Positions 1 through 64,000 of a stretch of DNA of 64,000 nucleotides are shown one piece after another. This DNA is from Candidatus Oscillibacter pullicola (GTDB lineage: Bacteria > Bacillota > Clostridia > Oscillospirales > Oscillospiraceae). The stretch is from positions 36,329-100,328 of the forward strand of contig DWXY01000124.1 in NCBI GenBank assembly GCA_019118935.1, in the 5' to 3' direction. Below the pieces are notes generated by a model. The model saw only the letters and a list, made by a program, of their open reading frames with translations. It had not been told where the DNA came from and did not search any database. A program made the position numbers and the translations under genes. The number at the start of each line of letters is the position of its first letter. The stretch's first letter is position 1.

Positions 1-630
1 CGGCACCGTGCCCACGATCACCGTCTCCGCCACGATGAAGGAGTTGGACACCTTGGTGGCGGTGCGGAATCCCGGCAGCAGGATGCTGACGTACACATCC
101 ACCGTCAGGATGATCTGGTGCTTGGTCTGGTTGATGCCGGCGGAGGTGAACTTGTTGTGGAAGTTGGCCTCCGACGACCCCACGGACTCCATCCGCACGG
201 TGATCCGGGGCCCCCGGCCCGCCAGCAGTGCCGAGCCCGTCAGGCTGCCGATGGGGATGGACAGATCCCCGGCGGACACCTGGCTGATCCGGGTGAGGAC
301 GGTGTCCAGGATCTCCGCCTGCAGGTGGTTGAAGGCCGCCATGTTGCTCTGCACGGCGGTGATGTGGCCCTCCGAGTCCTTCTCAAAGGACACCAGGCCG
401 TCGTATTGCAGCTCGCCCTGCTCGATGGCCTCGTACACCGCCTCGCTGACGATGCGGGTGACGGTGTTGGACACCCGGGTGGTGGCCAGACTCTCCAGCA
501 GGGGCCGCATCTGGGTGGCGGCGATGAAGAGCACCGTCAGCGCCAGGGCCATCAGCAGAAACGCCAGGGCCCGCAGCACCCGCCTGCGGTCCATCCGCCG
601 GCGGTAGAAGTAAAATCCGCGCCAGATCAT
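1..630 (-). CDS. yunB: Sporulation protein YunB (3' end cut by window edge)
   Basis: Reverse-strand open frame from ATG at 630 (MIWRGFYFYRRRMDRRRVLRALAF...TTRVSNTVTRIVSEAVYEAIEQ...) resembles YunB; open at the left edge. Confidence 0.8.
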   Translation of the reverse strand, partial: MIWRGFYFYRRRMDRRRVLRALAFLLMALALTVLFIAATQMRPLLESLATTRVSNTVTRIVSEAVYEAIEQGELQYDGLVSFEKDSEGHITAVQSNMAAFNHLQAEILDTVLTRISQVSAGDLSIPIGSLTGSALLAGRGPRITVRMESVGSSEANFHNKFTSAGINQTKHQIILTVDVYVSILLPGFRTATKVSNSFIVAETVIVGTVP

Positions 631-676
631 GGGCGCCACCCCCCTTCCCGCCATTGTATGCGGGGGCGGCCTGGCC

Positions 677-2053
677 TTATTTCAGGGCGTTCACCAGATC
701 CTTGAAGACCCGGCCCCGCTCCATGAAGTTGGCGAACCGGTCAAAGGAGGTGCTGGCCGGGGACAGCAGCACCACGTCCCCGGGCCGGGCCGTCCTGCGG
801 GCCAGCTCCACCGCGGCGGGGTAGCTGTCCACCTCCGTGATGGGAAGGCCGGTGAAGTTGGCGGCCTTCTCCACGGCTGCCCGGATGACCCCGGCGGTGG
901 CGCCGCAGAGGATCAGGGCCTTCACATGCTGGTTGATCTCCGGGCCGATGGCGTCATAGGAGATGCCCTTGTCCTTGCCCCCGGCGATGAGGATGACCTT
1001 TGACCGGAAGGACCGGAGCCCGGCGATGGTGCGGCTGGGGCTGGAGGCGATGGAGTCGTTGTACCAGCGCACCCCGTCCAGCTCCCGGACCAGCTCGATC
1101 CGGTGCTCCACGCCGCCGAAGGAGCGGGCGAAGGCCCGGATGGTCTCGTCGGGGACCATCCCGTCCACGGCGGCGACGGCGGCCATGTAGTTCTCGATGT
1201 TGTGGACGCCGGGGAGACGGATGTCGGCGGTGTCCAGCACCACCCGCTCGCCCTTCGCATCCCGGCAGACGATGGACGTGCCCCGGAGGAACACGCCGTC
1301 CTCCACCTCCCGCTTCCGGGAGAACCACCGCACCCGGCCCGGGGCCTTGGCGGCGCAGCGGCAGGTTTCCTCGTTGTCGGCGTTGAAGACGGCAATATCC
1401 TCCGCCGTCTGGTGTGTAAAGATATTTTCCTTGGCAGTGATATACTCCCCGTAGCTCTTGTGGACGTCCAGGTGGTTGGGGGAGAGATTGGTCATCACCG
1501 CGATATGGGGGCTTTGCGTCATGGTCATCAGCTGGAAGGAGCTGAGCTCCAGCACCGCCAGGTCCGTGGGGGCCATGTCCGGCGTGTCGCACAGCAGCGG
1601 GCGGCCGATGTTGCCCCCCAGGTGGACGGTGCGCCCGGCGGCCTCCAGGAGCTTTGCGATGATCGTGGTGGTCGTGGTCTTGCCGTCGGAGCCGGTGACG
1701 GCAACCATCTCGCAGGGGCAGACCTCAAAAAAGACCTCCATCTCGCTGGTGAGGGTACTCCCCCGGGCCACCGCCGCCGCCAGCTCCGGCACGTCGGGCC
1801 GCAGGCCGGGGGTGCGGAAGATCACGTCCTCCGTCAGGTCCTTCAGGTAGTCCTCCCCCAGCTGGAGGCGGCAGCCGTGCTGCTCCAGCTCGTCCCCCAG
1901 GGGCCCCAAGGCCTCCCGGGATTTCTTGTCGCAGGCGGTGACGCGAATGCCCCGCTCCAGCAGCAGCCGGATCAGGGGCCGGTTGCTGACGCCGATGCCG
2001 ATGACGGCCACGGACTTGTTCTGCAGAGAGTCCAGATATTCCTCAAACTTCAT
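677..2053 (-). CDS. murD: UDP-N-acetylmuramoylalanine--D-glutamate ligase
   Basis: MKFEEYLDSLQNKSVAVIGIGVSNRPLI...VAVTGSDGKTTTTTIIAKLL...; Mur ligase P-loop. Start set to internal Met at 2053. Confidence 0.95.
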   Translation of the reverse strand: MKFEEYLDSLQNKSVAVIGIGVSNRPLIRLLLERGIRVTACDKKSREALGPLGDELEQHGCRLQLGEDYLKDLTEDVIFRTPGLRPDVPELAAAVARGSTLTSEMEVFFEVCPCEMVAVTGSDGKTTTTTIIAKLLEAAGRTVHLGGNIGRPLLCDTPDMAPTDLAVLELSSFQLMTMTQSPHIAVMTNLSPNHLDVHKSYGEYITAKENIFTHQTAEDIAVFNADNEETCRCAAKAPGRVRWFSRKREVEDGVFLRGTSIVCRDAKGERVVLDTADIRLPGVHNIENYMAAVAAVDGMVPDETIRAFARSFGGVEHRIELVRELDGVRWYNDSIASSPSRTIAGLRSFRSKVILIAGGKDKGISYDAIGPEINQHVKALILCGATAGVIRAAVEKAANFTGLPITEVDSYPAAVELARRTARPGDVVLLSPASTSFDRFANFMERGRVFKDLVNALK

Positions 2054-2228
2054 GGGTACGCTCCTAACGCCGCGCAGGCGGCAGAGATTGACAGACAAGG
2101 AAATTATACCGCACACTGGGAAAAATTACAACCACGGCGCCGGCTCCCCGGGGATTTTCTTCGGCGCAGGCCTCGGACCGCCCCATCCCGCCGTTGACAA
2201 TCCCGCCGGTTTCCGGTAAAATAATCCG

Positions 2229-2796
2229 GTGAGTAAGACAGACAGTCGCGCGGCCAGGCCGAAAGGCCGTCCGTGAGGAAAGTCCGGGCTCCACAGGGCA
2301 AGGATAACGGGTAACGCCCGCCGAAGGCGACTTCAGGAAAAGTGCAACAGAGATATACCGCCTCGTCGTCGCAAGCTCCATATCCTTCGCTGTCATCAGC
2401 GCAACCCACGATGACGGCGCCGTTCCACGTTGGTTCGGCAGGATACAGAGCGTGCAGCGCAACCGCGTCCCCCACTCCGGAAAGAACCCAGCGAAGCGGT
2501 TCTTTTCGGAAGAGGAGGAGCAGCGGAATGAGTGAGCTTTCGCCGCCAGGCGGAAGCGAAGGATATGGAGCTTGCGACGACGAGGTAAGGGTGGAAAGGT
2601 GCGGTAAGAGCGCACCCATCGGCTGGAGACTGTCCGATGCTGTAAACTCTATCCGGAGCAACACCGGTATGGGAGCAGGGGGTCCGACCCCCAAGGCTGG
2701 CCCGGCCGCTCCCGGGGTGGCTGGAGCGTATCGGCAACGATGCGTCGAGATAGATGACTGTCAAATACAGAACCCGGCTTACAGTCTTGCTCGTAC
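2229..2796 (+). ncRNA. rnpB: RNase P RNA, class A, with greatly enlarged P12
   Basis: gaggaaagtccgggctccacagggc, ggtaagggtggaaaggtgcggtaagagcgcacc, cagaacccggcttacag; P1 pairing gagtaagac (2231-2239) with gtcttgctc (2784-2792). Confidence 0.95.
2361..2585 (+). repeat. Palindromic insertion forming extended P12 of RNase P RNA (31-bp perfect inverted arms 2361-2391 / 2555-2585)
   Basis: cctcgtcgtcgcaagctccatatccttcgct vs agcgaaggatatggagcttgcgacgacgagg; 163-nt interior containing further hairpins (e.g. aaagaacc...ggttcttt). Confidence 0.9.
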
Positions 2797-2797
2797 A

Positions 2798-2834
2798 AGA
2801 AGAGGTCCTGGCGAACGCCAGGGCCTCTTTTGGT
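2798..2834 (+). terminator. Intrinsic terminator of rnpB
   Basis: aagaggtcctggcgaacgccagggcctcttttgg hairpin plus T run just after the rnpB 3' end. Confidence 0.8.
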
Positions 2835-2836
2835 CC

Positions 2837-3001
2837 CTATTGATACCGGTACTGCCGCGCGGTGTACTGGTCGATGCAGCGGAGGAACAGCTCCCGGCTG
2901 TGAAAGGCCAGGTACTGGCTCCCCGCCTCCGGGTGGAAGGAGACGATCCGCCGCACCGGGTCCACCCACAGCTCCCAGAGGGGATACGCAGGAGTTTCCA
3001 T
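2837..3001 (-). CDS. Small hypothetical protein (54 aa)
   Basis: METPAYPLWELWVDPVRRIVSFHPEAGSQYLAFHSRELFLRCIDQYTARQYRYQ*; complete frame, below the ORF-track size cutoff. Confidence 0.55.
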   Translation of the reverse strand: METPAYPLWELWVDPVRRIVSFHPEAGSQYLAFHSRELFLRCIDQYTARQYRYQ

Positions 3002-3013
3002 AGGCGGCACCTC

Positions 3014-4033
3014 TCATAGCCCTTCCCACGGGGCCCGCATCTGTTCCAAAATCTCCTCCGGCAGGGTGTCCGGCCATGTCTCCACAATCTCTCCATCCAC
3101 ATAGTCGTAGACGGTGTAAGGCTTCTCCGGCCAGCGGGTGCGGACGGCCACCTCCGGCTCTCCGTCTCCATCCACGTCCAGCGCCTCGGCGTTGATGCAG
3201 TCCTCTATTTCCAGGATTGCCCTGGTGTTGATGCCGGTGGGGTCCGGCTCCTCCGGATCATAGGGCCAATACCGGACGTCACATAAAAACACCAGATTTT
3301 CTGACTCTGCGTAGGGGTCCGGGTAGTAGCCGTCCCGGAGATACTGGACGCTGGTATAACCGAAGAGAAGCGGCACGCTGCCGGAATCCCCCTCATAGGT
3401 GACATCCATGACACTTCCCAGAACCGTGGCGCCGGTGTCCTCGCAGGCAGACACCGTACCAGTGCGGGTCAGCCGGTTCCATTGATAGTCCATCTGATAG
3501 GAAATGGTGTCTCCCCACTCGTCCCGCAGCGTGATGGCGTCAAAGTCCACGTCCTTCCCGCATTTCAGCCGGATCAGGTGTCCACGGTCCTCCACATAGA
3601 CGTAGTTCCTGCCATTTACAGTCTCTTTCAGAACAATGCTGTAATACCCATCCTCTGGCACCACGATTTTCGTATACGCCACCACGGCGGCGGTCACCGC
3701 CAGCAGCACCAGCACCGCCGCCAGCCGCTTCCAGGACCGCCGCCGCTCCTGCCGCACGCTGTCCCGGGAGATGTCCAACAGGTTCTGCATGGTCTCTTCC
3801 GCTCCCTTCTTCTCCGTGACCGCCTGCCTCCGGCAGGCCATCAGCTCCTCCACCGTCAGGTCCAGGGCCGCCGCCAGGGGCTCCAGCAGCGTCACGTCGG
3901 GGTAGCTCATCCCCCGCTCCCACTTGCTGACGGCCTTGTCCGTCACGTGGAGCCGCGCCGCCAGGTCCCGCTGGGTCAGGCCCAGATTTCTTCGCTCGCC
4001 GCTGATGAAATTCCCCAGCCGCTCCTTGTTCAT
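3014..4033 (-). CDS. XRE-family HTH regulator with C-terminal TM and extracytoplasmic domain
   Basis: MNKERLGNFISGERRNLGLTQRDLAARLHVTDKAVSKWERGMSYPD; TM segment LAAVLVLLAVTAAVVAY. Confidence 0.85.
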   Translation of the reverse strand: MNKERLGNFISGERRNLGLTQRDLAARLHVTDKAVSKWERGMSYPDVTLLEPLAAALDLTVEELMACRRQAVTEKKGAEETMQNLLDISRDSVRQERRRSWKRLAAVLVLLAVTAAVVAYTKIVVPEDGYYSIVLKETVNGRNYVYVEDRGHLIRLKCGKDVDFDAITLRDEWGDTISYQMDYQWNRLTRTGTVSACEDTGATVLGSVMDVTYEGDSGSVPLLFGYTSVQYLRDGYYPDPYAESENLVFLCDVRYWPYDPEEPDPTGINTRAILEIEDCINAEALDVDGDGEPEVAVRTRWPEKPYTVYDYVDGEIVETWPDTLPEEILEQMRAPWEGL

Positions 4034-4038
4034 GTGTC

Positions 4039-4431
4039 TCACCTCGCGTCCAGTGTACCTGAATCGCCGGATTTTGGCAACCGACTGGTGGTAGAGAAGT
4101 CCCGGACGTATTTCCAGATGTCGCTGTCGTCCCTGGAATCAGCCCGTTCCAGGGCCCGCCGGGAGACCGGCTCCTGCCGCCGCGCCGCCGCCTCCTGGTA
4201 GCGCCGCTGCTTCTCCTTCCACTTCTCCGTGTCCCGGCGGATAGTCTCCGCCAGAAACCGGTAGGCCATGCGGGTCTCCTCCTTCAAGCCCGGGTGCTGC
4301 CGCAAAACCTCCTCCGGATCCGTGGGAGCCTTGTCCGCCGCCATGGCATAGCGGTACAGCAGAAGCAGCAGCTCCCCCCTCTGCTCCGCGTCCAGGGCCG
4401 CCACACAGGGGAAATTATCGAAATACAGCAT
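4039..4431 (-). CDS. DUF6291-like hypothetical protein (phage/replication-associated type)
   Basis: MLYFDNFPCVAALDAEQRGELLLLLYRYAMAADKAPTDPEEV...; internal Met chosen, upstream part of the ORF is low-complexity repeat. Confidence 0.6.
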   Translation of the reverse strand: MLYFDNFPCVAALDAEQRGELLLLLYRYAMAADKAPTDPEEVLRQHPGLKEETRMAYRFLAETIRRDTEKWKEKQRRYQEAAARRQEPVSRRALERADSRDDSDIWKYVRDFSTTSRLPKSGDSGTLDAR

Positions 4432-4549
4432 GAAACTCTTTTTCCGTCCCTCTGCCAAAGAAACAACACTCCCTTCAAGGAACAGCGTCCCTGCCCCGGT
4501 TGTTGCATGAGGCGGTGCACGAAGGGGGAGAATTTTGCAGAATCCTCCC

Positions 4550-4621
4550 GTTATGGTAATAGCTAGAGTTAGGGTTATGGTGATGGTAATGGTCATTGTC
4601 ATTGTTATGGTAATGGCAAGG
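4550..4621. repeat. Degenerate hexanucleotide tandem repeat (GTNATG-like, ~12 units)
   Basis: gttatg gtaata gctaga gttagg gttatg gtgatg gtaatg gtcatt gtcatt gttatg gtaatg gcaagg. Confidence 0.85.
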
Positions 4622-4737
4622 GGGACGGCCAGGCCCGCCTCTCCGGCGCGCTGATTGCACAAAAGAAAACTTTTGTTGAATGTTTCAGGGGACGAAAAGA
4701 GGACGGGTCTCCCCGTCCTCTTGGTATCCAGCGATGC

Positions 4738-5475
4738 TCAGTCGTTGTTCCAGTTGTGCCAGACGTTCTGCACGTCGTCGTTGTCCTCCAGCATGTCGAT
4801 GAGCTTCTCCATGTTCTTCACGTCTCCCTCGCCGGTGAGGGTGATGTAGTTCTGGGGCACCATCTCGATCTCCGCGCTGGCGAAGGCGTAGCCCTTCCCC
4901 TCCAGGGCCTTCACCACGTCGTTGAAGGCGTCGGGGTCGCAGGTGATCTCCAGGGCGGGGCCGTCGGCCTCGAAGTCGGCGGCGCCGGCCTCCAGGGCGT
5001 CCATCATGACGGTGTCCTCGTCCAGCTCGCCCTCCTCGTTGTCGATGACGATGACGCCCTTCTTGTCGAAGGACCAGCTGACGCAGCCCTGGGCACCCAG
5101 GTTGCCGTTGCACTTGTCGAACGCGTGGCGGACCTCCGGCGCGGTGCGCTGGCGGTTGTCGGTCAGGGCCTCCACGATGACGGCCACGCCGCCGGGGCCG
5201 TAGCCCTCGTAGGTGACGGCCTCGTAGTTGTCGGTGCTGCCGGCGCCCAGGGCCCGGTCGATGGTGCGCTTGATGTTGTCGTTGGGCATGTTCACGGCCT
5301 TAGCCTTGGCGATGACCGTGGCCAGGCGGGAGTTGTTGTTGGGGTCGCCGGAGCCGCCGCCCTCTTTCACGGCCACGATGATCTCCTTGGCGATCTTGGT
5401 GAAGGCGGCGGAGCGCTTGGCGTCGGCCGCACCCTTGGTCTTCTGGATATTATGCCACTTGGAATGTCCGGACAT
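4738..5475 (-). CDS. yebC: YebC/PmpR family DNA-binding/translation regulator
   Basis: MSGHSKWHNIQKTKGAADAKRSAAFTKIAKEIIVAVKEGG is the family hallmark. Confidence 0.95.
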   Translation of the reverse strand: MSGHSKWHNIQKTKGAADAKRSAAFTKIAKEIIVAVKEGGGSGDPNNNSRLATVIAKAKAVNMPNDNIKRTIDRALGAGSTDNYEAVTYEGYGPGGVAVIVEALTDNRQRTAPEVRHAFDKCNGNLGAQGCVSWSFDKKGVIVIDNEEGELDEDTVMMDALEAGAADFEADGPALEITCDPDAFNDVVKALEGKGYAFASAEIEMVPQNYITLTGEGDVKNMEKLIDMLEDNDDVQNVWHNWNND

Positions 5476-5481
5476 AGTGAA

Positions 5482-6273
5482 TTACTCTCCTTCTACGTAA
5501 TACTGGATGACCTCCCGGTGGGAGGCGGATTTGGTGACGGTGAGGCCCGGGAATCGGCCCCGCAGGTACTCTGCCAGCACGGCGCACACCGGGTCCTCTG
5601 TGGGGAAGTGGCCCGCGTCGATCAGGCGGATGCCCTTCCCTGCCGCGTCTAAAAACTGGTGATAGCTCAGGTCGGAGGTGACGAACACGTCGCACCCCGC
5701 GGCGATGGCCGCGTCCTCATAGTCGCCGCAGGCGCCGCCGCCCACTGCGACCTTCCGCACCGGGCCGCTGTCCCCAGCGTAGCGGACGCCGTTGGCGTGG
5801 AGCGCCCGGCAGACATGCTGCGCGAAGTTCTGTAAAGGCATAGGACTTGCCAGAGTTCCCATCCGGCACAGCCCCTCCGGGTCCCCCAGGGGCCCAGGAT
5901 CCTCCAGACCCAGCGCGGCGGCCAACGCGTCGTTGACGCCGCCGGGGGCCACATCCAGGTTCGTGTGCATACAGATGGCGGACAGGTCGTTCTTCAGGAT
6001 CTTCAGCAGCAGGTGCCCCTGGGGCGTGTCCTGCCGGACGGTCTGCACCAACAGCCACTTGCAGTTCATCACCGGATGGTGGCTGACGATCAGCTGACAC
6101 CCCTGGGCCATGGCCTCGTCCGCCACCGCCTCCGTGATGTCCAGGGCCACCAGGACAGAGGAGACCTCCGCCGCCGGGTCCCCCAGCAGCTGGCCCACGT
6201 TGTCCCAGTCCATGGCGCCCTCTTTCGGGGCCAGCTGGAACAGGGCCTGTTCAATTTCCCGGACCGTTGGCAT
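5482..6273 (-). CDS. Nif3-like dinuclear metal center hexameric protein
   Basis: LIVSHHPV, ICMHTNLDVAPGGVNDALA, DVFVTSDLSYHQFLDA motifs. Confidence 0.9.
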   Translation of the reverse strand: MPTVREIEQALFQLAPKEGAMDWDNVGQLLGDPAAEVSSVLVALDITEAVADEAMAQGCQLIVSHHPVMNCKWLLVQTVRQDTPQGHLLLKILKNDLSAICMHTNLDVAPGGVNDALAAALGLEDPGPLGDPEGLCRMGTLASPMPLQNFAQHVCRALHANGVRYAGDSGPVRKVAVGGGACGDYEDAAIAAGCDVFVTSDLSYHQFLDAAGKGIRLIDAGHFPTEDPVCAVLAEYLRGRFPGLTVTKSASHREVIQYYVEGE

Positions 6274-6967
6274 GGCGCCACTCCTCTCGCATTTGTAACA
6301 GCTCCGTCAGGATGTCCCGGGCGTGGTCCCCCCGTTCCCGGGCCTCTGGCGCCGCCGCCCGGTTGGACCCGGCCACCGCCGCCTGGAGCTGGATGATCTT
6401 CTCGATCAGATACCGGTCCCCCAGGGGGTCGTGGAGCAGGTCCGCCCCGCCCCACTGCTGGCCCGCCGTGAGACGCATCTCCCCCGCCGCAGCCTCCATC
6501 ACCGGATAGAGAAAGCCCCGGTCCCGGACCAGCGCCTCCCGCCGGATGGTATAGCCGTGGTCCGCCAGAAAGGCCCGCAGCACCTCCGCCCGGCTCTGGG
6601 GCTGGAGCAGCAGCGTGTGGCCGCCGTCGGCGGTCCAGGGGGCCCGCTGGAGAATCTGGGCGATGTTCTCGCCCCCCATGCCGGCGATGACGATGGTGTC
6701 GCACTCCTCCGGCCGGACGGCGGCCAGGCCGTTGCCCAGGCGGTAGGTGATCCGCTCCTCCACGCCGTAGCGCCGGCCGGTGTCCCGGGCCCGGTTCAGG
6801 GGGCCCAGCCGCAGATCGCTGGCAATGGCAGAGGCCACGCGGCCCTGCAGCGTCAGCCACACGGGCAGATAGGCGTGATCCGTGCCAACATCAGCGAGGT
6901 GCGCGCCGGGGCGGACCCAGGCGGCGATCTGCCCCAGCCGGGGCGTCAGTTCCAGATGTTTTCCCAT
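6251..6967 (-). CDS. trmK: tRNA (adenine22-N1)-methyltransferase, TrmK family
   Basis: LTPRLGQIAAWVRPGAHLADVGTDHAYLPVWL...DTIVIAGMGGENIAQIL; next to the Nif3-like gene as is common. Confidence 0.9.
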   Translation of the reverse strand: MGKHLELTPRLGQIAAWVRPGAHLADVGTDHAYLPVWLTLQGRVASAIASDLRLGPLNRARDTGRRYGVEERITYRLGNGLAAVRPEECDTIVIAGMGGENIAQILQRAPWTADGGHTLLLQPQSRAEVLRAFLADHGYTIRREALVRDRGFLYPVMEAAAGEMRLTAGQQWGGADLLHDPLGDRYLIEKIIQLQAAVAGSNRAAAPEARERGDHARDILTELLQMREEWRHANGPGN

Positions 6968-7041
6968 GGCGCCCTCCTGTTTTCGGACTTCGCCGGAGGA
7001 CGCATACGGGGTCTCCCGTATGCGTCCCGCAGGTGCGGAGC

Positions 7042-7251
7042 TCACTCCGCCTTCTTGTTGGCCTCCTCGTTCACCAGAGCCAGCAGCTTGTCGCAGTCCA
7101 CGCCGTGGACCATGCAGGCCTCCTCCACGGTCTCGCCCCGGGAAGAGGGGCAGCCCAGGCAGTGCATACCGATGGACAGGAAGATGGGGGCCGTCTGGGG
7201 CGCCACGTCCAGGATGTCACCGATGATGGTGTCCTTCTTGATCTCGATCAT
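7042..7251 (-). CDS. DUF1858 domain protein (disulfide/redox-associated small protein)
   Basis: MIEIKKDTIIGDILDVAPQTAPIFLSIGMHCLGCPSSRGETVEEACMVHGVD. Confidence 0.85.
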   Translation of the reverse strand: MIEIKKDTIIGDILDVAPQTAPIFLSIGMHCLGCPSSRGETVEEACMVHGVDCDKLLALVNEEANKKAE

Positions 7252-7495
7252 CAGAGGTTCCTCCAATTCTAATCTGAAATTCAGCAGGGGTATTATACTC
7301 TAGTTTTCGATGATTTTCAAGAGAAAATCTTTGAAAAGCCTGGAAATGTGGAGATTCGGCGTCCGCACCGGCGCATTTTTCCAGTGGCTGCCTCCCGTTT
7401 CCCCGGCGCGGGGCGCGGCGGCCGGCACCCACGGCAAAAGAAGAAGCGGCGCCCACCGGACGCCGCCTCTGCAAGAGACCAAAACGGATATTCGT

Positions 7496-7777
7496 TTATC
7501 TCTGCTGCTCCCGCATCTTGGCGAAGCACTCGCTGCAGTACACGGGACGGTCAGACTTCGGCTCGAAGGGCACGCGGGCCTCGCCGCCGCAGGCGGCGCA
7601 GACAGCGGTGAAATACTCCCGGGGACCGCGGGCCGCGTTCTTGCGGGCGTCACGGCAGGCCTTGCACCGCTGGGGCTCGTTCTGGAAGCCGCGCTCGGCA
7701 TAGAACTCCTGCTCGCCGGCGGTGAACACGAACTCCTGGCCGCACTCCTTGCAAACTAAGGTCTTGTCTTCGTACAT
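7496..7777 (-). CDS. Zinc-ribbon domain-containing protein
   Basis: MYEDKTLVCKECGQEFVFTAGEQEFYAERGFQNEPQRCKACR...CAACGGEARVPF...VYCSECF. Confidence 0.85.
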   Translation of the reverse strand: MYEDKTLVCKECGQEFVFTAGEQEFYAERGFQNEPQRCKACRDARKNAARGPREYFTAVCAACGGEARVPFEPKSDRPVYCSECFAKMREQQR

Positions 7778-7815
7778 GATGTTACCCTCTCTTTGAAAAG
7801 AAAAATATATTGCGT

Positions 7816-8457
7816 TCAGCTTCCGCTGAGATCGCCGGAAAGAAGCTGCCGTGCCACCTTGCGCCGAATGCGCTGCACGGCGTTGTCCACGGACTTTGGG
7901 GGCTTGCCTACCGTCTCGGCAATTTCCCTGCATGAAAGACCGTCCAAATAGTACCCCAAAATCTTTGCTTCAAACTCGGACAACTGTTTCCGGACACCGG
8001 ATAAGAGGGCAGCGGTATGTTCCCTGTCGATGAGATACGCTTCGGGATCGCGCTGAGTCAGATCGCTGGTACCAGAGGTGTAGGAATTGGCGTCAAAGAA
8101 GGGTGTATCCAAGGGGACCGACTGATTGAGAGCCAGGTGCTTATCCCGCGCCGCGGCGCGGAGGACGGAATACAGCCGGTTACGAATGCAGATTTCCGCG
8201 AAGGTCCGGAAGGATGCCTCCTTGGAGGCGTCATACTCCCGAACGGCTTTGAGGAGGCCCACCATGCCCTCCTGGGTCAGGTCCTCGCTGTCGCCGCCCA
8301 CCAGAAAGAAGGGACGGGCGCAGGTCCGGACCAGCCGGTTGTACCGCGTCACAAGAGCTTCCTCCGCTTCGCGGCTGCCGCCGGCAACCAGTCGGCACAG
8401 CGTTTCATCGCTGCACTGGTCCAGGGGCTGAGGTGTCTTCTCGTTAGATTTGTACAT
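7816..8457 (-). CDS. sigH: RNA polymerase sigma-H-like factor
   Basis: Sigma region 2 (DLTQEGMVGLLKAVREYD) and region 4 (LSEFEAKILGYYLDGLSCREIAETVGKPPKSVDNAVQRIRRK). Confidence 0.85.
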   Translation of the reverse strand: MYKSNEKTPQPLDQCSDETLCRLVAGGSREAEEALVTRYNRLVRTCARPFFLVGGDSEDLTQEGMVGLLKAVREYDASKEASFRTFAEICIRNRLYSVLRAAARDKHLALNQSVPLDTPFFDANSYTSGTSDLTQRDPEAYLIDREHTAALLSGVRKQLSEFEAKILGYYLDGLSCREIAETVGKPPKSVDNAVQRIRRKVARQLLSGDLSGS

Positions 8458-8524
8458 ATCGTATTATACCTGTCTATCCAGTGAAATGTCAAGCAATTTG
8501 TAAAAAAATCCGAGAATCAGATTT

Positions 8525-9880
8525 TTATTTTTTTTGCGATTTGATGAAATCCGCCAGCCGGTCCGCCACCGCCTGGGCGATCTGCGTGGTTTTGGCCTCC
8601 ACCATCACCCGGATCAGGGCCTCCGTGCCGGAGGGGCGCACCAGCACCCGGCCCGCGCCGGCGAGGGCCTCCTCCTCCCGCTTCACGGCCTCCGCCAGCG
8701 CGGGGGACGCCATGATGGCCTCCTTCACGCCGCCGCTGTGGGGCACCTCCACGTTCACCAGCACCTGAGGGTAGACGGCGCAGCAGCTGACAAGGGAACT
8801 CGCTTTCTCCCCGGACCGGGCCAGCACCTGCAGGAACTGGAGGGCCGTCACCTCGCCGTCGCCGGTGGTCTCCACGTCGGTGAAGATGGTGTGGCCGGAC
8901 TGCTCCCCGCCGATGCGGTAGTCCCGCTCCAGCATCTTCTCCAGCACGTTCCGGTCGCCCACGTCCGTGCAGAGCAGGTCGATGCCGTTGTTCCGGCAGA
9001 ACTCGTGGAGGCCCAGGTTGCTCATCACCGTGGCCACCAGGGCGTTGCCGTTGAGCTTTCCCCGGCGCTTCATGTCCAGGGCGCACACCGCCAGGACCTT
9101 GTCGCCGTCGATGACGCCGCCGGTCTCGTCCACCAGCAGGCAGCGGTCCGCGTCCCCGTCAAAGGCCACGCCGATGTCATAGCCGCCCCGCACCACGGCG
9201 GCGGCCAGGTCTTCCAGGTGGGTGGAGCCGCAGTGGCTGTTGATGTTCACCCCGTCCGGGTCCCGGTGGATGAAGTCCGTCCGGGCCTTGAAGCGGCCGA
9301 ACAGCTCCGGCGCGGTGGCGCTGGCGGCGCCGTTGGCGCAGTCCGCCAGGATCTTCAGCCCCGCCAGATCGGACTCGATGGTGGAGGCCACGAAGTCGAT
9401 ATAGTCCCGCTTCAGCTGGCGCATGCCGTGGTGGCGGCGGCCGATCTCCCCCCGGGTGCGGAGCTTCATGGGCTCCTGGGAGAGGATCTTCTCCTCGATC
9501 CGGGCCTCCACGCTGTCGGAGAGCTTGTAGCCCTGGCCGCTGAAGACCTTGATGCCGTTGTGCTCATAGGGGTTGTGGCTGGCGGAGATCACGATGCCCG
9601 CGTCGGCCTTTTCCTGCACGGTGAGATACGCCACCGCCGGAGTGGGGATGGTGCCCACCGGCTTCACGTCGCTGCCCACGGAGCAGAGCCCCGCCATCAG
9701 CGCGGACTCCAGCATGTCGGAGGAGATGCGGGTGTCCTTGCCGATCACCACGGTGGGGCGGCTGCCCTTGTCCTCCATCAGAACGGTGCCCACGGCCTGT
9801 CCCACGCGGAAGGCCATGTCGGCAGTGAGGTTCTCCCCCACCACGCCGCGGATGCCGTCGGTTCCAAATAGTTTGCCCAT
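8525..9880 (-). CDS. glmM: Phosphoglucosamine mutase
   Basis: MGKLFGTDGIRGVVGENLTADMAFRVGQ...ISASHNPYEHNGIKVF. Confidence 0.95.
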   Translation of the reverse strand: MGKLFGTDGIRGVVGENLTADMAFRVGQAVGTVLMEDKGSRPTVVIGKDTRISSDMLESALMAGLCSVGSDVKPVGTIPTPAVAYLTVQEKADAGIVISASHNPYEHNGIKVFSGQGYKLSDSVEARIEEKILSQEPMKLRTRGEIGRRHHGMRQLKRDYIDFVASTIESDLAGLKILADCANGAASATAPELFGRFKARTDFIHRDPDGVNINSHCGSTHLEDLAAAVVRGGYDIGVAFDGDADRCLLVDETGGVIDGDKVLAVCALDMKRRGKLNGNALVATVMSNLGLHEFCRNNGIDLLCTDVGDRNVLEKMLERDYRIGGEQSGHTIFTDVETTGDGEVTALQFLQVLARSGEKASSLVSCCAVYPQVLVNVEVPHSGGVKEAIMASPALAEAVKREEEALAGAGRVLVRPSGTEALIRVMVEAKTTQIAQAVADRLADFIKSQKK

Positions 9881-9963
9881 TGATATTACCTCGTTTGTTT
9901 TTTATGATGTGACCGTCCCGATGGGACGGGGGATTCAGCCATGCTGATAGCTGGGTCATTCCA

Positions 9964-10613
9964 CCCCCCATTCTCTTTTTGTTCTTGACAAAAAGAGAAC
10001 GGGCCGTGGACGGTCCAAGAGAAAAAATCGCTTTTGGTCGCGCTCCGGCACCTTCGTGCCTCCGCGCTGTACGGGGGTCGGCGTGAGATGGTGCCTGCGG
10101 GTTTGCGAGGGCTTCCCGACGGGCGCGGCGGAGTGCGGTGCAGACTTGAACACTGACTCCCGCGGCGCGGTTCCGACAAAAATCGGGGTGCAAGAACGCA
10201 TTTGACCAGCTCCTCTTTCCGCGCGTTCCGCTTCGCTACGCGCTACCCTGGCGGGCGTGGGGCTTGTACCAAACAAGACAGAAAGCCTTCCGCATCCCCG
10301 TAGGGGCCGATGCCCTCATCGGCCCGCTGCACCGGCTCCCGTCAACCGCCAAGCCAGCGGCAGCGAAAAGAGAAGCAATTCAATGCGACGACCTCCCCGA
10401 CGCCCTCCGCACCATCCACCACGGGACGGCAGTTGCAACCTCGCAGAAGAGCATAGCGTGCCCGAAGGTCAGGCCAAATCGGCGCTTGCACCGATCCGCC
10501 GACCCCCGTCGCGCGCGGAGGGCCACTGCACCGGAGCGCGCCTAAGCGGCCTTTTCTTTTGGACCGTGCACGGCCCGTTTTCTTTTCCGCAAGACGGAAA
10601 AGAAAATGGGGGG
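9964..10613 (-). repeat. Interspersed intergenic repeat family 1, copy A
   Basis: Bounded by ccccccattctcttttt...aaaaagagaacgggccgt and acggcccgttttctttt...aaaagaaaatgggggg; core is the reverse complement of copy B. Confidence 0.9.
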
Positions 10614-10677
10614 TGCATCCCGCTGGACCAGCCCCTTGCGGGAGCAAAGATTCCCGAGGCCGCCGTCCGGCGGCCTT

Positions 10678-10890
10678 TTACAACTCCCGCCGGTCCGACC
10701 GGCCGGCCAGATAATCCAGCGACACGCAGAAGTGGTCTGCCAGGGCAAGCAGACTGTCAAACCCTGGCTTTTGTTTGCCCGTTTCAAACCGCTGATACTG
10801 CCGGTCTGTCATTCCGGCGGCTGCGGCCACCTGCGCTTGGGTCTCGCCGTGCTCTTTGCGGAGTTCCCGCATTCTCTCATAAAACTCCAT
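10678..10890 (-). CDS. XRE-family HTH regulator
   Basis: MEFYERMRELRKEHGETQAQVAAAAGMTDRQYQRFETGKQKPGFDSLLALADHFCVSLDYLAGR. Confidence 0.9.
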   Translation of the reverse strand: MEFYERMRELRKEHGETQAQVAAAAGMTDRQYQRFETGKQKPGFDSLLALADHFCVSLDYLAGRSDRREL

Positions 10891-10901
10891 ATATGATCTC
10901 C

Positions 10902-10930
10902 TTGACACAACCTAAAGGTCGTGATATATT
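10902..10930 (+). promoter_or_regulatory. Sigma-A-like promoter TTGACA-N17-TATATT
   Basis: ttgaca (10902-10907), 17-nt spacer, tatatt (10925-10930), upstream of the 68-aa ORF. Confidence 0.8.
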
Positions 10931-10931
10931 A

Positions 10932-10965
10932 TTTCTACAAACAACTTTAAAGTTGTTTGTAGAAA
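10932..10965. promoter_or_regulatory. 34-bp perfect palindrome, probable operator/attenuator
   Basis: tttctacaaacaactttaaagttgtttgtagaaa, immediately downstream of the -10 box. Confidence 0.75.
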
Positions 10966-10977
10966 GGAGCATTCGCA

Positions 10978-11184
10978 ATGTCCGACTTCATGCAATGGCT
11001 GTACGCCCACTACATCCGCCCCCAGCTGGACGCCGCCCCATTGGATGGCTACGAGATGCCCCTCTCCCTTCTGGAGGGCGAACTCACTGCCGAGATGGCG
11101 GCGGATTACGAAAAGGCCCGGGAGTTCACCGCCATCCACGCCTTTCTGCTGGGCCTGCGCACCGGCCGGGGCCTGCCCCTGTGA
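10978..11184 (+). CDS. Small hypothetical protein (68 aa), divergent from XRE regulator
   Basis: MSDFMQWLYAHYIRPQLDAAPLDGYEMPLSLLEGELTAEMAADYEKAREFTAIHAFLLGLRTGRGLPL; RBS gaaaggag and good promoter. Confidence 0.75.
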   Translation: MSDFMQWLYAHYIRPQLDAAPLDGYEMPLSLLEGELTAEMAADYEKAREFTAIHAFLLGLRTGRGLPL

Positions 11185-11188
11185 CGCC

Positions 11189-11668
11189 TCAGACGCCCGC
11201 CATCCTGGACAGCTCCGGCAGCCAGGCGCAGAAGGTCTCCAGATACACGCCCCGCAGGGGGTCCTCCCCTGCCTCCGCAGGCGCCGCCAGCGCGCGGGCG
11301 ATCACTTCCTCCGCGTCCGGCCGGGTCACCAGCTCCGCCAGGGCGCCGTTGCCCGCCAGGGCCGCCCGCTTTCCGAACATCCCCTCCAGGTCGCTGGACG
11401 CGTACATGGAGGCGTTGAACGGATAGTCCAGCGCCGTCTCCAGCAGGGCCTCCGACGTCATCCGCTCCGCCAGCCCCGTCGGCAGGCGGCAGGCGTCACG
11501 GCGGGCGTTGGCGGACATCTCCACCCACTCCGGCGTGCCGGGCTGGACGGGAAACTGATAGGGCGCCGCCACGGAACAGGCGGCCCGGCCTGTGACGGCC
11601 CAGACTCCGACGGCCAGCGCCGCCGACAGCGCCAGAAACACGACGCGCTCCGCAAGGGTCCGCTTCAT
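11189..11668 (-). CDS. Hypothetical protein with N-terminal TM/signal segment
   Basis: MKRTLAERVVFLALSAALAVGVWAVTGRAACS... complete ORF. Confidence 0.6.
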   Translation of the reverse strand: MKRTLAERVVFLALSAALAVGVWAVTGRAACSVAAPYQFPVQPGTPEWVEMSANARRDACRLPTGLAERMTSEALLETALDYPFNASMYASSDLEGMFGKRAALAGNGALAELVTRPDAEEVIARALAAPAEAGEDPLRGVYLETFCAWLPELSRMAGV

Positions 11669-11681
11669 GAAAACCGCCTCC

Positions 11682-12746
<1,065 letters not shown>

Positions 12747-12811
12747 GGGTTCACTTCCTCATGTGCTCTAAATGTGCTCTGAAATTCCGGCCGCGGCGGA
12801 ATGCTGGGCGG

Positions 12812-13045
12812 TCAGCCCGCCTGGAACAGGTGCACCGCCAGCCAGGCCAGGCCGAACACGGCGCACAGGCACAGGGCGAACACCGCGCCGCTGCGGTTGC
12901 GCTGCCTCCGCTCTTTTTCCGGCAGGCCGTGGCGCTGCTGGCCCTTGTTGAGCAGGGCCGCGAAGCGGGTGCCGAATATCATAGCCAGAAAGGCCATGGC
13001 CAGCGCGGCCAGGAGCGAAATCACGGATAGGATCTTCATGCTCAC
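12812..13045 (-). CDS. Small membrane protein between ruvA and ruvB
   Basis: MKILSVISLLAALAMAFLAMIFGTRFAALLNKGQQRHGLPEKERRQRNRSGAVFALCLCAVFGLAWLAVHLFQAG. Confidence 0.6.
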   Translation of the reverse strand: MSMKILSVISLLAALAMAFLAMIFGTRFAALLNKGQQRHGLPEKERRQRNRSGAVFALCLCAVFGLAWLAVHLFQAG

Positions 13046-13647
13046 TTCACCATCTTTTTCAGGCTCTGGCGGATGATCTCCTCCAGGGGCAGGTTCTCCA
13101 CGTCCACGCCCTTCAGGGCCTGGGCCACCTCCGCACTGGTGTAGCCCAGCACCGCCAGGGCCTGGGCCGCCTCTGTGGCCTTATTTGTAAAGGCCGGAAC
13201 GCTCACAGCGGCCCCGCCGGAGAAGTCCAGCCCCGTGGCGGCGCTCTCCCGGGCCATCTTGTCCTTCAGCTCCAGGATGATCCGCTGGGCGATCTTCTTG
13301 CCCACGCCCGGCGCCGCCGTCAGGCTCTTCTCGTCCCCGGTGACGATGGCCATGGCCAGGGACTCCGGCGTGGTGGCGGAGAGGATGGCCAGCGCCGCCT
13401 TGGGCCCCACGCCGCTGACGCTGATCAGCAGCTTGAAGCTGTTCAGCTCGTTGGCCGTGGCGAAGCCGTACAGGCCGAAGGCGTTCTCCCCCACGTCCAG
13501 ATAGGTGTAGAGCTTCCCCCGCTGGCCCTTTTTCAGCTGGGCCAGGGTGGTGTTGGTGGTCTTGCAGGCGTAGCCCACGCCGCCGCAGTCGATGACCGCC
13601 AGGTAGGGCAGGATCTCTGCCACGGTGCCGTCTAAATAGTAGAACAT
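13042..13647 (-). CDS. ruvA: Holliday junction helicase subunit RuvA
   Basis: MFYYLDGTVAEILPYLAVIDCGGVGY...GVGKKIAQRIILELKDK. Confidence 0.95.
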   Translation of the reverse strand: MFYYLDGTVAEILPYLAVIDCGGVGYACKTTNTTLAQLKKGQRGKLYTYLDVGENAFGLYGFATANELNSFKLLISVSGVGPKAALAILSATTPESLAMAIVTGDEKSLTAAPGVGKKIAQRIILELKDKMARESAATGLDFSGGAAVSVPAFTNKATEAAQALAVLGYTSAEVAQALKGVDVENLPLEEIIRQSLKKMVK

Positions 13648-13764
13648 GGATGATGACACTTCCTTGGGTGTTCGGAATTTTGCTGTCCGCCGAAGCCGGA
13701 CGCATTGAAATCGTTCCGCCGGCGGCGGAACAGGTCAATCCTCTCCAATCGCATTCCGAATGGC

Positions 13765-14277
13765 TCAGATCGTCTCCTTGACCCCGCTGTCCTGCTGGGG
13801 CAGGCGGGACGTGGCGCTCCGGGCGTGGCACAGGGCCAGGGCCAGGGCGTCCGCCGCGTCGTCGGGCCGGGGGACGGCTTTCAGGTGCAGCAGCCGGCGG
13901 GTCATGTCCATCACCTGGCGCTTTTCCGCCTTGCCGTAGCCCACCACCGCCATCTTCACCTGGGAGGGGGTGTACTCGTGGAGCGGGATCCCGCACTTTT
14001 CCGCCGTGTACAGCAGCACGCCCCGGGCGTGGGCCACGGCGATGCCGGTGGTCAGGTTCGTGTTGAAGAACAGCTCCTCGATGGAGATGACGTCCGGCTT
14101 CAGCTGGCCGATCAGGTCCTCCATGTCGGTGCCGATCTGGTACAGCCGCCGGGAGAGCGGCAGCCCCGCCGGGGTGGTGATGGCGCCGTAGGTCACCATA
14201 TGCACTTGTGCCCGCTCCGCCGTGATGAGGCCGAAGCCGATGGTGGCGTAGCCGGGGTCGATGCCCAGGATCCGCAT
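13765..14277 (-). CDS. ruvC: Crossover junction endodeoxyribonuclease RuvC
   Basis: MRILGIDPGYATIGFGLI...ISIEELFFNTNLTTGIAVAHARGVL...DAADALALALCHA. Confidence 0.95.
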   Translation of the reverse strand: MRILGIDPGYATIGFGLITAERAQVHMVTYGAITTPAGLPLSRRLYQIGTDMEDLIGQLKPDVISIEELFFNTNLTTGIAVAHARGVLLYTAEKCGIPLHEYTPSQVKMAVVGYGKAEKRQVMDMTRRLLHLKAVPRPDDAADALALALCHARSATSRLPQQDSGVKETI

Positions 14278-14412
14278 GGCGCTTTCCCTCCAGTTTACAT
14301 ACTGTAATAGTATAGCAAATTTTCCAGGGAAGCGCAACAGGGAAAACGCGGGGGGCGGTGGGGGCCCCACCGGGGGCTGCTCCCGCAGGGGGCCGTTTCC
14401 ACGGGGGATGCG

Positions 14413-15062
14413 CCCCCCATTCTCTTTTTGGTCTTGCCCAAAAAGAGAACGCGCCGCGCCCGGTGTAAGAGAAAAAGGCGCTTTGACGCGCTCCGGTGCA
14501 GTGGCCCTCCGCGCGCGACGGGGGTCGGCGGATCGGTGCAAGCGCCGATTTGGGCTGGCCTTCGGGCACGCTATCATCTTCTGCGATTCCTGTGACTGCC
14601 GTCCCGTGGCAGATGGTGCCGACCTCGTTGGGGTGGTCGTCGCATCGACTTCCTACTCTTTTCGCTGCCGCTGGCCGCTCCGCGCAGGAGCCGGTGCAAC
14701 GGGCCGATGAGGGCATCAGCCCCTACAGGGAAGCGGAAGGCTTTCGGGCCTGTGTGGTGCACGCTGCCACGATTGCCCGGGTAGCGCGTAGCGAAGCGGA
14801 ACGCGTGGAAAGAGGAGCTGGTCAAATGCGTTCTTGCAACCCCGTTGACCTCCGCACCCGCGCCGCGGGAATCAACTGTCAAGTCCGCACCGCACCACGC
14901 CGCGCCCGTCGGCAAGTCCTCGCAAACCCGCAGGCACCATCTCACACCGACCCCCGTACAGCGCGGAGAGCCACTGCACCGGAGCGCGACTAAAGCGTTT
15001 TTTCTCTTTGGACCGTGCACGGCCCGTTTCTCTTTTGGCAAGACCAAAAGAGAAATGGGGGG
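14413..15062 (+). repeat. Interspersed intergenic repeat family 1, copy B
   Basis: Same terminal hairpins; shared core gggtagcgcgtagcgaagcggaacgcgtggaaagaggagctggtcaaatgcgttcttgca; inverted relative to copy A. Confidence 0.9.
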
Positions 15063-15248
15063 TGCATCTGCCCAGCCATCAGCATGGCTGCCATTCCCGC
15101 GTCCAATGGGACGCACTCCCCCATCCCCCTCCTGCGGGAGCAGGCTCCCCCCGGCCGCCGTCCGGCGGCCAAAAAAGCACCCGCCTTGCGGCGGGCGCTC
15201 CTTCGTTCGATCCGGCCAGGGGTTCCACTCCCCGCACCGGCTATTCTT

Positions 15249-16649
15249 TCACTTAACGGGAATGGTGACAGGCACCTCCGCCTGCGCGGTGCGGGAGAAG
15301 GTGGGGCACAGCCATACCTCGTCATAGGGGTAGTTCTCCAGGGGCAGGATCTCAAAGAAGCGCCCCTCCCCCGCCGCCCGATGGGCGTCAAACGCCTCGT
15401 CGGAAATGGGGCCCTCGATGTAGGGCTCCGTCATGGTGGACCGGCTGTCCATGCTGTACTCGCTGCCCTCCGCGTCATAGTAGGTCATGGAGAACAGCTG
15501 GTGGAAGTGCATCTCCTCTTCCTCCGGGGCGCTGAACTGGACGAGCCAGCCATTCCCGCTCCGCTGCGCACTGTACAGCTCCACACCCTCCGGCAGGCGG
15601 TCCGCCGTGCCGTTGGCCAGGTCCACCCGGATGCGCTCCATGTCCTTATCCAGCCACTTCGCGCCGGTGATGTGGAGGGTCAAATGCGCGCTGTCCGCAA
15701 AGTAGGGGCTCTCCAGCCGGAAGGACTTCATGGCCGGTGTATCCGGGTCCCCGGTGGCGGAGACGCCGCTGGTGATGGTGTCGAACCGTTCCCTGTCCTC
15801 GTTTTCCAGGTAGAAGTCCAGGCCCTCCAGCCAGGCGGTGTTGTCCGGCGCCCCCTCCACGTTCACCCGGACGTGGGTGGGATAGACCTCCACTGTGGTC
15901 ACCGTCAGGGTCTGGCCGTCCAGCTGGAAGGTGCTGTCCACCGGGACGATCTCCCCCTGGGCGGTGTAGGTGGGGTCAAAGTCCAGGTCAAAGGTGAACG
16001 ATGCCAGGATGTCCGGCTCCTCCCGCTCCGGTTCGTCCAGAATGGACCGGGTGGGCGCGGCGGGGCCGTTCTCCGTCCCCGTCTCCCCGGTGACGCCGAA
16101 GGCCATGGTGAAGCCCTCCGGCACGTCGTTGTCCTGGTAGTCCAGGGTGAAGTGCAGCAGCGTTCCCGGCTCCTGCCGGAAGTCCGCCCCCAGCACGGAG
16201 CAGTGCTGTCTGGGGGTGAATTCCGGCATCTCGGCGGAGAGGCTCTCGTACCCCTCTCCCTCCAGGGTGAAGAAGATGTGCACCTGTTTCTGGTCCACGA
16301 TCACGTACTCGATGGTGGCGGTGACGCCGTTGGCCGTCTGGGACTGGCCGATGGGCTGGACGTAGTCGTTCTCCACCGCGGCGGAGAGGCTGGGCGACCA
16401 GGCCACCGCCTGGGCCAGCTCCCGCAGCACCGGCACGTTCCCGCAGGCCCGGGCGAAGGGCGGGAACAGGTTCACCAGCAGCACAAAGGCGGCGAAGCAG
16501 GCCGCGAGACTCCCCGCCGGGACGCCGAAGAGCCGCAGGCGGCGGTCCCGTCTCCGGCGGCGCAGCGCCCGTTCCGCCGTGCCGTCCAGTGCCGGGGGCG
16601 TGGCCTCCAGCTCTTGGAGCAGGGCCTGATATTCCTCGTTTCGGGTCAT
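15249..16649 (-). CDS. DUF4179-like membrane protein (putative anti-sigma partner)
   Basis: MTRNEEYQALLQELEATPPALDGTAERALRRRRRDRRLRLFGVPAGSLAACFAAFVLLVNLFPPFARA...; overlaps the ECF sigma gene. Confidence 0.7.
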   Translation of the reverse strand: MTRNEEYQALLQELEATPPALDGTAERALRRRRRDRRLRLFGVPAGSLAACFAAFVLLVNLFPPFARACGNVPVLRELAQAVAWSPSLSAAVENDYVQPIGQSQTANGVTATIEYVIVDQKQVHIFFTLEGEGYESLSAEMPEFTPRQHCSVLGADFRQEPGTLLHFTLDYQDNDVPEGFTMAFGVTGETGTENGPAAPTRSILDEPEREEPDILASFTFDLDFDPTYTAQGEIVPVDSTFQLDGQTLTVTTVEVYPTHVRVNVEGAPDNTAWLEGLDFYLENEDRERFDTITSGVSATGDPDTPAMKSFRLESPYFADSAHLTLHITGAKWLDKDMERIRVDLANGTADRLPEGVELYSAQRSGNGWLVQFSAPEEEEMHFHQLFSMTYYDAEGSEYSMDSRSTMTEPYIEGPISDEAFDAHRAAGEGRFFEILPLENYPYDEVWLCPTFSRTAQAEVPVTIPVK

Positions 16650-17119
16650 GGGTCTCCCTCCTCTCCCAGTTCCAGGCGCAGCAGCTGCAATGCCCGCCGC
16701 TGGCGGGTGGCCGCGGTGCCCTGGGGAATGTTCAATGCCCGGGCGGTCTCCGCCTGGGTGTATCCCGCGAAGTACCGCAGGATCACCACCGCCCGCAGGT
16801 CCTCCGGCAGGCGGCGGACCGCCTCCTTCAAGGGCAGGGCGTCGTAGGCATCCGGACCGGCGCTCTCCGGCAGGGCCTCCTCCCCCGCCAGGCGCCTGCG
16901 GCGGCGGAGCTCCCGGTGGCACGCGTTCAGCACGATCCGGGTGAGCCAGGTCTCGAAGAACGCCGGCTCTCGCAGCTGCCGCAGCGCCCGCAGGGCCTGA
17001 TAGACGCCCTCGTCCACCGCCTCCAGTGCGTCGGCCTCGCTGCCCAGGTACAGGTACGCCGTCCGGTACAGCCGGGCCCGGAGAGCCTCCGCCCGGCGGG
17101 CGAATTCGTCGTGATCCAT
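16646..17119 (-). CDS. ECF-type RNA polymerase sigma factor
   Basis: MDHDEFARRAEALRARLYRTAYLYLGSEADALEAVDEGVYQALRALRQLREPAFFETWLTRIVLNACHRELRRRRR...ILRYFAGYTQAETARALNIPQGTAATRQRRALQLL. Confidence 0.9.
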   Translation of the reverse strand: MDHDEFARRAEALRARLYRTAYLYLGSEADALEAVDEGVYQALRALRQLREPAFFETWLTRIVLNACHRELRRRRRLAGEEALPESAGPDAYDALPLKEAVRRLPEDLRAVVILRYFAGYTQAETARALNIPQGTAATRQRRALQLLRLELGEEGDP

Positions 17120-17253
17120 GGCGGGCCTCCTTTCTCTTCTCTTCACCTATTTGAGTCCCAGGCAGCCGGTTTTGTTTTCGGCGGCAAAAAAATTTTCACA
17201 GGCTGGCAGAACGCCGCTGCACATTTCCGTGGTCTGCCGTGCGTTTGCACAGC

Positions 17254-17290
17254 AAAAAAGTCCCGGCCAGGGCATGTGCCTGGACGGGAC
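17254..17290 (-). terminator. Intrinsic terminator downstream of xerD
   Basis: Minus strand: gtcccgtccaggcacatgccctggccgggacttttttgct. Confidence 0.7.
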
Positions 17291-17412
17291 ACTTCTGCCC
17301 CTGGCCGCGGTCGGCCGGGGCCGTCTTTGCCGTGCAAAGGCGAGGGGGATCGGCAGAGGCGGGCTCTGCCCGCCGGAGTGTCGGCGGGAGGCGCCGGTGC
17401 CCCCCCTTGGAG

Positions 17413-18300
17413 TTATGCCCGGGGATGGGCTTTCTGATACACATCCTTCAGCTGGTGCTTCACCACATGGGTGTAGATCTGGGTGGAGGAGATGTCCGCA
17501 TGGCCCAGCATCTCCTGGATAGACCGCAGGTCCGCGCCGTTTTCCAGCAGGTGGACGGCAAAGGAGTGGCGCAGGGTGTGGGGCGTGATGTCCTTTTCGA
17601 TCCCCGCCTTCTCCTGATAGTACTTGATGATCTTCCAGAACCCCTGGCGGCTCATGCGCTCGCCGTTCATGTTCACGAACAGGGCCTGCTCGCCGCCGTC
17701 GGCGATCAGCTGGGGCCGGATATCCCGCACATAGTCCTGCAGCGCCTTCACGGCCGTGTGGTACAGGGGGATGATCCGCTCCTTGCCCCGGCTGGCACAC
17801 CGGATGAAGCCCGCGGAGAGATTCAGGTCCTTCAGGTCCAGGGAGATCAGCTCGCTGACCCGGATGCCGGTGGCGTACAGCAGCTCCAGCATGGCGTGAT
17901 CCCGATATCCCTTGGCGTCCACGCACTGGGGCTGCTCCAGAAACAGCTCCACCTCTTTGCTGGTGAGGATCTCCGGATACTTCCGCTCCGCCCGGTCCGC
18001 GCTGATGCTCTTGGCGGGGTTGGCCTTTACGGCGCCGGCGGAGAGCAGGAAGTTGTAAAACGACTTGACGGAGGCCAGGAACCGGGTCACCGAGGCGGCG
18101 GACTTCCCCCGTCCCCGCATCCAGCTCATGTAGTCCTGGATCATCTCTCCGCCGGCCTGCCGCAGCGTGCAGCTCTGGTGCTCCCGCAAATACGCGGAGA
18201 ACTGGGTCACGTCCCGCAGATAGGAGCAGATGGTGTTCTGGGAGGCGTGCCGCTCCTCCGCCAGATAAGTCCCAAAGTCCGCGATGTCGTCTCTTGCCAA
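17413..18300 (-). CDS. xerD: Tyrosine recombinase XerD
   Basis: ELLYATGIRVSELISLDLKDLNL..., TPHTLRHSFAVHLLENGADLRSIQEMLGHADISSTQIYTHV. Confidence 0.93.
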   Translation of the reverse strand: MARDDIADFGTYLAEERHASQNTICSYLRDVTQFSAYLREHQSCTLRQAGGEMIQDYMSWMRGRGKSAASVTRFLASVKSFYNFLLSAGAVKANPAKSISADRAERKYPEILTSKEVELFLEQPQCVDAKGYRDHAMLELLYATGIRVSELISLDLKDLNLSAGFIRCASRGKERIIPLYHTAVKALQDYVRDIRPQLIADGGEQALFVNMNGERMSRQGFWKIIKYYQEKAGIEKDITPHTLRHSFAVHLLENGADLRSIQEMLGHADISSTQIYTHVVKHQLKDVYQKAHPRA

Positions 18301-18328
18301 GGGTGCTCTCCTCCCTCTCTCTTTCTCT

Positions 18329-18964
18329 CTACCCCAGGATGCGCTCCAGCATCAGCCGCAGCAGCACCGGGGACAAAAACAGCTCCGCACACACACCCGC
18401 CAGCAGCGCCAGACAGCAGGCGCCGAACCGGACCCAGCAGGCCTGGCCGTAGACCACGGGGGCAGTCCGCCGTCCTCTCCCAAAGGACACGGCCGCCAGT
18501 CCCGCGGACGTCCCCCAGGAGGACGCCGCCAGCAGGAAATAGCAGGGCATGGTCACCAGGCACCGCAGGCCGAACACCGCCAGGGCCAGCAGCACGCCGT
18601 CCACGCCGAAGGCCGCCGTGAAGCAGCACACGGAAAAGGACAGAAAAAAGCCGTAAGCCGCCGTCACACAGGGCAGCAGCACCACCCCGATGGAGGCGAA
18701 CCCCAGCAGAAATGCAAGCAGCGGATAGCGGAAATAGATCACCAGGGCCGACAGAGCCGTCTGGGCGGTGGGCGCTCCCTCGCCCCCCAGGCGGACGTAG
18801 TCCTCCAGATACCGCCGCAGCTCGTCCCCCGTGGTGTCCGGCACCCGGCCCGACAGGACCTGTCCCAAAAGGACGCCGGCCAGGAAGAACAGCGCCAGCA
18901 GAAGCAGGCGGGGCAGCGTGGGCAGCTGGACCGTGGGCCGCTTCGTCAATGTTCTCGTGTTCAA
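18329..18964 (-). CDS. spoIIM: Stage II sporulation protein M
   Basis: TM-rich; LLLLALFFLAGVLLGQVLSGRVPDTTGDELRRYLEDYV; adjacent to xerD as in other Clostridia. Confidence 0.8.
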   Translation of the reverse strand: MNTRTLTKRPTVQLPTLPRLLLLALFFLAGVLLGQVLSGRVPDTTGDELRRYLEDYVRLGGEGAPTAQTALSALVIYFRYPLLAFLLGFASIGVVLLPCVTAAYGFFLSFSVCCFTAAFGVDGVLLALAVFGLRCLVTMPCYFLLAASSWGTSAGLAAVSFGRGRRTAPVVYGQACWVRFGACCLALLAGVCAELFLSPVLLRLMLERILG

Positions 18965-19330
18965 TCCGCCTCACCTCACCGCATCCTATGCGAGGGCGGG
19001 CGGATTTATGTAGCGGTTGACGTAAGACCTTGCCTTGTTCTAATATAGTTGAATTCGCCGGATTTTGCAAGGAATTTACGGGAATTTTCCGTTTTTTGTG
19101 AGTTATGGCAAAATATTATGTAAACAAAATTATGTTAACTTCGTAAAACCAGGGCAAAGGAGTCCCCTCTCCCGCCCAAAAAAACGACAATATCTTGTAG
19201 ACATAAAAGCGGCGGCGCCCCACATTTGCCGCCGTCGTCCCCCCTGCCGCGGGAGACCTCCCGGCTGTGGCCGCAGTCTCCGCGGCAGGGCTCAGATCTG
19301 TATTTTTGGTGAAATTCACAAGCGGCTTTT

Positions 19331-19753
19331 TCAGGCCTTGCGGACCTTGCGGACCGGACGGCGCTTCCGCTTCCTCCGGCGCCCGCCCAGCAGGCCCGCC
19401 AGAAGTCCCCCGCCTGCGCCGCACAGCAGCAGCACGCCCCCGCGGCCCAGCCAGGTGATCTGCTGCCAGCACAGTAGCGCCACAGCCACCACCGCCAGCA
19501 GAAAGCCTGCGGCGCTCACCATGGCGCTGGCCAGGCTTCCCCAGGAGGAGCGGCGGACGCTGAGCATGGCCCCGGCGAAGGACGCCAGACAGCACGACAC
19601 CGCCACGGCGGGAAAGCTCCCCTCCTCCGGCAGCACCGCCTTCACCACCAGCGCGGACAGCAGCACCGTCAGCAGCAGATAGATCCCCAGAGACAGCGCC
19701 GCACCCTCTACGAACACCAGCCACAGGGCTGTCTGTTTCCGCCCGTTACCCAT
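19331..19753 (-). CDS. TIGR04086-type membrane protein
   Basis: MGNGRKQTALWLVFVEGAALSLGIYLLLTVLLSALVVKAVLPEEGSFPAVAVSCCLASFAGAMLSVRR; upstream of yajC. Confidence 0.7.
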   Translation of the reverse strand: MGNGRKQTALWLVFVEGAALSLGIYLLLTVLLSALVVKAVLPEEGSFPAVAVSCCLASFAGAMLSVRRSSWGSLASAMVSAAGFLLAVVAVALLCWQQITWLGRGGVLLLCGAGGGLLAGLLGGRRRKRKRRPVRKVRKA

Positions 19754-19818
19754 AAAAATTCCTCCCCTGTCATCGCTCTATCCGAGCTTATGACAAGGGA
19801 GGGTGGTTTTATGATGGG

Positions 19819-20208
19819 TCAGTCCTTCTTTTCCTCTTCAGAGGGTGCAGCGGTCTCCTCGGCGGGAGTCTCGGGGATCTCCTCGGTCTTCTTGACCTCG
19901 TCCTCTTTCTTCTCCTCCTTGGAGGACTTCTCCTCGCTGGAGGCCTGGACGCCGGTGGTGGAGACGGCCCACTTGGTCAGCTCCATGCGGACCCGGTCGT
20001 CGCTGGTCTCGATGACGATGGTGTCCGGCTTGACCATGACAATCTTGCCCACGATGCCGCCGATGGTGGTGATGGTGTCGCCCTTCTTCAGGCTGTCCCG
20101 CATCTCCTGGGCCTTTTTCTTCCGCTTGTTCTCCGGGCGGATCAGCATGAAGTAGAACACCGCAATGAGAACAACCAGCATGATGATAGAGGAGGAAGCG
20201 CCTTCCAT
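19819..20208 (-). CDS. yajC: Preprotein translocase subunit YajC
   Basis: MLVVLIAVFYFMLIRPENKRKKKAQEMRDSLKKGDTITTIGGIVGKIVMVKPDTIVIETS. Confidence 0.95.
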   Translation of the reverse strand: MEGASSSIIMLVVLIAVFYFMLIRPENKRKKKAQEMRDSLKKGDTITTIGGIVGKIVMVKPDTIVIETSDDRVRMELTKWAVSTTGVQASSEEKSSKEEKKEDEVKKTEEIPETPAEETAAPSEEEKKD

Positions 20209-20282
20209 AACAACAAAACTCCTTTTCGTTACAAAGTCAGAATGACAACATTATAGCAGATGTGCCAGCTTTTGCAAGAGGG

Positions 20283-21416
20283 TCATGCGCGTTTTTCCAA
20301 ATTTCCGCTGTAACGGGCCCGAAAATCCGCGAATGTCCCTTCATCCAGGGCCCGGCGGATCCGGGCGGCCAGCTCATTGTAGAAGTACAGGTTGTGCAGC
20401 ACCGCCAGCCGCAGGGCCAGCACCTCGTCCGCCTTGAACAGGTGCCGGATGTACGCCCGGGAGAAGCTGCGGCAGGCGGGGCAGCCGCAGCTCTCGCTGA
20501 TGGGCCGGGGGTCGGTGGCGTACTTCTCGTTGAGGATGTTCACCGTCCCCTCCCAGGTGAAGAGCTTGCCGTGGCGGCCGTTGCGGGAGGGCATCACGCA
20601 GTCGAAGAAATCCACGCCCCGGGCCACGGCCTCGATGATGTTGCTGGGGGTGCCCACGCCCATGAGGTACCGGGGCTTGTCCTGGGGCATGTGGGGTTCC
20701 ACCGCGTCGATGATCTCGTACATCACCTCCGTGGGCTCCCCCACCGCCAGGCCCCCGATGGCGTAGCCGTCGCAGTCGATCTTCGCGATCTGGTCCATGT
20801 GCCACACCCGCAGGTCCGCAAACGTGGCGCCCTGGTTGATGCCGAAGAGCATCTGCCCCGGGTTCACCGTGTCCGGCAGGGCGTTGAGGCGGTCGTGCTC
20901 GGCCTTGCACCGCTCCAGCCAGCGGGCGGTGCGCTCGCAGCTGGCCTTGGCGTATTCGTAGGTGGCGGGGTTCTCCACGCACTCGTCAAAGGCCATGGCG
21001 ATGTCGCTGCCCAGGTTGGACTGGATCCGCATGGACTCCTCCGGCCCCATGAAGATCCTGTGCCCGTCGATGTGGGAGGCGAAGGTGACCCCCTCCTCCC
21101 GGATCTTCCGCAAAGAGGCCAGGGAGAACACCTGGAACCCGCCGGAGTCCGTCAGGATGGGGCCGTCCCAGTCCATGAACTTGTGGAGCCCCCCCATCTG
21201 CCGGACGATGTGGTCGCCCGGCCGCAGGTGGAGGTGGTAGGTGTTGGAGAGCTCGATCTGACAGCCCACCTCTTTCAGATCATGGGCGGAGACACCGCCC
21301 TTGATGGCCCCCTGGGTGCCCACGTTCATGAACACCGGCGTCTGGACCACGCCGCCATGGGCGCAGGAGAATTCGCCGCGCCGGGCGCGGCCCTCGGTTT
21401 TCAGCACTTTGAACAT
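20283..21416 (-). CDS. tgt: tRNA-guanosine transglycosylase
   Basis: MFKVLKTEGRARRGEF...PVFMNVGTQGAIKG...LTDSGGFQVFSL...CGCPACRSFSRAYIRHL. Confidence 0.97.
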   Translation of the reverse strand: MFKVLKTEGRARRGEFSCAHGGVVQTPVFMNVGTQGAIKGGVSAHDLKEVGCQIELSNTYHLHLRPGDHIVRQMGGLHKFMDWDGPILTDSGGFQVFSLASLRKIREEGVTFASHIDGHRIFMGPEESMRIQSNLGSDIAMAFDECVENPATYEYAKASCERTARWLERCKAEHDRLNALPDTVNPGQMLFGINQGATFADLRVWHMDQIAKIDCDGYAIGGLAVGEPTEVMYEIIDAVEPHMPQDKPRYLMGVGTPSNIIEAVARGVDFFDCVMPSRNGRHGKLFTWEGTVNILNEKYATDPRPISESCGCPACRSFSRAYIRHLFKADEVLALRLAVLHNLYFYNELAARIRRALDEGTFADFRARYSGNLEKRA

Positions 21417-21510
21417 CCAGTGATCTCCTTCAATGTAATATATCTTCGATATGGGGAGGCCGTCCCATTGGACGGGGAATGACAGCCATGATGATGGCTG
21501 GGCATTTCCA

Positions 21511-22086
21511 CCCCCCATTCTCTTTTTGCACGGCGACAAAAAGAGAACGGGCCGTGGACGGTCCAAGAGAAAAAACGCCTCGGCGGGTCGGTCTGCGCAG
21601 GCGCAGCCCTCCTGCCGCCGGCGGGGGATGGTTGGCAGTCCCGCGCGGCAGTCAGGGATGGAAACGCGATGCCCTTGGGGAGTCCTTTGGCCCGGGGATG
21701 TACAGGGATACCCCCTGCTTCTCTTTCCGTTGCCGCTGGCCCGGTGGTTGATGAAAGCCTCCGCAACGGGCCGATGGGAGCATCGGCTCCTACGACCGCT
21801 CGGGCAGCGCGTAGCGAAGCGGAACGCGTGGAAAGAGGAGCTGGTCAAATGCGTTCTTGCAACCCAATTTTCGTTGGCACCCGCGCCGCGGGAATCCGCT
21901 GTCAAGTCCGCACCGCACCCCGCCGCGCCCGTCGGAGCGCCATCTCAAACACGCAGGCACCACCTCACGCCGACCCCCGTACAGCGACTTTGCACGTACG
22001 TGCAAAGTTGCGACCAAGCGCCTTTTTCTCTTCCACCGGGCGCGGCGCATTCTCTTTTTGGGCAAGACCAAAAAGAGAATGGGGGG
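21511..22086 (+). repeat. Interspersed intergenic repeat family 1, copy C
   Basis: Same terminal hairpins and core gcagcgcgtagcgaagcggaacgcgtggaaagaggagctggtcaaatgcgttcttgcaac; diverged, shorter left half. Confidence 0.9.
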
Positions 22087-22143
22087 CGCACCCCCTGTGG
22101 GAACAGCCCCCTGCGGGAGCAGACACCCTCCGCACGGGATGCC

Positions 22144-22593
22144 TCACAGCATCTCCTTGATCTCCTCGCAGAAGCTGGCCGCGGACTCCGTGTCCCGCAT
22201 CACCAAAAAGGCCGTGTCGTCTCCCGCCAGGGACCCCACCATGTAGGCGACGCCCATGTCGTCCAGCGCGGCGCAGGCGGCGCTGGCCAGGCCCGGCATG
22301 GTCTTGATGACCACGATGTTCTGGGCGCTGTCGATGCTGGTAATGCTCTCCCGGAAGATGGTCCGCAGCTTCTCCGCGAAGTTCAGCCGGGTCCGGTTGC
22401 CGGACACGGCGTACTTGTACACCCCATGGCCCACCGGCTCCTTGATGAGGTGCATCTGCTTGATGTCCCGGGAGATGGTGGCCTGGGTGCTGGTGATCCC
22501 CCGCTCCTGGAGACGGACGAGCAGCTGCTCCTGGGTCTCGATATTCTCCTGGCTGATGATCTCCAGGATCATGCTCTGCCGGTCATTTTTCAT
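22144..22593 (-). CDS. argR: Arginine repressor
   Basis: MKNDRQSMILEIISQENIETQEQLLVRLQERGITSTQATISRDIKQMHLIKEP. Confidence 0.95.
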   Translation of the reverse strand: MKNDRQSMILEIISQENIETQEQLLVRLQERGITSTQATISRDIKQMHLIKEPVGHGVYKYAVSGNRTRLNFAEKLRTIFRESITSIDSAQNIVVIKTMPGLASAACAALDDMGVAYMVGSLAGDDTAFLVMRDTESAASFCEEIKEML

Positions 22594-23461
22594 CTTCAAA
22601 TCCTCCTGGCAGCATTTTTTGCGCAAAGATCTCGCAGAAGCTCCGCTCCGACAGCCGCACCAGCCGCACGGTGTGCTTGGACCGGCGGACCTGGATCTTG
22701 TCGTCGGCCTTCAGGGAGAAGGCCCGGCTCTCGTCCACGAACAGGTACACCGGCTTGCGGCCGTTGCGCTCCAGCTCGATGGTCAGCGTGTGCTCCGGCG
22801 AGAGGACATAGGACGAAAAGCGCATGTTGTGGGTGCAGATGGGACAGACCACCATGGTCTGGGCCACCGGCTCCACCACCGGCCCGCCGGCGGAGAGCGA
22901 ATAGGCCGTGGACCCGGTGGGGGTGGCCACGATGACGCCGTCCCCGGCGATGTCCGCCAGGTGCCGGCCGTCGGAGGAGATCTTCAGATGGATCACGTGG
23001 GAGATGGGGCCCTCCCGGATCACCGCGTCGTTGAGGCCCAGATTCGTGTAGATCTGGCGGCCCTCCCGCTGGACGGTCACGTCCAGCATCATCCGCTGCT
23101 CCGTCTGGAAGTCCCAGTCCTTCAGCTTCCGCAAGGCCTCCAGCTCCCCGGCCTCCAGCTCCGCGATGAAGCCCAGGCCCCCCATGTTGATGCCCAGCAC
23201 CGGGATCTTGTTCAGGGCCACCAGCTTGGCCAGGTGCAGGATGGTGCCGTCCCCGCCGAAGGTGATCAGCAGGTCGGCGCTTTTCAGCTCCGCCGTCAGG
23301 GGCCGGGTCTTGTAGTCCCCGTAGGCCCCGTCCTTCTGGTCCTTGAAGGGGGGGCACACCACCGTCTGGAAGCCCATCTCCCGCAAAATGGCGTCCGCCC
23401 TGCGGGTGGCCTCCATGCCCCGGTCCCGGTTGGGGTTGGGGCATAGGATGATCTTTTTCAT
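22583..23461 (-). CDS. nadK: NAD kinase
   Basis: LLITFGGDGTILHLAKLVALNKIPVLGINMGGLGFIAEL...GVIVATPTGSTAYSLSAGGPVV. Confidence 0.95.
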   Translation of the reverse strand: MKKIILCPNPNRDRGMEATRRADAILREMGFQTVVCPPFKDQKDGAYGDYKTRPLTAELKSADLLITFGGDGTILHLAKLVALNKIPVLGINMGGLGFIAELEAGELEALRKLKDWDFQTEQRMMLDVTVQREGRQIYTNLGLNDAVIREGPISHVIHLKISSDGRHLADIAGDGVIVATPTGSTAYSLSAGGPVVEPVAQTMVVCPICTHNMRFSSYVLSPEHTLTIELERNGRKPVYLFVDESRAFSLKADDKIQVRRSKHTVRLVRLSERSFCEIFAQKMLPGGFEDEK

Positions 23462-24282
23462 GGATTGCCTCCCTCTCCGTGCTCTTTCAGGGTCTGGTGG
23501 GACTCATCCACCAGGGCCTTGAGGTCAAATGTACGCTCCTGCCAGGGACCCTTTTCCAGATACCCCAGGTACTCGATGTTCCCCTCCGGGCCCCGGATGG
23601 GGGAATAGGTCAGCCCCAGCACCGCGAAGCCCGCGTCCCTGGCGTGGTCCAGAAAGTGCTCCAGCACCTCCAGGTGGACCGCCGGGTCCCGGACCACGCC
23701 CTTCTTCCCCACCTTCTCGCGCCCGGCCTCGAACTGGGGCTTCACCAGGCAGGCGGCGTGGCCGCCGTCCTTCAGCAGCCCGTTCAGGGGCGGCAGGATC
23801 AGCTTCAGGGAGATGAAGCTCACGTCCACGGAGGCGAAGTCCAGCTCGTCCGGCACCTGCTCGTGGGTGAGGTACCGGGCGTTGGTCCGCTCCAGGCACA
23901 CCACCCTCGGGTCACTGCGGAGCTTCCAGGCCAGCTGGCCGTAGCCCACGTCCACGGCGTAGACCTTTTCCGCGCCGTTTTGCAGCATGCAGTCGGTGAA
24001 GCCGCCGGTGGAGGCACCGATGTCGGCGCAGACCGCGCCGTTCAGGTCGATGGGGAAGGCCGCCATGGCCTTCTCCAGCTTCAACCCACCCCGGCTGACG
24101 TATGCCAGCGTACCGCCCCGGACCTCGATCTGGGCGTCCTCCGCCACGGCGGTGCCGGGCTTGTCCACCCGCTGGCCGTTCACAAAGACCTCGCCGCTCA
24201 TGATGACCGCCTGGGCCCGCTGACGGCTCTCCTGAAGGCCCCGCTCCGTCAGCAGGACGTCCAGCCGTTTTTTTCCGCTCAT
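23458..24282 (-). CDS. tlyA: TlyA family rRNA (cytidine-2'-O)-methyltransferase
   Basis: MSGKKRLDVLLTERGLQESRQRAQAVIMSGEVFVNGQRVDKPG...ADIGASTGGFTDCMLQNGA. Confidence 0.93.
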   Translation of the reverse strand: MSGKKRLDVLLTERGLQESRQRAQAVIMSGEVFVNGQRVDKPGTAVAEDAQIEVRGGTLAYVSRGGLKLEKAMAAFPIDLNGAVCADIGASTGGFTDCMLQNGAEKVYAVDVGYGQLAWKLRSDPRVVCLERTNARYLTHEQVPDELDFASVDVSFISLKLILPPLNGLLKDGGHAACLVKPQFEAGREKVGKKGVVRDPAVHLEVLEHFLDHARDAGFAVLGLTYSPIRGPEGNIEYLGYLEKGPWQERTFDLKALVDESHQTLKEHGEGGNP

Positions 24283-26129
24283 GTATGCGCCTCCTGTACC
24301 GCCCGGGCGATGCCCGCGGCGTCGATTCCGGCCTCCTGTTCCAGCTGGGGCACCGTGCCCTCCGGCAGGAAGGTCTTGCCCAGGTTGATGAGCACCAGCT
24401 TCTCCGGCGCCTGGCCGTGCTGGGCCAGGATGGCCGCCGCCCGCTGGCCCACGCACCCGGCGCCGAAGGCGTCCTCCGCCACCGCCAGCAGCTTCTTCCC
24501 CGCCAGCCAGGGCGCCAGCGTCTCATACTCCAGGGGGGAGATCTGATTCAGCTTCAGCACCTCCGTCCGGATGCCCTGCCGTTCCAGCAGGTCCGCCGCC
24601 GCCAGGGCCTGGTTCACCAGCACGCCGTAGGTGAGGATGGCGGCGTCCGCCCCCTCCCGGAGCCGGACCACCGGCGCGCCGGACCGGTCCTCCCGGTAAT
24701 CGCCCTCGCCGCCCCGGGGATACCGGACCGCCACAGGGCCGTCGATCTCAAACAATGCCTGCCGCAGCATCCGCCGCAGCTCCGCGAAGCTGGCGGGGCA
24801 CAGCACCGTGAACCCCGGGATCTCCGACAGGAACAGCGCGTCGAAGCAGCCGTGGTGGGTCTCGCCGTCGGCGCCCACCAGACCCGCCCGGTCCACCCCC
24901 AGCACCACATGGAGCTGCTGGAGGGCCACGTCGTGGATCAGCATGTCGTAGCCCCGCTGCAGGAAGGACGAGTACACGGCAAACACCGGGAGCATCCCCT
25001 GCTTGGCAAGGCCCGCCGCCATTGCCACCCCGTGCCCCTCGGCGATGGCCACGTCGAAGAACCGGTCCGGGAACTCCCTGGCAAAGGGGGCAAGGCCGGT
25101 GCCGTCCGCCATGGCGGCGGTGATGGCGCAGACCCGCCCGTCCTCTGCGGCGCAGGCGGCCAGCGTCTTGCCGAACACGGCGGAGAAGTCGTCTCCCCCG
25201 CTCTTCTTCACAAGACCCGTCTCCGGGTCGAAGGGGCCCACGCCGTGGAACTTGTCCGGGTTCTGCTCCGCGAAGGCGTAGCCCTTGCCCTTCACCGTCT
25301 TCACATGGACCACCACCGGGCACTGGAGCTCCCGGGCCCAGGCCAGCACGTGGACCAGCCGGTCTAGGTCGTGGCCGTCGATGGGCCCCAGGTAGGTGAA
25401 GCCCATGTCCTCGAACAGGGTGCTGCCGGGCCACAGGGCCTTTTTCAGGGACGTCTTCACCTTGTGGTTGAACCGGTACAGCCGGTTCTCCATGGGGTGC
25501 TGGCCGAAGAGGCTCCGGTACCACTTTTTAAAGTGATAGTAGGCGGGCTTGGAGCGGATCTGGCTCAGATGGCTGTCCACCGCCCCCACGTTGGGGTTGA
25601 TGGACATGCCGTTGTCATTGAGGATCACGATCAGGGGCTCGCCGGAGGCGCCGGCGTTATTGAGCCCCTCGTAGGCCAGCCCCCCGGTGAGGGCGCCGTC
25701 CCCGATCAGGGCCAGAACGCTGTAATCCCCATGCTGTAAAGTTCTTGCCCTTGCCATTCCAAGAGCCACGGAAACGGAGTTGGAGGCGTGTCCGGCGATG
25801 AAGGCGTCGTGTTCGCTCTCCCGGGGCTTGGGGAAGCCGGAGAGGCCGCCGAACTGCCGCAGGGTGTCAAACAGCGCCTGCCGGCCCGTGAGGGCCTTGT
25901 GGACGTAGCACTGGTGCCCCACGTCGAACACCAGCCGGTCCTTCGACGTGTCGAAGACCCGGTGGATGGCCACCGTCAGCTCCACCGCCCCCAGGTTGGA
26001 GGCCAGATGCCCGCCGGTTTTGGACACATGCTCCACCAGGAACTGCCGCAGCTCCCGGCACAGGGGCTCCAGCTGGTCCCGGTCCAGGGCCTTCACGTCC
26101 GCCGGGGTATGGATATTCTCTAAGATCAA
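24279..26129 (-). CDS. dxs: 1-deoxy-D-xylulose-5-phosphate synthase
   Basis: GHQCYVHKALTGR..., LIGDGALTGGLAYEGLNNAG, MTFxx-type C-terminal transketolase domains. Confidence 0.97.
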   Translation of the reverse strand: MILENIHTPADVKALDRDQLEPLCRELRQFLVEHVSKTGGHLASNLGAVELTVAIHRVFDTSKDRLVFDVGHQCYVHKALTGRQALFDTLRQFGGLSGFPKPRESEHDAFIAGHASNSVSVALGMARARTLQHGDYSVLALIGDGALTGGLAYEGLNNAGASGEPLIVILNDNGMSINPNVGAVDSHLSQIRSKPAYYHFKKWYRSLFGQHPMENRLYRFNHKVKTSLKKALWPGSTLFEDMGFTYLGPIDGHDLDRLVHVLAWARELQCPVVVHVKTVKGKGYAFAEQNPDKFHGVGPFDPETGLVKKSGGDDFSAVFGKTLAACAAEDGRVCAITAAMADGTGLAPFAREFPDRFFDVAIAEGHGVAMAAGLAKQGMLPVFAVYSSFLQRGYDMLIHDVALQQLHVVLGVDRAGLVGADGETHHGCFDALFLSEIPGFTVLCPASFAELRRMLRQALFEIDGPVAVRYPRGGEGDYREDRSGAPVVRLREGADAAILTYGVLVNQALAAADLLERQGIRTEVLKLNQISPLEYETLAPWLAGKKLLAVAEDAFGAGCVGQRAAAILAQHGQAPEKLVLINLGKTFLPEGTVPQLEQEAGIDAAGIARAVQEAHT

Positions 26130-26145
26130 ATGACCCAGCCTCCTC

Positions 26146-26724
26146 TCAGCGGTGGAACAGGTGCAGAAACCGTCCCACCCAGTAGACCACGCTGGTGCTT
26201 TTGTTCAGGGCCACCGTCTTGCCCAGGGCCTTGCCGCCGATGGTGAGGCCGGACACCAGGGCCGTCACCGCCACGCTCAGCAGCACGCTCTCCGGCAGGG
26301 CGAAGGCCGTCTGGAGCCGCACCACGATCACGGCGGTGGTGGTGCCGCTGACGATGCCGCAGATGTCCCCCACCACGTCGTTGCAGACGCTGGACACCCG
26401 CCCGGCGTTCCGCAGCAGGACCAGCGCCTCCTTGGCGCCGGGCTCCTTGTGGGCGGCCATGGAGTGAAAGGGCCTGGGGTCCGCCGCCGTGACCGCCACG
26501 CCGATGATGTCGAACAGGATGCCCAGGCCGATGAACACCGCCAGCACCAGCGCGGCAGCCGCCGCGCCCGCGCCGCTGAGACTGGTCTCCGACGCAAGGC
26601 TCAATGCCGCGGACAGGACGATGGCAAGAAAAAAGACCTGCACGGCCCACCGGTAGGGGCCCGGCCTCTCCCGCTCCCGTCCGCGCTTTCGCTTTGGGGT
26701 ATCGCTCAAAAAAAGTCCCTCCAC
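26146..26724 (-). CDS. oapA: Four-TM membrane protein, probable OLE-associated protein OapA
   Basis: Four hydrophobic segments (VQVFFLAIVLSAALSLA, AAAALVLAVFIGLGILFDIIGVAV, ICGIVSGTTTAVIVV, LLSVAVTALVSGLTIGG); position between the structured region and dxs. A TTG start at 26709 behind ggaggg is possible. Confidence 0.75.
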   Translation of the reverse strand: MEGLFLSDTPKRKRGRERERPGPYRWAVQVFFLAIVLSAALSLASETSLSGAGAAAAALVLAVFIGLGILFDIIGVAVTAADPRPFHSMAAHKEPGAKEALVLLRNAGRVSSVCNDVVGDICGIVSGTTTAVIVVRLQTAFALPESVLLSVAVTALVSGLTIGGKALGKTVALNKSTSVVYWVGRFLHLFHR

Positions 26725-26743
26725 TTGGGAATGAATTCAAGTT

Positions 26744-27402
26744 GGCTAAGCCGGCGGCGGCGGAAAAGGTAAATCTTACGGCTTAGGTACGGGTTGGATT
26801 TCCCCGCGGCACACCTCTCGTTGCCGATGGAGGCGGTTCCCCCTTCGGTGCCGCGGCACAGTGTCGCCAGCCATGCCACCCGATCGCCACTTAGTCCGCA
26901 CTGCAATCCCTTTTCAGCCCGGTCAGGACAGCCTAGGTGATTTCCACCCCAGTCGATCCGTCCCTTTAGCCTCTTTTGCAAACCGGGTTTCAGGGGGCGA
27001 TCAAACGGGCCCTCCGGCCAGAGGGCCCCGCCTGTTGTTCCCCCATCCACCCGCCTCACGCAAGGCAGGCTACGTCTGCACACAGCGTTACGGCCCCCCA
27101 GGGCCGATGCACCGCGCTGCAGGTTCATCAGCTGCTTCGTACGCGGCCCGGAATACCACACTGGGAGTACGTCCGCGCACAAGAACAGGTCTCCACGGAA
27201 ACAGGGTCATCATCACCATGCCATTGGAAAGCGCCCTGAGTCCGCAAGCGCAGGCAAAGCCAGGCTTCCCCCCAGCACCCACCCGAAACTGGGCGTATCA
27301 AGCAGGCACCAGAGGTTTCATCGGTGTGCCCTTCAGAGGATTTTTAGCCCCTCCTTCGGAGACGGATGATCTGACTAGAATACTGCGCCGCCGCTTAGCG
27401 CC
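26744..27402 (-). ncRNA. ole: OLE (ornate, large, extremophilic) RNA
   Basis: ~660 nt without credible ORF between ispA and the oapA-like gene/dxs (canonical OLE locus); own promoter; 5' gctaagcggcggcg pairs with 3' ccggcttagc. Confidence 0.82.
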
Positions 27403-27406
27403 ATAC

Positions 27407-27435
27407 AGTATATCACAAATCTAATAAATATACAA
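27407..27435 (-). promoter_or_regulatory. Sigma-A-like promoter of OLE RNA (TTGTAT-N17-TATACT)
   Basis: Minus strand ttgtat-atttattagatttgtga-tatact ending ~5 nt before the proposed RNA start. Confidence 0.75.
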
Positions 27436-27516
27436 CATATTCCGTATATGCGTCCGTAAATTTTTTGTGACCGGCCGGGCTGTCCTCCCGGGGCGGACAG
27501 CCCCCGGCACCGGGCA

Positions 27517-27543
27517 GAAAAAGGGCCGCCGGACGGCGGCCCC
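27517..27543 (-). terminator. Intrinsic terminator after ispA
   Basis: Minus strand gggccgccgtccggcggccctttttc, 6-30 nt after the ispA stop. Confidence 0.75.
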
Positions 27544-27549
27544 CGCTCT

Positions 27550-28431
27550 TCACTTGTTCCGCTCCGCCAGGGAGTCCGCCAGGGCGGCCAGGAAGCCGTC
27601 CGTGTCCCAGTCCGCCACCGCGGCCTTGGCCGCCTCCGTGCGGGCGCGGACCGCCCGGCCGCAGCCCTCCAGCCCCAGCAGGTCCACGAAGGTGACCTTC
27701 CCCTCCTCTTTGTCGGAGCCGATGGGCTTGCCGAACTCCGCCGCGTCGCCGCACACGTCCAGCATATCGTCCCGGATCTGGAAGGCCAGGCCCAGCTCCT
27801 GGGCGTACGTTTCGGCGGCGGCCATCAGCTCGCCGCTTCCGCCCGCCGCGGCCACGCCCAGGCGGCAGGCGCCGGCGATCATGGCCCCGGTCTTGAGGCG
27901 GTGGACCTCCGTCACCTCCGCCTCGGTCCGTGGGGCGTGGAGGGTGTCCAGCACCTGGCCCGCCACCATGCCGTCCGCGCCGGAGGCCTCCGCCAAAATG
28001 CGGCCGCAGGCGGCCCGGCGGCTCTCGTCCAGCCCCGGCGCCGTCAGGATCAGGCGGTAGGCCTCCGGCTGGAGGGCGTCCCCCGCCAGTACGGCCAGGG
28101 TCTCGCCGTAGACCTTGTGGTTGGTGGGCTTGCCCCGGCGCAGGTCGTCGTCATCCATGCAGGGCAGGTCGTCGTGGATCAGGGAGTAGGTGTGGACCAG
28201 CTCCAGGGCGCAGGCCGCGGGCAGGGCCGTCTTCCAGTCCGCAAGGCCCGCCAGCCGGGCGAACTCCAGCGTCAGCACCGGCCGGATGCGCTTGCCCCCG
28301 GCCAGCAGGCTGTACCGCATGGACTCATACAGGTCCCGCCAGTCCGGCTTTCCGGCAAAGAGGGCCTCCAGATACGATTCCACCGCCGTGCGGTAGGTCT
28401 CATACCGGGTCTGAAACGCCTGTTCGGTCAT
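27550..28431 (-). CDS. ispA: Polyprenyl (farnesyl/geranyl) diphosphate synthase
   Basis: LLAGGKRIRPVLTLEFARL, LIHDDLPCMDDDDLRRGKPTNHKVYGE, FQIRDDMLDVCGD. Confidence 0.95.
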   Translation of the reverse strand: MTEQAFQTRYETYRTAVESYLEALFAGKPDWRDLYESMRYSLLAGGKRIRPVLTLEFARLAGLADWKTALPAACALELVHTYSLIHDDLPCMDDDDLRRGKPTNHKVYGETLAVLAGDALQPEAYRLILTAPGLDESRRAACGRILAEASGADGMVAGQVLDTLHAPRTEAEVTEVHRLKTGAMIAGACRLGVAAAGGSGELMAAAETYAQELGLAFQIRDDMLDVCGDAAEFGKPIGSDKEEGKVTFVDLLGLEGCGRAVRARTEAAKAAVADWDTDGFLAALADSLAERNK

Positions 28432-28667
28432 CCCTGCTCCTCCTCTCCGAAGGGCAGCTCCACCGGCGCGCCGTCAGGTCCCTTCATCAGCTTGACCACC
28501 TTCTGCTCCGCCGCGTCCAGCTCCTGGGAGCAGGCGGCGATCAGCTTCGTCCCCTCCTCGAACAACGCCAGGGAGTCCGCCAGGGGGGCGTCCCCCTTCT
28601 CCAGGGCCGCCACGATCTCCTCCAGCCGGGCGATCTCCTGCTCGAACGTCTGTTTCTTTGCGCTCAT
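28428..28667 (-). CDS. xseB: Exodeoxyribonuclease VII small subunit
   Basis: TFEQEIARLEEIVAALEKGDAPLADSLALFEEGTKLIAACSQELDAAEQKV. Confidence 0.93.
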   Translation of the reverse strand: MSAKKQTFEQEIARLEEIVAALEKGDAPLADSLALFEEGTKLIAACSQELDAAEQKVVKLMKGPDGAPVELPFGEEEQG

Positions 28668-29881
28668 GGCTGTTCCTCCTTCGTATAGGGCCTGTCCACC
28701 ACGGCGGTGAAGCCGCCCTCTCCCAACGTGACGGACACCCGGCTGCCCGGTGCCGTCTCCCGCCAGCTTTTCAAGATCTTCCCGTTCTCATCCCGGGCCA
28801 CGGCATAGCCCCGGCCCAGCACCGCCAGGGGGCTCATGGCGTCCAGGGACGCCGCCAGGGCCGCGAACTTCTGCCGGTGGCGGCTCAGCACCGCGCCGGT
28901 CACGTCCCCCAGCCGCTGCTGCAGGTGGTCCAGGTCCAGCCGCTTGTCCTGGACGTAGGCCAGCCCGTCGGTCATCACCCGCTTGGCCGCCAGGGCGGTG
29001 AGATTCTGCCGGGCGGCCTCCAGCCGCGCCGTCTCGCTTCTTGCCATCCGCTCCCCGGCGCCCCGGAGCCACCGCAGCAGCTCCACCTGGTCCGGCACGG
29101 CGATCTCCGCCGCGTTGGAGGGGGTGGAGGCCCGCGCGTCCGCCACGAAGTCGGCGATGGTCACATCAGGCTCGTGGCCCACGGCGGAGATGACGGGGGT
29201 CTCGCAGTCGTAGATGGCCCGGGCCACCCGTTCATCGTTGAAGGCCCACAGGTCCTCCATGGACCCGCCGCCCCGGCCGGTGATGATCACGTCCCCGATC
29301 TTCCACCTGTCCGCGTACCGGATGGCCCCCACGATCTCCGGCGGGGCCTCGGCCCCCTGGACCCGCACCGGCAGCAGGATCACCTTGGCGATGGGGTACC
29401 GGCGGCGGAGGATGCGGATCATGTCGTGGACCGCCGCCCCGGCGCCGGAGGTGACGATAGCGATCCGCTCCGGATAGGGCGGCAGGGGCTTTTTGTGGGC
29501 GGGGTCAAAGAGGCCCTCCTTCCACAGTTTTTCTTTTAACTGCTGGAAGGCCACCGCCAGGTCCCCCACCCCCTCCGGCGTCAGGGAGTCGCAGTAGAGC
29601 TGATAGGCCCCGTCCCGGGGGAACACGGTGATGCGGCCGGAGGCCACGGCCTTCATGCCGTTCTCCGGCCGAAACCGGAGACGGGAGGCCTGTCCCCGGA
29701 ACATGACGCACCGGAGGGCCCCCTCCTGATCTTTCAGGGTGAAATAGTGGTGGCCGGAGGGATAGATCTTGTAGTTGGACAGCTCTCCCCGGACGGCGAC
29801 GCCCTGTAAAGCCGGAGTACTGTCCAGCAGGCTCTTTACCAGCTGGTTCACCTCGGTGACGCCGTAGATGTGTGGTTCCAT
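28664..29881 (-). CDS. xseA: Exodeoxyribonuclease VII large subunit
   Basis: YGVTEVNQLVKSLLDSTPALQGVAVRGELSNYKIYPSGHHYFTLKDQEGALRCVMF. Confidence 0.96.
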   Translation of the reverse strand: MEPHIYGVTEVNQLVKSLLDSTPALQGVAVRGELSNYKIYPSGHHYFTLKDQEGALRCVMFRGQASRLRFRPENGMKAVASGRITVFPRDGAYQLYCDSLTPEGVGDLAVAFQQLKEKLWKEGLFDPAHKKPLPPYPERIAIVTSGAGAAVHDMIRILRRRYPIAKVILLPVRVQGAEAPPEIVGAIRYADRWKIGDVIITGRGGGSMEDLWAFNDERVARAIYDCETPVISAVGHEPDVTIADFVADARASTPSNAAEIAVPDQVELLRWLRGAGERMARSETARLEAARQNLTALAAKRVMTDGLAYVQDKRLDLDHLQQRLGDVTGAVLSRHRQKFAALAASLDAMSPLAVLGRGYAVARDENGKILKSWRETAPGSRVSVTLGEGGFTAVVDRPYTKEEQP

Positions 29882-29969
29882 GGATGGCTCCTCTCCTGCT
29901 TCACGCGGGCAGAAAACGCGGAGCGGTCCGGCGGCGCAAAGCCCCCGTCCCGCTCCCCAGGACTGCCTG

Positions 29970-30419
29970 TTATTCTGTGATCTCCTGGCGCACGAAGGTG
30001 CCCAGAATGCCGTTGATGAACTTCACCGTCTCCGGCGTCTCATACTTCTTGGCGATCTCCACCGCCTCGTTGATGGAGGCGCCGTGGGGGATGTCCGGCA
30101 TGTACAAAATCTCGTACATGGCCACCCGCATGATGGCGGAGGCCACCAGGGGGATCCGGGCAAAATTCCACCCCTTGGCGTATTTGGCGATATACCCGTC
30201 CAGCTCCGGAGCGTGGTCGGCCACGCCCCGCACCAGGCGGCGGATGTAGTCCGCCTGCTTGGCGTTGGGCGTCTCCTGATACAGCGGGTCCTCCTCCGCC
30301 AGGGCGGCGAAGGACTCCGGTGTCAGGCGCTCGTCCAGCAGCTCCTCCACCGGCTTGTCGGTGAAGCTCAGCTCATAAGACAGGTGAATGGCGATCTCTC
30401 GCGCGGTGTTCCGTACCAT
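29970..30419 (-). CDS. nusB: Transcription antitermination factor NusB
   Basis: MVRNTAREIAIHLSYELSF...RIPLVASAIMRVAMYEILYMPDIPHGASINEAVEIAKKYETPETVKFINGILG. Confidence 0.93.
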   Translation of the reverse strand: MVRNTAREIAIHLSYELSFTDKPVEELLDERLTPESFAALAEEDPLYQETPNAKQADYIRRLVRGVADHAPELDGYIAKYAKGWNFARIPLVASAIMRVAMYEILYMPDIPHGASINEAVEIAKKYETPETVKFINGILGTFVRQEITE

Positions 30420-30461
30420 AACCTCAACTACGTCCTTTTCTCTCTCATTCCCATCCGGGAC

Positions 30462-30839
30462 TCAGGCCAGCGTCACGCCGCCCACGTGGATGTTGACCGC
30501 CTCCACAGAGCAGCCGGTCATGGCCTCCACCGCGCCGATGACGGCCTTTTGGGCGTTTTCCGCCACCGTGGGGATGGGGTGGCCGTACTCCACCGTCAGA
30601 TAGATGTCCAGCACCAGGGCGGCGCCGGTCATGTCGATCTTCACACCCTTGGCGCCCTTCTGGGCGTTCTTCTTGTTGTGGACCAGGTCGGTCACACTGC
30701 CGCCCATGGCGGTCATCATGCCGGACACGCCCTCCACATCCCGGACGGCGCCCACGGCGATGGCGGCAATCACTTCCTCGGAAATGTTGATGCTCCCGTT
30801 CTCCTCCGGCAGCGTCATATACTCTTTGCTCTCGCCCAT
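30462..30839 (-). CDS. Asp23/Gls24 family envelope stress protein
   Basis: GSINISEEVIAAIAVGAVRDVEGVSGM...VKIDMTGAALVLDIYLTVEYGHPIPTVAENAQKAV. Confidence 0.93.
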   Translation of the reverse strand: MGESKEYMTLPEENGSINISEEVIAAIAVGAVRDVEGVSGMMTAMGGSVTDLVHNKKNAQKGAKGVKIDMTGAALVLDIYLTVEYGHPIPTVAENAQKAVIGAVEAMTGCSVEAVNIHVGGVTLA

Positions 30840-30952
30840 CGTAAGCCTCTCCTCACTGTTTGATCCTTGGTAGAGGCGGGGGTCGCCCGCCGCGTCCCAG
30901 AAGAATGGTTCCAGGGTGTTATTTTACCATGTTTCCCGGGAAAATACAACAG

Positions 30953-31516
30953 CTAATTTGAGGCCATGATCTTGATGCCGCTGGCGGGGTATCCGGTCTC
31001 CGTCATGGCGATGTCGGTGATCTTGGCCACGTCCTCCGCCGTCAGCTCGCCGGTGCCGGTGTCCACCACCACGCTGATGCTGTCCTCCCCCATGAAGGCC
31101 ACGCAGTCTGCGTAGCCCTTGGCGGTCACCAGGTTTTCGATCTGGGCCTCCTTCATGGTGTAGCCCGCCAGCACCTGGATGCCCTCCGACGCCTCGTTGG
31201 CCACCGCCGCGTCGGCCCCGGACTGTTCCGCCGCCTCCTGCAGCAGGGAGATGGCGTTGTCCCTGGCCTGCTGGCGGGTCAGCCGGGCGGAGGCGAAGTA
31301 GTCCCCGCCGGTGTACACCGCCTCCTCGTCCGTCCCGGCCTCGCCGCCGTCCTCCTGGCCGCTGACCAGCGTGGCCTCCCCCAGGATCTTGGTGCCGGTC
31401 TCCTCCACGGCGTCCGCCGCCTGCTCGCCGGTGTACTTCCAGTTCAGGGCCACCGCTGCGCACACCAGCAGCACCATCGTGGCCACCACGGTATTCCGCT
31501 TCCATCTCGCGCTCAT
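30953..31516 (-). CDS. spoIIIAH: Stage III sporulation protein AH
   Basis: MSARWKRNTVVATMVLLVCAAVALNWKYTG...YFASARLTRQQARDNAISLLQEAA; operon position. Confidence 0.92.
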   Translation of the reverse strand: MSARWKRNTVVATMVLLVCAAVALNWKYTGEQAADAVEETGTKILGEATLVSGQEDGGEAGTDEEAVYTGGDYFASARLTRQQARDNAISLLQEAAEQSGADAAVANEASEGIQVLAGYTMKEAQIENLVTAKGYADCVAFMGEDSISVVVDTGTGELTAEDVAKITDIAMTETGYPASGIKIMASN

Positions 31517-31539
31517 GGGCTGTCTCCTCCTCCAAATCA

Positions 31540-32058
31540 TCACTGCGATTTTGCCACGGTGATGCGGTCTGCGGAAAGGCCGGTCAGGGCCGCCACCGCC
31601 TCCGTCACCGCCAGTTTCACGTCCGCCCGGTCCCCGCCCTGGCACACCACCAGGGCCCCCCGGTAGGTGGGATACACCGTCCGGGTCACCACCGGCGCCT
31701 CGGCGCTCCCGTCGTCCACCAGCACGGTCTGGGAGGAACGGGAGTAGTCCTCCGGCGCCGCGGTGGAGCCGCTGTAAGAGAGCTCCGAGTCCTGTGCCAG
31801 CTGCCGCTCGCCGTCCGACTCCACCGTCAGCAGCACCTGCACCTCCCCCACGCCCTGGATGCGGCCCAGAATGTCCTCCATCTCCTGCTGGAGCTCCGGC
31901 TCCACCAGGGCGGCCGCCTGGGGCGAGGCGCGCTCCGCCGTCTTCCCGTCCCCGCCGGGCCACAGCAGCAGCACGGCTCCCGCCAGCGCCACCAGCGCCA
32001 CGAATTTGTACTTGTCCCATATCCTTCGCACTCCTTCAGTTTTCTGCTTCCCGCTCAT
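31540..32058 (-). CDS. spoIIIAG: Stage III sporulation protein AG
   Basis: KYKFVALVALAGAVLLLWPG...EDILGRIQGVGEVQVLLTVESDGERQ; operon position. Confidence 0.92.
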   Translation of the reverse strand: MSGKQKTEGVRRIWDKYKFVALVALAGAVLLLWPGGDGKTAERASPQAAALVEPELQQEMEDILGRIQGVGEVQVLLTVESDGERQLAQDSELSYSGSTAAPEDYSRSSQTVLVDDGSAEAPVVTRTVYPTYRGALVVCQGGDRADVKLAVTEAVAALTGLSADRITVAKSQ

Positions 32059-32521
32059 GCCAAACCTGCCTCTCCGCCGGGATGCCCAGTTCCATCTCCA
32101 GCGCCGACGCCAGTGCCTGCGACCAGCTGCCCGTCAGCTCCGCGGACCAGGGCACCGGGATGCCGTTCCCCTCCGCCCGCGTCTCCACCCGGACGGTCAC
32201 CTCCAGCCCCAGCTCGCCCGCTTTGTCCAATATATATGCTTCCGTCTGCTCCGCTATGATAGAAGCCATGGCCTCGGTCTGCGTGTCGGCCAGCTCCTCC
32301 TGCCGCTCCTCCACCGCCGCCTGGTAGCGGTCGAAATCCAGCTCCAGATGCTCCAGGTCCGCCCCCAGCACCGGCCGCAGCAGCACCAGCAGCAGGATGA
32401 GCCCGCCGGTGAAGCCCGCCGCCTTCCGCACGGTGCCCAGCGGGATCAGGCTCTGGGCCGCCGACAGCAGCACCGACACCAGCACCACGGAGGTCAGCCA
32501 CGCCCGCACCGCCTCCATCAT
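32036..32521 (-). CDS. spoIIIAF: Stage III sporulation protein AF
   Basis: MMEAVRAWLTSVVLVSVLLSAAQSLIPLGTVRKAAGFTGGLILLLVLLRPVL; start overlaps spoIIIAE stop. Confidence 0.9.
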   Translation of the reverse strand: MMEAVRAWLTSVVLVSVLLSAAQSLIPLGTVRKAAGFTGGLILLLVLLRPVLGADLEHLELDFDRYQAAVEERQEELADTQTEAMASIIAEQTEAYILDKAGELGLEVTVRVETRAEGNGIPVPWSAELTGSWSQALASALEMELGIPAERQVWHEREAEN

Positions 32522-33591
32522 GGCATCACCGCCCCCACGGAGGCCAGCACGGAGATGAGCAGCAGCAGCGCGCAGCTGCCGGTCATGCCCAGGATCAGGC
32601 CGAAGGCGCCTCCCAGCCCGTCGATGAGCTTGCACAGCCCCGGCGCCCCCACCACTGAGGCCAGATACGCCGTCCCCTTGTACAGCAGGTACTGGACCCC
32701 CAGCTGCAGAAAGGGATAGGCGCAGGCCGCCAGGATGGCCAGCATCCCGAAGACGCCGATGGTGTTCTTCAGCATCCCGGCCCCGGCCAGCACCGTCTCC
32801 GACGCGTCGGCGATGATGCCCCCCACCACCGGCACCACGCCGGAGATGGCGGCCTTGGCCACCTTCACCGTGGCGCTGTCCGCGGAGCCGGAGATGATCC
32901 GCACCACGGAGAGGTACACGGTGAACACCAGCAGCGCCGTGGTGAGGACCCAGGTCACCAGCTTCTTCAGCCCCTCAGCGATGGCCCCCAGCCGGTTTTC
33001 CGGCAGGCAGGCCGCCGCCGTCAGCAGGCCGATATAGAGGTACACCAGCGGCAGCAGCAGCTGCCGGATCAGCCGCAGCAGCAGGTCCACGAAGAACACC
33101 GTGGACACCTGCTGCACCGTGGCGGTGGTGACGGCCCCGCTGGCCGCCGTGGCCGCCGCCAGGGTGGGCAGCAGCGCCTGGGAGAAGTCCGCCAGCTCCC
33201 CGATGGTCCGGCTGCCCAGCCCCATCAGGGTGTCCAGACTCCCGGCGGAGGCCAGGGTGATGGACAGCGCCCCCGCCATGGGCAGGAACGCCGCACCCTT
33301 CCCCCCGGTCCCCTGAGCGAAGCCCTCCACGGCGCCGCACAGCACCACCACCAGCAGCACCGCCGCCGCGCCCCGGGTCCGCTCCCGGACCACGTCCCCC
33401 ACCTGGTCCGCCAGCCGGTCTAAAATGTTCCCCACACCCTGGGCAAAGCCTGTCCCGCCGGAGAGGTCTTCCGGTCCGATGTCCTCCGCCGCCTCCGGGG
33501 CGGCCCGCTCCAGCTCCGCCGGCAGGTCCGCCGCCGCGGCGGAGGTGGTCAGCGCCAGCACCAGCGCCGCCAAACAGATCCACCATTTCAT
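32518..33591 (-). CDS. spoIIIAE: Stage III sporulation protein AE
   Basis: MKWWICLAALVLALTTSAAA...; multi-TM, C-term VVGAPGLCKLIDGLGGAFGLILGMTGSCALLLLISV. Confidence 0.92.
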   Translation of the reverse strand: MKWWICLAALVLALTTSAAAADLPAELERAAPEAAEDIGPEDLSGGTGFAQGVGNILDRLADQVGDVVRERTRGAAAVLLVVVLCGAVEGFAQGTGGKGAAFLPMAGALSITLASAGSLDTLMGLGSRTIGELADFSQALLPTLAAATAASGAVTTATVQQVSTVFFVDLLLRLIRQLLLPLVYLYIGLLTAAACLPENRLGAIAEGLKKLVTWVLTTALLVFTVYLSVVRIISGSADSATVKVAKAAISGVVPVVGGIIADASETVLAGAGMLKNTIGVFGMLAILAACAYPFLQLGVQYLLYKGTAYLASVVGAPGLCKLIDGLGGAFGLILGMTGSCALLLLISVLASVGAVMP

Positions 33592-33977
33592 CCCATCAGC
33601 TCCAACAGCATGTCCAGCACCGCCCGCAGCAGCGGCAGGGCCGCCAGCAGGGCGCAGAGGGTCCCCGCCGTCTCCACCACGGAGGCCAGGGCGCTCTCCC
33701 CCGCATCCCGGCAGAGGTTGCCCCCCACCTGCACCACCAGGGCGATGCCGATGGTCTTGTACAGGGGTACGAACAGGTCCGCGGACACGCCGCTGGCCGA
33801 CCCCAGCTCCCCCAGGAAGGCCAGCAGCTCCTCCACCACGCCCGCCAGGGCCAGGGCCACCACCACGGCGGCCCCCACCGCCAGCAGCAGCGCCGTCTCC
33901 GGACTGCCCCGCTTCACCACCAGGGCCAGCAGCGCCCCCACCACGCACAGCCCCGTCACCTGGATGACCTGCTCCAT
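33588..33977 (-). CDS. spoIIIAD: Stage III sporulation protein AD
   Basis: MEQVIQVTGLCVVGALLALVVKRGSPETALLLAVGAAVVV; operon position. Confidence 0.92.
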   Translation of the reverse strand: MEQVIQVTGLCVVGALLALVVKRGSPETALLLAVGAAVVVALALAGVVEELLAFLGELGSASGVSADLFVPLYKTIGIALVVQVGGNLCRDAGESALASVVETAGTLCALLAALPLLRAVLDMLLELMG

Positions 33978-33978
33978 A

Positions 33979-34173
33979 TCAGAAGTCGAACAGGGACTTG
34001 ATGAGGTCGAACAGGTCGCTGATCTCCCGGACCATCAGCATCAGCACGCACACCAGCCCCGCCAGCACCACCATCAGCCCCTGCTCCTCCCGGCCCGAGC
34101 GGATCAGCAGCTGGTTCAGCACCGCCACCAGGATGCCGATGGCGGCGATCTTGAAAATCAAATCCACTTCCAT
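33979..34173 (-). CDS. spoIIIAC: Stage III sporulation protein AC
   Basis: MEVDLIFKIAAIGILVAVLNQLLIRSGREEQGLMVVLAGLVCVLMLMVREISDLFDLIKSLFDF. Confidence 0.93.
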   Translation of the reverse strand: MEVDLIFKIAAIGILVAVLNQLLIRSGREEQGLMVVLAGLVCVLMLMVREISDLFDLIKSLFDF

Positions 34174-34183
34174 GCGTCTATCC

Positions 34184-34681
34184 TCAAATCAGTAAAATCA
34201 CCAGCAGCGCCGCGCTGGAAAGCCACAGCGCCGCGGACCGCTTCTCCGTCTCCTGCCTGTGGTCCCGGGCCGCCGCCAGGTTTTTTTCCAGGATCTTTCC
34301 GGCAAGGGTCAATGCTTTACATACGCTCTCCTCATCCCCCTGGAGGGAATCCCCCAGGGCGGTCAGGGCGGTCCGGCTCTCCGGACCGAGGGGCAGCGCC
34401 TCCGCGGCGGACCGCCAGCTCTGCCCCAGGGGCGCGCCCCGCGCCAGCGACGCCGCCACCGATGTACAAAAGTCCCGGACAGGTCCCGTCCGGTCCCGGC
34501 CCAGGGACCCCAGCAGCCGGGGCAGGCTGGTCCGGCGGAGCCGGATCTCCTCCCCCATGCGGTCCAGCAGGGCGGTCAGGTCCGCCAGCGTGTCCAACTC
34601 CCACCTGCGCTCCGCCGCCGACCGCCGCCAGGCCCAGGTCCCGGCCCCCAGGATACACACCGCGCCCACCAGCTTCACCAT
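34184..34681 (-). CDS. spoIIIAB: Stage III sporulation protein AB
   Basis: LDTLADLTALLDRMGEEIRLRRTSLPRLLGSL...; operon position. Confidence 0.88.
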   Translation of the reverse strand: MVKLVGAVCILGAGTWAWRRSAAERRWELDTLADLTALLDRMGEEIRLRRTSLPRLLGSLGRDRTGPVRDFCTSVAASLARGAPLGQSWRSAAEALPLGPESRTALTALGDSLQGDEESVCKALTLAGKILEKNLAAARDHRQETEKRSAALWLSSAALLVILLI

Positions 34682-35583
34682 GGCAGTTCCTCCACTTCGT
34701 ACGTCCTTCCGGCCTCATCCCAGCGGATGCGCACCGCCAGCCGGAACACCTTCTCCGCCAGCAGCTGCCGGTACAGCGGCCGCTGGGTCAGCTCTGCGGC
34801 ATCGGCGGCGTGGATGGTGGCCAGCAGCCCCACGCCGCACCCGGCGGCCTGCATGGCGGCCCGGAGGTCCGCCTCCGCCGTGATCTCGTCCACGGCGATG
34901 ACCTGGGGGTTCATGGCCCGCAGGGCCATGGGGATGCCCAGCGCCTTGGGGCAGGCGTCCAGCACGTCCGTCCGGGGCCCCACGTCCATCTGGGGCCTCC
35001 CCCGGACCATCACCGCCACCTCCCCCCGCTCGTCGATGAGGGAGACCCGCAGGCCCGGCCTGCCGGTGCCGCCGGAGGAGATGCACCGCACCAGATCCCG
35101 CAGCAGCGTGGTCTTGCCGCCGCCGGGGGGCGACAGCAGCAGGGTGTTCTGATACCGCCCGTCCCGAAACAGCCGGGGCGCCACCGCCTCCCCGATCCCC
35201 CGCTGCTCCCGGGCGATGCGGACGGCGGCGGAGGACAGGTCCCGCAGGGCGGTGTTCTCCCCGTCCTTCATCACCGCCGTGCCGCACAGCCCCACCCGGA
35301 AGCCGCCCCGGACGGAGAGATACCCCTCCCGCAGGGTCTCCTCCGCCGCGTAGCGGGAGTAGTCGGTGGCAAGGTCGCAGAGGACCTCCAGGTCCTCCGG
35401 CGTCACGGCGGTCCCCAGGGACCGCTCCCCCTCCGGCAGCAGCACTGCCAGCGGCCGCCCCGCCCGAAGGCGGAACTCCTCCGCCCGCTGCCGGACCTCC
35501 GGCGGCTGGGCCAGAGCCTGTTCCCGCAGCCGGCCCGGCAGCACCCGGGCCGCCTCCTCGTAGCGGCGTTCTTCCTCCTTCAC
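34675..35583 (-). CDS. spoIIIAA: Stage III sporulation protein AA (ATPase)
   Basis: LLSPPGGGKTTLLRDLVRCIS...VSLIDERGEVAV...VIAVDEITAEADLRAA; GTG start at 35583 chosen. Confidence 0.92.
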   Translation of the reverse strand: MKEEERRYEEAARVLPGRLREQALAQPPEVRQRAEEFRLRAGRPLAVLLPEGERSLGTAVTPEDLEVLCDLATDYSRYAAEETLREGYLSVRGGFRVGLCGTAVMKDGENTALRDLSSAAVRIAREQRGIGEAVAPRLFRDGRYQNTLLLSPPGGGKTTLLRDLVRCISSGGTGRPGLRVSLIDERGEVAVMVRGRPQMDVGPRTDVLDACPKALGIPMALRAMNPQVIAVDEITAEADLRAAMQAAGCGVGLLATIHAADAAELTQRPLYRQLLAEKVFRLAVRIRWDEAGRTYEVEELPW

Positions 35584-35688
35584 GGGCCGCGCCCCCTTTC
35601 GTAATACGCTATACTCTATGAGGGGTTGTCCCCGGATATGACTGCCCCGGCGGAAAATGGGACAAGCCCGAAAAAATGGAAAGCGTGC

Positions 35689-35717
35689 TTGACATGGAAC
35701 CGGAAGTGTGCTAACTT
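35689..35717 (+). promoter_or_regulatory. Sigma-A-like promoter TTGACA-N17-TAACTT
   Basis: ttgaca 35689-35694, taactt 35712-35717, upstream of the XRE/membrane-protein cluster. Confidence 0.65.
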
Positions 35718-35721
35718 GAAG

Positions 35722-35741
35722 ATGGAAAGCAAACTTTCCAT
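35722..35741. promoter_or_regulatory. Inverted repeat, probable autoregulatory operator
   Basis: atggaaag-caaa-ctttccat directly downstream of the -10 element. Confidence 0.6.
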
Positions 35742-35782
35742 CCGTCAGAAGCGGATGGGGCGTATGAAAGGGGGAATCGCCC

Positions 35783-35986
35783 TTGAAAAACCGCCTGGAG
35801 GAGCTGCGCAAGGCCAGGGGGATCAAGCAGGAGGAGCTGGCGGAGGCGCTGGAGGTGTCCCGCCAGACCATCGGGTCCCTGGAAAACGGGCGGTACAATC
35901 CCTCCATCCTGCTGGCCTTCAAGCTGGCCCGGTACTTCGGCACCACCATTGAGGACATTTTCATCTATGAGGAGGAGGGCACATGA
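35783..35986 (+). CDS. XRE-family HTH regulator
   Basis: MKNRLEELRKARGIKQEELAEALEVSRQTIGSLENGRYNPSILLAFKLARYFGTTIEDIFIYEEEGT. Confidence 0.92.
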   Translation: MKNRLEELRKARGIKQEELAEALEVSRQTIGSLENGRYNPSILLAFKLARYFGTTIEDIFIYEEEGT

Positions 35987-36414
35987 AGAAGCAGGTCATA
36001 TTGATGTCCCTGGCGATCGCGGGGCTGCTGTGCTGCATCCTGATGTTCGTTCTGAATGGGCCGGGCGCGCCTAGTCTCTCCGGCGGCGCGGCCTCCCTGC
36101 TGGGTACGGCCGGGGCGGTGCTGTTCGGCACCTGCATCGGGACGCTGCTCCAGCTGAAACGGCTCTCCCGGGACCCGGACTACCGGCAGAGGCAGAAGGC
36201 CCGGTGTGACGAGCGGAACCAGGCCATCCGGGACCGGGCCGGCTATCTCGCCGGGCTCCTGACCCTGTCCCTGCTGGTGATGGCCGGGTGGAGCCTGCAA
36301 AGCTTTGCGCGTCTCGGTGTCCCCGAATGGGTCGTCCGGCTCCTCCTGGGAAGCTGGGTATTTTATCTGGCGGCGTTTTTCCTTCTGTACAAGTGGTTTC
36401 AGCGGCGAATGTAG
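35983..36414 (+). CDS. Small membrane protein, paralog 1 of 4
   Basis: Hydrophobic segments plus RCDERNQAIRDRAGYLAGLL motif shared with the next three ORFs. Confidence 0.8.
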   Translation: MKKQVILMSLAIAGLLCCILMFVLNGPGAPSLSGGAASLLGTAGAVLFGTCIGTLLQLKRLSRDPDYRQRQKARCDERNQAIRDRAGYLAGLLTLSLLVMAGWSLQSFARLGVPEWVVRLLLGSWVFYLAAFFLLYKWFQRRM

Positions 36415-36429
36415 GAGAGGAGGGGCACC

Positions 36430-36861
36430 ATGCACAAGCGGACACTGTTTATCCTTCTGGTCATCGCGGGCGTCCTCTGCTGGGCGTTCCCGGTGGTGCT
36501 GGAATGGCTGGGAGAGCCCCGGCTGCTGCCGGACGGCATGGACTCCCTGTTGGGAATGGTGGGCATGACGGTGTTCTGCGCCGCCCTCAACGTACTGCGG
36601 CGGCTGGACAAAGCGTCCGACCCCGCCTACCGCCGGGAGCAGAAGGCGCTGCACGACGAGCGGAACACCGCCATCCAGAACAAGGCGCGGGCGATCTCAG
36701 GAGATATCACGATGCTGGCGGTGCTGCTGGCCGCCATGTTCTTTCAGGCCTTTGAAGGCCCGGAGATCCCTGGCTGGATCAGCTGGTTCCTGTTTGGAAT
36801 CGTCATCGGCAATCTTCTTCTGTCCCTGGCCCTGCACCGCTGGCTCCAGCGGAAGATGTGA
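36430..36861 (+). CDS. Small membrane protein, paralog 2 of 4
   Basis: LHDERNTAIQNKARAISGDITMLAVLLAAMFF. Confidence 0.8.
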   Translation: MHKRTLFILLVIAGVLCWAFPVVLEWLGEPRLLPDGMDSLLGMVGMTVFCAALNVLRRLDKASDPAYRREQKALHDERNTAIQNKARAISGDITMLAVLLAAMFFQAFEGPEIPGWISWFLFGIVIGNLLLSLALHRWLQRKM

Positions 36862-36873
36862 GGAGGCGCTGTC

Positions 36874-37284
36874 ATGAAGCGGAACACACGCTGGTATCTG
36901 TTGGCCGCCGCGGCAGGGGCGCTGCTGGCGGGGGCCGCCCTCTGGGCGGCGCGGGCGTTTCCCGCCGCCCCCGTTGCCGTGCTGGGGGCCGTCGGCCTTG
37001 CGGGCGGCCTCCTGCTCTTCTGCGCCCTTGCGGAACTGCTGTCCGTCCAGGACCCCGCCCGGCGGGAGCGGGACCGGGAGGACCACGACGAGCGGAGTGC
37101 TATGATCCGGGCCAAGGCCAGGGCCCGGGCGGGGGACGTGCTGCTGTGGCTGCTGCTGTTCGGCGCTGCCTACCTGTACTTCTTCGACGTGCCCAAGTGG
37201 GTCAACATCACCCTGCTGGGCCTGGCCTGTTTGAAAAAACTTCTGGACTGGATGTTCACCGTCTGGTACCGCCGTCAGTATTAA
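36874..37284 (+). CDS. Small membrane protein, paralog 3 of 4
   Basis: DHDERSAMIRAKARARAGDVLLWLLLFGAAYLYF. Confidence 0.8.
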   Translation: MKRNTRWYLLAAAAGALLAGAALWAARAFPAAPVAVLGAVGLAGGLLLFCALAELLSVQDPARRERDREDHDERSAMIRAKARARAGDVLLWLLLFGAAYLYFFDVPKWVNITLLGLACLKKLLDWMFTVWYRRQY

Positions 37285-37299
37285 AGGGAGGGACTCTGT

Positions 37300-37722
37300 A
37301 TGAACCGCACACAAAAAAAGCGCCTGTTCCAGGGACTTCTGGCCGTGGGCATCGTCCTGCTGGGCCTGGCCATCCTTCTGGACGGCCGGGTGTCCGACGC
37401 CCTGGGCGGGATGCTCTGCGGCATAGGCTCCGGCCTGCTGGCCATGGCGGGGTCCACCCTGCTGAACCTCCGCCACGAGGCGAAGCACCCGGAGATGGCC
37501 CGGCAGCACGACATCGAGCAGCGGGACGAGCGGAACGTGGCCATCCGGAACCGGGCCAAGGCGGTATCCGGCGAGGCCCTCCAGTGGAGCGTTATGGCGG
37601 CGGCGTGGCTCTCCATCGGCCTGGACGCGCCCCTGTGGGTGCCCCTGGCCGCCACCGGTGTCTTCGTGGCCAAATCCGTGCTGGAGCTGTGTCTCATGAT
37701 CCGCTACGAGCGGGAGATGTGA
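37300..37722 (+). CDS. Small membrane protein, paralog 4 of 4
   Basis: QRDERNVAIRNRAKAVSGEALQWSVMAAAWLSI. Confidence 0.8.
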   Translation: MNRTQKKRLFQGLLAVGIVLLGLAILLDGRVSDALGGMLCGIGSGLLAMAGSTLLNLRHEAKHPEMARQHDIEQRDERNVAIRNRAKAVSGEALQWSVMAAAWLSIGLDAPLWVPLAATGVFVAKSVLELCLMIRYEREM

Positions 37723-37729
37723 GCACGAC

Positions 37730-37760
37730 AAAACCCCCGTCCTTTTCGGACGGGGGCTTT
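37730..37760. terminator. Bidirectional intrinsic terminator
   Basis: aaaacccccgtccttttcggacgggggcttt between convergent genes. Confidence 0.85.
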
Positions 37761-37774
37761 CGTTGCGCCGCCGC

Positions 37775-38605
37775 TCACTTGCAGCAGCTCTTGATGTCGT
37801 CGCAGCTCTCCGGCCGCTTGACGGTGTTGGGCGGGAAGAACTCGCCCACCGGGAAGGAGATGTTCCGGAACAGGGCGCAGGGGTCCTCGCAGCCGTCGCC
37901 GCAGGTGCACTCCTTGTCGGGCATGCAGTAGTCGTACACCGGCACCAGCAGCTGGGTGTCCCGCTCCAGCCGGACGATGGAGAACTGGCCCAGAGTCACG
38001 TAGATCCGCCGGCTGTCGTCCCCGCTGGACAGCTCCCCGCCGAAGCAGTCGCCCACGAAGGTGGGGATTTCGCACAGGTCGCAGTCGCAGTCCCGCTTGC
38101 AGCAGCAGTCCATGATGCGGGCGTCCAGCACGATGGGGTCCACGGCCTCCACCACGGCGATGGGCGTGTTGGACCGCTGCATCATCTGGGGATCCGGCTC
38201 TCCGGCCCGCATCTCGGAGGAGAAGATCTTGGCGTTCCCCTCGCTGCCGAACAGGATGGCCCGCTTGTCAAAGACGCACAGGCCCTCCACCGTCACCGGC
38301 ACCGGGCAGCTGAGATAGGCCTGGAGTGTCACGTGGTAGAAGAAGCGCATATCCACGGTGTAGAAGCCCCGGTTGAAGCTGACGGGCTCCACATCCACAT
38401 AGACGTACAGCAGCTTGGCGCTGCCGCCCTTCACGGACAGGGCGCGGTTGATGACGTCCACACACTGCAGCTTGGGGTAAAACCGCAGGTCCTCGATGCA
38501 GTCCTTATCGCGGCAGGAATCAAAAATCTTCCTGGTATGGATGCAAACCGCCTCCCGGATGCCGCAGGAGTCCTCCACGGGACCGGGCATAACTTTCTCG
38601 GGCAT
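37775..38605 (-). CDS. Cys-rich conserved hypothetical protein (276 aa)
   Basis: MPEKVMPGPVEDSCGIREAVCIHTRKIFDSCRDKDCIEDLRFYP...MDCCCKRDCDCDLCEIP...KECTCGDGCEDPC...CDDIKSCCK. Confidence 0.8.
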   Translation of the reverse strand: MPEKVMPGPVEDSCGIREAVCIHTRKIFDSCRDKDCIEDLRFYPKLQCVDVINRALSVKGGSAKLLYVYVDVEPVSFNRGFYTVDMRFFYHVTLQAYLSCPVPVTVEGLCVFDKRAILFGSEGNAKIFSSEMRAGEPDPQMMQRSNTPIAVVEAVDPIVLDARIMDCCCKRDCDCDLCEIPTFVGDCFGGELSSGDDSRRIYVTLGQFSIVRLERDTQLLVPVYDYCMPDKECTCGDGCEDPCALFRNISFPVGEFFPPNTVKRPESCDDIKSCCK

Positions 38606-38771
38606 TGCAATACCTCCTAATAAGTAGCTGGATGAAAGAGAAGCTCTTTCAATCCAGTGTATGCGCCCGGCGCCCATTGGTGCGGCGGCTGGGAAATTCG
38701 GACTATACAAACCCGGCGGTCCTGCGGTATAATACAATTGTATCCAATCCCATTCCAAGGAGGTGACGCGG

Positions 38772-39311
38772 ATGCCCGGCTTTATCCATGACAAGCTGGA
38801 GATCAAGTTTCTGATCCTGTATATCACCGCCCGGGTGATCGAGCCGATTCCCTTTGACACCGTGTGGGATCTGGCCATGTGCGACGAGGGCGTGGACTAT
38901 TTCGACTTTGCAGAGTGCCTTTCCGACCTGGTGCGGACCGAGCATCTGACGCTGTCGGCGGACGGGCTGTACGCCATCACCGACAAGGGCCTGCGGAACA
39001 GCCGGATCTGCGAGTCCAGCCTCCCCTACTCCGTGCGGCTGCGGTGCGACAAGAACCTGGCCGCCTGCAACCGCCACCTGCGGCGCAAGAGCCAGGTGAA
39101 GGCCTCCACGGAGAAGCGGCCCAACGGCACCTACACGGTGCGGCTGGAGCTGTCGGACGACATGGGCAGCGTGATGGACCTGCGGCTGGCCATCCCCCGG
39201 GAGGACATGGCCGCCATGCTGACGGAGCGGTTCCAGAAGTCCCCGGAGCGGCTGTACGGCGAGATCATGCGGGCCCTGATGTCCTCCGAGCCGGAGGACG
39301 AGGCCCCGTAA
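38772..39311 (+). CDS. DUF4364 family protein
   Basis: MPGFIHDKLEIKFLILYITARVIEPIPFDTVWDLAMCDEGVDYFDFAECLSDLVRTEHL; RBS aaggaggtg. Confidence 0.85.
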   Translation: MPGFIHDKLEIKFLILYITARVIEPIPFDTVWDLAMCDEGVDYFDFAECLSDLVRTEHLTLSADGLYAITDKGLRNSRICESSLPYSVRLRCDKNLAACNRHLRRKSQVKASTEKRPNGTYTVRLELSDDMGSVMDLRLAIPREDMAAMLTERFQKSPERLYGEIMRALMSSEPEDEAP

Positions 39312-39425
39312 GGAGGGGCGGCGAGGGTGATCCTTCTCCTGGCCGCCGGGTCCCCGCTCCGCGGCCTGTCGGCCCGTTTTCGGAGATAAGGAGGTATCCT
39401 TCTGCTTCAGATCGTATGGAACTGG

Positions 39426-39668
39426 ATGATGATCGCGGTCTTCCCCCTTCTGGCCGGTCTGCTGTTCCGCTTGCTGTTGCGCCGCTGGCGGCAGGGCTGG
39501 CTTCTGACTGCGGCGGCAGCTGTTTTGGCCCTGATTCTCTTCCTCTGGGCCCTTACGATCCCCATTCCTGGCAGTGAAGGGCCGGGACTCCGGGCCATCC
39601 AGGCCGTCTGCCTGACCCTGGGCGCCGGAGTTATGGAACTGGCGCTGTGGCTGAAACGGCGTCTGTGA
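39426..39668 (+). CDS. Small membrane protein (80 aa)
   Basis: MMIAVFPLLAGLLFRLLLRRWRQGWLLTAAAAVLALILFLWALTIPIPG... Confidence 0.5.
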   Translation: MMIAVFPLLAGLLFRLLLRRWRQGWLLTAAAAVLALILFLWALTIPIPGSEGPGLRAIQAVCLTLGAGVMELALWLKRRL

Positions 39669-39671
39669 ATG

Positions 39672-39706
39672 AAAAGCGCCCGTGTCCTTTCGGACACGGG
39701 CGTTCT
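39672..39706. terminator. Bidirectional intrinsic terminator
   Basis: aaaagcgcccgtgtcctttcggacacgggcgttc between convergent genes. Confidence 0.75.
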
Positions 39707-39709
39707 GCT

Positions 39710-42700
39710 CTATTTCACCACCACATTGGCCTCTCCCAACGTCTCCCGGGCCTCCTGCAGCAGGGCATCGTGGAGGCCCGCATGGGTGCCGTAGACCTTG
39801 CGGGTGTCCGCCATCACCATCTTCACGGCGGCGTTGCCGGGGAACATCTGGAACACCAGCTTCATGTGGCGCACGCTGGGGTGGTCCAGGCTGGGGAACT
39901 TCAGGTACAGCACCTGCTCCGGCGCTTTCGCGGCCTGCCTTTCCGCCGCCGGAGCGCCTGCGGCGGAGAGCGGATATGCGCTGTCGCAGAGGATCTGGGG
40001 CGCCTTCTCGTCCCGGACGGAGAGCCGCCCCTTCACCACCACTGCCTGGTTCTCCTTCAGGTACGGCCCGCAGGACTCCAGCACCCGGGCGAAGCACAGC
40101 AGCTCGATGGAGGCGGTGTCGTCCTCCACCGTCACATAGGCCATCAGGGAGTTGTTGCGGGTGGTCTTCGTCTTGCTGGAGGTGACGATGCCGCAGATGG
40201 TGATCCGCTGGTCGTCGGCGAACCGGGTAGGGCCGCCCTCCTGGGCGAAGTCCCCCAAAATGGAGCCGATGGTGGGCGCTCCCAGCCGCCGCACCGCCTC
40301 CCGGTACTGGTCCATGGGGTGGCCGGAGAGATAGAGGCCCGTGGTCTCCTTCTCCATCAGCATCCGTTCCTCGGGGGTGTACTCGTCGATATCCGGCAAG
40401 GGGATTTCCTTCACATTCTTTCTCCCGCCGCTGCCGCCGTCCGCCAGGGAGAAGAAATCCATCTGCCCCTCCAGGTTCTGGCGGCGGCTGTCCGCCACCG
40501 CGTCCATGACGGACTCGTACACCTGGATCAGCTGGGACCGCTTGGCCCCCAGGGAGTCGAAGGCGCCGGAGCGGATCAGGTTCTCCACCGCCCGCTTGTT
40601 GATGTCGCTGCCCGCCATCCGGTCGCAGAAGTCGTAGAGGGACGTGAAGGGCGCCGTCTCCCGCTCCCGCATCACCGCCTGGATGAAGCCCCGGCCGATG
40701 TTCTTGATGGCCACCAGCCCGAAGCGGATGCCCCCCTCCTCCACGGTGAACCGGTCGGCGGAGCGGTTGATGTCCGGCGGCAGCAGGGCGATGCCGCAGT
40801 CCCGGCACTCGCTGATGTAGCCCGCCACCTTGTCGGAGTTGTCCAGCACGCTGGTCAGCAGCGCCGCCATGTACTCCCGGGTGTAGTGGCACTTGAACCA
40901 GGCGGTCTGATACGCCACCACCGCGTAGGAGACGGCGTGGGCCTTGTTGAACGCGTAGTTGGCAAAGTCGTAGATATCCTGGTAGATGGCCTGGGCCGTC
41001 TCCTCCGGGATGCCGTTTGCCACGCAGCCCGCAATGTTCCGCTCCGGATCGCCGTGGAGGAATGCCTCCCGCTCCTTCTCGATCTGGGCGGCCTTCTTCT
41101 TGGAGATGGCCCGGCGCACCATGTCCGCCTGGCCCAGGGAGTATCCCGCCAGCTGCTGGAAGATCTGGATCACCTGCTCCTGGTAGACGATGCACCCGTA
41201 GGTGACGGAGAGGATCGGCTCCAGGGACGGGTGGAGGTACTTGATCTTGCTGGGGTCGTGCTTGCAGGCGATGAACCGGGGGATGGAGTCCATGGGGCCA
41301 GGGCGGTACAGGGCGATGATGGCGGTGATGTCCTCGATGTTCTGGGGCCGCAGGCCCACGCACACGCCGGTCATGCCCGCGGACTCCATCTGGAACACGC
41401 CGGAGGTCTTGCCGGCGGAGATCATCTCAAAGGTCTCCGGGTCGTCCTCCGGGATGTCCGAGAGCTTGAAGTCCGGCCGGCGCTCCTGGACCATCTTCAC
41501 CGCGTCGTCCAGCACCGTCAGGTTCCGCAGCCCCAGGAAGTCCATCTTCAGGAGGCCCAGCTCCTCCAGGGTGGTCATGACGTACTGGCACACCACGGCG
41601 TCGTCGTTCTTCGCCAGGGGCACGTACTCGTACACCGGCCGCTTGGTGATGACCACGCCGGCGGCGTGGGTGGAGGCGTGGCGGGGCATCCCCTCCAGGG
41701 CCTTGGCGGTGTCGATGAGCTTTTTCACCTGCTCGTCGGTCTCGTACTGCTCCCGCAGGGGCTTGGACAGGCGCAGGGCGTCGTCCAGGGTGATGTGGAG
41801 GGCGCCGGGCCCGGCGGGTACCTGCTTGGCGATCACGTCCACGTCGGCGTAGGGCATGTTCATCACCCGGCCCACGTCCCGGATCACGCCCCGGGCGGCC
41901 ATGGTGCCGAAGGTGACGATCTGGGCCACGTGGTCGTCCCCGTATTTCCGGCGGACGTAGTCCACCACCTCGCCCCGGCGGGTGTCGCCGAAGTCCATGT
42001 CGATATCCGGCATGCTGACCCGCTCCGGGTTCAGGAACCGCTCGAAGTACAGGTTGTACTTCATGGGGTCGATGTCCGTGATGTGGAGGCAGTAGCTGAC
42101 CATGCTCCCGGCGGCGCTGCCCCGGCCGGGGCCCACGGGGATGCCCGCGCTCCTGGCGTAGCGGACGAAGTCGGAGACGATCAGGAAGTAGTCGGTGAAG
42201 CCCATCTTCTCGATCATGTCCTGCTCGTACCGGAGCTGGTCCCGGTACTGGTCGTCCGCTCCGTACCGCTCCCGGTAGCCCTCGTCGCAGAGCTTTTTCA
42301 GATAGGAGAAGCTGTCGTACCCCTCCGGCAGCCGGAATTCCGGCAGATGGTACTTGCCGAAGGTGAAGTCCAGGTTGCACATGTCGGCGACCTTCGCGGT
42401 GTTCTCCAGCGCGCCTTCGTAGCCGTCAAAGAGGGCCGCCATCTCCGCCTCGCTGCGGAGGTAGAAGTTCCGGGGCTCGTAGCGCATCCGGTTCTCGTCG
42501 TCGATGGTCTTGCCGGTCTGGATACAGAGGAGCACGTCGTGGGCCTCCGCGTCCTCCTTCCGGAGGTAGTGCGCGTCGTTGGTGCACACCATGGGCAGGC
42601 CCGTCTCCTGGTGGATGCGGAGGATGCCCTGGTTCACGATCTGCTGGTCCCGGATGCCGTGGTCCTGGAGCTCCAGATAGAAGCGGTCCGGGCCGAAGAT

Positions 42701-43195
42701 GTGGGAGAGCTCCAGGGCATAGGCCTTGGCGTTCTCGTACTCCCCGTTCCGCAGCCGCCGGGGGATCTCCCCGGCGAGGCACGCCGACAGGGCGATCAGC
42801 CCCCCGCTGTACCGCCGCAGCAGCTCCAGGTCGATCCGGGGCTTGATGTAGAAGCCCTCCGTCCAGCCCATGGACACCAGATAGGACAGGTTCCGGTAGC
42901 CCTCCTCGTTCTCGCAGAGCAGCACCAGATGGCGGCTCTCCGCGTCCAGCTCGTGGACCTTGTCGAACCGGGTCCGGCCCTGGGGGGTGACGTACACCTC
43001 GCAGCCGATGATGGGCTTGATCCCCTCGGCCTTGCAGGCGCGGTAAAAGTCCACGGCGCCGTACATGACGCCGTGGTCCGTGACAGCGCAGGCCGTCTGG
43101 CCCATGGCCTTCACGATGCCGGGCAGGTCCCGGATGCGGCAGGCGCCGTCCAATAAGCTGAATTCCGTATGGACGTGTAAATGGACAAAGGACAT
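39710..43195 (-). CDS. dnaE: DNA polymerase III subunit alpha
   Basis: FVHLHVHTEFSLLDGACRI..., VGPGRGSAAGSMVSYCLHITDIDPMKYNLYFERFLNPERVSMPDIDMDF. Confidence 0.97.
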   Translation of the reverse strand: MSFVHLHVHTEFSLLDGACRIRDLPGIVKAMGQTACAVTDHGVMYGAVDFYRACKAEGIKPIIGCEVYVTPQGRTRFDKVHELDAESRHLVLLCENEEGYRNLSYLVSMGWTEGFYIKPRIDLELLRRYSGGLIALSACLAGEIPRRLRNGEYENAKAYALELSHIFGPDRFYLELQDHGIRDQQIVNQGILRIHQETGLPMVCTNDAHYLRKEDAEAHDVLLCIQTGKTIDDENRMRYEPRNFYLRSEAEMAALFDGYEGALENTAKVADMCNLDFTFGKYHLPEFRLPEGYDSFSYLKKLCDEGYRERYGADDQYRDQLRYEQDMIEKMGFTDYFLIVSDFVRYARSAGIPVGPGRGSAAGSMVSYCLHITDIDPMKYNLYFERFLNPERVSMPDIDMDFGDTRRGEVVDYVRRKYGDDHVAQIVTFGTMAARGVIRDVGRVMNMPYADVDVIAKQVPAGPGALHITLDDALRLSKPLREQYETDEQVKKLIDTAKALEGMPRHASTHAAGVVITKRPVYEYVPLAKNDDAVVCQYVMTTLEELGLLKMDFLGLRNLTVLDDAVKMVQERRPDFKLSDIPEDDPETFEMISAGKTSGVFQMESAGMTGVCVGLRPQNIEDITAIIALYRPGPMDSIPRFIACKHDPSKIKYLHPSLEPILSVTYGCIVYQEQVIQIFQQLAGYSLGQADMVRRAISKKKAAQIEKEREAFLHGDPERNIAGCVANGIPEETAQAIYQDIYDFANYAFNKAHAVSYAVVAYQTAWFKCHYTREYMAALLTSVLDNSDKVAGYISECRDCGIALLPPDINRSADRFTVEEGGIRFGLVAIKNIGRGFIQAVMRERETAPFTSLYDFCDRMAGSDINKRAVENLIRSGAFDSLGAKRSQLIQVYESVMDAVADSRRQNLEGQMDFFSLADGGSGGRKNVKEIPLPDIDEYTPEERMLMEKETTGLYLSGHPMDQYREAVRRLGAPTIGSILGDFAQEGGPTRFADDQRITICGIVTSSKTKTTRNNSLMAYVTVEDDTASIELLCFARVLESCGPYLKENQAVVVKGRLSVRDEKAPQILCDSAYPLSAAGAPAAERQAAKAPEQVLYLKFPSLDHPSVRHMKLVFQMFPGNAAVKMVMADTRKVYGTHAGLHDALLQEARETLGEANVVVK

Positions 43196-43197
43196 AG

Positions 43198-43539
43198 CTA
43201 ACTCCTGTCTAAATTCCTTGGAACTTCTTGCAAACGTTGGCTCATCCGCCCCCCCGGCGGTTCGATCTTCGTCCCGCAGTTGGGGCAGTATTGGGGGATG
43301 TGGGTCGGCAGCCGGGGTCCGTCATACAGGGGTCCGCCGCAGTGGGGACAGACGATGAATCGGTTCCCGATCACACAGCCGGCCACAATGATCGCGACGC
43401 CTGCCGCGGCCAGCACGCCGAACAGGACCGGAAGGATGCCCTCCCCCCAAAGCAAGATGCTGACGACAGCAACTGCCGTCCCGGCGATCACCATCCGGTT
43501 GCTGTACCGGCAGGCCTGAAAACAGCCCAGCTTCTTCAT
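43198..43539 (-). CDS. Zinc-ribbon membrane protein (113 aa)
   Basis: Two TM segments followed by VCPHCGGPLYDGPRLPTHIPQYCPNCGTKI. Confidence 0.7.
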   Translation of the reverse strand: MKKLGCFQACRYSNRMVIAGTAVAVVSILLWGEGILPVLFGVLAAAGVAIIVAGCVIGNRFIVCPHCGGPLYDGPRLPTHIPQYCPNCGTKIEPPGGRMSQRLQEVPRNLDRS

Positions 43540-43577
43540 GGGCTCCCTCTCCTTCCGCAGGCCGCTCCGGCGGGCCA

Positions 43578-44030
43578 TCAGCCCGCTTCTTCCTCTCGCA
43601 GCATCTGCTCCAGGATCTCCACGGCCGTGACGATCATGTTGTCGCAGTGGGCGGTGACCCCCAGCCGCCGGGAGGCCGGGTTCCTCTCCGTGACGCCGGG
43701 CCGGGCCCGCAGCAGGTCTCCGCACCGGGTCAGGCCGAACACCTCCTGGAACCGGCGGCGGAACTCCTTGGCCCGGGCGTAGAGGCGCACCTTCCCGGCC
43801 CTGTCCTCTCCGTCCGTGTGGGGGTGCAGCAGGCTCAGCACCAGCACGCCGCCGCTGACGGCGCCGCACAGCTCCTCGTGGCTGCCGCCCACGCCGCCGC
43901 CGAAGCCGCCCATGGCGGCCATCAGCTGCTCCGGCGCCGTGCCCGTCAGGTCCGCAAAGGCCCCGGCCACAGACTGGGCACAGTTATACCCCTGCTTGTG
44001 ATATGCATACGCTGCCGCACAGCGATCCAT
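43578..44030 (-). CDS. C-GCAxxG-C-C family (putative redox) protein
   Basis: GYNCAQSVAGAFADLTGTAPEQLMAAMGGFGGGVGGSHEELCGAVSGGVLVLSLL. Confidence 0.88.
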   Translation of the reverse strand: MDRCAAAYAYHKQGYNCAQSVAGAFADLTGTAPEQLMAAMGGFGGGVGGSHEELCGAVSGGVLVLSLLHPHTDGEDRAGKVRLYARAKEFRRRFQEVFGLTRCGDLLRARPGVTERNPASRRLGVTAHCDNMIVTAVEILEQMLREEEAG

Positions 44031-44078
44031 GGTATGTTCCTCCAGCTTTTCTTCGATTATTTGTAAAGTATATGTCCT

Positions 44079-44978
44079 TTATATCCCCTTTGCCAGCTGG
44101 GTGATCTTCCGCAGCCGGTGGTTCAGGCAGGACTTGGTCACCGGCGGGTCGAACTCCTCCGCCAGCTCCGAGAGGGTCAGCTCCGGATTCTCCAGCCGCA
44201 GGGCCGCCGTCAGCTGGAGCTTGTCCGGCAGCTGGTCCAGGAGGCCCGCCCGCTGGAGCTTCCGGATCGATTCCAGCTGTTCCTGGGCCGCCTCCACCGC
44301 CTTGTCCAGATTGGCGCTGTCGCAGTTGAGGCGGCGGTTGACGCTGTTGCGCAGGTCCTTTTCCAGCTTGGCGGACATGACGCTCATGGCGGCCACGGGC
44401 GCGCCGATCAGCGTCAGAAAGTCCTCGATCTGGTCGCTCTGCTTGAAATAGGTGATGAAGCTGCCGTTGCGGGCCACGCTCTTGGGGGGATAGCCGCACT
44501 CCCGCAGCAGCACCTCCAGCTCCCGGCTCGCCTGCAGGTGGGACGTGGCCAGCTCCAGATGATACCGCTTGGCCGGGTCCGTGACGCTGCCCCCGGCGAA
44601 GAACACCCCCCGCAGGAAAGACGCCCGGCAGCACTCCTCCTCCAGCAGTCCGAAGTTGATGTGCAGGGCCAGGTTCTGCTCCGGGCTGAAGCCCAGCAGG
44701 TCCACGATCCGGCGGAGCTTGCCGCCGTCTGTGATCTGGAACACCAGCTTGCCGCACTCCCCCTCCTCCGGCAGCCGGTCGAACCGCAGGCCGAAGGCCC
44801 GGTGAAACAGCTTGGGAAGCCGGGCGGCCAGGGCGGGGTTCCCGGTGATGATCCGCACCTCGCTTGCGCTGAAGGTGTTGCAGTACAGCAGGATGCCGTA
44901 GGCCTCCGCCCGGGCGCAGCACAGCTTCTGCACCGGCAGGCGGCACAGCTCGTTTTTCGCTTCAAAGGAAAAGGACAT
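44079..44978 (-). CDS. whiA: DNA-binding protein WhiA
   Basis: MSFSFEAKNELCR..., AFLRGVFFAGGSVTDPAKRYHLEL, C-terminal HTH ELTLSELAEEFDPPVTKSCLNHRLRKI. Confidence 0.95.
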   Translation of the reverse strand: MSFSFEAKNELCRLPVQKLCCARAEAYGILLYCNTFSASEVRIITGNPALAARLPKLFHRAFGLRFDRLPEEGECGKLVFQITDGGKLRRIVDLLGFSPEQNLALHINFGLLEEECCRASFLRGVFFAGGSVTDPAKRYHLELATSHLQASRELEVLLRECGYPPKSVARNGSFITYFKQSDQIEDFLTLIGAPVAAMSVMSAKLEKDLRNSVNRRLNCDSANLDKAVEAAQEQLESIRKLQRAGLLDQLPDKLQLTAALRLENPELTLSELAEEFDPPVTKSCLNHRLRKITQLAKGI

Positions 44979-45014
44979 GGGTGGGTCTCCTCCAACTCTG
45001 GGTAATTGTGGGGC

Positions 45015-46073
45015 TCATTTCCGCTCCTCCATCCGGTAGGCGTCCTCCCGGGGGCGGAATCGGGCGCCGGCGATCCGGACGCTCCGCTCCGCATGGAGCA
45101 GGATCAGCTCCCGGGCCAGGGCCGCGGAGCTGTGGCGGACAAAGCCGCTCTCCACCGTGGCCACCGGCCGCTCCACGACCTCCACGCCCAAGGCGGCGCA
45201 GGCGGCCTTGTCGCAGCGGATGCGCTCGGCCCCCTCCTCCGCGTACCGGGCGGCCACCGCCTTGGGGATGGGCGAGGAGTTGGTGAGGCACAGGCGGAAC
45301 AGGCCCGGCGCCGAATGGGCGAAGATGGCGGCAATGTGGTCGGAGACGGTGTAGCCCTCCGTCTCCCCCTCCTGGGTCATGACGTTGCAGACATAGACCT
45401 TCAGGGCGTCGGACTCCCGGATCGCCTTCACGATGCCATCTACCAGCAGATTGGGGATGATGCTGGTGTACAGGCTGCCGGGCCCCAGGACGATCATATC
45501 CGCGTCGGCGATGGCGGAGACCGCCTCCGGCAGGGCCTTGGGCCGGGAGGGGATCAGACGCACCTGGCGGATGCGGCAGTCCTCCTGCTTTTTGCAGTAA
45601 AAGATCTTGGACTCCCCCACCACCGTGGCGCCGTTCTCAAATTCCGCCTCCAGCTGGACGTCCGCCGTGGTCACCGGCAGCACCCGTCCGGTGATGGCCA
45701 GGACCTGGCTCATGCGGCGTACCGCCGCGTCAAAGGACGGGGAGATGCCGTTCAGTGCCGCCAGAAACAGGTTGCCGAAGCTCTGCCCCGCCAGGCTCCC
45801 CTCGGTGAAGCGGTAGTGGAGCAGCTCCCGCATCACCGGCTCCGTGTTGGCCAGGGCCTCCATACAGCTGCGGATGTCCCCCGGCGGGGGCATCCCCAGG
45901 TCCTGGCGCAGCATGCCGGAGCCGCCGCCGTCGTCCGCCACCGTGACGATGGCGGAGATGTTCTCCGTATATTGCTTCAGCCCCCGCAGCATGTTGGACA
46001 GGCCGTGGCCGCCGCCGATGACGGCCACCTTGGGTCCATGGGCCCGGGGGACGCGGTATTCCTGCTCCCTCAC
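45015..46073 (-). CDS. yvcK: YvcK family gluconeogenesis factor
   Basis: PKVAVIGGGHGLSNMLRGLKQYTENISAIVTVADDGGGSGMLRQDLGMPPPGDIRSCM. Confidence 0.95.
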   Translation of the reverse strand: MREQEYRVPRAHGPKVAVIGGGHGLSNMLRGLKQYTENISAIVTVADDGGGSGMLRQDLGMPPPGDIRSCMEALANTEPVMRELLHYRFTEGSLAGQSFGNLFLAALNGISPSFDAAVRRMSQVLAITGRVLPVTTADVQLEAEFENGATVVGESKIFYCKKQEDCRIRQVRLIPSRPKALPEAVSAIADADMIVLGPGSLYTSIIPNLLVDGIVKAIRESDALKVYVCNVMTQEGETEGYTVSDHIAAIFAHSAPGLFRLCLTNSSPIPKAVAARYAEEGAERIRCDKAACAALGVEVVERPVATVESGFVRHSSAALARELILLHAERSVRIAGARFRPREDAYRMEERK

Positions 46074-46076
46074 GGC

Positions 46077-46940
46077 TCAGCCTCCCCGGGTCATGTCCCG
46101 GTGGTTCTCCAGCACCTGGTACCCCTGGTCCCGGATGAAGCCCGCCAGGGCGTGGGTCACCGCCACGGAGCGGTGGTGCCCCCCCGTGCAGCCCACGGCG
46201 ATGGTGAGGGAGGTCTTCCCCTCCTCCGCGTACAGCGGCAGGGAGAAGGCCAGCAGGTCCTCCAAACGGCGCATGTAGTCCTGGGTCTGGGGGAAGTGGA
46301 ACACATAGTCCGCCACCGCCTGGTCCAGCCCCGTCCGGGGACGCAGGTCCTCGATATAGAAGGGATTCGGCATGAACCGCACGTCGAACACCAGATCCGC
46401 CTCCAGGGGCAGGCCGTACTTGAAGCCGAAGGAGGTGACGCTCACCGTCATGCCCCCTTTCTCCCCCTCCTGGCCGAAGAGACGCAGCAGCTCTCCCCGC
46501 AGCTGGGCGGTGGAGGTGCGGGAGGTGTCGATGACAAAGTCCGCCCGCTCCTTGACGGGGGCCATCAGGGCCCGCTCCTTCTCCACCGCCTCCTCCAGGG
46601 AGTCGGTGTCCGCCGCCAGGGGATGGCGGCGGCGGGTCTCCTTGTACCGCTTGATGATGACCTCCGGCGCGGCCTCCAGAAACAGCATCCGGCACTGGGC
46701 TTCCATGTCCTTCAGCTTATCCAGCACGTCGAACAGCTCCGTGAAGGAGCTGGCCGTCCGCACGTCGTACACCAGGGCCACCCGGTCGTAGCGGCCGTTG
46801 CCCCCGGCGCAGAACTCCGCGAATTTCAAGATCATGGCGGCGGGCATATTGTCCACGATATAAAAGCCCATGTCCTCCAGAAAGGAGGCCGCCTTGCTCT
46901 TCCCGGCCCCAGAGAGGCCGGAGATGATGAGGATTTCCAT
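46077..46940 (-). CDS. rapZ: RNase adapter RapZ / nucleotide-binding protein
   Basis: MEILIISGLSGAGKSKAASFLEDMGFYIVDNMP...IAVGCTGGHHRSVAVTH. Confidence 0.96.
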   Translation of the reverse strand: MEILIISGLSGAGKSKAASFLEDMGFYIVDNMPAAMILKFAEFCAGGNGRYDRVALVYDVRTASSFTELFDVLDKLKDMEAQCRMLFLEAAPEVIIKRYKETRRRHPLAADTDSLEEAVEKERALMAPVKERADFVIDTSRTSTAQLRGELLRLFGQEGEKGGMTVSVTSFGFKYGLPLEADLVFDVRFMPNPFYIEDLRPRTGLDQAVADYVFHFPQTQDYMRRLEDLLAFSLPLYAEEGKTSLTIAVGCTGGHHRSVAVTHALAGFIRDQGYQVLENHRDMTRGG

Positions 46941-46958
46941 GTCCGCACCGCCCCTTTC

Positions 46959-47879
46959 TCAGTCGATGATCCGGACCTCCGGCTCCAGCCGGACGCCGGC
47001 CTGCGCAAAGACCCGCTCCTGGATCCGGCGGATCAGCTCCTTCACGTCGGCGCAGGTGGCGCCGCCCCGGTTGATGACAAAGCCCGCGTGCTTCTCGCTG
47101 ACCTGGGCGCCGCCCACCGTCAGCCCCTTCAGGCCGCACTGGTCGATCAGCGTCCCGGCGTAATAGCCCTCCGGCCGCTTGAAGGTGCTGCCCGCGCTGG
47201 GAAATTCCAGGGGCTGGCTGGCCCTGCGCCGCTCCATCAGCTCCCGCATCCGCTGGCGGATGGCCGCCGGGTCTCCGGGCGAGAGCTGGAACTCCGCCCG
47301 CAGCACCACCGCATCCGGGTGGTCCGTCAGAAAGCTCCGGCGGTAGCCGAAGGCCATCTCCGCCCCGGTGAGGGTCCGGATGCCCTCCTCCGGCAGCAGC
47401 AGGGTCGCCTCCCGCACCACCTGGGCCATCTCCCCGCCGTAGGCGCCGGCGTTCATGCACACCGCGCCGCCCACCGTGCCCGGGATGCCGTGGGCGAACT
47501 CCAGCCCCGCCAGTCCCTGCCGGCAGGCGAAATCCGCCACCCGGGCCAGGGAGGCCCCCGCCTCCGCCAGGATGGTCCCCGGCGTCCCGCCGGCCTCCAC
47601 CCGGTTCAGCCCGGCGGAGGTGTCGATCACCAGCCGGTCCAGACCTTCGTCCGGGGCCAGCAGGTTGGTTCCGTTGCCCATCACCAGGGGCCGGGCGCCG
47701 CAGCGGGCGGCCATGTCCAGCAGCAGCACCAGCTGCTCTCCCCGCTCCGGAAAGGCCATGCGCCGGGCCGGCCCCCCGATGCGGAAGGAGGTGTGCCGGT
47801 CCATGGGCTCCTCCTTCGCGATCCGCAGGTCCGGCAGATAGTCCGCCGCCTGCTGGTCAAATGTGATCCACCAGTCCAT
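46959..47879 (-). CDS. murB: UDP-N-acetylmuramate dehydrogenase
   Basis: HTSFRIGGPARRMAFP..., GNGTNLLAPDEGLDRLVI, GIPGTVGGAVCMNAGAYGGEM. Confidence 0.96.
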   Translation of the reverse strand: MDWWITFDQQAADYLPDLRIAKEEPMDRHTSFRIGGPARRMAFPERGEQLVLLLDMAARCGARPLVMGNGTNLLAPDEGLDRLVIDTSAGLNRVEAGGTPGTILAEAGASLARVADFACRQGLAGLEFAHGIPGTVGGAVCMNAGAYGGEMAQVVREATLLLPEEGIRTLTGAEMAFGYRRSFLTDHPDAVVLRAEFQLSPGDPAAIRQRMRELMERRRASQPLEFPSAGSTFKRPEGYYAGTLIDQCGLKGLTVGGAQVSEKHAGFVINRGGATCADVKELIRRIQERVFAQAGVRLEPEVRIID

Positions 47880-47898
47880 TTCTGGACCTCCTCATACT

Positions 47899-48843
47899 TC
47901 AAATTACCCGGCCCAGCAGGGCCGCGCCGATGACGCCGGCGTCGTTGCCCAGCTCCGCCCGGAGGATGCGGGTGGCCCGCCCGCCGTGGCGGGAGAAGCA
48001 CAACTCCCCGATCCGGCGGCGCAGGGGCTCCAGCAGCAGATGCTCCGGTGCCCCGGCCACGCCTCCGCCGAAGGCCACCGCCTCCGGCCGGAGGATGTTG
48101 ATGAGGCTGGCCGTGCCCTCCGCCAGCTCCTCCACATAGGCGCGGCAGACGGCAAGGGCCGTCTCGTCCCCCGCCTCCGCCGCCAGAAAGGGCGTCCGGC
48201 CATCCACACCGCCGGCCTCTTCTGCCAGGCGGCGGAGGGCGCTCTCCGGATGGGCGGACATGGCCGCCTCCGTCCGGCGGATCAGCGCCGTGGCGGAGGC
48301 GTACTGCTCCCAGCAGCCCCTGCGCCCGCAGGGGCAGGGCTCTCCTCCGGCATGGAGCACCATGTGCCCCGCCTCGCTGGAGGACTCGCCGCCCCGCAGA
48401 CGGCCGTCCAGAATGATCCCGGCCCCCAGGCCGGTGCCCAGGGTCAGCACCACGAAGTCCCGCAGGCCCCGGCCCGCGCCCTGGAAATACTCCCCCACGG
48501 CGGCGCAGTCCGCGTCGTTGCCCAGCAGCACCGGCAGGTCCAGCCGCCGGCGGAACAGGGCCGCCAGATCCGTCCGCTCCAGGGGGATGTTGGTGGTGTA
48601 CAGCACCTCTCCGCCGGAGACGGCCCCCGGCAGGCCGATGCCCACGCCCTCCGCGTCCCCGGGCGCCGCGCCGGCGGCGGAGAGCACCTCCGCCGCCAGA
48701 TCCGCCAGATCCGCCGCAAAGGCCTCCGCCCCCCGGAAGTCCAGGGGGCGGCGCGCCGCCGCCAGAAGGCGGCCCGTCTCGTCCGTCAGGCCCGCCTTCA
48801 GGTTGGTGCCGCCCACGTCGATGCCGATGAAGAATCCGCTCAT
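47899..48843 (-). CDS. ROK family glucokinase/sugar kinase
   Basis: FFIGIDVGGTNLKAGLTDETG, VVLTLGTGLGAGIILDGRL, CPCGRRGCWEQYASATAL. Confidence 0.92.
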   Translation of the reverse strand: MSGFFIGIDVGGTNLKAGLTDETGRLLAAARRPLDFRGAEAFAADLADLAAEVLSAAGAAPGDAEGVGIGLPGAVSGGEVLYTTNIPLERTDLAALFRRRLDLPVLLGNDADCAAVGEYFQGAGRGLRDFVVLTLGTGLGAGIILDGRLRGGESSSEAGHMVLHAGGEPCPCGRRGCWEQYASATALIRRTEAAMSAHPESALRRLAEEAGGVDGRTPFLAAEAGDETALAVCRAYVEELAEGTASLINILRPEAVAFGGGVAGAPEHLLLEPLRRRIGELCFSRHGGRATRILRAELGNDAGVIGAALLGRVI

Positions 48844-49781
48844 TTCTGTTTCCGGCTGCCCTGCTCCGCCCGCAGGTCCACCCGCTGTGCCAGCTCCTGG
48901 GCGGCGTTGAAGCCGTAGCGCCGGTGGCGGTTGTTCATGGCCGCCACCTCCACGATGCTGGCCAGGTTCCGGCCCGGCCGCACCGGGATGGTGACGCAGG
49001 GGATCTCCACGCCCATGATGTCGATGTGGTGATCCTCAATGCCCAGCCGGTCATAGAACTTCGTCTCGTCCCACTGCTCGAACTGGACCACCAGGTCGAT
49101 CTGGGACTCCTCCATGATGGCGCTCATGCCGAAGAGCTGGCGCACGTCGATGACGCCGATGCCCCGCAGCTCGATATAGTGGCGGATCACCTCCGGCGCG
49201 GTGCCGATCAGCTGGTTGGAGATGCGGCGGATCTCCACCGCGTCATCCGCCACCAGCCGGTGGCCCCGCATAATGAGCTCGATGGCGGACTCGCTTTTGC
49301 CGATGCCGGAGTCGCCGGTGATCATCACGCCCTCGCCGGAGATGTCCAGCAGCACGCCGTGGCGGGTGACGCAGGGCGCCAGCACCCGGTTCAGATACTC
49401 GATGGTGTGGCTGGTGAACTCCACGGTGGTCTCCTCGGTCCGCAGCAGCGTCCGCTCGTGGACCTGGGCGCTCTCCAGGCACTCCGGGAAGCAGTCCAGC
49501 CCCCGGGAGATCACCAGGGCCGGGATGTCGTAAAGGAACAGGTCGTCGAAGCACTTGCGCCGCTGCTCCGTCGTCAGCCCTTTCAGATAGGTGATCTCCG
49601 CCTTGCCCAGCACCTGGAGCCGGCGGGGGTCAAAGTAGTCGTAGAAGTTATGAAACTGAAGGCCGGGACGGTTCACGTCCGTGATGGTCAGCAGCGCCGT
49701 GTCATAGTCGCTGCCCCTGTTCAGCACCTCCAGATTGAAGAGGGTGACCAGCTCCGAGATCTTCAGGCCATGTTCTTGCAT
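48840..49781 (-). CDS. hprK: HPr kinase/phosphorylase
   Basis: GVMITGDSGIGKSESAIELIMRGHRLVADDAVEI...PVRPGRNLASIVEVAAMNNRHRRYGFNAA. Confidence 0.96.
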   Translation of the reverse strand: MQEHGLKISELVTLFNLEVLNRGSDYDTALLTITDVNRPGLQFHNFYDYFDPRRLQVLGKAEITYLKGLTTEQRRKCFDDLFLYDIPALVISRGLDCFPECLESAQVHERTLLRTEETTVEFTSHTIEYLNRVLAPCVTRHGVLLDISGEGVMITGDSGIGKSESAIELIMRGHRLVADDAVEIRRISNQLIGTAPEVIRHYIELRGIGVIDVRQLFGMSAIMEESQIDLVVQFEQWDETKFYDRLGIEDHHIDIMGVEIPCVTIPVRPGRNLASIVEVAAMNNRHRRYGFNAAQELAQRVDLRAEQGSRKQK

Positions 49782-49903
49782 CGTGTCCTCCCCTTTTCTT
49801 GCGGCGCCCGGGACTGGGACGCCGGTTTTCTCCCAGGCCGGGCCCACGCCCGGCGCGGTGAATGGATCGCCGCACCCGCGCTCCGGGGTGCGGAAGTAAT
49901 TCT

Positions 49904-49932
49904 ATTATATATGAATCTCGCCGCTTGCGCAA
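49904..49932 (-). promoter_or_regulatory. Promoter of the hprK operon (TTGCGC-N17-TATAAT)
   Basis: Minus strand ttgcgc-aagcggcgagattcata-tataat upstream of hprK. Confidence 0.65.
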
Positions 49933-50088
49933 CACCCAGCCGCCGGTTTCCCGGTCCGGACCCCGTGCCCACGGCCGAATCCGGCCGGTCTGCCGGAGAG
50001 GGGCGGGCGCTTGCCTCCGGCCGCCGGTTGTGTTATCATGGGTGCGGCCGGTTTTTCCGCAGCCAAGTTGAAAAGGGGTGTGGCGTCC

Positions 50089-50454
50089 ATGCTGAACTGT
50101 ATTGCCGTGGGGCTCGGGGGATTCCTGGGGTCCGTGTGCCGCTATCTGGCGGGGCGGATTCCTCTGGGAAGGGATTGGGGCTTTCCCGTCCGGACGCTTG
50201 CCATCAACCTGATCGGCTCCTTTCTCATCGGCGCCGTCACGGCGCTGGCCCTGAAGCGGGCCGCCCCCGACCCCAGGCTGGTGCTCTTCCTGAAGGCAGG
50301 GGTGTGCGGGGGCTTCACCACCTTCTCCTCTTTTGCCCTGGAGACCGGAGATCTTCTGAAGAGCGGGCACACAGCGGCGGCCCTGCTCTATGCGGCGGCA
50401 AGCCTGGTCCTCGGCGTTGCGGCGGTATTTGCCGGGGAAGCGGTAGTCCGCTGA
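50089..50454 (+). CDS. crcB: CrcB/FluC family fluoride exporter
   Basis: MLNCIAVGLGGFLGSVCRYLAGRI...LAINLIGSFLIGAVTAL...GVCGGFTTFSSFALE. Confidence 0.93.
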   Translation: MLNCIAVGLGGFLGSVCRYLAGRIPLGRDWGFPVRTLAINLIGSFLIGAVTALALKRAAPDPRLVLFLKAGVCGGFTTFSSFALETGDLLKSGHTAAALLYAAASLVLGVAAVFAGEAVVR

Positions 50455-50506
50455 CGCCCCCTTGGCGTGCAGTTGAAAAAAGCTTGTGTTTTTTTGAAAA
50501 TTTTAC

Positions 50507-50535
50507 TTGCATTTTCAAAACTTTTCTGTTATGAT
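50507..50535 (+). promoter_or_regulatory. Sigma-A-like promoter of rpmB (TTGCAT-N17-TATGAT)
   Basis: ttgcat 50507-50512, tatgat 50530-50535. Confidence 0.7.
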
Positions 50536-50590
50536 ACCAGTTGTGCCTGCAGAAGGCATGGAAGTACGCGACAGCAAGGAGGTGCAACGG

Positions 50591-50779
50591 ATGGCTAAGT
50601 GCGAGTTCTGCGATAAGGGCGTTACGTTCGGCATCAAGGTCTCTCACTCTCATCGGCGTTCCAATCGGATGTGGAAGCCCAATGTGAAGCGTGTGAAGGC
50701 AATTGTCGACGGCTCTCCCCGCCATGTGTATGTTTGTACCCGGTGTATGCGTTCCGGCAAGGTCACCAGAGCGGTCTGA
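50591..50779 (+). CDS. rpmB: 50S ribosomal protein L28
   Basis: MAKCEFCDKGVTFGIKVSHSHRRSNRMWKPNVKRVKAIVDGSPRHVYVCTRCMRSGKVTRAV. Confidence 0.96.
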   Translation: MAKCEFCDKGVTFGIKVSHSHRRSNRMWKPNVKRVKAIVDGSPRHVYVCTRCMRSGKVTRAV

Positions 50780-50785
50780 CATGGA

Positions 50786-50823
50786 CAAACGAAATCCCGA
50801 ACCACCCGGTTCGGGATTTTTTG
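50786..50823 (+). terminator. Intrinsic terminator of rpmB
   Basis: aaatcccgaaccacccggttcgggatttttt. Confidence 0.85.
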
Positions 50824-50854
50824 CTGTATATCCACAGTCTCAGAAAGGAGCCGT

Positions 50855-51355
50855 ATGGAACATCCCATTCTCCCCCTGCGGGACGCGCCCGCCCTGGCGG
50901 ACGAGGCCGCCGTCTGGTTCAGCCGCCGCTGGGGAATCCCGGCGGAGTCCTACCGGGAGAGCATAGAGCAGTGCCTCCGCCGGGAGGCGCCGGTTCCCCA
51001 GTGGTACGTGGTCCGGGACGGCGGGCGCCTGCTGGCCGGGGCCGGCGTCATCGCAAACGACTTCCATGACCGGAAGGACCTGACGCCCAATCTCTGCGCC
51101 CTGTTTGTGGAGCCCCCCTGGCGGGGCCGCGGGACCGCCGGGCGCCTGCTGGACTTCATCCGGCGGGACCTGGGCGCCATGGGGATCCCCCGGCTGTACC
51201 TGGTGACGGACCACACCGCCTTTTACGAGCGGTACGGCTGGACGTTTCTGACCATGGTCACCGGGGACGACCATCTGCCGGAGCGGATGTATACCGCCCC
51301 CACCCTGCCCCCCGCGTCCGGCGCCCGTGTGCCGCCGGACACAATCGGCCCTTGA
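50855..51355 (+). CDS. GNAT family N-acetyltransferase
   Basis: LCALFVEPPWRGRGTAGRLLDFIRRDLGAMGIPRLYLVTDHTAFYERYGWTFL. Confidence 0.9.
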   Translation: MEHPILPLRDAPALADEAAVWFSRRWGIPAESYRESIEQCLRREAPVPQWYVVRDGGRLLAGAGVIANDFHDRKDLTPNLCALFVEPPWRGRGTAGRLLDFIRRDLGAMGIPRLYLVTDHTAFYERYGWTFLTMVTGDDHLPERMYTAPTLPPASGARVPPDTIGP

Positions 51356-51380
51356 CATTCCAAGGGTTTCAGGGGATAAT
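51352..51380 (+). promoter_or_regulatory. Sigma-A-like promoter of gltX (TTGACA-N17-GATAAT)
   Basis: -35 overlaps the stop codon of the preceding acetyltransferase gene. Confidence 0.7.
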
Positions 51381-51425
51381 GTACGTTGTTATTTTTTGTA
51401 ATTTACCCGATATGGAGGTATTTGC

Positions 51426-52916
51426 ATGGCATTGGATCAGAGCTTTTTCCAGGAGATGGAGGCCCGCATCCCCAAGGGGAAGGTCCGCACCCGGTTCGCC
51501 CCCTCTCCCACCGGCTATATGCACGTGGGCAATCTGCGGACGGCCCTGTACACCTGGCTCATCGCCCGGCACGCCGGCGGCACGTTCATCCTGCGGATCG
51601 AGGACACCGACCAGGGCCGCCTGGTGGAGGGCGCCACGGACGTGATCTACCGCACCATGGCGGAGTGCGGCCTGACCCATGACGAGGGCCCCGACGTGGG
51701 CGGCCCCGTGGGCCCCTATATCCAGTCGGAGCGCCGGGACCTGTATCAGCCCTACGCCCACCTGCTGGTGGAGAAGGGCGCCGCCTACTACTGCTTCTGC
51801 GAGAAGGCCGCGTCCGAGGAGGACGCCGGTGACTTTGACCGCGCCGACGATCCCTGCCGGTCCCTGGACCCCGCCGAGGCGCGGCGCCGGGTGGAGGCCG
51901 GCGAGCCCTATGTGATCCGGCAGAAGATCCCCCGGGAGGGCACCACCACCTTCCGCGACGTGTCCTTCGGCGAAATCACCGTGGAGAACAAGACCCTGGA
52001 CGATCAGGTGCTCTTAAAGCGGGACGGCCTGCCCACCTACAACTTCGCCAACGTCATCGACGACCACCTGATGGGCATCACCCATGTGGTCCGGGGCAGC
52101 GAGTACCTGTCCTCCTCCCCCAAGTACAATCTGCTCTACGAGGCCTTCGGCTGGGAGATCCCCACCTACGTCCACTGCTCCCCCGTCATGCGGGACCAGC
52201 ACAACAAGATGTCCAAGCGCCACGGGGACCCCTCCTACGAGGACCTGAAGGCCCAGGGCTATCTGACGGAGGCCATTTTGAACTATGTGGCCCTGCTGGG
52301 CTGGGCCCCCAAGGGGGAGCGGAGCGAGCAGGAGATCTTCTCCCTGAACGAGCTGGTGGAGGCCTTCGACATCGCCGGCATCTCCAAGTCCCCCGCCATT
52401 TTTGACATCGACAAGCTCACCTACTTCAACGCCACGTATCTCCGCGCCATGGCGCCGGAGGACTTCGCCAAAGCGGCGGAGCCCTATATCCGTGAGGCCG
52501 TGAAGAACCCCGCCATTGATGTGTCCGCCGTGGCCGCCCTGCTCCAGGCCCGCTGTGAGAAGCTGACCGAGATCCCGGAGAAGGTGGATTTCTTCGACCA
52601 GCTGCCGGACTACGGCGTGGACTTCTTCACCAACAAGAAGTCCAAGACGAATCCGGAGGTCTCCCAGGCCATGCTGGAGGCCGCCATCCCCGCCCTGGAG
52701 GGCATCGGCGACTGGACGGCGGACGCGGTCCACGACACCCTGATCGCCCTGGCGGAGCGCCTGGGCGTGAAGAACGCCACCCTCATGTGGCCGGTGCGGA
52801 TCGCCGCGGCCGGCAAGCTGGTGACCCCCGGCGGCGCCGTGGAGATCTGCCACATCCTTGGTAAGGATGAGACCCTGCGCCGCCTGCAGCTGGGCCTGGA
52901 CAAGCTCCGAGCATGA
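51426..52916 (+). CDS. gltX: Glutamate--tRNA ligase
   Basis: VRTRFAPSPTGYMHVGNLRTALYTWLIARHAGGTFILRIEDTDQGR...HNKMSKRHGDPSYEDL. Confidence 0.97.
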   Translation: MALDQSFFQEMEARIPKGKVRTRFAPSPTGYMHVGNLRTALYTWLIARHAGGTFILRIEDTDQGRLVEGATDVIYRTMAECGLTHDEGPDVGGPVGPYIQSERRDLYQPYAHLLVEKGAAYYCFCEKAASEEDAGDFDRADDPCRSLDPAEARRRVEAGEPYVIRQKIPREGTTTFRDVSFGEITVENKTLDDQVLLKRDGLPTYNFANVIDDHLMGITHVVRGSEYLSSSPKYNLLYEAFGWEIPTYVHCSPVMRDQHNKMSKRHGDPSYEDLKAQGYLTEAILNYVALLGWAPKGERSEQEIFSLNELVEAFDIAGISKSPAIFDIDKLTYFNATYLRAMAPEDFAKAAEPYIREAVKNPAIDVSAVAALLQARCEKLTEIPEKVDFFDQLPDYGVDFFTNKKSKTNPEVSQAMLEAAIPALEGIGDWTADAVHDTLIALAERLGVKNATLMWPVRIAAAGKLVTPGGAVEICHILGKDETLRRLQLGLDKLRA

Positions 52917-53539
52917 AGCGGTTTCTGGCGGCCCAGTTCGACCCGGTGCTCCGGGCCTGGCGGAACGGGTACGAGGCCGAGGTCCGGCGCGCCGCCATCG
53001 CCTTTTTCCTGCTGGTCTTCCTGGCCTTCGGCGTGTGCCTGGCGGTGCCGGAGCTGCGGCTCGGCTTTTCCGCCTATCTCCAGCACCTGTTCCAGGGCAT
53101 GGACCTGACGGACGGAGCCGGGAACCTCTCCCCGCTTCTGCTGCTGGCCAACAACCTGCGGGCCTGTGCCGTCACCATGCTCTATGGGCTGATCCCCTTT
53201 GTGCGCCTCCCGGCCCTGGCGCTGGGTGTGAACGCGGTGCTGCTGGGCGGTCTCGCCGCCTGCTATGCCGCCACGGACACCACCATGCTGCTGTATGCCG
53301 CAAGCCTGCTGCCCCACGGGATTTTTGAGCTGCCCGCCCTGATCCTGGCCTTTTCCATGGGGCTGTACATCTGCGGGCACCTGACCCGCCGCTGCCGCCG
53401 CGATCCGGCCGCCCTCCCTCTGGGCGCGTGCCTGGGACTGGCGGCCCGGCTGCTGGTCTTCCTCCTGCTGCCGCTGCTGATCCTGGCGGCGCTGACGGAG
53501 GCCTACGTGACGCCCCTCGCCGCGGGGCTGTTCCTCTGA
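52913..53539 (+). CDS. SpoIIM-like multi-TM protein
   Basis: IAFFLLVFLAFGVCLAVPELRLGF...LANNLRACAVTMLYGLIPFVRLPALALGVNAVLLG...HGIFELPALILAFSMGL. Confidence 0.7.
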   Translation: MKRFLAAQFDPVLRAWRNGYEAEVRRAAIAFFLLVFLAFGVCLAVPELRLGFSAYLQHLFQGMDLTDGAGNLSPLLLLANNLRACAVTMLYGLIPFVRLPALALGVNAVLLGGLAACYAATDTTMLLYAASLLPHGIFELPALILAFSMGLYICGHLTRRCRRDPAALPLGACLGLAARLLVFLLLPLLILAALTEAYVTPLAAGLFL

Positions 53540-53572
53540 ATTACAATCCACAGAAAGGATGCATTTCCGACT

Positions 53573-54580
53573 ATGAGTAAAACCACCATTCCCTCCGGCT
53601 ACCGGATGCCGCTCAGCAACAACGAGCTCCAGCGGGCCATCGAGCTGATCCACCAGGAGTTTCAGCACAGCCTTTGCGTGCGCCTGAACCTGCACCGGGT
53701 CTCCGCCCCCCTGTTCGTGGACGGCCGCACCGGCCTCAACGACGACCTGAACGGCGTGGAGCGCCCCGTCTCCTTCGACATCCCCGACGTGGGCACCGAC
53801 GGTCAGGTGGTCCACTCCCTGGCCAAGTGGAAGCGCCTGGCCCTGAAGCGGTACGAGTTCCCCGAGGGAACGGGCCTCTACACCAACATGAACGCCATCC
53901 GGCGGGACGAGGAGGTGGACAACCTCCACTCCATCTATGTAGACCAGTGGGACTGGGAGAAGCACATCTCTCCCATGGACCGGAACGTGCTGTACCTGAA
54001 GGAGACGGTGCGCGACATCGTGGGCGCCATCTGCGACACCTCCGCCGCCCTGCGCAACGCCTTCCCCGCCCTGACCTTCAAGCCGGACCGGGACGTGTAC
54101 TTCATCACCACCCAGGAGCTGGAGGACCGCTATCCCGACCTGACGCCCAACGAGCGGGAAGTGGAGATCTGCCGCAAGCACCACACCGTGTTTCTGATGC
54201 AGATCGGCAAGACCCTGGCCTCCGGCAAGCGCCATGACGGCCGCGCGCCCGACTACGACGACTGGGAGCTGAACGGCGATATCCTCATGTGGAACCCCAT
54301 TCTGGAGCGGAGCTTCGAGCTGTCCTCCATGGGCATCCGGGTGGACGCCGCGGCTCTGGACCGCCAGCTGACCGCCGCGAACTGCAACCAGCGCCGGGAG
54401 CTGCCCTTCCACAAGATGCTGCTGAACGGCCAGCTGCCCCAGTCCATCGGCGGCGGCATCGGCCAGTCCCGGCTGTGCATGCTGCTGATCGGCACCTGCC
54501 ACATCGGCGAGGTCCAGGTGAGCCTGTGGGACGCGGACACCGTGAAAATCTGTGAAGAGGCCGGTGTCACGCTGCTGTAA
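53573..54580 (+). CDS. asnA: Aspartate--ammonia ligase
   Basis: HSLCVRLNLHRVSAPLFVDGRTGLNDDLNGVERPVSFD...GGGIGQSRLCMLLIGTCHIGEVQ. Confidence 0.96.
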   Translation: MSKTTIPSGYRMPLSNNELQRAIELIHQEFQHSLCVRLNLHRVSAPLFVDGRTGLNDDLNGVERPVSFDIPDVGTDGQVVHSLAKWKRLALKRYEFPEGTGLYTNMNAIRRDEEVDNLHSIYVDQWDWEKHISPMDRNVLYLKETVRDIVGAICDTSAALRNAFPALTFKPDRDVYFITTQELEDRYPDLTPNEREVEICRKHHTVFLMQIGKTLASGKRHDGRAPDYDDWELNGDILMWNPILERSFELSSMGIRVDAAALDRQLTAANCNQRRELPFHKMLLNGQLPQSIGGGIGQSRLCMLLIGTCHIGEVQVSLWDADTVKICEEAGVTLL

Positions 54581-54604
54581 AGTAAATTTACAATACAGGA
54601 AAAA

Positions 54605-54638
54605 CCGCCTGCCGCGGATCGCGGCGGGCGGCTTTTTT
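54605..54638 (+). terminator. Intrinsic terminator of asnA
   Basis: ccgcctgccgcggatcgcggcgggcggctttttt. Confidence 0.85.
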
Positions 54639-54706
54639 CGCTCTTTCGGGCCTTTGAAACGGAAAATGCCCCGCCGGAACTCCGGCAGGGGCATCTTCTC
54701 ATCATC

Positions 54707-55912
54707 TCAGTGGAGCAGCTCGTCGGCAATGGCGTCCGCCAGGGACTCCAGACCCCGGCGCTGGGCCTCCTTGACGGAGGACTTCAGCGTCACGGTCCCC
54801 TCCATCACCCGCATCTCCTTCATCTCCTCCAGGAGCTTGGTCATCAGCATCCCGGAGCGGGCGGCCCAGGTGCCGTTCTCGATCAGGGCCACGGAACGGC
54901 CCCGGAGGCCGTGGCAGGCCAGATCCCGCAGGAAGTTCTCCATGGGGGTGTAGATCTCCCCGTTATATGTAGCGGAAGCCAGCACCAGATGGCTGCACCG
55001 GAAGGCCTCGCTGACAAGGTAGGACACGTCCGTGTGGGACACGTCGTACAGGGCGATGTTCTTTACGCCCCTCTCTGCCAGGCGGGCGGCCAGGATCTCC
55101 GCGGCGTTCTCCGTGTGGCCGTAGATGGAGCCGCAGAAGATGGCCACGCCCCGGTCTTCGGGGGTGTAGGTGCTCCAGCGCTGGTATTTCTCCAGGAACC
55201 ACTCCAGATTCTCCCGCCAGATGGGACCGTGGAGGGGGCAGATCATCTGGATCTCCATCCCGGCGGCCCGCTTCAGCAGAGCCTGGACCTGGGCGCCGTA
55301 CTTGCCCACGATGTTGGTGTAGTAGCGGCGGGCATCGTCCAGCCAGTCCCGCTCAAAGTTCACCTGATCGGCAAAAATGTTGCCGTTCAGGGCGCCGAAG
55401 GTGCCGAAGGCGTCGGCGGAGAACAGCACCTTGTCGGCGGCGTCATAGGTCACCATCACCTCCGGCCAGTGGACCATGGGGGCCATCAGGAAGGTGAAGG
55501 TGTGGCGGCCGGTGCAGAGGGTATCCCCCTCCTTCACCACCACAGCCCGGTTGGAGATATCACAGTCAAAAAACTGGCTGACCATGGGGACGGTCTTGGC
55601 GTTGGCCACCACCTGGGCGCCCGGCCAGCGGCGCAGCAGTTCGCCCAGGGTGGCGCAGTGGTCCGGCTCCATGTGGTTCACCACCACATAGTCCAGGGGC
55701 CGGCCGGCCAGGGCAAACTCCAGGTTCTCGAAGAACCGCTCCCCCACGGCCTTGTCCACTGTGTCCAGCAGGACGGTTTTCTCATCCAGCACCAGATAGG
55801 CGTTGTAGCTGACGCCCCGGGGAATGGGAAACACATTCTCAAACTTCGCCAGCTGCCGGTCAGATCCTCCCAGCCAGTACAGGTCCTCGTGGATGTTTGT
55901 CACGCAATGCAT
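54707..55912 (-). CDS. FprA-type A flavoprotein (diiron/flavodoxin)
   Basis: YLVLDEKTVLLDTVDKA...VVNHMEPDHCATLGELLRRWPGAQVV...AIFCGSIYGHTENAAEILAARL. Confidence 0.95.
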   Translation of the reverse strand: MHCVTNIHEDLYWLGGSDRQLAKFENVFPIPRGVSYNAYLVLDEKTVLLDTVDKAVGERFFENLEFALAGRPLDYVVVNHMEPDHCATLGELLRRWPGAQVVANAKTVPMVSQFFDCDISNRAVVVKEGDTLCTGRHTFTFLMAPMVHWPEVMVTYDAADKVLFSADAFGTFGALNGNIFADQVNFERDWLDDARRYYTNIVGKYGAQVQALLKRAAGMEIQMICPLHGPIWRENLEWFLEKYQRWSTYTPEDRGVAIFCGSIYGHTENAAEILAARLAERGVKNIALYDVSHTDVSYLVSEAFRCSHLVLASATYNGEIYTPMENFLRDLACHGLRGRSVALIENGTWAARSGMLMTKLLEEMKEMRVMEGTVTLKSSVKEAQRRGLESLADAIADELLH

Positions 55913-55947
55913 AGTTGCTTTTCTTCCTTTCTAACGCGTTAAACGCG

Positions 55948-55985
55948 GCAAAGCGGTGTAGCGTTATTATCCTACACCGCTTTGC
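55948..55985. promoter_or_regulatory. Strong hairpin between atpD and the fprA-like gene
   Basis: gcaaagcggtgtag-cgttattatc-ctacaccgctttgc; no clear T tract, so terminator versus operator is unresolved. Confidence 0.6.
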
Positions 55986-55993
55986 GTATTTCG

Positions 55994-56686
55994 TCAAGTC
56001 TCCCGGAACCGTTCCAGCACTTCCGCGTCCCGCTGCCGCTGCTCTTCGATGGACTGCTGCAGCAGCATATCCTTCACCTTCATCAAACGGGTGGTGGTGG
56101 CCCGGTCGTTCTCATCCAGCTTCATGGTGATATACCGGATGGCGTCCTGGGTGTTGGGGATCACCACGTACTCCAGAGCGTTCACCCGGCGGCGGGTCTT
56201 TTCGATCTCCTCCGCCATCAGCTGGGCGGATTTCTCCACCTCCGCCAGCTTCAACATCTTCCGGAACACCTTTCCCAGGGCGTCCACGGCCGTGTCCAGC
56301 TCGCCGGAGGTGGCCGCGAACCCGTAGGGGTAGATGTCCGCGTCGGACCGGGTCTGCGTCTGGAAGTCATACACCGGCACGTTGACCGACATGATATTTT
56401 TGGTGGTCTGCGTCAGCTTCACGCTCTGCTTGGGGTCCAGCAGCGCCTGTTCCAGCGCCTGGGAGCTCATGAGCGCGGAGGCCACGGTGAAGGCGCCGTG
56501 GACTGTCATCAGCTCCTCCTCCACCTCCCGCCGCAGAGCGCGGACCTCCCGCACCGTGTCCAGAAACTGCTTCATCAGCTCGTCCCGCTTGTCTTTCAGC
56601 AGCTTGTGGCCCCGCTGGGCAGTGCGGAGCTTGCCCTTCAGGCGGGTGAGCTCCATCCGGGTGGGGTTGACCGTGATATTGGGCAT
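55994..56686 (-). CDS. atpD: V-type ATP synthase subunit D
   Basis: NPTRMELTRLKGKLRTAQRGHKLLKDKRDELMKQFL...RRVNALEYVVIPNTQDAIRYITMKLDENDRA. Confidence 0.95.
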   Translation of the reverse strand: MPNITVNPTRMELTRLKGKLRTAQRGHKLLKDKRDELMKQFLDTVREVRALRREVEEELMTVHGAFTVASALMSSQALEQALLDPKQSVKLTQTTKNIMSVNVPVYDFQTQTRSDADIYPYGFAATSGELDTAVDALGKVFRKMLKLAEVEKSAQLMAEEIEKTRRRVNALEYVVIPNTQDAIRYITMKLDENDRATTTRLMKVKDMLLQQSIEEQRQRDAEVLERFRET

Positions 56687-56848
56687 CTGTCAATCGCCTT
56701 CTTTCCATCCTGGCCTGGGGGCCCGCGGTCAGCGGCCCGGCGCCTCCGCGCCGCAGCAGACGCATTTCCGGCGGCAAATCCTCATCATGGGCCGCAGCGC
56801 GGTCCAGAACGGACGGCCGCCTAAAATCCCGGGGTCCCCGGAAGGGGC

Positions 56849-58231
56849 TCACTGCTCCTTCTTGGGCCAGTACTTTTCGATATACTCCGGCTTGATCCGC
56901 TTCAGCTCGCTCTTGGGCAGGATGCTCAGCAGCTCCCAGCCCAGGTCCAGCGTCTCCTGGATGGAACGGTTCTCCTCGTAGCCCTGGTTCACATACCGCT
57001 TCTCAAACTCGTCGGCGAATTTGGCGTACAGCAGGTCCGTGGGCGTCAGGGCCGCCTCGCCCAGAATGGACATCAATTCCTTGTTGTCCTTGCCGGTGGA
57101 GTAGGCCGCGAACAGCTGGTTCATGGTGCCGGAGTGGTCCTCCCGGGTCTTGCCCTCGCCGATGCCCTTGTCCTTCAGACGGCTCAGGGACGGCAGCACG
57201 TCCACCGGCGGGTGGATGCCCTTGCGGTACAGCTCCCGGCTGAGGATGATCTGCCCCTCGGTGATATAGCCCGTCAGGTCGGGGATCGGGTGGGTCTTGT
57301 CATCCTCCGGCATGGTCAGAATGGGGATCAGGGTGATGGAGCCCTTCTTCCCCAGCTGGCGGCCGGCCCGCTCGTAGATCGTGGCCAGGTTCGTGTACAG
57401 ATACCCGGGGAAGCCGCGGCGGCCGGGGACCTCCTTCTTGGCGGCGGAGACCTCCCGCAATGCCTCGGCGTAGTTGGTGATGTCGGTCATGATGACCAGC
57501 ACGTGCATATCCTTCTCAAAGGCCAGATACTCCGCGGCGGTCAGGGCCATCCGGGGCGTGGCGATGCGCTCCACCGCCGGGTCGTTGGCGAGATTGGAGA
57601 ACATGACCGTCCGGTCGATGGCGCCGGTGCGCTTGAACTCGCTGACGAAGAACTCCGACTCCTCGAAGGTGATGCCGATGGCGGCGAACACCACGGCAAA
57701 CTTGGAGGTGTCGTCCCCGATCACCTTGGCCTGCCGGGCGATCTGGGCCGCCAGATTGGCGTGGGGCAGGCCGGAGCCGGAGAAGATGGGCAGCTTCTGC
57801 CCGCGGACCAGGGTGTTCAGCCCGTCGATGGTGCTGACGCCGGTCTGGATGAACTCGTTGGGGTAGTCCCGGGCCGCCGGGTTCATGGGCAGGCCGTTGA
57901 TGTCCCGGTACTCCTCCGCCAGGATCTCCGGCCCGCCGTCGATGGGCCGGCCCATGCCGTTGAACACCCGGCCCAGCATATCGGCGGACACGCCCAGCTG
58001 CAGCGGGTGGCCCAGGAAGCGGACCTTGGCGTCCGCCAGGTTGATGCCGGCGGCGGACTCGAACAGCTGCACCACGGCGGTGTCGCCGTTGACCTCCAGC
58101 ACCTGGCCCCGGCGGACGGAGCCGTCGTGGAGCTCCACCTCCACCAGCTCGTCATAGGTGACGCCGTCCACCATGCGGACGATCATCAGAGGACTGGCGA
58201 TCTCCTCTACCGTTCTGTATTCCCGGATCAT
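56849..58231 (-). CDS. atpB: V-type ATP synthase subunit B
   Basis: [43 protein letters not shown]...[20 protein letters not shown]. Confidence 0.96.
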
Positions 58232-60000
58232 GCGTCCTCCCCTCCTTCCTCCGCAATGGCGGTGATCTCCTGCTCCATCTCGGCGGAGATCTGCTGGTAG
58301 ACCTGCTGGTACTCCTCAGCCGGCACGCTCTTGGCCCGGCCGATCTTCTCACGGGACGGAACGGCGAAGAGCTTCGCCACCGGCGCGCCCTTGGCGATGG
58401 CCTCCCGGCACAGCCGGTCGTACCGCAGGACCATGGCCAGCAGCTTTTCCTGCCGGTCGTAGCTGGAGAAGCTGTCCACATCCGCAAAGGCGTTCTGCTG
58501 CAGGAAGTCCTCCCGCACCATCCGCGCCACCTCCAGCGTCAGCTGGTCCGCCGGGGACAGGGCGTCCTTGCCCACCAGCTGGACGATCTCGTTCAGGCTG
58601 GCCTCGCTCTGGAGGATGCTCATGGCGCTGGCCCGGTCCTCCAGGAACTCCGGTCCCAGGTTCTCGTCGAACCAGGGCTTCAGGGAGTCCAGATACAGGG
58701 AGTAGGAGTTCAGCCAGTTGATGGCTGGGAAGTGGCGCTTGTAGGCCAGGGACGAATCCAGGGCCCAGAAGACCTTGACGATCCGCATGGTGGCCTGTGC
58801 CACGGGCTCGGACAGGTCGCCGCCCGGCGGCGACACGGCGCCCACGGCGGTGAGGCTGCCCCGGCGGTCGTCGGAGCCGATGCAGGCCACGCTGCCGGCC
58901 CGCTCGTAGAACTGGGCCAGGCGGGAGGCAAGGTACGCGGGGTAGCCCTCCTCGCCGGGCATCTCCTCCAGCCGGCCGGACATCTCGCGCAGGGCCTCCG
59001 CCCAGCGGGAGGTGGAGTCGGCGATGACCGCCACGTCGTAGCCCATGTCCCGGAAGTACTCCGCGATGGTGATGCCGGTGTAGACCGACGCCTCACGGGC
59101 GGCCACGGGCATATCGGAGGTGTTGGCGATCAGCACCGTCCGCTTCATCAACGACTCCCCGGTGCGGGGGTCCTTCAGCTCCGGGAACTCCCGGAGCACG
59201 TCGGTCATCTCGTTGCCCCGCTCGCCGCAGCCGATGTAGACCACGATGTCCACATCCGCCCACTTGGCCAGCTGGTGCTGCACCACAGTCTTGCCGGAGC
59301 CGAAGGGCCCGGGCACGGCGGCGGTGCCGCCCTTGGCGATGGGAAACAGGGTGTCAATGACCCGCTGGCCGGAGCACAACGGCCGCTTGGGGGGATATTT
59401 GTGCTTGTAGGGCCGCCCGATCCGGACCGGCCACTTCTGCACCATGGTCAGGGGCACGTCCTCCCCCTTGTCGGTGCGCAGGGTGGCCACGGTCTCCTCC
59501 ACGGTGAAGGAGCCGCTCCTGATGTCCGTGATGGTGCCGCTCATGTTGGGAGGCACCATGATCTTGTGGAGCACCACCGGCGTCTCCGGCACGGTGCCGA
59601 TCACGTCGCCGCCCTCCACCTTCGTGCCGGGGGTAACCGCGGCGGTGAAGTCCCATTTCTTCTCCCGGTCCAGGGCGGGGACCTCCACGCCCCGGGTGAT
59701 GTTGGCGCCCACCTTCTCCACGATCTTCTCCAGCGGCCGCTGGATGCCGTCGTAGATGCCCTCGATCATGCCGGGGCCCAGCTCCACGCTCATGGGTGCG
59801 CCGGTGGTGACCACCTCCGCCCCCGGCCCCAGGCCGGAGGTCTCCTCGTACACCTGAATGGAGGCGGAGTCCCCCTTCATCGTCAAAATCTCGCCGATCA
59901 GCCGCTGGGGGCCGACGCGGACCACGTCGGACATGTTGGCGTCCGCCAGGCCCGTGGCCACCACCAGCGGTCCGGATACCTTCACAATCTTACCGCTCAA
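58228..60000 (-). CDS. atpA: V-type ATP synthase subunit A
   Basis: [28 protein letters not shown]...[38 protein letters not shown] (apparent [13 protein letters not shown]-loop). Confidence 0.96.
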
Positions 60001-60465
60001 ACTCGCTCAACCTTCTTTCACACCAGTTTCGCCAGCAGGAATCGGCCCCTTCGGGAAAAGGGCCAGGAAAAACCATGGTTTTCCGGTTCTTCCGCCGTAA
60101 GGCGGGAGAAGAATTTCCAATCATTTTCGGCAGGACATGTGCCTGCCGAAAATACCCCGACTCAGCCTCGGCCCAAAGGAGCGGGCCTCGGCAGACCCGG
60201 CGGCAGGATGCCGGGCCAGCCGCCTTGGGCGGCGTTCACCAGTCCGCGCCTAAGCCGCTGGAAGCGGCGCGGAAGTACCCTTGGGGTGCAGACTGGTGAG
60301 GGGGTTCAGCGGAAGCGGGCACCGCCCGCCGGAGCGTCTAAGGGGAAACAGCCGAAGCGCCGCCAGCGGCGGAAAAAACGAGGCTGTTTCGAGGCAGCGG
60401 CGCGATTGGCGGCCCAAGCAGGGCCGGGAATCGCAATGCCGCAGCGGTGTCAGCCCGCTCCCTCT
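60001..60465. repeat. Hairpin-rich non-coding segment inside V-ATPase operon (repeat family 2 / candidate structured RNA)
   Basis: Hairpins 60124-60152, 60236-60299, 60345-60390; 41-bp block 60298-60338 similar to 17342-17382. Confidence 0.7.
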
Positions 60466-60786
60466 TTACAGAATGTCCGCGCCCACCGCTCTCTGAATGG
60501 ACTGCTGGATGTTGTTCATGCCGATGCCGAGGGAGCCCTCCCGGCCGGGGATCAGGATGATGGCGGGCCGCAGCTCGTCCTTATACCGGTCCAGCACGTC
60601 CGGCAGGTCCTTTGCCAGCTGCTCCGTCAGATAGATGATGCCGCAGTCGCCGCTCTTCGCCAGCTCCCGGATGGTCTCCCGGGCCTCCTCGGGGGCGGTG
60701 ACGGGATACGTCTCCAGTCCCAGGGCCCGGAAGCCCATGACGGACTCCCAGCTGCCGATCACGGCGATCCGATACGTTGTGGCCAT
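60466..60786 (-). CDS. atpF: V-type ATP synthase subunit F
   Basis: MATTYRIAVIGSWESVMGFRALGLETYPV...CGIIYLTEQLAKDLPDVLDRYKDELRPAIILIPG. Confidence 0.9.
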   Translation of the reverse strand: MATTYRIAVIGSWESVMGFRALGLETYPVTAPEEARETIRELAKSGDCGIIYLTEQLAKDLPDVLDRYKDELRPAIILIPGREGSLGIGMNNIQQSIQRAVGADIL

Positions 60787-60798
60787 GGCGCCGCCTCC

Positions 60799-61803
60799 TT
60801 ACACATAGCTTGCCCGCAGGCGGGTGCGGATCACCGCCGGGTCGATGCCGGCGGCGCGGCCCATCAGCAGGATCCGCAGGTTCGTGTACTCCGTCTCCCG
60901 TGCGGCCAGATAGCCCACCAGCGGGGCCTCGCCGAAGGGCACGGACTGGGCGCCCGCCAGATAGTCCCCCACCGCGTCGTCACAGAGCTTTTCAAACGCC
61001 GTCAGGGGGCCGCCCTTCAGGGCCTCCGCCCCTGCCTCCGCGGCGTCGCGGAAGCGGGTGGCGCCGTAGAGCTCCCGCAGGCCCGCGGCCCCGCCGGCGG
61101 CGGCCTTTGCCACCGCATCCGGAGCGAGGTCTCCCCCCTCCAGCAGCGCGCCCAGGAGGAAATCCGCCCCCTTTCCCATGCGCAGCGTCCGCACCGCCGT
61201 CCGCAGGTTCACCGCGTCGATCTGCACCGCCACATAGCCCCGGAGGAACGCGCTTCCGGTCTCCTCCGCCAGGGCCGCCATATCCCGGTAACACCACCGG
61301 TCCAGCACGATGTCGCTGAGCTGGGGATCCCGGGTGGTGTCCAGCACCTCCCGGGCCTCCGCCACGGCGGCGGCCAGCGTCTCCGGCAGGCCGTCCAGTT
61401 CCCGGGAGCGGACCGCCTCCGCCAGTTCGGCGGTGCTTATCCGGCCCATGTCCATCAGCATACGGTCCGGGGCGGCGCCCACGGCCTCCGCCTTCAGCAG
61501 GGCCTTCACATTATGATAGTCGTATTTCACTTTGAAGAGATCGATATACCGGGCGTCCGGCGTTCCCTCCGCCAGGTCGGCCAAGGTGGCCTCCCGCACG
61601 GCGGACAGCGCCGCGTCCATGGCCTCCGGCCGCCGGGGATCCAGCTGGGGATACCCCCACTCCTGCAGGAGCTTCCCCGCGTCCTCGCCGCTTTTGGCAT
61701 CCAGGATCTGCTCCATCCGCTCCGCCGTCAGAAGTCCCGTCTCCAGGGCCTTCACCCGGGCGGAGATCACCAGGTAATCGGTGTCCTTGATGGTCTTTGC
61801 CAA
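60799..61803 (-). CDS. atpC: V-type ATP synthase subunit C
   Basis: LAKTIKDTDYLVISARVKALETGLLT...YIDLFKVKYDYHNVKALLKAEA...ETEYTNLRILLMGRAAGI; TTG start at 61803 behind an RBS. Confidence 0.9.
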   Translation of the reverse strand: MAKTIKDTDYLVISARVKALETGLLTAERMEQILDAKSGEDAGKLLQEWGYPQLDPRRPEAMDAALSAVREATLADLAEGTPDARYIDLFKVKYDYHNVKALLKAEAVGAAPDRMLMDMGRISTAELAEAVRSRELDGLPETLAAAVAEAREVLDTTRDPQLSDIVLDRWCYRDMAALAEETGSAFLRGYVAVQIDAVNLRTAVRTLRMGKGADFLLGALLEGGDLAPDAVAKAAAGGAAGLRELYGATRFRDAAEAGAEALKGGPLTAFEKLCDDAVGDYLAGAQSVPFGEAPLVGYLAARETEYTNLRILLMGRAAGIDPAVIRTRLRASYV

Positions 61804-61819
61804 GCCGACGCCTCCTTCC

Positions 61820-62506
61820 TCACGCCTCCGGGAACAGCAGCTTCGCCACCTCGCCGGCAGTCTGCTCCCGCTCCGCGCGCACCAGGGCGTCAAAGGTGCA
61901 GTTGACCTCGATGCGCCCATCCTTCAGGATGAAGCCGCCCGAGATGTCGCGGGTCTCCTCCGACACGGCCAGCATGGCTGTGCCCTGGGCGAAGGCGCTG
62001 ACGCCGGCGGCCACCTTGTTCAGGAGATTTGCCACCACGCCGTCCCCGAGGGGCAGCTCCGGCGCGGCCTCCTTGGCCAGCAGCTCGTTGGCCCGGGCCA
62101 CAGCCGCCTTGCCGGCGCCCTCCCGGTCCTCCGGGGAGAAGACGACCTCCTCCCGTCCGGTGGAGGACGCCCGCACCAGCAGCGCCGCCAGCAGCTCCAC
62201 ATACTGTTCCTGCGGCAGGGAGCGCAGCTTTTCCAGCGCCCGCTGGTAGGCCCGCTCCACCATCTCCTGCTTGGCAGTCAGAAGCGTTTTCCGTGCCTCC
62301 ATCTGGGCGGCGCTGACAAGGCGCTCCTCCCGCTCCGCCGCGGCCCTCTCGCTCTTGGCCAGCAGGTCCCGGTCCTCGGCCTCCGCCTGGGTGCGGAACT
62401 TGTCGGCCGCGGCCTCCGCCTGGGCGGCGGCGTCCGCCAGGATGCGGTCGATCTCCGCCTGGGTGTCCGCGCCGATCCGCTGTGTGATCTTGTCGATACC
62501 GTTCAT
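61820..62506 (-). CDS. atpE: V-type ATP synthase subunit E
   Basis: Alpha-helical Ala/Glu-rich N-terminal stalk and operon position between K and C. Confidence 0.88.
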   Translation of the reverse strand: MNGIDKITQRIGADTQAEIDRILADAAAQAEAAADKFRTQAEAEDRDLLAKSERAAAEREERLVSAAQMEARKTLLTAKQEMVERAYQRALEKLRSLPQEQYVELLAALLVRASSTGREEVVFSPEDREGAGKAAVARANELLAKEAAPELPLGDGVVANLLNKVAAGVSAFAQGTAMLAVSEETRDISGGFILKDGRIEVNCTFDALVRAEREQTAGEVAKLLFPEA

Positions 62507-62528
62507 ACTCTGTCCCCTTTCTCCAGGG

Positions 62529-64000
<1,472 letters not shown>

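What the first reader, a model, noticed from the sequence alone, without database searches (positions are those of the whole stretch)
60001..60465. 465-bp structured gap inside the V/A-ATPase operon between subunits F and A
Other gene junctions in the I-K-E-C-F-A-B-D operon are short, except the smaller B-D gap. This gap has no convincing ORF but several strong hairpins: ttttcggcagg-acatgtg-cctgccgaaaa (60124-60152), a nested stem tcaccagtc...gactggtga enclosing ccgcgcc/ggcgcgg (60236-60299), and gaaacagcc...ggctgtttc (60345-60390). It may regulate relative expression of stalk and catalytic subunits, process the mRNA, or be an inserted repeat.
Basis: seen in the sequence. Interest (0 to 1): 0.6.

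Follow-up and report, generated by a model that had tools for sequence, protein, structure and literature searches.

The report
Nested mobile hairpin repeats inside operon
The odd gap between two proton-pump genes is a pile of small, hairpin-rich repeats that recur across this gut bacterium's genome, so it is a mobile-repeat insertion and not a switch specific to the pump; the repeat family sits in one orientation right behind stop codons, and its relatives in sister genera duplicate whole terminator hairpins where they sit.

Summary
The 465-bp gap (60001-60465) between the V/A-ATPase F and A genes is real, its hairpins are real (fold z = -6.1), and it contains no gene. It is not a conserved ATPase-operon element. 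It is a composite of dispersed, non-autonomous repeats found across the Oscillibacter genus. (1) B is a modular multi-hairpin element that starts at the stop codon of F; there are about 21 strong copies in this genome, and 48 of 61 genomes of the genus have it. (2) A is a ~107-bp two-hairpin element (7 copies here) inserted into B's first hairpin. (3) Two further hairpin insertions, of 42 and 53 bp, are also present. A close relative has B at the same place without A or the two extra inserts, which gives the empty site. Twenty of 26 genus members have neither element at this junction. Arms of A and B covary strongly, with no G-U excess, which suggests selection on DNA palindromes. B is strictly oriented: 71 of 73 copies lie downstream of, and co-directional with, a gene. 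Diverged relatives in sister genera are flanked by exact copies of the whole local terminator hairpin (16 of 26 copies against 0 of 210 controls). The closest known kind is Yersinia YPAL/RU-2, with BOX-like modularity. Effects on ATPase expression are possible but untested.

The parts
60466..60786 (-). V/A-ATPase subunit F gene (upstream neighbour; its stop codon abuts element B)
   Evidence: ORF 106 aa; orthologues next to AtpA in 28 other genomes
58228..60000 (-). V/A-ATPase subunit A gene (downstream neighbour)
   Evidence: ORF 590 aa; matches in 56 of 60 relatives
60054..60465 (-). element B as a whole: modular multi-hairpin repeat, here expanded by three insertions (262-bp junction in G018, 465 here)
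60452..60465 (-). B hairpin 1, 5' arm (AGAGGGAGCGGGCT), directly after the F stop codon; its 3' remainder CCCTTAG is at 60338-60344
60344..60451 (-). element A (~107 bp, two covarying hairpins, CACCG..GCGGCATTGCGAT...GAAACAGCC...GGCTGTTTCC) inserted in the loop of B hairpin 1
   Evidence: 7 copies in own genome; empty site in G018; covariation in 28 of 35 pairs
60307..60336 (-). optional B module 2 (CGCTCCGGCGGGCGGTGCCCGC..)
   Evidence: same module in other B copies
60237..60298 (-). B hairpin 3 (CACCAGTCTGC...GGACTGGTG), split by a 42-bp hairpin insertion at 60246-60287
   Evidence: G018 has CACCAGTCTGCGGACTGGTG uninterrupted
60216..60236 (-). B hairpin 4
60163..60215 (-). 53-bp two-hairpin insertion, flanked by a 5-bp direct repeat GGCTG, absent in G018
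60119..60162 (-). B hairpin 5 (GTATTTTCGGCAGGCACATGTCCTGCCGAAAATGATT), the most conserved part of the family
60087..60113 (-). B hairpin 6
60054..60086 (-). B hairpin 7 and 3' end
60011..60019 (-). ribosome-binding site of subunit A (GAAAGAAGG); the last ~40 bp of the gap are shared with relatives that lack B

Best explanation
The gap is a nested pile of small non-autonomous mobile repeats. Element B, a modular chain of hairpins, sits directly behind the stop codon of subunit F. Element A later inserted into B's first hairpin, and two further hairpin insertions entered B's third hairpin and the stretch behind its fourth. Shown: repeat membership, copy numbers, the empty site of A and the two extra inserts in a close relative, patchy occupancy, the fixed orientation behind stop codons, and covariation of the arms. 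Shown for diverged relatives in sister genera: exact duplication of the whole local terminator hairpin on both sides of the element. Inferred: an unidentified enzyme inserts these elements at hairpins (extruded or single-stranded DNA at gene ends), so that hairpins attract further insertions, and orientation is set by the target or by selection against antisense or upstream insertions. Inferred and untested: being co-transcribed within the ATPase mRNA, the pile behaves like other intercistronic hairpin repeats, for example by slowing 3'-5' decay of the upstream mRNA or mildly lowering expression of A-B-D.
For: Pieces of the gap match many other places in the genome. Covariance models find 21 B copies at E <= 1e-7 (more at weaker scores) and 7 A copies in the 2.6-Mb genome, and copies in 48 of 61 (B) and 30 of 61 (A) genomes of the genus. 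G018 (96% identical AtpA) has B at the same junction without A, the 42-bp and the 53-bp inserts. Twenty of 26 genus members have neither element at the junction. Orthologous post-stop sites show presence/absence and swaps with other repeats. Of 73 B copies with a callable upstream gene, 71 are co-directional with it, 46 of 56 callable downstream genes are co-directional too, and hairpin 3 starts 28-46 nt after the stop in 39 of the 71. Covariation: A has 28 of 35 pairs with double changes and 95.4% of cells paired against 85.5% shuffled; B has 98.1% against 89.9%. Flanking duplications of 14-32 bp occur in 16 of 26 sister-genus copies against 0 of 210 mismatched controls, and in 4 of 11 copies in Vescimonas fastidiosa against 0 of 110.
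Against: No transposase was tied to the elements: Y1/RAYT-type genes occur in 17 of 61 genus members and do not follow the copy numbers, and the four Y1 loci examined carry no B element. Oscillibacter-type B copies themselves show no flanking duplication, so the insertion mechanism is carried over from diverged relatives. In one sister genus (g101) the duplications are not above controls. No RNA-seq was available, so co-transcription and any effect on expression are inference.
Confidence: 0.85

Rival explanations
1. A cis-acting RNA element of the ATPase operon (processing site, attenuator or riboswitch-like leader) that sets the ratio of stalk to catalytic subunits.
For: Strong predicted structure; it lies between co-directional genes whose products are needed in different amounts; B also sits at groES-groEL, pheS-pheT and upstream of dnaK.
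Against: Absent at this junction in 20 of 26 genus members, including one with 93% identical AtpA; the same sequence lies behind many unrelated genes; no Rfam match, promoter-like or terminator-like site.
Confidence: 0.07
2. B elements are domesticated post-stop mRNA-stability elements (BIME-like), kept by selection and spread by recombination, not transposition.
For: Strict orientation (71 of 73) and start right after stop codons, mostly inside operons; arms kept paired by compensatory change.
Against: Presence/absence and swaps at orthologous sites between close relatives; G-U pairs are no more frequent than A-C mismatches (4 vs 6 in B, 17 vs 20 in A), which does not favour selection on one RNA strand; sister-genus relatives carry duplicated target hairpins.
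Confidence: 0.3
3. REP/BIME system moved by a RAYT (Y1) transposase.
For: Short hairpin units in composite arrays outside genes resemble REP/BIME; the own genome has two PF01797 matches.
Against: Genomes rich in B and A (G018, G024, G267, G278) have no PF01797 match while G141 has five and no B; no significant R1 match beside the four Y1 genes examined.
Confidence: 0.05
4. The terminator-hairpin duplications in sister genera are not target duplications but a functional or gene-converted pair of terminators that bracket the element.
For: Palindromic copies could be homogenised by gene conversion; two hairpins in a row could both be useful; no empty site was compared for those loci.
Against: The duplicated hairpin differs from locus to locus and, in the clearest copies, the upstream copy keeps the A-rich and the downstream copy the T-rich flank, as expected when one terminator is split by an insertion.
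Confidence: 0.2

Closest known systems
YPAL / RU-2 (Yersinia palindromic sequences), as reviewed in PMC2229807
   Same: Non-autonomous, ~170-bp class, not A+T-rich, inverted repeats internal and not terminal, targets span or adjoin dyad symmetry, target duplications of variable length (3-26 bp), reported to be expressed together with upstream genes.
   Different: No sequence kinship was tested; here the duplicated target in the relatives is the entire terminator stem-loop (up to 32 bp), the element is modular with nested second elements, and orientation behind the stop codon is nearly absolute in Oscillibacter.
BOX elements of Streptococcus pneumoniae (PMC3049150)
   Same: Dispersed composite repeats with extensive secondary structure and a variable number of modules.
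   Different: BOX copies are over-represented between convergent genes; B lies mostly between co-directional genes with fixed orientation. Variation in B comes from other hairpin elements inserted within it, not from tandem boxB units.
ERIC/IRU and RUP
   Same: Small intergenic non-autonomous repeats; ERIC is co-transcribed and alters the stability of the upstream mRNA in an orientation-dependent way (PMC2229807).
   Different: Those have terminal inverted repeats and TA at their ends or targets (PMC2229807 and general knowledge); B and A have no TA ends and their palindromes are internal.
REP/BIME with RAYT transposases (PMC2817692, PMC3733652)
   Same: Hairpin units in mosaic arrays at 3' ends of genes and in operons.
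   Different: B is a fixed series of different hairpins, not alternating copies of one 20-40-bp REP; no RAYT association.

Membership tests
YPAL/RU-2-type miniature insertion sequences | variable-length target duplication at dyad symmetry | tested here: inconclusive
   Met in sister-genus relatives: >=14-bp duplications in 4/6, 4/9 and 8/11 copies of three genera, controls 0/210, and 4/11 in Vescimonas. Not seen around Oscillibacter-type B copies and not above controls in genus g101.
YPAL/RU-2-type miniature insertion sequences | filled versus empty sites in close relatives | tested here: met
   A and two smaller inserts absent at the same junction in G018; B present/absent at orthologous sites.
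YPAL/RU-2-type miniature insertion sequences | sequence similarity to YPAL | not tested
   YPAL sequences were not fetched; no known family appears among the Rfam matches.
REP/BIME-RAYT system | associated Y1 (PF01797) transposase gene bounded by the repeat | tested here: not met
   PF01797 in 17/61 genus members without relation to copy number; no significant R1 hit at the loci examined.
BOX elements | boxA-boxB(n)-boxC architecture and sequence | not tested
   Only the modular character was compared, from PMC3049150.
Known structured RNA (Rfam 15) | match at or above a family's gathering score | tested here: not met
   None in the gap nor in 20 related loci.
Intrinsic transcription terminator | stem-loop followed by a T run | tested here: not met
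   0 terminator-like sites at 59900-60560 on either strand.

The most novel reading that the evidence does not exclude
Oscillospiraceae carry a family of mobile elements whose insertion is directed by DNA hairpin structure: the enzyme opens terminators or other palindromes at the base of the extruded hairpin, so that fill-in duplicates the whole stem-loop whatever its length, and hairpins carried by the elements become targets for further elements. That would explain the nested pile in the ATPase operon and the fixed position at gene ends.
Probability: 0.25. Interest if true: 0.7.

Novelty: new variant of a known kind. Interest (0 to 1): 0.45.

Why it matters
It shows that gut Oscillospiraceae, which are abundant but poorly studied, have a large uncharacterised system of structured intergenic repeats that rewrites the 3' ends of genes, including ATP synthase, chaperone and tRNA-synthetase operons. 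The duplication of whole terminator hairpins makes a testable prediction about an insertion mechanism that reads DNA structure. In practice it warns against reading long structured gaps in these genomes as operon-specific regulators.

Tried and rejected
Rfam scans at gathering and relaxed thresholds, in the gap and in related loci, found nothing credible. Promoter/terminator scan: nothing. ORFs of 71-80 aa in the gap were set aside as unconserved, because the gap itself is not conserved. RAYT/Y1 partner: no association. Flanking duplications around Oscillibacter B copies: none. A first run of the duplication test used a wrong flank window that missed the duplicated hairpins and was replaced. 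Paper searches for these repeats in Oscillospiraceae or for terminator-hairpin duplication found nothing relevant. The RNA-versus-DNA test (G-U against A-C) had no positive-control RNA, so it is only suggestive.

Full report
Observation. The V/A-ATPase operon lies on the minus strand (F 60466-60786, A 58228-60000) and the F-A junction is 465 bp; the other junctions are at most 22 bp or overlap, except B-D with 162 bp. The transcribed strand folds far better than shuffled sequence (z = -6.1). No Rfam family, promoter-like or terminator-like site was found.

What the gap consists of. Searching the window's own genome with the gap gave 68 matches. Local alignment resolves two repeat families. Element A is ~107 bp: CACCG[T/C]TGCGGCATTGCGATT ... 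GAAACAGCC ... GGCTGTTTCC. Element B is a series of hairpins that begins at a stop codon: AAAGGGGGAGC-AGG-CTCCCCCTTTA (hp1), an optional module 2, CACCAGT...ACTGGTG (hp3), TGTGCGCCCAAGGCGCAC (hp4), GTATTTTCGGCAGGTACACGCCCTGCCGAAAATGATT (hp5), then hp6 and hp7. Covariance models built from 38 B cores and 7 A copies find 21 B copies at E <= 1e-7 plus weaker ones, and 7 A copies, in this 2.6-Mb genome. A pattern scan of 84,980 genomes returned 35 stretches whose titles name Oscillibacter, Dysosmobacter or unclassified Oscillospiraceae/Clostridia; that the window's genus is of this group is an inference from this. In the genus, B occurs in 48 of 61 genomes (up to 28 copies) and A in 30 of 61 (up to 28).

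Empty site. In G018, whose AtpA is 96% identical, the junction is 262 bp: the same B element, in uninterrupted form. Our window differs by element A inside hp1, a 42-bp insert that splits hp3, and a 53-bp insert behind hp4 flanked by a 5-bp direct repeat GGCTG. These three account for the 203-bp difference within a base or so. Of 26 genus members read, 5 have B at this junction, one (G024) has a 1306-bp pile of other repeats with an A copy, and 20 have neither (18-175 bp). The gap is therefore not a conserved part of the operon.

Position of B. Using a codon-usage gene caller trained on the window, 71 of 73 B copies with a callable upstream gene follow a gene on the same strand, and hp3 starts 28-46 nt after the stop codon in 39 of the 71. 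The downstream gene is co-directional in 46 of 56 callable cases and convergent in 10. Some of these loci are orthologous, so the counts are not fully independent, but no correction would bring 71/73 near one half. Neighbours read directly from translations include groES-groEL, pheS-pheT and RdgB-rph in sister genera (L172, L168, L167) and a copy upstream of dnaK in this genome (L027). At orthologous post-stop sites G018 and G004 may hold B, B with A, B with other modules in hp3 or in the loop of hp5, inverted arrays of AATTAGG-type heptamers, or nothing. B's hairpins are themselves frequent targets: A lies in hp1 (window, L009, L011, L173) or hp7 (L015, L188, L192), and other modules in hp3 or the hp5 loop.

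Conservation of structure. In A, 28 of 35 pairs show changes on both sides and 95.4% of cells pair against 85.5% in shuffles (0 of 500); in B the values are 8 of 26 pairs and 98.1% against 89.9%. The A alignment was fitted to its model, the B alignment (A1) was not. Leaving out one ambiguous pair per alignment, G-U cells do not exceed A-C cells (B: 4 vs 6; A: 17 vs 20). RNA-level selection should favour G-U over A-C; the symmetry suggests selection on the double-stranded palindrome. Without a positive control this is suggestive only.

Relatives in sister genera. The B model finds weaker relatives in many genera of the family. They share hp5 and add hp6-AAACTCTGCGAGGCTTTT; intermediate forms (L168) link both types. 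In three genera these elements sit at intrinsic terminators with an exact copy of the terminator stem-loop on each side, different at every locus, for example GATCAGGCTCCGCGTTTTGCGGAGCCTGATCT in L170 and AAAGCAGACGCCGGGGGCGTCTGCTTT in L207. In the clearest copies the upstream copy keeps the A-rich flank and the downstream copy the T-rich flank. Duplications of >=14 bp: 4/6, 4/9 and 8/11 copies against 0 of 210 mismatched pairs; a fourth genus shows 1/15 against 5/210 in controls. In the named species Vescimonas fastidiosa 4 of 11 copies in 200 kb show it, controls 0 of 110. Oscillibacter-type B copies show none.

Mechanism. Most likely these are non-autonomous elements inserted at hairpin-forming DNA at gene ends by an enzyme not yet identified. 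Mobility is shown by the empty site and by presence/absence; the enzyme and the chemistry are inferred. A RAYT/Y1 transposase is not supported. Some human-gut phage records carry A-like sequence and a Vescimonas megaplasmid carries many copies, so horizontal carriage is possible. A functional effect, such as protection or attenuation of the ATPase mRNA, is plausible from ERIC and REP precedents but was not tested.

Comparison. The review PMC2229807 describes YPAL/RU-2 of Yersinia: internal inverted repeats, target duplications of 3-26 bp, targets at dyad symmetry, expression together with upstream genes. That is the closest kind. BOX elements (PMC3049150) share modularity but prefer convergent intergenic regions. 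The new points here are the near-absolute orientation behind stop codons, nesting of unrelated hairpin elements, and duplication of an entire terminator stem-loop in relatives. No paper describing these repeats was found in the open-access library, which does not hold most subscription journals.

Noticed in passing
window 26738-27407 (-): Full-length OLE RNA (RF01071, 384 bits), a large structured RNA.
   Followed up: no
window 2230-2797 (+): RNase P RNA class A match (RF00010) spanning 568 bases against a 367-position model, so it seems to carry long insertions.
   Followed up: no
window 17257-17382 (-): Weak B-like element (30 bits) right behind the stop codon of a gene that reads like a tyrosine recombinase (L031).
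   Followed up: partly
L163, L166, L170, L193, L195, L202-L204, L206-L210 and L276/L279 (Vescimonas fastidiosa): Sister-genus relatives of element B flanked by exact duplicates of the whole terminator stem-loop or much of it.
   Followed up: yes
L219, L237, L245, L246, L249 (G018); L226, L230 (G004): At orthologous post-stop sites B is replaced by inverted arrays of heptamer-like units such as AATTAGG/CCTAATT or GAGTGAAG/CACTCT; another intergenic repeat system using the same position.
   Followed up: no
L010 2444-2700 (own genome C9): Element A lies between two copies of the 3' end of a gene coding ...GGGASLEFxEGKELPGVACLLD (phosphoglycerate-kinase-like C-terminus), as if the gene end had been duplicated around it.
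   Followed up: no
G024, contig ends (C22, C40, C77, C103, C121): Many A copies lie at contig ends in a larger repeated context (CATACCGCTTCGTTGCCCCCTTG|A), suggesting longer high-copy repeats that break assembly.
   Followed up: partly
MT837154.1, MT838885.1 and other human-faecal phage records: Unannotated phage contigs carry element-A-like sequence (up to 82% identity over ~106 bp).
   Followed up: no
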